Source: a virus
Strand: one strand, 5' to 3'
DNA length: 20,611 nucleotides
IMG/VR virus record: IMGVR_UViG_3300045538_000228
Span: 1-20,611 of that record
Part shown: piece by piece, positions 1 to 20,611 of the stretch
Layout: each line of letters opens with the position of its first letter
Position numbering within the stretch: the first letter of the stretch is position 1
Position numbers and translations under genes: made by a program
The notes under the pieces: model-generated
Told to the model about the DNA's origin: nothing
The model's input: only the letters and a program-made list of their open reading frames with translations
Databases searched by the model: none

Positions 1-130
1 CTTCTGGCCGGGCGCTACGCATTAGCGCGACATCGACGTACTGCGAGGTCACGACGGTGACCGTCGTGCCGACCCCGTGCCACGCGAGGCTGGCGAGAAG
101 GTCGCGCTGAGCGGGAGTGAGCTTCGTCAT
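1..130 (-). CDS. Small phage protein, N-terminal part, truncated by left edge
   Basis: Reading the reverse strand, an ATG at 130-128 is preceded by a strong Shine-Dalgarno site (AAAGGAGAT, forward positions 136-144) five bases away. An open frame of 43 codons runs to the window edge without a stop. The protein starts MTKLTPAQRDLLASLAWHG, a beginning typical of small soluble phage or prophage proteins of unknown role. It is the only minus-strand gene I can support, so the region at 131-280 is a divergent intergenic region that should hold control elements. The function is not recognised. The remainder of the gene lies outside the window, so its length is unknown. Confidence 0.68.
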   Translation of the reverse strand, partial: MTKLTPAQRDLLASLAWHGVGTTVTVVTSQYVDVALMRSARPE

Positions 131-163
131 CGGGTATCTCCTTTCAATTGGGTTAGTGGGAGG

Positions 164-187
164 AGCCTAGGCTATGCCCGCTGGGCA
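164..187. promoter_or_regulatory. Palindrome plus small inverted repeat in the divergent intergenic region
   Basis: AGCCTAGGCT at 164-173 is a perfect 10-base palindrome. It is followed at once by TGCCC-GCT-GGGCA (175-187), a perfect 5-base inverted repeat. Both lie between the minus-strand gene starting at 130 and the plus-strand gene starting at 281, where a repressor or activator shared by the two transcripts would bind. No convincing -35/-10 pair is visible on either strand, so an operator role is inference. Confidence 0.3.
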
Positions 188-280
188 GGTCAACAGGAAA
201 GATGCAGCCAGAATCAATGGGTTAGAAGATTTCTCGCGGAAACCCTTGGCAAGGCTCGCATGGCGCTGTAGGTAGCGATC

Positions 281-394
281 ATGGCTCTGACGCTGCTTCT
301 GATCGCATTGTGCTTGCCTCTGGCTCCTCTCCTGTGGCAGGCGGCATGGATCATCCTGCGCGCCAGAGCAGAGCAGTCCAAGCGGGGGGCATGA
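281..394 (+). CDS. 37-residue single-span membrane micro-protein upstream of terS
   Basis: This short frame (37 codons plus stop) encodes a protein starting MALTLLLIALCLPLAPLLWQ. A hydrophobic stretch covers roughly residues 2-25 and is followed by a positively charged tail (RARAEQSKRGA), which is the pattern of a one-span inner-membrane peptide with the tail in the cytoplasm. Its stop codon (392-394) overlaps the ATG of the small terminase gene in an ATGA junction, so the two are probably translationally coupled. An AGG at 270-272 is a weak ribosome-binding candidate. Possible roles are a holin-like or spanin-like lysis helper, or another membrane-acting early peptide, but nothing decides between these. 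A signal-peptide-like leader is an alternative reading. Confidence 0.5.
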   Translation: MALTLLLIALCLPLAPLLWQAAWIILRARAEQSKRGA

Positions 395-1131
395 TGGCTG
401 CTGCTGACGAGCGGGATACGTCGCTGCCTGCTGGTGTTGAGACAGCGGGAGGGACAGCGACTGTCGCAATGCCCGCGCGATCTGGGACAAGCCGTGACGC
501 CCGGACCAAGCCGCGCCAAGCGAAGCGGAAGACCGATGCGAGCGCAGATGCTGCTGGCGCGGGAAGGCGTCGCCACACAGGCGGACGAAAGCCCTACACA
601 GAGCCAGCCCAGAACCTTCTCGGCATCACACAGGACGACATAGCTCGCGTAGCTGCTCTCCCAGACATGGACCTGTTCAAGCGCCCAGAGCGCCGTCCAG
701 TCGGAAGACCTACGCTCTATGATCCCTCCTACTGCGAGAGGCTCATCAGGCTCGCAGAGAATGGCAACAGCCTCACGCAATGTGCCGTCAAGCTAGGACT
801 AGACAAAGCTACGCTGCTCTCATGGGCTGAAGTGCATCCTGAATTTAACACCGCAATGGCTATGGCTACTGAGGCATGCAAGTGCTGGTGGGAAGACATG
901 GGCATGGTCGGCATGGTTTCAGACAAGTTCAATACAGGCATATGGGTTAGAAGCATGTCTGCTCGATTCCGTGACGAGTACGTCGAGCGAAGGCAGACCG
1001 AGATTGCTGGGGAAATCGTCGAGAAGCGCGAGCTAACGATCAATGCGAGAAGCCTTGAGCCTGATGCGCGAGAGGCTCTGAAGCAGGCTCTCCTGAGCGT
1101 AAAGCGCGCGGTTGATGGAGACGATGCGTGA
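391..1131 (+). CDS. terS: Terminase small subunit (DNA recognition)
   Basis: This protein is predicted to bind the phage packaging site and to hand DNA to the large terminase. The first ~95 residues are basic and low-complexity (KPRQAKRKTDASADA region). From about residue 104 the family signature begins: GRPTLYDPSYCERLI, then a helix-turn-helix at about 127-150 (SLTQCAVKLGLDKATLLSW), then HPEFNTAMAMATEACKCWWED, and then FRDEYVERRQTEIAGEI. This is the usual order in phage small terminases of the GRPTKY type. I chose the ATG at 391 (246 residues) because it overlaps the stop of the upstream micro-ORF as ATGA and follows a G-rich ribosome site. A GTG at 310 would add 27 residues lying out of frame across that micro-ORF. 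The large subunit lies unusually far downstream, at 5395. Confidence 0.8.
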   Translation: MMAAADERDTSLPAGVETAGGTATVAMPARSGTSRDARTKPRQAKRKTDASADAAGAGRRRHTGGRKPYTEPAQNLLGITQDDIARVAALPDMDLFKRPERRPVGRPTLYDPSYCERLIRLAENGNSLTQCAVKLGLDKATLLSWAEVHPEFNTAMAMATEACKCWWEDMGMVGMVSDKFNTGIWVRSMSARFRDEYVERRQTEIAGEIVEKRELTINARSLEPDAREALKQALLSVKRAVDGDDA

Positions 1132-1367
1132 CCATCAAGCACGGCTGGCATTGGGAGTTCGGCTGGTTGAGGCGTGTTGAGCTTGATAGCCACAATCCTC
1201 GACGTTATGCGTATGAGATGCCATGCGGATCGATCACCTACTCGTCTGATCCCTTCCACATCACCGGGGCCTATCTGGTTGTCGAGGGAAGTTGCATTTC
1301 GTCTAGGCGAGTCAAGTTCGCGCGGGGGAAGAGCGATGCGGACGGACCGCGATCTACTGCTCGATGA
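1128..1367 (+). CDS. Small hypothetical protein, GTG start coupled to terS
   Basis: This 79-residue protein starts with GTG, which overlaps the terS stop as GTGA (1128-1131). The sequence is rich in Trp, His and Arg near its start (HGWHWEFGWLRR) and ends in a basic tail. It has no membrane segment and no recognisable domain. The next gene starts inside its last 32 bases in another frame, so the C-terminal end is constrained by the overlap. I do not recognise a family. The call rests on the stop/start coupling and the absence of any other explanation for this stretch. Confidence 0.5.
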   Translation: MTIKHGWHWEFGWLRRVELDSHNPRRYAYEMPCGSITYSSDPFHITGAYLVVEGSCISSRRVKFARGKSDADGPRSTAR

Positions 1368-1572
1368 CGTTGTGAAGCTACGCAGGCAGGTTGACGCTCT
1401 GCGAAGTGTTGTGAAGTTGGGGCTTGACTACGCTCTACATGATGCGATAGATCGCGAGTATCGCAGCACCACAACGGCTGCTGCGGCTAACCGAGCGAGG
1501 GCTTCGTTTGAATCGAAAGCTCGTCGCATTTTGAGAGAGGACTACTGTCATGTCGAAGAAGTTCAAGATTGA
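1336..1572 (+). CDS. Small helical hypothetical protein
   Basis: A 78-residue protein starts at the ATG at 1336, which follows a good ribosome site (GGGGGAAGAG, 1324-1333). The same frame is open upstream to 1174, but that part shadows the previous gene. The sequence is charged and helical (LLLDDVVKLRRQVDALRSVVKL), consistent with a short coiled coil, and has an Ala/Arg-rich middle. It overlaps the previous gene by 32 bases and the next by 23. No family is recognised; it may be a small adaptor or inhibitor-type early phage protein. Confidence 0.5.
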   Translation: MRTDRDLLLDDVVKLRRQVDALRSVVKLGLDYALHDAIDREYRSTTTAAAANRARASFESKARRILREDYCHVEEVQD

Positions 1573-1798
1573 GAACGGCATCGAGATGCCGCCTCTGCGC
1601 GTCCGTGGCTCGCAGGAGGCTCTGGTCGAGGCTCTGAGCCAGCTTGACGTTGGGCAGAGCATCTTCGTCGCTGCCGAGGTCTGCAAGACGCCCGCGCCCT
1701 ACGTCGCGCGCGTTGCGAAGGCCAGCGGCGCGAAGTTCACGACCCGCAAGGCTGAGCAGAAGGAAGTGCTGGGCCATCGCATCTGGCGCTTCGCCTGA
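1550..1798 (+). CDS. Small phage protein, DNA-binding-like fold possible
   Basis: This 82-residue basic protein is preceded by GAGAGGA (1533-1539). It has an IENGIEMP start, a helical middle (EALVEALSQLDVGQSIFV) and a second half APYVARVAKASGAKFTTRKAEQ. That second half resembles the recognition part of small phage and prophage DNA-binding proteins, in which a short helical segment is followed by a basic 'KFTTRK' strand and a terminal WRF. The IENGIEMP...L..L.VGQS arrangement is common in phage small proteins of unknown function. It is the last gene before a strong intrinsic terminator (1811-1840), so it ends the first transcription segment. A specific function is not assignable. Confidence 0.62.
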   Translation: MSKKFKIENGIEMPPLRVRGSQEALVEALSQLDVGQSIFVAAEVCKTPAPYVARVAKASGAKFTTRKAEQKEVLGHRIWRFA

Positions 1799-1810
1799 GC
1801 GTCGAGGGGG

Positions 1811-1840
1811 ACGGGGAGTGGCTTCGGCCCTCCCCGTTTT
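1811..1840 (+). terminator. Intrinsic (rho-independent) terminator
   Basis: ACGGGGAG (1811-1818) pairs perfectly with CTCCCCGT (1830-1837). Between them an inner GGC-TTCG-GCC stem caps the structure with a UUCG tetraloop, leaving one bulged T at 1819. The run TTTT follows at 1837-1840. This is a textbook terminator placed 12 bases after the stop at 1798, separating the terS segment from the small-gene chain that starts at 1876. Confidence 0.85.
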
Positions 1841-1875
1841 CTGTCGAGGACTGTTTATCTTTGGATAGGTGATAC

Positions 1876-2073
1876 ATGAAGACCAGCGTTCATCTCGATA
1901 GGAACAGTACTGACTTTGGATACGAGTTCTTTGGCGGTGGATCTTTCAAGGGCGCTCCTCGTCCTAATTTCTTCATTCTGCGCGTCAACCAACTCAACAT
2001 TTTCATCTCGCCCGAGCAGATGATCGATCTCGCGAAGGTCGTGAACAAAGCTGTGAAGGAGATCGAGTTATGA
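1876..2073 (+). CDS. Small hypothetical protein, first of the coupled chain
   Basis: This 65-residue protein starts at an ATG eight bases from GGATAGGTGA. It has an N-terminal half rich in aromatic and Gly residues (DFGYEFFGGGSFKG) and a helical C-terminal half (SPEQMIDLAKVVNKAVKEIEL). Its stop overlaps the next start as ATGA (2070-2073). Because it follows the terminator, transcription of the next dozen genes either begins just upstream or depends on terminator read-through or antitermination. No promoter is clear in the 77-base gap. The function is unknown. Confidence 0.6.
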   Translation: MKTSVHLDRNSTDFGYEFFGGGSFKGAPRPNFFILRVNQLNIFISPEQMIDLAKVVNKAVKEIEL

Positions 2074-2309
2074 GCGAAGTTATGAAGCGCCTCCTTGCTG
2101 AGCGACGCGAACGCATCGCGAATGAGCGTCTCGCTGCTGAACGCCTCCGCGCCGACCGCCGCGAGCGCATCGCGACTGCGTGTCTCGCGGGGATGCTCGC
2201 GAACTCTAGCTACGAAGGCTCAAACGGAACCTTCAATGGATGCGCGTATGACGCGGTCATGTTCGCCGACGCCCTCATTGCTCGGCTCGACAAGGAGGCC
2301 AAGCCATGA
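2070..2309 (+). CDS. Small Arg/Glu-rich protein, copy A of a duplicated domain
   Basis: This is a 79-residue protein. Its N-terminal ~30 residues are a charged repeat-like helix (RRERIANERLAAERLRADRRERIAT). Its second half, RERIATACLAGMLAN...YDAVMFADALIARLDKEAKP, matches the C-terminal half of the protein at 2954-3241 (RERIATAFMAAILC...DAIRYADALIEELDKEDKP). The pattern 'AIxxADALIxxLDKE' recurs in many small phage proteins of unknown function. The gene starts in an ATGA overlap with the upstream gene and ends in the shared junction motif that supplies the next ribosome site. The two RRERIA stretches may themselves come from internal duplication. Confidence 0.62.
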   Translation: MSEVMKRLLAERRERIANERLAAERLRADRRERIATACLAGMLANSSYEGSNGTFNGCAYDAVMFADALIARLDKEAKP

Positions 2310-2557
2310 GCGACTTCTCTCAACTGATGATCGATGAAGAGCGTGTTCGACGCTGGAATGCGGAGAGCGAGAACGCGGGCGCACATCTAGAAATCGCGAA
2401 GGCGCGGCGCAACTGCTCGTACCTGCTCTCTCAGCACGATCCGGTTGCCAAGCTCGGGATCGACCGAGAAAAGCTGCGAGCGGTTCTAGCCTTCGTCTGG
2501 CACGGAAACGATGCTCGGCTGGAGCGAGACTTCGCCAAGCTGGAGGCCAAGCCATGA
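2306..2557 (+). CDS. Small charged hypothetical protein
   Basis: This 83-residue protein is coupled at both ends by ATGA overlaps. It starts MSDFSQLMIDEERVRRWNAE, is predicted to be largely helical, and contains one Cys (RRNCSYLL). It ends LEAKP, the same C-terminal tail as several neighbours because the tail is encoded by the shared junction motif. AAGGAGG at 2292-2298 lies seven bases from the start. No family is recognised. Confidence 0.6.
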   Translation: MSDFSQLMIDEERVRRWNAESENAGAHLEIAKARRNCSYLLSQHDPVAKLGIDREKLRAVLAFVWHGNDARLERDFAKLEAKP

Positions 2558-2754
2558 AGTACTGCCCCGAGCTTTCCCCGCAGCGCAAGGCGCAGCTAGA
2601 CGCATGGATGAGGCGACCTGACTGGCTCCGTGGCGCGGCAAAGGCTCGCGTCGCAGAGGCGATGCGTCATCCTCCACACTCTCATGAACATCTGCGTCAT
2701 ATGGCTATCGCAGCCCAGTACGAGCGCGATGCAGAGGCGGGAGACAAGCGATGA
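2554..2754 (+). CDS. Small hypothetical protein, DNA/RNA-binding not excluded
   Basis: This 66-residue protein starts MKYCPELSPQRKAQLDAWM and is basic and helical, with a His/Pro-rich middle (RHPPHSHEHLRHM). The start follows the junction motif TGGAGGCCAAGCC. The stop overlaps the next start as ATGA in a more degenerate copy of the junction (GGGAGACAAGCGATGA). The His cluster could bind a metal, but no defined motif is present. The function is unknown. Confidence 0.58.
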   Translation: MKYCPELSPQRKAQLDAWMRRPDWLRGAAKARVAEAMRHPPHSHEHLRHMAIAAQYERDAEAGDKR

Positions 2755-2957
2755 AGCTCTGGGAGTTACGAGACACGGTCAACGCGCTGATCGAGTTGCA
2801 CGGCGTCAACTCGCGCATAAACGTGATCTACCCGTGCAGCAATCGAACGAAGCTTGGAACCATCACCGGCTATGAGGTCGTGCGAGATGATCGTGAAGGT
2901 CGCTCGACCATCAAGCTTAAGATCAACCATGCGCGCGGAGAGGAGGACAAGCCATGA
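2751..2957 (+). CDS. Small hypothetical protein
   Basis: This 68-residue protein begins MKLWELRDTVNALIELHGVN, an amphipathic helix. It continues with a likely beta-rich half (RINVIYPCSNRTKLGTITGYEVVRDD.....STIKLKI), which could be a small mixed alpha/beta fold. Starts of the 'LxELxDxVxxLIxxHG' kind are frequent in short phage proteins placed in replication or early-gene blocks. The end carries the EEDKP tail encoded by the junction repeat. The function is unknown. Confidence 0.6.
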   Translation: MKLWELRDTVNALIELHGVNSRINVIYPCSNRTKLGTITGYEVVRDDREGRSTIKLKINHARGEEDKP

Positions 2958-3241
2958 ACTACCCATCTTGCCTTCGATGCGGAAAGGGTTTTGGCTGCGT
3001 CTGCAATACCCCGATTCGGACACTCCCACATTTGGAGCCTGCCACCACCCAAAATGTTGTCGATGAGAAGCGCCTCCGCGCCGAGCGCCGCGAACGCATC
3101 GCGACTGCGTTCATGGCGGCGATCCTCTGCCGCGAGGAGAACAACGACGTAGGATACCTTAACCCCAAGCTCGTACCCAAGGACGCCATTCGCTACGCCG
3201 ACGCACTCATCGAGGAACTCGACAAGGAGGACAAGCCATGA
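2954..3241 (+). CDS. Zinc-knuckle-type N-terminus fused to copy B of the duplicated domain
   Basis: This 95-residue protein begins with Cys at positions 6, 9, 15 and 17 (CLRCGKGFGCVC), a compact four-Cys arrangement likely to bind zinc. A short linker leads into KRLRAERRERIATAFMAAILC and then DAIRYADALIEELDKEDKP, homologous to the second half of the protein at 2070-2309. The gene is therefore either a fusion of a zinc knuckle to that domain or the ancestral form from which 2070-2309 lost the Cys part. ATGA overlaps are present on both sides. Confidence 0.62.
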   Translation: MNYPSCLRCGKGFGCVCNTPIRTLPHLEPATTQNVVDEKRLRAERRERIATAFMAAILCREENNDVGYLNPKLVPKDAIRYADALIEELDKEDKP

Positions 3242-3588
3242 GCGACATCTTTAAGGAATTCAGCGTCGATGTCCTGCGTGACTCCGAGAACGCAGGCCCG
3301 ACCAGCGCCGAGGTCCGCATGGCGCAGGAGATCGCCCGCTTCCGCGCTGAGAACATCCATCTACGCCGCGCGGGTATGGACCGCCCATCTGCGGAACTGC
3401 ATGAGGCTGCGCTGGCGGAACTGCGCGCCGATAACGAACGACTCCGCGCCCGCGTGGAGAAGCTGGAGAGGGCATTGCATGCCGCAAAGGATGCAATGGC
3501 TGCCGTGTCTGTTCCTCGCGACAACGAACGTGCAATCCTGTTTCAGGCGTATGATGCCGCATTGGTTGCGCTGGAGGCCAAGCCATGA
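3238..3588 (+). CDS. Coiled-coil hypothetical protein
   Basis: This 116-residue protein has a long charged heptad-like stretch at about residues 25-90 (VRMAQEIARFRAENIHLRRAG, then LRADNERLRARVEKLERALHAAKDAM), indicating a parallel coiled coil. It ends in the LEAKP tail. AAGGAGGACAAGCC precedes the start. The coiled coil suggests oligomerisation or a protein-partner role. No catalytic motif is visible. Confidence 0.62.
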   Translation: MSDIFKEFSVDVLRDSENAGPTSAEVRMAQEIARFRAENIHLRRAGMDRPSAELHEAALAELRADNERLRARVEKLERALHAAKDAMAAVSVPRDNERAILFQAYDAALVALEAKP

Positions 3589-3866
3589 GCGACGATCTTG
3601 TATCTCGCCTGTGTTCACCAGAGGAGATCGTCTTCCCTGCCGGGACGAAGATCGTCCTTGATGGCGGCAAGACGATGGAACTCCTAGAACCTTTCTCTAT
3701 GTGGAGCAGCAGCAGCGACAAGCACGACGCCGCCGCTGAGATCGTTCTGCTGCGCGCCGAGATCACCCGCTACCGTGCCGGTCTCCAGAAGATCGTGGAG
3801 GGCGACGGCTTCTGGGATGCACCCTCCCTCGCCCGTGACCTACTGGAAGGAAAGGATGTGACATGA
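3585..3866 (+). CDS. Small hypothetical protein with C-terminal helical repeat
   Basis: This 93-residue protein has an N-terminal half of mixed character (EEIVFPAGTKIVLDGGKTMELLEPF) and a helical second half (AAAEIVLLRAEITRYRAGLQKIVEGDGFWDAPSLARDLLEG). The segment 'AAxEIxxLRAEITRYRxxLxKI...' resembles short helical modules found in phage early proteins, including the neighbour at 3238-3588, so a shared origin is possible. The start uses the junction repeat (TGGAGGCCAAGCCATGAGCG). The stop overlaps the following micro-ORF as ATGA. The function is unknown. Confidence 0.6.
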   Translation: MSDDLVSRLCSPEEIVFPAGTKIVLDGGKTMELLEPFSMWSSSSDKHDAAAEIVLLRAEITRYRAGLQKIVEGDGFWDAPSLARDLLEGKDVT

Positions 3867-3931
3867 ACGAGCGTCATTGGTTTGCAATCGCGATTGCAAT
3901 CCTACTGATCATGCTTGGTATGAATCTATGA
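3863..3931 (+). CDS. 22-residue membrane micro-protein
   Basis: The frame encodes MNERHWFAIAIAILLIMLGM followed by NL and a stop. It is a polar start followed by one hydrophobic span of about 15 residues. It is joined by ATGA overlaps to the gene before (3863-3866) and the gene after (3928-3931), exactly as its larger neighbours are. That makes chance unlikely even though it is far below normal gene length. AAGGAAAGGATG upstream can serve as its ribosome site. Its role is unknown: a regulatory membrane peptide, or simply a translation bridge, is possible. Confidence 0.5.
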   Translation: MNERHWFAIAIAILLIMLGMNL

Positions 3932-4371
3932 ACAGACCGCTATACGAAACGCAACATGACAGGCTTGCAGAAGCTCGCGTTGCGAAGAAGGTTGCAGACA
4001 AGTGGGCATTGAGGCCCATTAAGCTGCGACCGACATACGTTGTTGACTATGCATTGATGAAGGAAAATACCTGCGCTGGATTCATGGAAGTGAAGTGCCG
4101 CAACTACACCATGAGCGAGATGGATAAGATGGGCGGCTTTATGATCTCTCTCGACAAGCTTGCCAAGGGCATTCAGCTTGCTCGCATCGGCAGGGTAGTA
4201 TTCACGATTGCAGTTAGCGCGAAGGGAGTGATCTATTACTACGACATCAAAGATAACAACATCCTGAACTGTCACGATGGACTTTCATTTGGTGGCCGCA
4301 CGGACAGGGATGATCCGCAGGACGTAGAGCCTGTTGCGCTGTTCAAGGCTGCGAGGTTCCAGAAGCTATGA
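3928..4371 (+). CDS. PD-(D/E)XK-like phage nuclease-fold protein
   Basis: This is a 147-residue protein. The frame is open upstream to 3877, but the ATG at 3928 overlaps the micro-ORF stop as ATGA and is the natural start. The order of candidate active-site residues is Glu15 in the first helix, Asp40 (VVDYAL), and Glu54-Val-Lys56 (AGFMEVKCRN). It is followed by an alpha/beta stretch (DKLAKGIQLARIGRVVFTIAVSAKGVIYYYDI). This helix-D-ExK arrangement matches the PD-(D/E)XK nuclease fold seen in phage VRR-NUC or Holliday-resolvase-like small nucleases. It could act in DNA processing before packaging or in host DNA degradation. Assignment is by motif only, and the fold could be inactive. Confidence 0.5.
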   Translation: MNRPLYETQHDRLAEARVAKKVADKWALRPIKLRPTYVVDYALMKENTCAGFMEVKCRNYTMSEMDKMGGFMISLDKLAKGIQLARIGRVVFTIAVSAKGVIYYYDIKDNNILNCHDGLSFGGRTDRDDPQDVEPVALFKAARFQKL

Positions 4372-4775
4372 CCAACACCGTGTGCAAGGGATGCATCTAC
4401 GCTGACTGGCATCGCGATGTTAAGAAGCGGCTGCACTTCAAGGGTGGCGGCACCTGTACGAGGCTCATGGACTTCCCATTGGATACGAGGTTGCCAGCCG
4501 CCTTCCATTGGCTGGGAAGAAGGGAGCCAGAGCCATTCGGCGGATACATCAACCGCAACCATGAGATGGAGCGTCTCTGCCCGTTCAAGGTGACGGAGAA
4601 GACCGAGGGTGCCGATCTAGACTCCCTGATCCGCGCTTTCGAGGATGCAGTCGTGATGGTGAGAGAGGCTGATGCCGATGCCGCGCCACGGGCTGCGCTG
4701 GCCTATGAGACCGCTAGGATTGCATTGAAAATGGAATACGCGAGGATGAAAGATGCCGCAGATAATTCTGACTGA
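4368..4775 (+). CDS. Cys-rich zinc-binding-type protein
   Basis: This 135-residue protein is coupled by ATGA to the nuclease-like gene. Cys6 and Cys9 (VCKGCIYADWH), Cys30 (GGTCTRLMDFPL) and Cys71 (MERLCPFK) form a probable four-Cys zinc site spread over the first 75 residues. The remaining 55 residues form an Ala-rich acidic helix (DSLIRAFEDAVVMVREADADAAPRAA). The 'CKGCxYAD...CTR...CPF' layout occurs in phage and prophage proteins of unknown role. Pairing with a nuclease-like gene may indicate joint action, but that is inference. Confidence 0.58.
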   Translation: MTNTVCKGCIYADWHRDVKKRLHFKGGGTCTRLMDFPLDTRLPAAFHWLGRREPEPFGGYINRNHEMERLCPFKVTEKTEGADLDSLIRAFEDAVVMVREADADAAPRAALAYETARIALKMEYARMKDAADNSD

Positions 4776-4926
4776 TCCTTGTTATTACTGCGGCAGGAAG
4801 CTCGATGACGTAGCAAAGAATGGTTGCGGATCAGAAGAGTTTCCGAAGAGTACTGTAGACAAATGGTGCGCTGTTGTTACTGCTGCGAGGTTGTCCCGTG
4901 ATGTCCAAGTCGCAGATCAAAAGTGA
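4753..4926 (+). CDS. 57-residue Cys protein resembling a truncated HNH-type zinc finger
   Basis: The ATG at 4753 follows GAGGATG and opens a 57-codon frame that overlaps both neighbours (23 bases upstream, 26 downstream). The protein begins MPQIILTDPCYYCGRKLDDV. Cys10 and Cys13, with Cys25 and Cys39, could bind zinc. DPCxYCG is the usual first zinc knuckle of small phage HNH endonucleases. The expected second half (His-Asn-His helix and second CxxC) is missing, so it is either a remnant or a zinc-binding protein of other function. It fills the otherwise empty 4776-4900 stretch. Confidence 0.45.
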   Translation: MPQIILTDPCYYCGRKLDDVAKNGCGSEEFPKSTVDKWCAVVTAARLSRDVQVADQK

Positions 4927-5242
4927 AAAGCGCAAGCGCATGATGACCGTGCGCCAGCTTCTTCATTTCGAGAACGTCAGGATACAGGGTGCGAACTACG
5001 CGGGCCGGGCTTGCTTCAAGCAGCCGCTCGACAACATCGATCCCCTGCTGATCCAGTTGAGTGGCATACTGGAGGAGAACGCAGGCTTCATCTCCGAGGT
5101 CTGCAAGCGAGCGGGAGTGGGCAGGTCTACTGTCCAGCGATGGATGCACGAAGGGAAAGATCCCAAGCTCAGCTACCTGCGCGCGATGCTGAATGCTATG
5201 GGGTATGACCTGAGAATCGAAAGGATGCGTGATGACGATTGA
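4901..5242 (+). CDS. Helix-turn-helix DNA-binding protein
   Basis: This 113-residue basic protein starts at the ATG at 4901 (GAGG at 4887-4890). A TTG at 4874 is a weaker alternative. The C-terminal half, NAGFISEVCKRAGVGRSTVQRWMHEGKDPKL.YLRAMLNAMGYDLRIERM, is a Cro/C1-type helix-turn-helix: helix 2 is about ISEVCKRAG, and the recognition helix is about GRSTVQRW. It is followed by the 'P.L..L...LNALGYDL.I' helix typical of phage regulators and antitoxins. It probably regulates a phage promoter. It is the only clear transcription-factor-type gene in the window and a candidate partner for the operator-like array at 20404-20431. Confidence 0.65.
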   Translation: MSKSQIKSEKRKRMMTVRQLLHFENVRIQGANYAGRACFKQPLDNIDPLLIQLSGILEENAGFISEVCKRAGVGRSTVQRWMHEGKDPKLSYLRAMLNAMGYDLRIERMRDDD

Positions 5243-5414
5243 GAAGTTTGATTTGATCTCTGCACTCAGGCAAAAGGCTAGGTTTGATGTATCGAGGTAT
5301 TTGCATTTTGCTACTGACAAGGATTTGAAGGAGCATATCTGCTGGAAGGCTGCTGAAGAGCTAGAGAAGTGCAAGTCATGCAAGGTGGATAGCGATGCCG
5401 TTCGTGGAGATTGA
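5232..5414 (+). CDS. Small hypothetical protein just upstream of terL
   Basis: This 60-residue protein starts at the ATG at 5232, overlapping the helix-turn-helix gene by 11 bases, with AAAGGATG as its ribosome site. It is charged and helical, with a C-terminal EELEKCKSCKVDSD containing a CxxC pair. Its last 20 bases overlap the start of the large terminase gene in another frame, so it is part of the same coupled transcript. Base composition is more AT-rich than in the terminase. The function is unknown. Confidence 0.52.
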   Translation: MTIEKFDLISALRQKARFDVSRYLHFATDKDLKEHICWKAAEELEKCKSCKVDSDAVRGD

Positions 5415-7026
5415 TGGGCAGAAGATCGACGTAGACGAGATGCTCAAGGACATTGAGCGTACCGAATGCGAAGACAGCCTGTATGAGTTCCTGCGGAAGG
5501 GATGGCGCAACATCGACCCTGCGCCGTTCGCTGAAGGCTGGCCTATCGAAGCGGTCGCGGAGCATCTGCAAGCCGTGGCGGATGGTGATATCCGCAGGCT
5601 GATCATCAACATCCCGCCTCGCTGCGCGAAGTCGAGCCTGACAAGCGTGGCGTTCCCGGCTTGGGTATGGGCGCAGCCTTGGCAGTCGGATACCTCTGGC
5701 GCGGGGGTTCAGTTCCTCCATGCGAGCTATGCCCAGCAGTTGAGCCTGCGCGATAGCACGAAGTGCCGAAGGCTGATCGAGAGTCCTTGGTATCAATCGC
5801 TGTGGGGCGGCAGGTTCGCCCTGACCGGAGATCAGAACACGAAGACGAGGTTCGACAACACGGCAGGAGGCAGCAGGCTCTCGACATCGGTCGGCTCTGC
5901 GCTGACGGGCGAGGGCGGCAACATCATCGTCGTGGACGATCCCAACGCAGCGCAGGAAGCGTTCAGCGAGGCGACCATCGAGACCACCATCGAGTGGTGG
6001 GATGGTGCGCTCTCGACGCGACTGAACAATCCCAAGACGGGTGCCTTCGTCGTGATCCAGCAGCGGCTGAGCGAGGAGGACCTAACGGGGCATATCCTGT
6101 CGCGGGAGGCTGGCCTGTGGACGCACCTGATGCTTCCCATGCGCTACGAGCCTGAGCGCAGCTATGTGACCAGCATCGGCTGGCAAGACCCGCGCAAGGA
6201 GGCTGGTGAGCTTCTGTGGCCCGAGCGTTTTGGGGAAGAGGAGGTCACGGTCCTTGAGAAGCAGATGGGGCCTTGGACGGCTGCGGGGCAGTTGCAGCAG
6301 CGTCCCGAGCCAAAGGGTGGTGGCGTCATCAAGCGTGAGTGGTGGCAGCTATGGGATCAGGAGATGTATCCCGGCGTCGATTACGTCATCGCATCGCTGG
6401 ATACTGCGTACACGACGAAGACATCGAACGACCTGTCTGCGATGACCGTGTGGGGGATCTTCTCTGGCGGGGACGGCAAGGCTCAGGTGACGCGCACGAT
6501 TGCACCGGGCGGCGAAATGATGTCCTCCGTTACCCGCACCTACACGGAAGAGCATCCCCGAGCGATAATGATGTTCGCGTGGCAGGACCGACTGGAACTG
6601 CATGAGCTTGTGACGAAGGTCGCGGACACCATGCGGAAGTTCAAGGTGGACAAGATCCTCATCGAGAACAAGGCAGCAGGCCACAGCGTCGCGCAGGAGA
6701 TCCGCAGGCTCTACAGCCATGAGTCCTTCGCCGTGCAGCTTGTCGATCCCAAGGGGCAGGACAAGTTAGCAAGGCTATACAGCGTTCAACATCTCTTCGC
6801 GGAGGGGTTGATCTACGCGCCCGAGCGGTCATGGTCCGACATGGTGATCACGCAATGCTCGACGTTCCCGAAGGGCAAGCACGACGATCTTGTGGACACG
6901 GTGAGCATGGCTTTGCGGCACCTGCGCGAGACGGGGTTGATCATCCGGGGGCCTGAGTGGACGGCTGATCTGGACGAGAAGACGCGCCATGTTGGCGCGC
7001 CGCCTCCACCGTTGTATGCTGTGTAA
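5395..7026 (+). CDS. terL: Terminase large subunit (packaging ATPase and nuclease)
   Basis: This 543-residue protein is the motor that pumps DNA into the prohead and cuts concatemers. The ATPase domain has the phage-type Walker A, IPPRCAKSS at residues 73-81 (Lys79), and Walker B, IIVVDDP at 177-183 (Asp181/Asp182). The conserved QQRLSEEDLTGH segment follows at about 222-233. The RNase H-like nuclease domain has Asp336 (SLDTAY), Glu424 (ILIENKAAG) and Asp497/498 with Asp501 (KHDDLVDTVSMAL). The length is normal for this family. The start at 5395 is supported by AAGGTGG nine bases upstream. The sequence appears complete and all catalytic residues are present. It is followed after six bases by a tRNA gene. 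Confidence 0.95.
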   Translation: MPFVEIDGQKIDVDEMLKDIERTECEDSLYEFLRKGWRNIDPAPFAEGWPIEAVAEHLQAVADGDIRRLIINIPPRCAKSSLTSVAFPAWVWAQPWQSDTSGAGVQFLHASYAQQLSLRDSTKCRRLIESPWYQSLWGGRFALTGDQNTKTRFDNTAGGSRLSTSVGSALTGEGGNIIVVDDPNAAQEAFSEATIETTIEWWDGALSTRLNNPKTGAFVVIQQRLSEEDLTGHILSREAGLWTHLMLPMRYEPERSYVTSIGWQDPRKEAGELLWPERFGEEEVTVLEKQMGPWTAAGQLQQRPEPKGGGVIKREWWQLWDQEMYPGVDYVIASLDTAYTTKTSNDLSAMTVWGIFSGGDGKAQVTRTIAPGGEMMSSVTRTYTEEHPRAIMMFAWQDRLELHELVTKVADTMRKFKVDKILIENKAAGHSVAQEIRRLYSHESFAVQLVDPKGQDKLARLYSVQHLFAEGLIYAPERSWSDMVITQCSTFPKGKHDDLVDTVSMALRHLRETGLIIRGPEWTADLDEKTRHVGAPPPPLYAV

Positions 7027-7032
7027 GAGATT

Positions 7033-7108
7033 GCCGGATTAGCTCAGTTGGCAGAGCAACGGTTTTGTAAACCGCATGTCGTGGGTTCGAATCCTGCATC
7101 CGGCACCA
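7033..7108 (+). tRNA. trnT(ugu): tRNA-Thr (anticodon UGU)
   Basis: The cloverleaf is complete. The acceptor GCCGGAT/ATCCGGC is a perfect seven-pair stem, the D arm is GCTC-AGTTGGCA-GAGC, the anticodon stem is ACGGT/ACCGC with loop TTTGTAA, there is a five-base variable loop, and the T arm carries TTCGAAT. The CCA end (7106-7108) is encoded. The anticodon TGT reads ACA threonine codons. The first anticodon-stem pair is an A-C mismatch (positions 27/43). The gene sits between terminase and portal, which fits a phage-carried tRNA. A tRNA that served as an integration target is an alternative. Confidence 0.93.
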
Positions 7109-7123
7109 AATCGAGAGGGGAAG

Positions 7124-7330
7124 ATGGTTCTTGCAAGTGCGACTGTGGATGTCATCCGACCGAGCAATCCCAAGAAGCTTGGGCTGTTCGCGGTACATGT
7201 CTGGGGCCAGCCTCCCCATGCTGAAAAGCGCAACTATGAAATTCTTGCGCCCAATGATACTATGGCGGCTCAGGAAGGTATCCGTCGCTTCGTTGCCGAG
7301 ATGGAGCGCATCTCCGTAGAGGGTGGCTGA
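7124..7330 (+). CDS. Small hypothetical protein between tRNA and portal
   Basis: This 68-residue protein starts at the ATG at 7124, four bases after GAGAGGGG. The frame is open through the tRNA to 7076, but that part must be discounted. The sequence has two probable beta strands (LASATVDVIRP, KLGLFAVHVWGQPPH) and a helix (TMAAQEGIRRFVAEMERIS). It resembles the short 'adaptor-like' phage proteins whose N-terminal strand pair is followed by a helix ending in basic and acidic residues. It ends two bases before the portal start and is probably co-translated with it. The function is unknown. Confidence 0.68.
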   Translation: MVLASATVDVIRPSNPKKLGLFAVHVWGQPPHAEKRNYEILAPNDTMAAQEGIRRFVAEMERISVEGG

Positions 7331-7332
7331 TC

Positions 7333-9624
7333 ATGCCCATGACTCCCGGCCTTGTGCCGAATCTTCGTCAGGTCTTCCCGTCTCTGGATGCAGAGGAGGC
7401 GGGGCCGGGGGTTGTTGTCGAGATCGATGAGGGCCAGCCAAAGGAGGAGCGCAACGATAGCGGCGAGCTTCTCCGCATCGAACATGAGGACGGCTCGATC
7501 AGCATCTCGCTGGATGGCAAGGGCATTGGCGAGGAGGGGCAGTCCGAGGCTGAGTACGCGAAGGAGTGGTTCCGCAACCTTGTCGATGACATCGATCAGG
7601 GTGAACTGAGCCGTATCAGCGAAGAACTGATGCGCGGTATCGGGGATGATCTCCAGAGCCGCAAGGACTGGATCGAGGATCGCGCGCAGGGCATCAAGCT
7701 GCTGGGGCTGAAGATCGAGATCCCCGGCTTGCAGGGCGCGAGCGATGGCGCTCCGGTCGAGGGCATGAGCAAGGTGCGGCATCCTCTGCTGCTGGAGGCT
7801 GTGCTGCGCTTTCAAGCCAATGCCCGCAGCGAGCTTCTGCCGACTGATGGGCCTGTGAAGATCCGCAACGATGCCACGGGCAGCACACCGCAGCAGGACA
7901 GGCTTGCGGAGGCTCTGGAGAAGGATCTCAACCACTACCTGACCAGCGTTGCGTCCGAGTACTACCCGGACACGGATCGAATGCTGCTGATGCTCGGCTT
8001 TGGCGGGTCTGCCTTCAAGAAGGTGTACTTCTGTCCGATCCGCAATCGCCCCGTGAGCGAGAGCGTCGATGCCGATGACCTGATCGTCAACAACATGGCG
8101 ACGGACCTGCGGAACGCGAAGCGCATCACGCATCGTGTCTTCATGCGTCCCAGCGTTGTGAAGCGTCTCCAGATCCTTGGCGTGTACAAGGACATCGATC
8201 TCTCGACACCGCTTGAGCCGCAGCTTGATAGCGTCCAGCGAGAGAAGAACTCGCAGCAGGGCATCTCCGAAGGGACGATGAACCCTGATGATCGTGATCG
8301 TGAGATCTACGAGTGCTACTGCGAACTGGACATTCAAGGCTTTGAGCATCGCTACAAGGGCAAGCACTCTGGCCTTGAGATCCCGTATCGCGTGACGATT
8401 GATGTCTCGACCAAGCAGATCCTGTCCGTCGTTCGAAACTACGACGAAGAGGATGGTGATCTTCCCGAAGCACGACAGGTGTTCGTGAAGTACCAGTTCG
8501 TTCCGGGCATGGGATTCTACGACATTGGCCTGCTGCACATTCTCGGGAACACGACCAATGCGATGACTGCTGCTTGGCGCGAACTGCTGGACGCTGGGAT
8601 GTACGCGAACTTCCCCGGCTTCCTGATGGCAGACACGGGTGCGCGCCAGAACACCAACATCTTCCGTGTTCCTCCGGGTGGTGGTGCGCTGGTGAAGACC
8701 GGCGGGTTGCCGATCAGTCAGGCTGTGATGCCGCTGCCGTACAAGGAGCCGAGCGGTGCGCTGATGAACCTCGTCCAGAACATGGGCGAGACAGGCGCAA
8801 GGGTCGGTGGAACGTCGGAGCTTGCCGTTGGCGAGGGGAAGGCTGATGCGCCGGTCGGCACGACGCTAGCCCTGATCGATCAAGCCACGAAGGTGATGAA
8901 TGCCGTCCACAAGCGTATGCACAACGCGCAGGCCGAGGAGTTCCAGCTTCTGGTGAGGTGCTTCCGCGAGCATCCTGAGAGCTTCTGGCAGCGATGCAAG
9001 AAGCCAAGCATCGAGTGGAACGAGCAGACGTTCGTGCAGGCTCTGAACGATTGCGAGCTTGTGCCGCAGGCTGATCCCAACACGGCGAGCCATACGCAGC
9101 GAGTGATGAAGGTCATGGCGTTGAAGCAGCTTCAGGCTGCCAATCCCAACATGTACGACCCCGTTGCGATTGATACGGAAGCCCTGAAGACGATTGGCTG
9201 GAGCAACCCCGAGCAGTTCCTGATCCCGATGGAAGCTCAGGGCAGGCCGCATCCTGAACTGATCGAGAAGATGGAGCGCCTGAAGATCGACAAGCAGAAG
9301 GCTGACGCGGACACGATGCGCGCGCAAGCTGATGTTCAGGGGCAGATGGAGAAGCTCCAGCTTGAGAACGCGAAGACGCAGATCGACGCGCACAGCAAGG
9401 TCACGAAGACAAACATCGATGCCGAGAAGGCGAAGGCAGAGATGGGCTATTCGGAGGCTGATCTGGAGAGCAAGAAGGAAGATCGCCTGTCGAAGGAGCG
9501 CATCCAGCTTATCGACCTCGCCCAGAACCTCGCCGTCCACCCCGAGAGCGCCGGTCTGGTGGCTCCGCTGATCCGTCCTGCGCTGAATGAGCTTGCGACT
9601 GACAAGAATGTCGGGGGCGTCTGA
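7333..9624 (+). CDS. Portal (head-tail connector) protein
   Basis: This 763-residue protein forms the ring through which DNA enters and leaves the capsid. The acidic N-terminal ~100 residues precede the family core. The core includes MSKVRHPLLLEAVLRFQANARSELLP at about residues 145-172 and GFGGSAFKKVYF at about 218-230. At about 492-545 the VGGTSELAVGEGK...APVGTTLALIDQATKVMNAVHKRMH stretch is characteristic of large P22-like portals. The C-terminal ~110 residues (from about 643) form a long charged coiled coil, which would correspond to the barrel reaching into the capsid in portals of this size. The stop shares its last base with the start of the next gene (9624). Confidence 0.88.
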   Translation: MPMTPGLVPNLRQVFPSLDAEEAGPGVVVEIDEGQPKEERNDSGELLRIEHEDGSISISLDGKGIGEEGQSEAEYAKEWFRNLVDDIDQGELSRISEELMRGIGDDLQSRKDWIEDRAQGIKLLGLKIEIPGLQGASDGAPVEGMSKVRHPLLLEAVLRFQANARSELLPTDGPVKIRNDATGSTPQQDRLAEALEKDLNHYLTSVASEYYPDTDRMLLMLGFGGSAFKKVYFCPIRNRPVSESVDADDLIVNNMATDLRNAKRITHRVFMRPSVVKRLQILGVYKDIDLSTPLEPQLDSVQREKNSQQGISEGTMNPDDRDREIYECYCELDIQGFEHRYKGKHSGLEIPYRVTIDVSTKQILSVVRNYDEEDGDLPEARQVFVKYQFVPGMGFYDIGLLHILGNTTNAMTAAWRELLDAGMYANFPGFLMADTGARQNTNIFRVPPGGGALVKTGGLPISQAVMPLPYKEPSGALMNLVQNMGETGARVGGTSELAVGEGKADAPVGTTLALIDQATKVMNAVHKRMHNAQAEEFQLLVRCFREHPESFWQRCKKPSIEWNEQTFVQALNDCELVPQADPNTASHTQRVMKVMALKQLQAANPNMYDPVAIDTEALKTIGWSNPEQFLIPMEAQGRPHPELIEKMERLKIDKQKADADTMRAQADVQGQMEKLQLENAKTQIDAHSKVTKTNIDAEKAKAEMGYSEADLESKKEDRLSKERIQLIDLAQNLAVHPESAGLVAPLIRPALNELATDKNVGGV

Positions 9625-10067
9625 TGGCTGACGATGATGACATCGGCAATGCCATCAGGATTGCCAAGAGAGGAGCATCTACAGTCGATTCTCCAGCACA
9701 AAAGATGATGTCTGAGTACAAGGATGATACTTGGGATCATCCTTTTGATGGCAGGTCTAGGCTTTTGAACACTCAAACAGGGCTGGAACCTAGGTCTGAC
9801 TTTGCTGAAATTGAAATGGGAAAGTCTGGAGATGATGAAATTCATGTAAATTCGATCAAAGCGCTGACAAAAAGGCGCGGACAGGGGACTCAGGCGCTTC
9901 AATACATCAAAAATCTCGCTGATAAGCATGGAGTTACGCTTACTGGACATGCAAAACCCTATGGTTCTGGCGGAATGAACGCAAAAGACCTGAAAGATTG
10001 GTACAAAAGGCATGGATTTTCTATCAATAGGTCTGGTGACATGATCAGGAAGCCTCAAAAGGGCTGA
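9624..10067 (+). CDS. GNAT-family acetyltransferase-like protein
   Basis: This is a 147-residue protein. Residues about 70-145 show a GNAT fold: a strand (DDEIHVNSIKAL), the acetyl-CoA loop TKRRGQGTQALQYI, a strand (GVTLTGHAKPYG), and then the terminal LKDWYKRHGFSINRSGDMIRKP motif. The final Gly of the usual RGxGxG loop is Gln here, so activity is uncertain. The N-terminus, DDIGNAIRIAKRG, matches the start of the next protein (DQIIRNALRLAKA). This suggests a shared tag for proteins of one complex or compartment. It overlaps the portal stop by one base. Base composition is clearly AT-richer than the portal, indicating recent acquisition. The substrate is unknown. Confidence 0.72.
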   Translation: MADDDDIGNAIRIAKRGASTVDSPAQKMMSEYKDDTWDHPFDGRSRLLNTQTGLEPRSDFAEIEMGKSGDDEIHVNSIKALTKRRGQGTQALQYIKNLADKHGVTLTGHAKPYGSGGMNAKDLKDWYKRHGFSINRSGDMIRKPQKG

Positions 10068-10083
10068 TAGGCGGGAGTTTTCG

Positions 10084-13000
10084 ATGAGCTACGACCAGAT
10101 CATCCGCAATGCCCTGCGACTTGCGAAGGCTCCTCGCAGGTTTGCCTCTGGTGGAGAGGTTGTTCCCAAGAAAATGGGAACTTCTCCCATCCCAAAGGGT
10201 ATGGTTCGTCGTTTTCATGTTACTGGATCTCAAAATATTGATGATATCAAGAAGAATGGTCTCACCATGCAAAAGGCTCGCGGCATTGAGGGGCCAAAAG
10301 CAATCTATTCTTGGCCCGATGAAGATAGTGCAAGGTCATATGCCGGGCCTTACGGCTCAATAGTTGAGTTCTACGACCATCCCGAAAACTATGATAGCCA
10401 TCGATTTGCCCGACTTGGTGATGTTCCAAAGGATCAGATTCTGGCAATCCATGAGCCGTGGCACGAAAGATACCGATATGCACTTGAGGAAAATATTCCC
10501 TCAACGGTATTGAGGGATGCTGGCGGTCCAGATTACGAAAAAGCTGCTGATGCTCTTGATAAGAGCCGGGGATATGCTCTTGGCGGGGAGGCAGATTCCA
10601 AGGACATCTCGCCATCCATCTCAAATCCCGTCTCCGTCTTCCCCAAGCCACAGAGGATGTTTCCCTCTGATGCACCTGTCCCCGGTGGTCAGTATCTGGG
10701 AATGCCTGACAAGCAGGACATGACCGGCCACAAGTCTGCCGTGGCGTCGATTGGTGTCCATCCCGGCGGCAAGCCCTACTTCAATGCATCGAAGGACGCT
10801 GTTGATCAGACCGGGACCGCTGGAAAGGCGAAGACCAAGACGAACCTGTTCAAGCAGAAGGCTGGCTGGTCTTGGCAGAACGCGCCAGAGGGGCATGAGG
10901 ACACGAACACGATTGTTTCTGTCGAGCATCTTGGCAAGCACTACTACGCTCTGAACGCTCATTTCCCGAAGGGAGTGGACTTCGCGAGGTACGAGAAGGC
11001 CAAGAGCGAACCTCGACTGCGTCCGACAACGACCGGGGATGTATTCCTTGGTCCGCAGGCAGGAACGATCAGCGTCAGGGGCAAGGAACATCCCGTCTAT
11101 CATCATGTTGTAGTGAAGGCTGATGGTGGAGCGGTCGGCTATGCCTCTGGCGGGGACGTAGATCAGCCTCGTCAGCTAGATGACCGTGGCTTCTACAGCG
11201 CAGCAGCCGAAGCTGCCCGTTCCCTCCCCCAAGCCAAGGGCAGTCCATCCCAGATGATGGCTACCATGAAGGGGGTGAAGCCCTCCGAGCTTGAGTGGTC
11301 CGGTGCCGGGAAGGCTTTTGCCAACCAGAAGACCGTGACCAGAGACGATCTGGCGCAGCATTTTGAGCAGAATGTCCCTAAGATCACCGAAACTGTTCTT
11401 GGTGGAAATGCTAATGCCAATCCTAGAACAAAATATCAGGATTACACACTAGGAAATACTTATGGAAACGAAATTCCAAGGGATCGAAACTATAGAGAAA
11501 TTTTGCTTGGTCTTGATAATCCAAAAATACTTCATCAATCAAGTCATTGGGACGAACCCAATGTAATTGCCCACCTGCGAATGCAAGATCGCGGCCCTAA
11601 CAATGACGTTCTTCACCTTGAAGAGCTTCAATCCGATTGGGCGCAAAAGGGAAGAGATGAAGGATTTTTTACCAAAGAGGATCTTATCAAAAGAGAAGCA
11701 GCAAAAAAGTCTTTTGAAGAATATTCAAAAGAATTAGCAGATAAATACGGTCTAAATCCAAGGTTAAATCTTGCGATGTACAGGAGCATTGCGGGAATGC
11801 ACGACTCAGAAGTTGAAAAATATGAACAACTTCAGAGGGAAGCAATTATTACTGGTGCAATTATAAAAAATAAAAAAATCAACCCCGCTCCATACGTCAC
11901 TAACACCGATCATTGGACCGAGCTTGCCCTTAAGCGCGCTCTGATCGAAGCCGCGCGCGGCGGCTACAACAAGCTCGTCTGGACTCCGGGTGAGGAGCAG
12001 GCGAAGAGGTACAGTCTTGGGAATTATGCGGATAAAATTAAATATAGTCCAGAGGGAGAAACACTTAGAGGATATAAAAATGGTGAAATGATTTTTGCCA
12101 AAGCAGGTGTAAAACAAGATAGCTTGCATGAGCATATTGGAATGGAGCTTGCTGATGAAATTATGCAGCACCGCAATTCAGTAGAAGAAAATGGAAGAGT
12201 TTTTCATGAATTGACCGGTCAACAGTTGTTCATGGGCGGCAAGGGCATGACTGAGTATTACGGCAAGATTTTGCCCAATGCTCTTCGTCGCGTTCTCAAG
12301 CCCCATACAGACAAGATTCAGCCGACCTCCCATGTCGTGAAGAACAATGACGGAGAAGACGTTACTCTCCCCGGCATCGAGATCACTCCCGAGATGCGTG
12401 AGTCGATCCTGAAGAAGGGCTTCTCGCACTACGCTCATGGTGGTGAGGTGCGCCAACACTTTGAGGTTGGTGGTGGTGCAGATGGTGGAGACTCTGGCGG
12501 CGGCGATTCGTCCAATGGAGATGGGGGCGGCTTCAGTTCCAACTCTGACATGGCGGATTTTGGCAGCCAGACGGAACGTGAAGATTCCAGTCCAGCCGCT
12601 CCATCCTACTCCCCGACAGATCAAGATCCCTCGATGCTTGGCGGGGCTACAGGGATGGTATTCTCTCCTCTCGGCTCTGGGTCACTTGGAGTTGGGACTG
12701 GGCAAGTGAGCGGCAGCGTTTTTGGCAATGCCGAGCAGAACTTGAACACGGGGCCGGGGGTTGTTGGCTTCATCGGTGGATCGCCTCTTGGCGCTCTTGC
12801 GTATGCGATGGAGCAAATCAACAACACCTACTATGATGGCAAGGCTCGCGCCGATGTAGACCAGAACGTCGGTGGTCCATCGTCTGGTCAGAACCCAACT
12901 GCTGCGGATGTAGTGTATCCGCAGTCTGCAAATCCCTCTGGAGGTTTCAGACTCTCCAGCGATGATGACGAGACGCAGGCTGGCTTGGTGAAGCCTGTTG

Positions 13001-13140
13001 CGTTCGCTCCCCCTGCTCCTCCGATGATGGCTTCTGGCGGGAAGGCACGAAATTCCCATCCCGTTCTTTCAATTCCCGGTGTACATATCAGGGAAGAGAT
13101 CCACGGCAGGCCGATCTTCCTTGGAGACAGAGATGGCTGA
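10084..13140 (+). CDS. Giant polyvalent phage protein: ART-like, unknown, and LPD-type domains with GG linkers
   Basis: This is a 1018-residue multi-domain protein. The order is: N-terminal tag IIRNALRLAKAPRRFASGG (about 6-24); an ADP-ribosyltransferase/KptA-like domain (about 42-152, RRFHVTGSQNIDDIKKNGL, AIYSWPDEDSARSYA); GG linker at 164; an unrecognised domain (about 180-345, GHKSAVASIGVH); YASGG at 353; and a long domain (about 365-780). That last domain carries EELQSDWAQKGRDEGF at 513-528, WTPGEEQAKRYSL at 633-645 and GGKGMTEYYGKILPN near 717, a set known from phage and conjugative-element polyvalent proteins. HYAHGG at 782, a Gly/Ser-rich tail, and a last MASGGK at 982 follow. It is probably packaged with DNA and acts on the host after entry. 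No signal peptide is seen. Function beyond the domain names is unproven. Confidence 0.72.
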   Translation: MSYDQIIRNALRLAKAPRRFASGGEVVPKKMGTSPIPKGMVRRFHVTGSQNIDDIKKNGLTMQKARGIEGPKAIYSWPDEDSARSYAGPYGSIVEFYDHPENYDSHRFARLGDVPKDQILAIHEPWHERYRYALEENIPSTVLRDAGGPDYEKAADALDKSRGYALGGEADSKDISPSISNPVSVFPKPQRMFPSDAPVPGGQYLGMPDKQDMTGHKSAVASIGVHPGGKPYFNASKDAVDQTGTAGKAKTKTNLFKQKAGWSWQNAPEGHEDTNTIVSVEHLGKHYYALNAHFPKGVDFARYEKAKSEPRLRPTTTGDVFLGPQAGTISVRGKEHPVYHHVVVKADGGAVGYASGGDVDQPRQLDDRGFYSAAAEAARSLPQAKGSPSQMMATMKGVKPSELEWSGAGKAFANQKTVTRDDLAQHFEQNVPKITETVLGGNANANPRTKYQDYTLGNTYGNEIPRDRNYREILLGLDNPKILHQSSHWDEPNVIAHLRMQDRGPNNDVLHLEELQSDWAQKGRDEGFFTKEDLIKREAAKKSFEEYSKELADKYGLNPRLNLAMYRSIAGMHDSEVEKYEQLQREAIITGAIIKNKKINPAPYVTNTDHWTELALKRALIEAARGGYNKLVWTPGEEQAKRYSLGNYADKIKYSPEGETLRGYKNGEMIFAKAGVKQDSLHEHIGMELADEIMQHRNSVEENGRVFHELTGQQLFMGGKGMTEYYGKILPNALRRVLKPHTDKIQPTSHVVKNNDGEDVTLPGIEITPEMRESILKKGFSHYAHGGEVRQHFEVGGGADGGDSGGGDSSNGDGGGFSSNSDMADFGSQTEREDSSPAAPSYSPTDQDPSMLGGATGMVFSPLGSGSLGVGTGQVSGSVFGNAEQNLNTGPGVVGFIGGSPLGALAYAMEQINNTYYDGKARADVDQNVGGPSSGQNPTAADVVYPQSANPSGGFRLSSDDDETQAGLVKPVAFAPPAPPMMASGGKARNSHPVLSIPGVHIREEIHGRPIFLGDRDG

Positions 13141-16069
13141 AGACATCAAGGCATATCAAGCACCCGAATACTCTGGATCTCACTCTGCTCCAAATCCTGA
13201 AAGCGGAGATCCAATGCATGATGTGACTCAGAAAATTTATCCAGATGACTTTTATGGTCCTAATGGACATAGGTATTATGGAAGCGGAGATGATAAAATT
13301 GATGCAGATTCTTATTTTCAAATATCTTCCGCAAAAGGAAGACCCTATAGCAAAGTAACAATTTATAGAGCGGTGCCAAAGAATATCAAAGACATAAATT
13401 CAGGAGATTGGGTTACAATCAATAGGCAATATGCGAAAGATCACGGAGAAAGTACGCTTCGTGGAGAATACAAAATTTTGAAAAAGACAGTTAGGGCAAG
13501 AGATATATTTACAAATGGAGATTCTTTCCATGAGTGGGGATATTGGCCTCAAACAATGCCAGTCTCTCGTATGGATAGGATTGCTGAAACAAACGAATCC
13601 AGAAAGAAGTTTAACATGCCTCCAGTAGAACAAAAGTATGCATCTGGCGGCTCCGTCGATGAATCCGACATCGCCTCTCCTCCCCCTGCGGAAGAGACAG
13701 GCATCGACGCCTATCACGGTTCTCCGCATGAATTTGAACAGTTTGACAGTTCCAAGATCGGCACCGGGGAGGGGGCGCAGGCTTTTGGGCATGGGTTGTA
13801 CTTTGCGGGAAGAGAAGGAACCGCAATAGTATACAGAGATAGGCCATCACAAAGCGATGTACAAATTGGAAAATATTTTTACTATCCAGCGGCACTAATG
13901 CAGTATTTAGAAAATCCAAAATCTCTTGATGACGAGATAAGAAAAAATTATGATATTCTCGAGAGAAACATAAAACTTTTTGAGGGAGACAATAGTGATC
14001 TTGGAGAAAGAGCAAAAGCAATTAATTTAAAAGAAATAGACAAACTTGAACAGCTAAAAAAAATAGATTTAAGTAAAATTAATATTCCAAAAGGCCACAT
14101 GTACGAGGTCCGCATCAACGCGCACCCCGATCATTTACTTGATTGGGACAAGCCTCTAAGCAAACAATCTGATTACGTCAGAAAAGTTCTTGAAAAATTA
14201 AACATCAAAATGATGTCTGACGAAGATACAAAAAATCGACATGATGAAATTTTAAAGTCTTCTAATACTAATTACATCAAAGATCGGTTAATATCAGGCT
14301 TAGATCCATCTGGCGCAAATATATATAGTGCAAAAATTGCTTATGGAGAAGGCAGGGATGATGCATGGAGATCGAAAGTTCTTCTTGATGCCGGTATCAA
14401 AGGCATCAAGTACCTTGACGCAGTCTCTCGCGGAGCCGGAAAAGGCACACACAACTACGTCGTGTTCGATGACAAGCTGATCAACATCAAGCGTCGCTAT
14501 GAGATGGGCGGCGCGGTGCCTATGGCTTCTGGCGGGGAAACAGGAGATACTCAGAACATGCCCCAAGGCATCTCCCCTGAGCAGCAGAGTCTGCTCGACC
14601 AGCTTTCCCGAGCCATAGACGAGTCTGTGGCCCGCTACAGCGACGGTCATGCTGGCGGCTCTGCCTCTCCCGCTCGCGGCTACCAAGAGCCTACAATGCC
14701 CGGAGAGCCTTCCCTCACGCGCCAGCAGGAGCAGGACTACAACATCAACCGTTTGCAGGATGCCTTGAACAGGGTGCCTGCTGCGGCTCATGGCGGGGCT
14801 ATGGGCTACGCTGAAGGCGGGGACGTAGAGAACAACCCTGTCGTCCAGAAGGCTCTGTCCCTGACTTCTGGTTCTGAGTCACGGAAGGTCACGATCAATC
14901 GCGGTGTCCCAGAGGCACCTCCGTTTTCTATTCAATCTTTTCAGGCTCCAAATCCAACAGCCACAACAAAAGGATACAGTTTTTCTAAACTCAATGAGGG
15001 AGAGGCAACGACTCAAAAGCTTGCTGACATTGTAAGGCGAGCTATTGATAGGCACATTTCTCTTCCTCCAAATGAGCGAGTGAAGAATTCTATGGATGCC
15101 ATCAAGGCACTTGAACCTTATCTTGGAACAAGGAAGGATGGATCTCCAATCTCGCTTCTCGGTAAGAATGCAAAACTTGAAAAATCTTCAAAGGGATACA
15201 AGGGTGGAGAGCCAATAACTCTTCCTGACGGAAGGGGCATTGAAACAACTGGCATTTCAATGCTTCCTGCGTATCAGGAGGGAAAGTTCAATCTTTGCCC
15301 TAATTCTGGATCTTGCAAGGATCAATGTCTTGGCAAGACCGCTGGCAACTTCTACGCAATTGGTGGTGGTCGAGACCTTGATGCTCTTAAGGGGCCTCGA
15401 CTCCGAGCATTCAACAGAACAGTTGCTTTTCTTAGGGAGCCAGAAGCTTTTGCCATTAGAGCCTTCGATGACATTGATCTGGCAAAGCGGCAAGCGGCAA
15501 TGTACGGCAACCATCTTGGCGTAAGGATGAATGTTCTGTCTGACATTCACCCTGAAGTTTACAGGCCAATCATGGAAAATCATCCAGATGTCTCTTTTTA
15601 TGATTACACAAAAATGTCTTACAGGAGAATCCTGCCAAATCATCACCTGACGTATTCTTCTACCGGACTAACCCAGAGTGACGTAGACAATCCTTGGACA
15701 AACTGGAGCCGTATGAGGAGGGTTCTGGACCGTGGCGACAATGTTGCTATGGTGTTTACGAACAAGCAAAAAGTTCTTCCAAAGTACGTTCACGATTCTG
15801 AAACCGGCAAAAGGTATGACGTTATTGATGGAAGAACTCACGACTTTAGGCCACTCGATTTGCTTGAAGCCAAGCCCGGTTCTTCCGGTGTGATTGTTGG
15901 ACTCAGCAATCTCAAGGCTTTTGGTGAAAGAGAGAAGGCTCACAAGGACAGCAAGGGATTCTTTGTGAGGTATGATCCAAAGACAGATGGTGATTCCGTG
16001 AAGGTCATGCCGCAGGGCAAGGGCATGACTGGCATGACGAACGATGGAAAGATTGAGAGGGAACCGTGA
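13133..16069 (+). CDS. Giant polyvalent phage protein: two ART-like domains plus GP88-like Cys domain
   Basis: This is a 978-residue protein. The ATG at 13133 follows GGAGA by five bases and overlaps the previous stop by eight bases. The frame is open to 13079, but that part shadows its neighbour. Domain 1 (about 1-160) is ART-like, with TIYRAVP (Arg79), GDWVTINRQYAKDHG and HEWGY (Glu134). Domain 2 (about 190-455) is an ART-PolyVal-type domain with YHGSPH at 194, GHGLYFA at 219, AGIKGIKYLDA at 420 and NYVVFDD at 441. A Gln/Pro-rich linker with GG motifs (464-563) leads to VVQKALSLTSG. The C-terminal domain (about 585-978) has Cys722, Cys728 and Cys732 (CPNSGSCKDQC) and a later SFYDYTKM, resembling the phage GP88 family. 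ADP-ribosylation of a host target by domains 1-2 is inferred. Confidence 0.7.
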   Translation: MAEDIKAYQAPEYSGSHSAPNPESGDPMHDVTQKIYPDDFYGPNGHRYYGSGDDKIDADSYFQISSAKGRPYSKVTIYRAVPKNIKDINSGDWVTINRQYAKDHGESTLRGEYKILKKTVRARDIFTNGDSFHEWGYWPQTMPVSRMDRIAETNESRKKFNMPPVEQKYASGGSVDESDIASPPPAEETGIDAYHGSPHEFEQFDSSKIGTGEGAQAFGHGLYFAGREGTAIVYRDRPSQSDVQIGKYFYYPAALMQYLENPKSLDDEIRKNYDILERNIKLFEGDNSDLGERAKAINLKEIDKLEQLKKIDLSKINIPKGHMYEVRINAHPDHLLDWDKPLSKQSDYVRKVLEKLNIKMMSDEDTKNRHDEILKSSNTNYIKDRLISGLDPSGANIYSAKIAYGEGRDDAWRSKVLLDAGIKGIKYLDAVSRGAGKGTHNYVVFDDKLINIKRRYEMGGAVPMASGGETGDTQNMPQGISPEQQSLLDQLSRAIDESVARYSDGHAGGSASPARGYQEPTMPGEPSLTRQQEQDYNINRLQDALNRVPAAAHGGAMGYAEGGDVENNPVVQKALSLTSGSESRKVTINRGVPEAPPFSIQSFQAPNPTATTKGYSFSKLNEGEATTQKLADIVRRAIDRHISLPPNERVKNSMDAIKALEPYLGTRKDGSPISLLGKNAKLEKSSKGYKGGEPITLPDGRGIETTGISMLPAYQEGKFNLCPNSGSCKDQCLGKTAGNFYAIGGGRDLDALKGPRLRAFNRTVAFLREPEAFAIRAFDDIDLAKRQAAMYGNHLGVRMNVLSDIHPEVYRPIMENHPDVSFYDYTKMSYRRILPNHHLTYSSTGLTQSDVDNPWTNWSRMRRVLDRGDNVAMVFTNKQKVLPKYVHDSETGKRYDVIDGRTHDFRPLDLLEAKPGSSGVIVGLSNLKAFGEREKAHKDSKGFFVRYDPKTDGDSVKVMPQGKGMTGMTNDGKIEREP

Positions 16070-16311
16070 CAAAGTCTCGACCTGAGCTTCCTGAAGACCT
16101 GTACTTTGATCAGTTTCACAATGCTCTTCACCATAGCTTTGCGGATCATTCTTTCTCCGCAGATGCGTATGCCAAGCCAATGTCGTGGGAGAAGAGTGGG
16201 GAGCGATCTCGGTCATTTGCCTCTGGCGGGTCTGTTATCGACCAGCTTAGGCGGGGCAAAAATGCCGATGTTGTTTCTCGCGCACTCATGCTAACGTCGA
16301 AGAAGGTTTGA
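16066..16311 (+). CDS. 81-residue linker-like protein with GG motif and ALxLT tag
   Basis: It starts with GTG overlapping the previous stop as GTGA (16066-16069), with GAGAGGGA upstream. The first half is His/Phe/Asp-rich (FDQFHNALHHSFADHSF). The second half is SFASGGSVIDQLRRGKNADVVSRALMLTSKKV. It carries the two short elements found in the giant proteins, the ASGG punctuation and the VVxxALxLTS helix. Unlike in the 978-residue protein, it stops right after the tag, with no effector domain following. It may be an empty or truncated cassette, or a small partner protein. The function is unknown. Confidence 0.65.
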   Translation: MTKSRPELPEDLYFDQFHNALHHSFADHSFSADAYAKPMSWEKSGERSRSFASGGSVIDQLRRGKNADVVSRALMLTSKKV

Positions 16312-16332
16312 ATCTGGGGGACGCCCCAACAA

Positions 16333-16342
16333 CCTAGCTAGG
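16333..16342 (+). promoter_or_regulatory. CCTAGCTAGG palindrome overlapping ribosome site
   Basis: CCTAGCTAGG (16333-16342) is a perfect 10-base palindrome whose right half includes the start of the TAGGAG ribosome site (16339-16344) for the ATG at 16350. Just upstream TGGGG-GACG-CCCCA (16315-16328) forms a small hairpin. This could allow control of translation of the 603-residue protein, but neither structure is strong enough to assert it. Confidence 0.3.
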
Positions 16343-16349
16343 AGCTGCC

Positions 16350-18161
16350 ATGTACCAGACTGCCAAGAAGGCTCGCGAAGCCATGAAGAGCAAGGCCAAG
16401 CGCCTTGCTTCTGATCGTCCGCTCCAGAAGGTTGATTCCTCGACCTTCAAGCCCCCGGAGATGCTCAATGCCGATGTGAAGACGGGGCTGCGTCCTGTCT
16501 CGCGTCGAGCCTACAAGAGCGGCGGCAAGGTGGACGGCTCCTGCGGTCCCATGCGCGCGGATCGCAAGGCTCGCAAGTCTGGCGGCAAGACCGAGGCGAC
16601 TGCTTACGCGAACGCGAAGGTCAATCGCAACGTGAAGGATGCCAACGAGGAGCGTGAGGGCATCAAGCATGTTGGCGGGATGAAGTCTGGTGGTCGCGCC
16701 AAGAAGTACAATGGTGGTCCTCTGGCTGGGGCCAATCGCATGATGGCTGATGCCAACCAGCGGGCTGGCGTTCCCAATGCGATGCTTGGCTTCTCCGGTG
16801 TGAAGCGTGGCGCTCTGTCCCCGATGCGCGCTACCGGCCTGAAGAAGGGCGGCAAGGCTGATGACGCCGCGCAGGACAAGGCTCTGGTGAAGAAGGCTGT
16901 GCGGCAGCATGAGACGGCGCAGCATGGCGGCAAGCATTCTGAACTGAAGCTGCGTCGCGGTGGCTATGCCAAGAAGCAGGGTGGCGGCGGACTCGGCCTA
17001 GCAATGCCGAGCCTGACTCCTGCCGAGGAGGAAATGCTTCGCAGGGGGCAAGAAAGGGGCCGCGTAGCAATGCCGAGCCTGACTCCTGCCGAACTGGAAA
17101 TGCTTCGCAGGGGGCAAGATCCGTATGAGGGTGACACCACAAGGGGTCTGCCCGACATGACCAAGCGTGCTGGCAAGCCTACTCCGAGTGCTGGGTCTGT
17201 TCTGACTGGCGCGGCGAGCATGTATCGCAAGTCTGGCGGCAAGGTCCGCAAGGCTGATGGTGGCGTGGCTGGCAAGAGCGAGATTGAGCGTGTGCTTGAG
17301 CGCGCGCGCGCGGGCAATCCCGATCCCAAGACCCGCTACGTCAGCTATGCCAAGGAAGAGCGCCGTCCGAGCAAGCCTCCTTCTGCTCTCGATGAAGTCG
17401 ATGAGGAAATTGCTGATACCCAGCGTGAAGCCAAGATGGAAGAGATGTACAAGGCTTTCCGCGCCAAGAAGGCTGCTGCGGCTCGACAGAAGGCGAAGGA
17501 GGAGTCCGAGCGCGACTCCAACGTGCGTGAGGGTCTCTCGCGTATTCCGATGTTCAAGCGTGGCGGCGAGGCGAAGCGCACGGCTCGCTCTACGGGCGGT
17601 TCTTCTTGGATGGATGCGGCTCGAAAGGCAGCATCGAGAAAACCCTCAGATGAAGACTTTAAGCATCCTTATTTTGGAGATGTGCGTCAATACAAGGGGC
17701 TTCGTTGGAACGAAAGCAAGGAAAAGTGGGTTCCTAAAAACAAGCGAACAAACCTGACTGAGCTTCAGTCAAAGGCGCTTGATGATGATCGTTCTGCTCG
17801 TAAATTTGGTGGTCGCACGGGCAAGAAGGGCAAGACCAACATCAACATCGTGATCGATGCTGGTGGTGCGAAGGCTCCGGGCCTTGGTGCGATGCCCCCG
17901 CTGCCGATGCCGGGTGGTCGCCCTGTTCCGCCTCCGATGCCGGTTGGTGGCGCACCGATGGGGCTGGGTGCTGGCCCGATGCCGCCTGCCGCGCCGCCTC
18001 CTGCGATGCCTGCTGGCCCGATGCCGATGGCTCGCAAGCACGGTGGTCGCACGATGCGTCGTGCCGGTGGCAAGGTCTACCGGAGCTACAAGGACATGGA
18101 TGCTGGCGCGGGTTCCGGTCTCGGTCGCCTTGAGAAGACGGAGATCGCCCGGAGGAACTGA
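16350..18161 (+). CDS. Basic GG-motif repeat protein, probable virion/DNA-associated
   Basis: This 603-residue protein is strongly Lys/Arg/Gly-rich. The motif (K/R)-x-G-G-(K/R) recurs about ten times, for example YKSGGK at 55, RKSGGK at 75, MKSGGR at 111, LKKGGK at 164, YRKSGGK at 292, FKRGGE at 402, KFGGRT at 485 and RKHGGRT at 562. A tandem 22-residue repeat (MPSLTPAExEMLRRGQ) lies near residues 218-255. Residues about 430-475 are AT-richer in DNA and contain DFKHPYFGDVRQYKGLRWN. The tail is Met/Pro/Gly-rich before GGKVYRSYKDMDAGAGSGLG, a C-terminus I associate with an uncharacterised phage protein family. Position and charge suggest a capsid-internal or DNA-compacting component. No enzyme motif is seen. 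TAGGAG precedes the start. Confidence 0.6.
   Translation: MYQTAKKAREAMKSKAKRLASDRPLQKVDSSTFKPPEMLNADVKTGLRPVSRRAYKSGGKVDGSCGPMRADRKARKSGGKTEATAYANAKVNRNVKDANEEREGIKHVGGMKSGGRAKKYNGGPLAGANRMMADANQRAGVPNAMLGFSGVKRGALSPMRATGLKKGGKADDAAQDKALVKKAVRQHETAQHGGKHSELKLRRGGYAKKQGGGGLGLAMPSLTPAEEEMLRRGQERGRVAMPSLTPAELEMLRRGQDPYEGDTTRGLPDMTKRAGKPTPSAGSVLTGAASMYRKSGGKVRKADGGVAGKSEIERVLERARAGNPDPKTRYVSYAKEERRPSKPPSALDEVDEEIADTQREAKMEEMYKAFRAKKAAAARQKAKEESERDSNVREGLSRIPMFKRGGEAKRTARSTGGSSWMDAARKAASRKPSDEDFKHPYFGDVRQYKGLRWNESKEKWVPKNKRTNLTELQSKALDDDRSARKFGGRTGKKGKTNINIVIDAGGAKAPGLGAMPPLPMPGGRPVPPPMPVGGAPMGLGAGPMPPAAPPPAMPAGPMPMARKHGGRTMRRAGGKVYRSYKDMDAGAGSGLGRLEKTEIARRN
16999..17119 (+). repeat. Tandem 66-bp repeat (22 residues, two copies)
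   Basis: Copy 1 (16999-17053) and copy 2 (17065-17119) share 55 bases with about three differences, offset by 66 bases. Each encodes AMPSLTPAE-x-EMLRRGQ. The high DNA identity indicates a recent in-frame duplication inside the 603-residue protein gene. Confidence 0.85.
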
Positions 18162-18196
18162 TCCGTCAGACCTTGTTCCCGGCAAACTGACGGATC
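18160..18196 (+). terminator. Perfect 10-bp hairpin directly after the GG-repeat gene
   Basis: GATCCGTCAG (18160-18169) pairs perfectly with CTGACGGATC (18187-18196) across a 17-base loop. The left arm includes the last bases of the stop codon of the upstream gene. No T-run follows, because a second hairpin begins at the next base. It is more likely an mRNA-processing or 3'-end protecting element than a classical terminator. Confidence 0.5.
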
Positions 18197-18233
18197 GGGG
18201 AGAGGATGTGAACCCCCCTCACATTCTCTCCCC
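18197..18233 (+). terminator. 15-bp hairpin adjacent to the previous one
   Basis: GGGGAGAGGATGTGA (18197-18211) pairs with TCACATTCTCTCCCC (18219-18233), with one G-T wobble, across a seven-base loop (ACCCCCC). The downstream bases (AACAGACC) are not U-rich. Its length makes it a possible RNase III site or a rho-dependent/attenuating barrier separating the giant-protein transcript from the capsid-assembly genes. Confidence 0.55.
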
Positions 18234-18272
18234 AACAGACCTACATAGAGGGGGGACTGCGAGGGGGCAGTA

Positions 18273-18473
18273 ATGTTGAAGCATCAAGCGTTATATCAGA
18301 ATGAATTGAGGAAGAATTTGCTTGAGAGAATTGAGGTTGCAAAAGACAGCCTCGTCACATCTCACACAGCAATCGAACACGCCGACTACAAGTTCAGGGT
18401 TGGTGTTATTCACGGGCTTCAGGCTGCGCTTGAGGCGTGTGAAGAAGTTGAATCTGAACTAAACAAACGGTAG
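18273..18473 (+). CDS. Small helical hypothetical protein
   Basis: This 66-residue protein starts at the ATG at 18273 after GAGGGGGC. It is helical throughout (LYQNELRKNLLERIEVAKDSL) and ends YKFRVGVIHGLQAALEACEEVESEL. The closing 'Y+xGVIxGLxAALEAxEE' pattern is common in short phage proteins encoded beside capsid-assembly genes. Its base composition is AT-richer than the downstream genes. It is the first gene after the double hairpin and ends nine bases before the GroES-like gene. The function is unknown. Confidence 0.68.
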   Translation: MLKHQALYQNELRKNLLERIEVAKDSLVTSHTAIEHADYKFRVGVIHGLQAALEACEEVESELNKR

Positions 18474-18481
18474 GGGGTATC

Positions 18482-18874
18482 ATGCCGTACATGCGTATGA
18501 CTCACGATGTCGATCCGACCAAGAAGATCCTCGATGAGATCGGTGATCTGTCTACGGTCGAGATCTTCAACAACCAGATCCTTGTTGGCGTCTATATCCG
18601 CCCGCAGAAGACCAAGAGTGGTCTCTATCTGTCGGACAAGACTACTGACGAGGACCGTTTTCAGTCGAAGGTCGGGCTGCTGCTGAAGGTTGGCTCTCGC
18701 GCTTTCGAGGAGAACGAAGAGGGATGGTTCAAGGGAGACAAGTTCAGCCTGCATGACTGGCTGGTCTTCCGTCCGTCCGATGGCTGGAGCATCACCGTGA
18801 ATGGTGTTCTGTGCCGAATGCTTGCGGATACGCAGGTGAAGGGGCGCGTGAAGTTCCCCGATGAAGTTTGGTGA
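18482..18874 (+). CDS. GroES/Cpn10-like co-chaperonin
   Basis: This 130-residue protein has the Cpn10 order. First strands: VEIFNNQILVGVYIRPQKTKSGLYLSDKTTDEDRFQSKVGLLLKVG. Then a variable loop (SRAFEENEEGWFKGD) and DWLVFRPSDGWSITVNGVLCRMLAD. The segment KTKSGLYLSDKTTDED takes the place of the GroES mobile loop, which contacts GroEL. Phage co-chaperonins of this kind, like T4 gp31, adapt the host chaperonin for folding the major capsid protein. Its position just upstream of a scaffold-like gene fits that job. AGGGGGT lies before the start. It is longer than bacterial GroES (~97 residues) mainly because of the acidic loop and the C-terminal extension. Confidence 0.72.
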   Translation: MPYMRMTHDVDPTKKILDEIGDLSTVEIFNNQILVGVYIRPQKTKSGLYLSDKTTDEDRFQSKVGLLLKVGSRAFEENEEGWFKGDKFSLHDWLVFRPSDGWSITVNGVLCRMLADTQVKGRVKFPDEVW

Positions 18875-18884
18875 GGAGAAAGTC

Positions 18885-19775
18885 ATGTCTGATCCGAAGG
18901 ACGAACAGCTTGAGATCAATCTCGATGAGTTGGCAAAGGACACGGAGCCGAAGGTCGAGGTGAGCGACGATCCGGTTGTTGAAGCTGCGCCGGAACCCGA
19001 TCCTGCTCCTGTCGAAGATCCCTTGAAGGCGATTGCAGAGCTTCGTGAGAAGCTTGAGGCAGAGCGTCGGGCGCGTATCGAAGCTGAAAATCGCGCGCGC
19101 ATGGCGAGCAGCGAGGTTGATGACACCAATCTTCAGCTTGTGACTGGCGCGATTGAGACGATGCAGCGTGAGCAGGGCATCCTCAAAGGCCAGTTCAAGG
19201 AGGCTATGTCGGTTGGCGACTACGACAAGGCTGCTGAAATTCAGGAAGCTATGTCGAACAACGCCGCGAAGCTGCTTCAGCTTGAGAACGGCAAGGAGGC
19301 TATGAAGTCGAAGCCTCGTCAGGAGCCTGTTCAGAGGTCTTCTGATCCTGTCGAAGCGTTCGCATCTCAGCTTTCGCCTCGTTCTGCTGACTGGGTTCGC
19401 AAGAACCCGCAGTTCGTGACCGATCCGCGCCTCAATCAGAAGATGATTGCGGCTCACAACATCGCTCTTGCCGATGGTCATGTGCCGGATACTGATTCGT
19501 ACTTCTCTGCCATCGAGGATACGCTCAGGATTCGACGCTCTGAACAGCCTCGCGCAGAGGAAACGACGGAGTCTCCCTTGTCTGCTGCTGCCAAGCCTGT
19601 CGCTCGCTCTGTTCCGCCCGCTGCTGCACCTGCAAATCGCAGCGGAAATGGTCGTGCGAACGTCGTTCGACTTACGCGAGCGGAGGCTGACACGGCAAAG
19701 ATGCTCGGCATGACCGAAACCGAGTACGCGAAGCACAAACTGGCCCTCCAGAAGGAGGGCAAGCTGCCCAATTGA
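18885..19775 (+). CDS. Scaffold-like / capsid assembly protein
   Basis: This is a 296-residue acidic protein. The start at 18885 follows GAGGAGAAAG; an in-frame ATG at 18861 lies inside the upstream gene. Residues 1-60 are Asp/Glu/Pro-rich. About 55-85 is a coiled coil (ELREKLEAERRARIEAENRARM). The central part is helical. LSPRSADWVRKNPQFVTDPRLNQKMIAAHNIALADGHVPDTDSYFSAIEDTLR (about 165-215) is a segment common to phage structural or scaffold proteins. The C-terminus is NVVRLTRAEADTAKMLGMTETEYAKHK, a helical tail that would suit coat-protein binding. The charge, the coiled coil and the place between co-chaperonin and capsid region support a scaffold role. No protease motif is seen. Confidence 0.62.
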   Translation: MSDPKDEQLEINLDELAKDTEPKVEVSDDPVVEAAPEPDPAPVEDPLKAIAELREKLEAERRARIEAENRARMASSEVDDTNLQLVTGAIETMQREQGILKGQFKEAMSVGDYDKAAEIQEAMSNNAAKLLQLENGKEAMKSKPRQEPVQRSSDPVEAFASQLSPRSADWVRKNPQFVTDPRLNQKMIAAHNIALADGHVPDTDSYFSAIEDTLRIRRSEQPRAEETTESPLSAAAKPVARSVPPAAAPANRSGNGRANVVRLTRAEADTAKMLGMTETEYAKHKLALQKEGKLPN

Positions 19776-19786
19776 GGAGATAGATC

Positions 19787-20404
19787 ATGGAAAACGTCAT
19801 CAATCCCGCTGCTCCGACCGTTTCCGAGGCTCCCCGCAGGCGCGGCAGGCCCCCGAGGACTGTCCAGAAGGTCGAGGAGACCGTCGAGGAGACTGTTGCA
19901 GCCGTGCCGAGGGCTGAGATGCGCTCCGAGGTGCGTGAGGAAGACCCGCGCGCCCGTGCTGCTCGTCGTGCAGCAGAGATCCGGGGTCACCTTGGCGACA
20001 TGGATCAGGGTACGGACGAGTTCTACATCGACCCAACCCTCATTCCCGAGGGCTGGACGTATGAGTGGAAGCGGTTTCAGGTGCTGGGGCAGGAAGACGC
20101 CACGCATCAGGTTCATCTGGCGCGGATGGGCTGGGAAGTCGTTCCTGCTCGTCGCCATCCCGGCATGATGCCCTCGTCGTGGACCAAGGGAACCATCGAG
20201 CGCAAGGGCATGGTGCTGATGGAGCGTCCCACGGAGGTTGTCGAGGAAGCTCGTCGCATCCAACAGAAGGTCGCCAAGGATCAGGTGCGCGCCAAGGAGG
20301 CCCAGATCGCAGGTACTCCTGATGGCACCATGACTCGCGACCATGCCCAGACGCGACCGAAGATCAACAAGAGCTATGAGCCGATCCCGATCCCGAAGGA
20401 GTAA
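19787..20404 (+). CDS. Conserved phage protein with AT-hook-like N-terminus
   Basis: This 205-residue protein starts at the ATG at 19787 after GAGGAGAT. Residues 17-25, RRRGRPPRT, form an AT-hook-like GRP motif, followed by an acidic/Ala coiled stretch. The core (about 75-160) reads TDEFYIDPTLIPEGWTYEWKRFQVLGQED, then GWEVVPARRHPGMMP and ERKGMVLMERPTEVVEEAR. It resembles an uncharacterised family found near head genes of many phages. The C-terminus is INKSYEPIPIP. DNA or nucleoprotein contact through the hook is plausible; the role in head assembly is not known. The gene ends exactly where the operator-like array begins (20404). Confidence 0.65.
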   Translation: MENVINPAAPTVSEAPRRRGRPPRTVQKVEETVEETVAAVPRAEMRSEVREEDPRARAARRAAEIRGHLGDMDQGTDEFYIDPTLIPEGWTYEWKRFQVLGQEDATHQVHLARMGWEVVPARRHPGMMPSSWTKGTIERKGMVLMERPTEVVEEARRIQQKVAKDQVRAKEAQIAGTPDGTMTRDHAQTRPKINKSYEPIPIPKE

Positions 20405-20442
20405 AGTAGCTACTTGACAAGTAGAAAGTAGTGTGGTAGTGT
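20404..20442 (+). promoter_or_regulatory. Strong promoter with AAGTAG operator-like array
   Basis: TTGACA (20414-20419), a 17-base spacer and TAGTGT (20437-20442) preceded by TGG (extended -10 style) form a sigma70-type promoter with a consensus -35. Overlapping it are AAGTAG at 20404-20409, 20419-20424 and 20426-20431, plus the inverse CTACTT at 20410-20415. These make a perfect 12-base palindrome (20404-20415) and a second inverted repeat, CTACTT-GAC-AAGTAG (20410-20424). This looks like a repressor or activator site set. Confidence 0.65.
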
Positions 20443-20445
20443 AGG

Positions 20446-20474
20446 AGCACAAGATCGATGTTCGGTCTTGTGCT
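20446..20474 (+). promoter_or_regulatory. 5'-leader hairpin just after the promoter
   Basis: AGCACAAGATCG (20446-20457) pairs with CGGTCTTGTGCT (20463-20474) across a five-base loop (one G-T wobble), starting about four bases after the expected -10 end, so it would sit at the very 5' end of the transcript. Only TTCTTGCTTT follows, which is weak for a terminator. A 5' stabilising leader is my preferred reading; a terminator for the upstream gene is the alternative. Confidence 0.55.
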
Positions 20475-20494
20475 TCTTGCTTTAGGAGATTGAT

Positions 20495-20611
20495 ATGTAC
20501 CTCGCAGTCATCCTCATCGGAGCCGGTTCTTCTTGGGCGCGCATGGCGTCCAAGGACGATGCCATCAAGTCGGTCTGCAAGATCCTCAAGTCTGACTGGA
20601 GCAGCCTCTAC
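20495..20611 (+). CDS. Start of a small phage protein, truncated by right edge
   Basis: The ATG at 20495 follows AGGAGAT and opens 39 codons to the window edge. The protein begins MYLAVILIGAGSSWARMASK and continues DDAIKSVCKILKSDWSSLY. The pattern of a short strand, an 'xWxR..xKDDAIxxV' helix and 'SDWSSLY' recurs in small phage proteins of unknown role. It is the first gene controlled by the promoter at 20414-20442. It is not recognisable as the major capsid protein. Confidence 0.62.
   Translation, partial: MYLAVILIGAGSSWARMASKDDAIKSVCKILKSDWSSLY

Follow-up and report, generated by a model that had tools for sequence, protein, structure and literature searches.

At the right-hand end of the virus record IMGVR_UViG_3300045538_000228 (20,611 bases, analysed in full and called the window here), a promoter-like sequence carries four copies of AAGTAG. 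It was asked which gene this promoter serves and what might regulate it. Among the genes of the window are those for small and large terminase subunits, a portal and a GroES-like protein, along with others of the head region. The GroES-like protein (18482–18874) is a phage-encoded co-chaperonin (phrog_3188) that is retained in the head region of relatives. A sequence-only reading had taken the array for an operator on a consensus promoter upstream of the probable capsid or late block, with the helix-turn-helix (HTH) protein at 4901–5242 as candidate binder. The features of the locus are as follows.

19787–20404 (+): upstream backbone gene, 205 aa, the conserved left border of the slot
20404–20415: perfect 12-bp palindrome, AAGTAG followed directly by CTACTT (units 1 and 2)
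20410–20424: CTACTTG-A-CAAGTAG, perfect 7+1+7 inverted repeat over the −35 (units 2 and 3), unique in the window; probable operator
20414–20419 (+): −35 hexamer TTGACA, perfect, invariant in 10 aligned modules
20426–20431 (+): fourth AAGTAG unit, within the spacer
20432–20442 (+): extended −10, TGTGG TAGTGT; TGTGN precedes the −10 in all modules except L130 and L115
20443–20477 (+): hairpin over the predicted start, arms 20443–20458 and 20462–20477
20484–20488 (+): ribosome binding site AGGAG, by sequence
20495–20611 (+): start of cassette gene A, which runs off the window; 92 aa in the full relatives L001, L002 and L003

The array promoter and the gene behind it

All four AAGTAG units were found as previously described, three on the + strand (20404–20409, 20419–20424 and 20426–20431) and one on the − strand (20410–20415). 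The whole window holds a single further copy, at 10776. Nowhere else in the window are four copies of a 6-mer packed into 28 bp, and none of 200 dinucleotide-shuffled windows contained such a cluster. The sequence-only reading had named lack of conservation of the repeat in relatives as grounds for refutation, and on this test the specific repeat fails. The array is confined to four near-identical contigs, namely the window and three IMG/VR contigs which share an exact 21-mer (AAGTAGCTACTTGACAAGTAG) and extend past the window end; what is conserved beyond them is the architecture.

The elements and spacing of the promoter are those given by the sequence-only reading, with TAGTGT (20437–20442) placed 17 bp after TTGACA, but the word consensus fits the −10 poorly: it matches at only 3 of 6 positions and is accompanied by an extended TG at 20434–20435. 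Because of these 3/6 matches, the promoter was missed by a consensus scanner. Across the 10 aligned modules the −35 is invariant and the spacing is 16–17 bp, which agrees with a sigma-70 promoter (TTGACA, 16–18 bp, −10 hexamer).

The window ends 117 bases into gene A. In the three contigs that extend further, the 92-aa gene A is followed by a strong terminator and a leader, after which come a 206-aa ORF and the gene of a major-capsid-like protein (phrog_371). Since gene A is followed by its own strong terminator before the capsid leader, the array promoter is predicted to serve a single 92-aa orphan gene and not the capsid operon. Its identity as a capsid or late promoter was rejected on account of this terminator and of near-identical phages in which the capsid operon is retained although the unit is missing.

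An AlphaFold2 model of the gene A product is an alpha/beta structure of high confidence (pLDDT 94.3, pTM 0.85). Foldseek gave no match below E 0.001 among solved and viral structures, and the VIA Z was at most 3.2, so the fold could not be named. The protein matched no HTH family. No homologues were found in GTDB genomes, and homologues are present in unrelated phages. One of these, in Citromicrobium phage vB_CbaS-RXM (L086:3968–5753), lies five genes before an AcrVA2-annotated gene and four genes before a ROS/MucR regulator. The AcrVA2 neighbourhood is taken as a lead, not as functional evidence.

An optional slot holding unrelated small genes

The 205-aa gene was found by tblastn in 78 relatives or related loci; it weakly matches phrog_36003, of unknown function. 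Seven loci (L006, L007, L008, L010, L011, L013 and L069) carry a 205-aa gene near-identical to that of the window and no cassette, and in all of them its stop codon is directly followed by the terminator and the capsid leader. The closest comparison is between L009, which has a cassette, and L006, which has none: the two share 99.5% identity in the upstream gene and 99.7% in the part of the downstream sequence that was compared, and the L009 cassette takes the place of about 20 bp in L006. The cassette is thus absent from close relatives with intact flanks, as a moron would be, and a promoter and a terminator are predicted from its sequence, as would suit an autonomous transcription unit. Slot length is bimodal (about 100–250 bp without a cassette, 476–1721 bp with an insert).

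Five gene families, A to E, occupy the slot behind the same module.

Family A: 92–109 aa; window, L016/L019, L020/L021
Family B: 74–75 aa; L027, L034
Family C: 80 aa; L029–L031
Family D: 73 aa; L025
Family E: 72 aa; L115, L117, L130

No similarity was found among the five families, and none gave a Pfam, PHROG or PADLOC match above chance. All follow the same series of elements: TTGACA, a 16–17 bp spacer, a −10 (in most cases with TGTGN before it), a hairpin starting 0–7 nt downstream of the −10, then a ribosome site. In each cassette a single ORF is followed by either a terminator or the capsid leader. With a covariance model built from promoter and leader, 35 records, mostly fragments, were searched. 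The model scored 48.8–84.1 bits, always in the slot, with at most one full match per record and none elsewhere; as ten of the matched sequences trained the model, their scores are by construction, and the search is informative in finding no other copies. Six loci with the slot were searched against Rfam without a match at E 1 or below. When the leader motif TGYTGTTTGAYATGGAG was searched in IMG/VR, the same phage group was recovered, adding gene E, along with unrelated chance matches. The leader before the gene-A homologue of L093 resembles the module weakly in the RNA model (18.2 bits, E 0.13), a kinship that is suggestive only.

Some further slots hold other genes. Longer ORFs reading as HNH-like or GIY-YIG-like homing endonucleases were seen in L022, L041 and L049, on the opposite strand in two cases. 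A sixth small ORF family (MELKDRM/MELAERM...GQVTWA...) occurs in L087:3725–3952 (MW202675) and in L168, a planctomycete-labelled MAG contig; it has a hairpin before the ribosome site and a different promoter layout. Capsid relatives also turned up in MAGs labelled with many different phyla (L162–L172), most likely phage contigs mis-binned by composition.

Just past the window end, the 5′ leader of the capsid operon (L006:5955–6045, L002:1838–1924, alignment A7) contains, in most relatives, two hairpins with an identical 8-nt loop, CCCGGYGY, the loops lying about 37–40 nt apart. The stems show strong covariation, with 58 double-change cells where shuffles give 15.9 (0/500), and an Rfam search of six loci returned nothing at E 1 or below. 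This leader resembles a protein-binding RNA element that has been duplicated, and it might act in capsid autoregulation or antitermination. It is possibly more novel than the promoter cassette itself.

Core-promoter palindromes and the hairpin at the predicted start

Seven of eight promoters contain an inverted repeat over the −35 or the spacer, each with a different sequence.

Window: CTACTTG-1-CAAGTAG
L016: ACAAGC-6-GCTTGT
L027: CAACTTGACA-3-TGTCAGGTTG, one mismatch
L029: GGCTTG-1-CAAGCC
L025: TGTCAAC-6-GTTGACA
L130: TGTCAAG-6-CTTGACA
L093 (unrelated phage with a gene-A homologue): GTGTCAC-1-GTGACAC

No inverted repeat was found in the L020 promoter. In Citromicrobium phage RXM, too, the gene-A homologue is preceded by a promoter with an inverted repeat, TAGGACAA-A-TTGTCCTA, which lies between TTGACA and TATAAC. 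The summed inverted-repeat score was 50, against 29.5 ± 2.8 in shuffles that keep the promoter elements (0/400), in a test on about eight promoters devised after the pattern had been seen. That this is a regulated promoter, as the sequence-only reading held, is plausible, given a promoter conserved in relatives and a core-promoter inverted repeat in 7/8 independent cassettes; repressor binding we infer.

The regulator put forward earlier did not fit. The HTH protein at 4901–5242 matches repressor families, but its presence does not track the cassette: it is 99% identical in one cassette record and one cassette-less record, 62% identical in another cassette-less record, and went undetected in the rest of the cassette records, several of them too short for its absence to be judged. 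A second copy of the probable operator palindrome was found neither near the HTH gene nor elsewhere in the window, nor among seven related records. With neither co-occurrence nor a second operator, the protein was rejected as cognate regulator. A PF01381 search yielded no other candidate among the cassette records it covered, and no dedicated regulator for the cassette was found. Differing operators without a resident repressor are awkward for a model of repression.

The hairpin exists at the predicted start as proposed, with arms of 16 nt (88% complementary) instead of 12. The 101-nt region containing it folds at −33 kcal/mol (z = −3.9). Among nine aligned leaders, 94.6% of cells are paired against 79.4% in shuffles, and double changes, which are compensatory, affect 7 of 10 pairs; the 11 double-change cells compare with 3.2 in shuffles. 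Neither value was reached in 500 shuffles, and the covariation signal collapsed once the partners were slid. The one departure, L025, was badly placed by the aligner and has its own hairpin, CGGGGC-ACCCC-GCCCCG. These data indicate that the start-site hairpin is under selection for pairing.

Since the hairpin is conserved by compensatory changes, the predicted transcripts would begin base-paired. With starts set 6–9 nt after the −10, they begin within the 5′ arm; for a start at the seventh nucleotide, eight of nine modules leave no free 5′ nucleotide and the ninth leaves one. In the window, the cassette's own transcript is predicted to start near 20449, inside the 5′ arm. Structure at the 5′ end is known to stabilize mRNA, as both RNase E and RppH require a 5′ end that is single-stranded (PMC3997798).

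Interpretation and known relatives of the module

The reading that we favour, with a probability of roughly 0.6, is that the slot is moron-like, a site of gene exchange equipped with a standard expression module, in which differing regulators would repress transcription and the mRNA would be protected at its 5′ end. Between the conserved 205-aa gene and the capsid operon, the slot receives an accessory cassette in which a host-type sigma-70 promoter (TTGACA, extended −10), a core-promoter inverted repeat, a hairpin over the predicted start and a ribosome site precede a single small ORF with its terminator; phages of the group carry differing, unrelated small ORFs behind the same promoter-hairpin module, or none. 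The inverted repeat is probably an operator for a dimeric repressor whose specificity differs per cassette. If the promoter fires, the transcript would start inside the 5′ arm, and its paired 5′ end would shield it from RppH and RNase E, giving high expression of the small protein. The cassette genes may serve counter-defence or host takeover. That the slot is a dedicated exchange socket beside the capsid operon, in which a core-promoter operator and 5′ hairpin module swaps counter-defence or takeover genes, each with its own operator specificity, is a tentative and rather doubtful proposal.

The repeats could instead be by-products of a strong −35 in a constitutive promoter, TTGACAA itself being a short palindrome. 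This would account for AAGTAG being limited to one clade, for repeats that vary between cassettes, for the L020 promoter without a repeat and for the lack of a regulator that tracks the cassette. It nevertheless seems unlikely, as the arms of 6–10 bp far exceed those in shuffles that keep TTGACA and the AAGTAG cluster had no match in 200 shuffles. Control of the capsid or late block by the array, bound by the HTH protein at 4901–5242, fares far worse: the array does lie upstream of the capsid genes and the protein does resemble repressors, but a terminator stands between gene A and the capsid operon, cassette-less relatives keep that operon and the HTH gene does not follow the cassette, so that we consider this very improbable.

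The hairpin might also act mainly to terminate or insulate transcription. RNA reading through from the 205-aa gene would form the full 16-bp stem and terminate, while RNA begun at the promoter would lack the outer stem and escape, much as in the PeSL cassettes of T4-type phages. The hairpin lies directly 3′ of the upstream gene, the full stem is available only in readthrough RNA, and in the window the stem is followed by the U-rich TTCTTGCTTT. What makes this role less likely is that the U-rich tail has not been kept across the alignment, being missing from L016, L020 and L030; the module hairpin thus shows no conserved intrinsic terminator, and the window hairpin was not called by a terminator scanner. 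We regard it as improbable, more so than a constitutive promoter.

Several known systems share parts of the favoured arrangement of slot and module. Among the closest known kinds are the morons of tailed phages (PMC6316719). These are small extra genes with their own promoter and terminator, such as are predicted for the cassette, and like it they lie between conserved head genes in only some close relatives. We know of no morons in which unrelated genes at one locus share one promoter-operator-hairpin module, as they do here. The PeSL cassettes of T4-type phages (Arbiol 2010 and Comeau 2014, cited in PMC4503421) reportedly join a strong sigma-70-like promoter to a stem-loop and are said to be tied to the shuffling of small non-essential genes; their stem-loops are reportedly described as terminators, with many copies in hyperplastic regions. 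The slot module likewise joins a strong sigma-70-like promoter to a stem-loop; however, it gives at most one full match per record, at one slot (35 records, mostly fragments), its tail is not terminator-like and its stem covers the predicted start. In acr-aca operons, inverted repeats within the core promoter are the rule; the small phage ORFs there follow promoters that are predicted to be constitutive (PMC9410906). The same placement was found in 7/8 promoters here, but the cassettes contain no aca (HTH) gene, gene A belongs to no HTH family and a start-site hairpin is added. As in the 5′ stem-loop stabilizers of the ompA/papA type, the hairpin would form the very 5′ end of the transcript if the predicted start is used, before the ribosome site; here, in contrast, the putative stabilizer is attached to an exchangeable phage cassette. 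The novelty lies in what is brought together: at one slot, several unrelated genes stand behind one conserved promoter-hairpin module, with core-promoter palindromes that differ.

If this reading is right, the module would be a search handle: unrelated genes could be collected through a common regulatory leader instead of by sequence, and small phage genes found behind it would become candidates for accessory functions, for example anti-defence. The module also allows a test of why a phage puts a start-site hairpin on swappable genes, whether for mRNA protection, for insulation from readthrough or for both.
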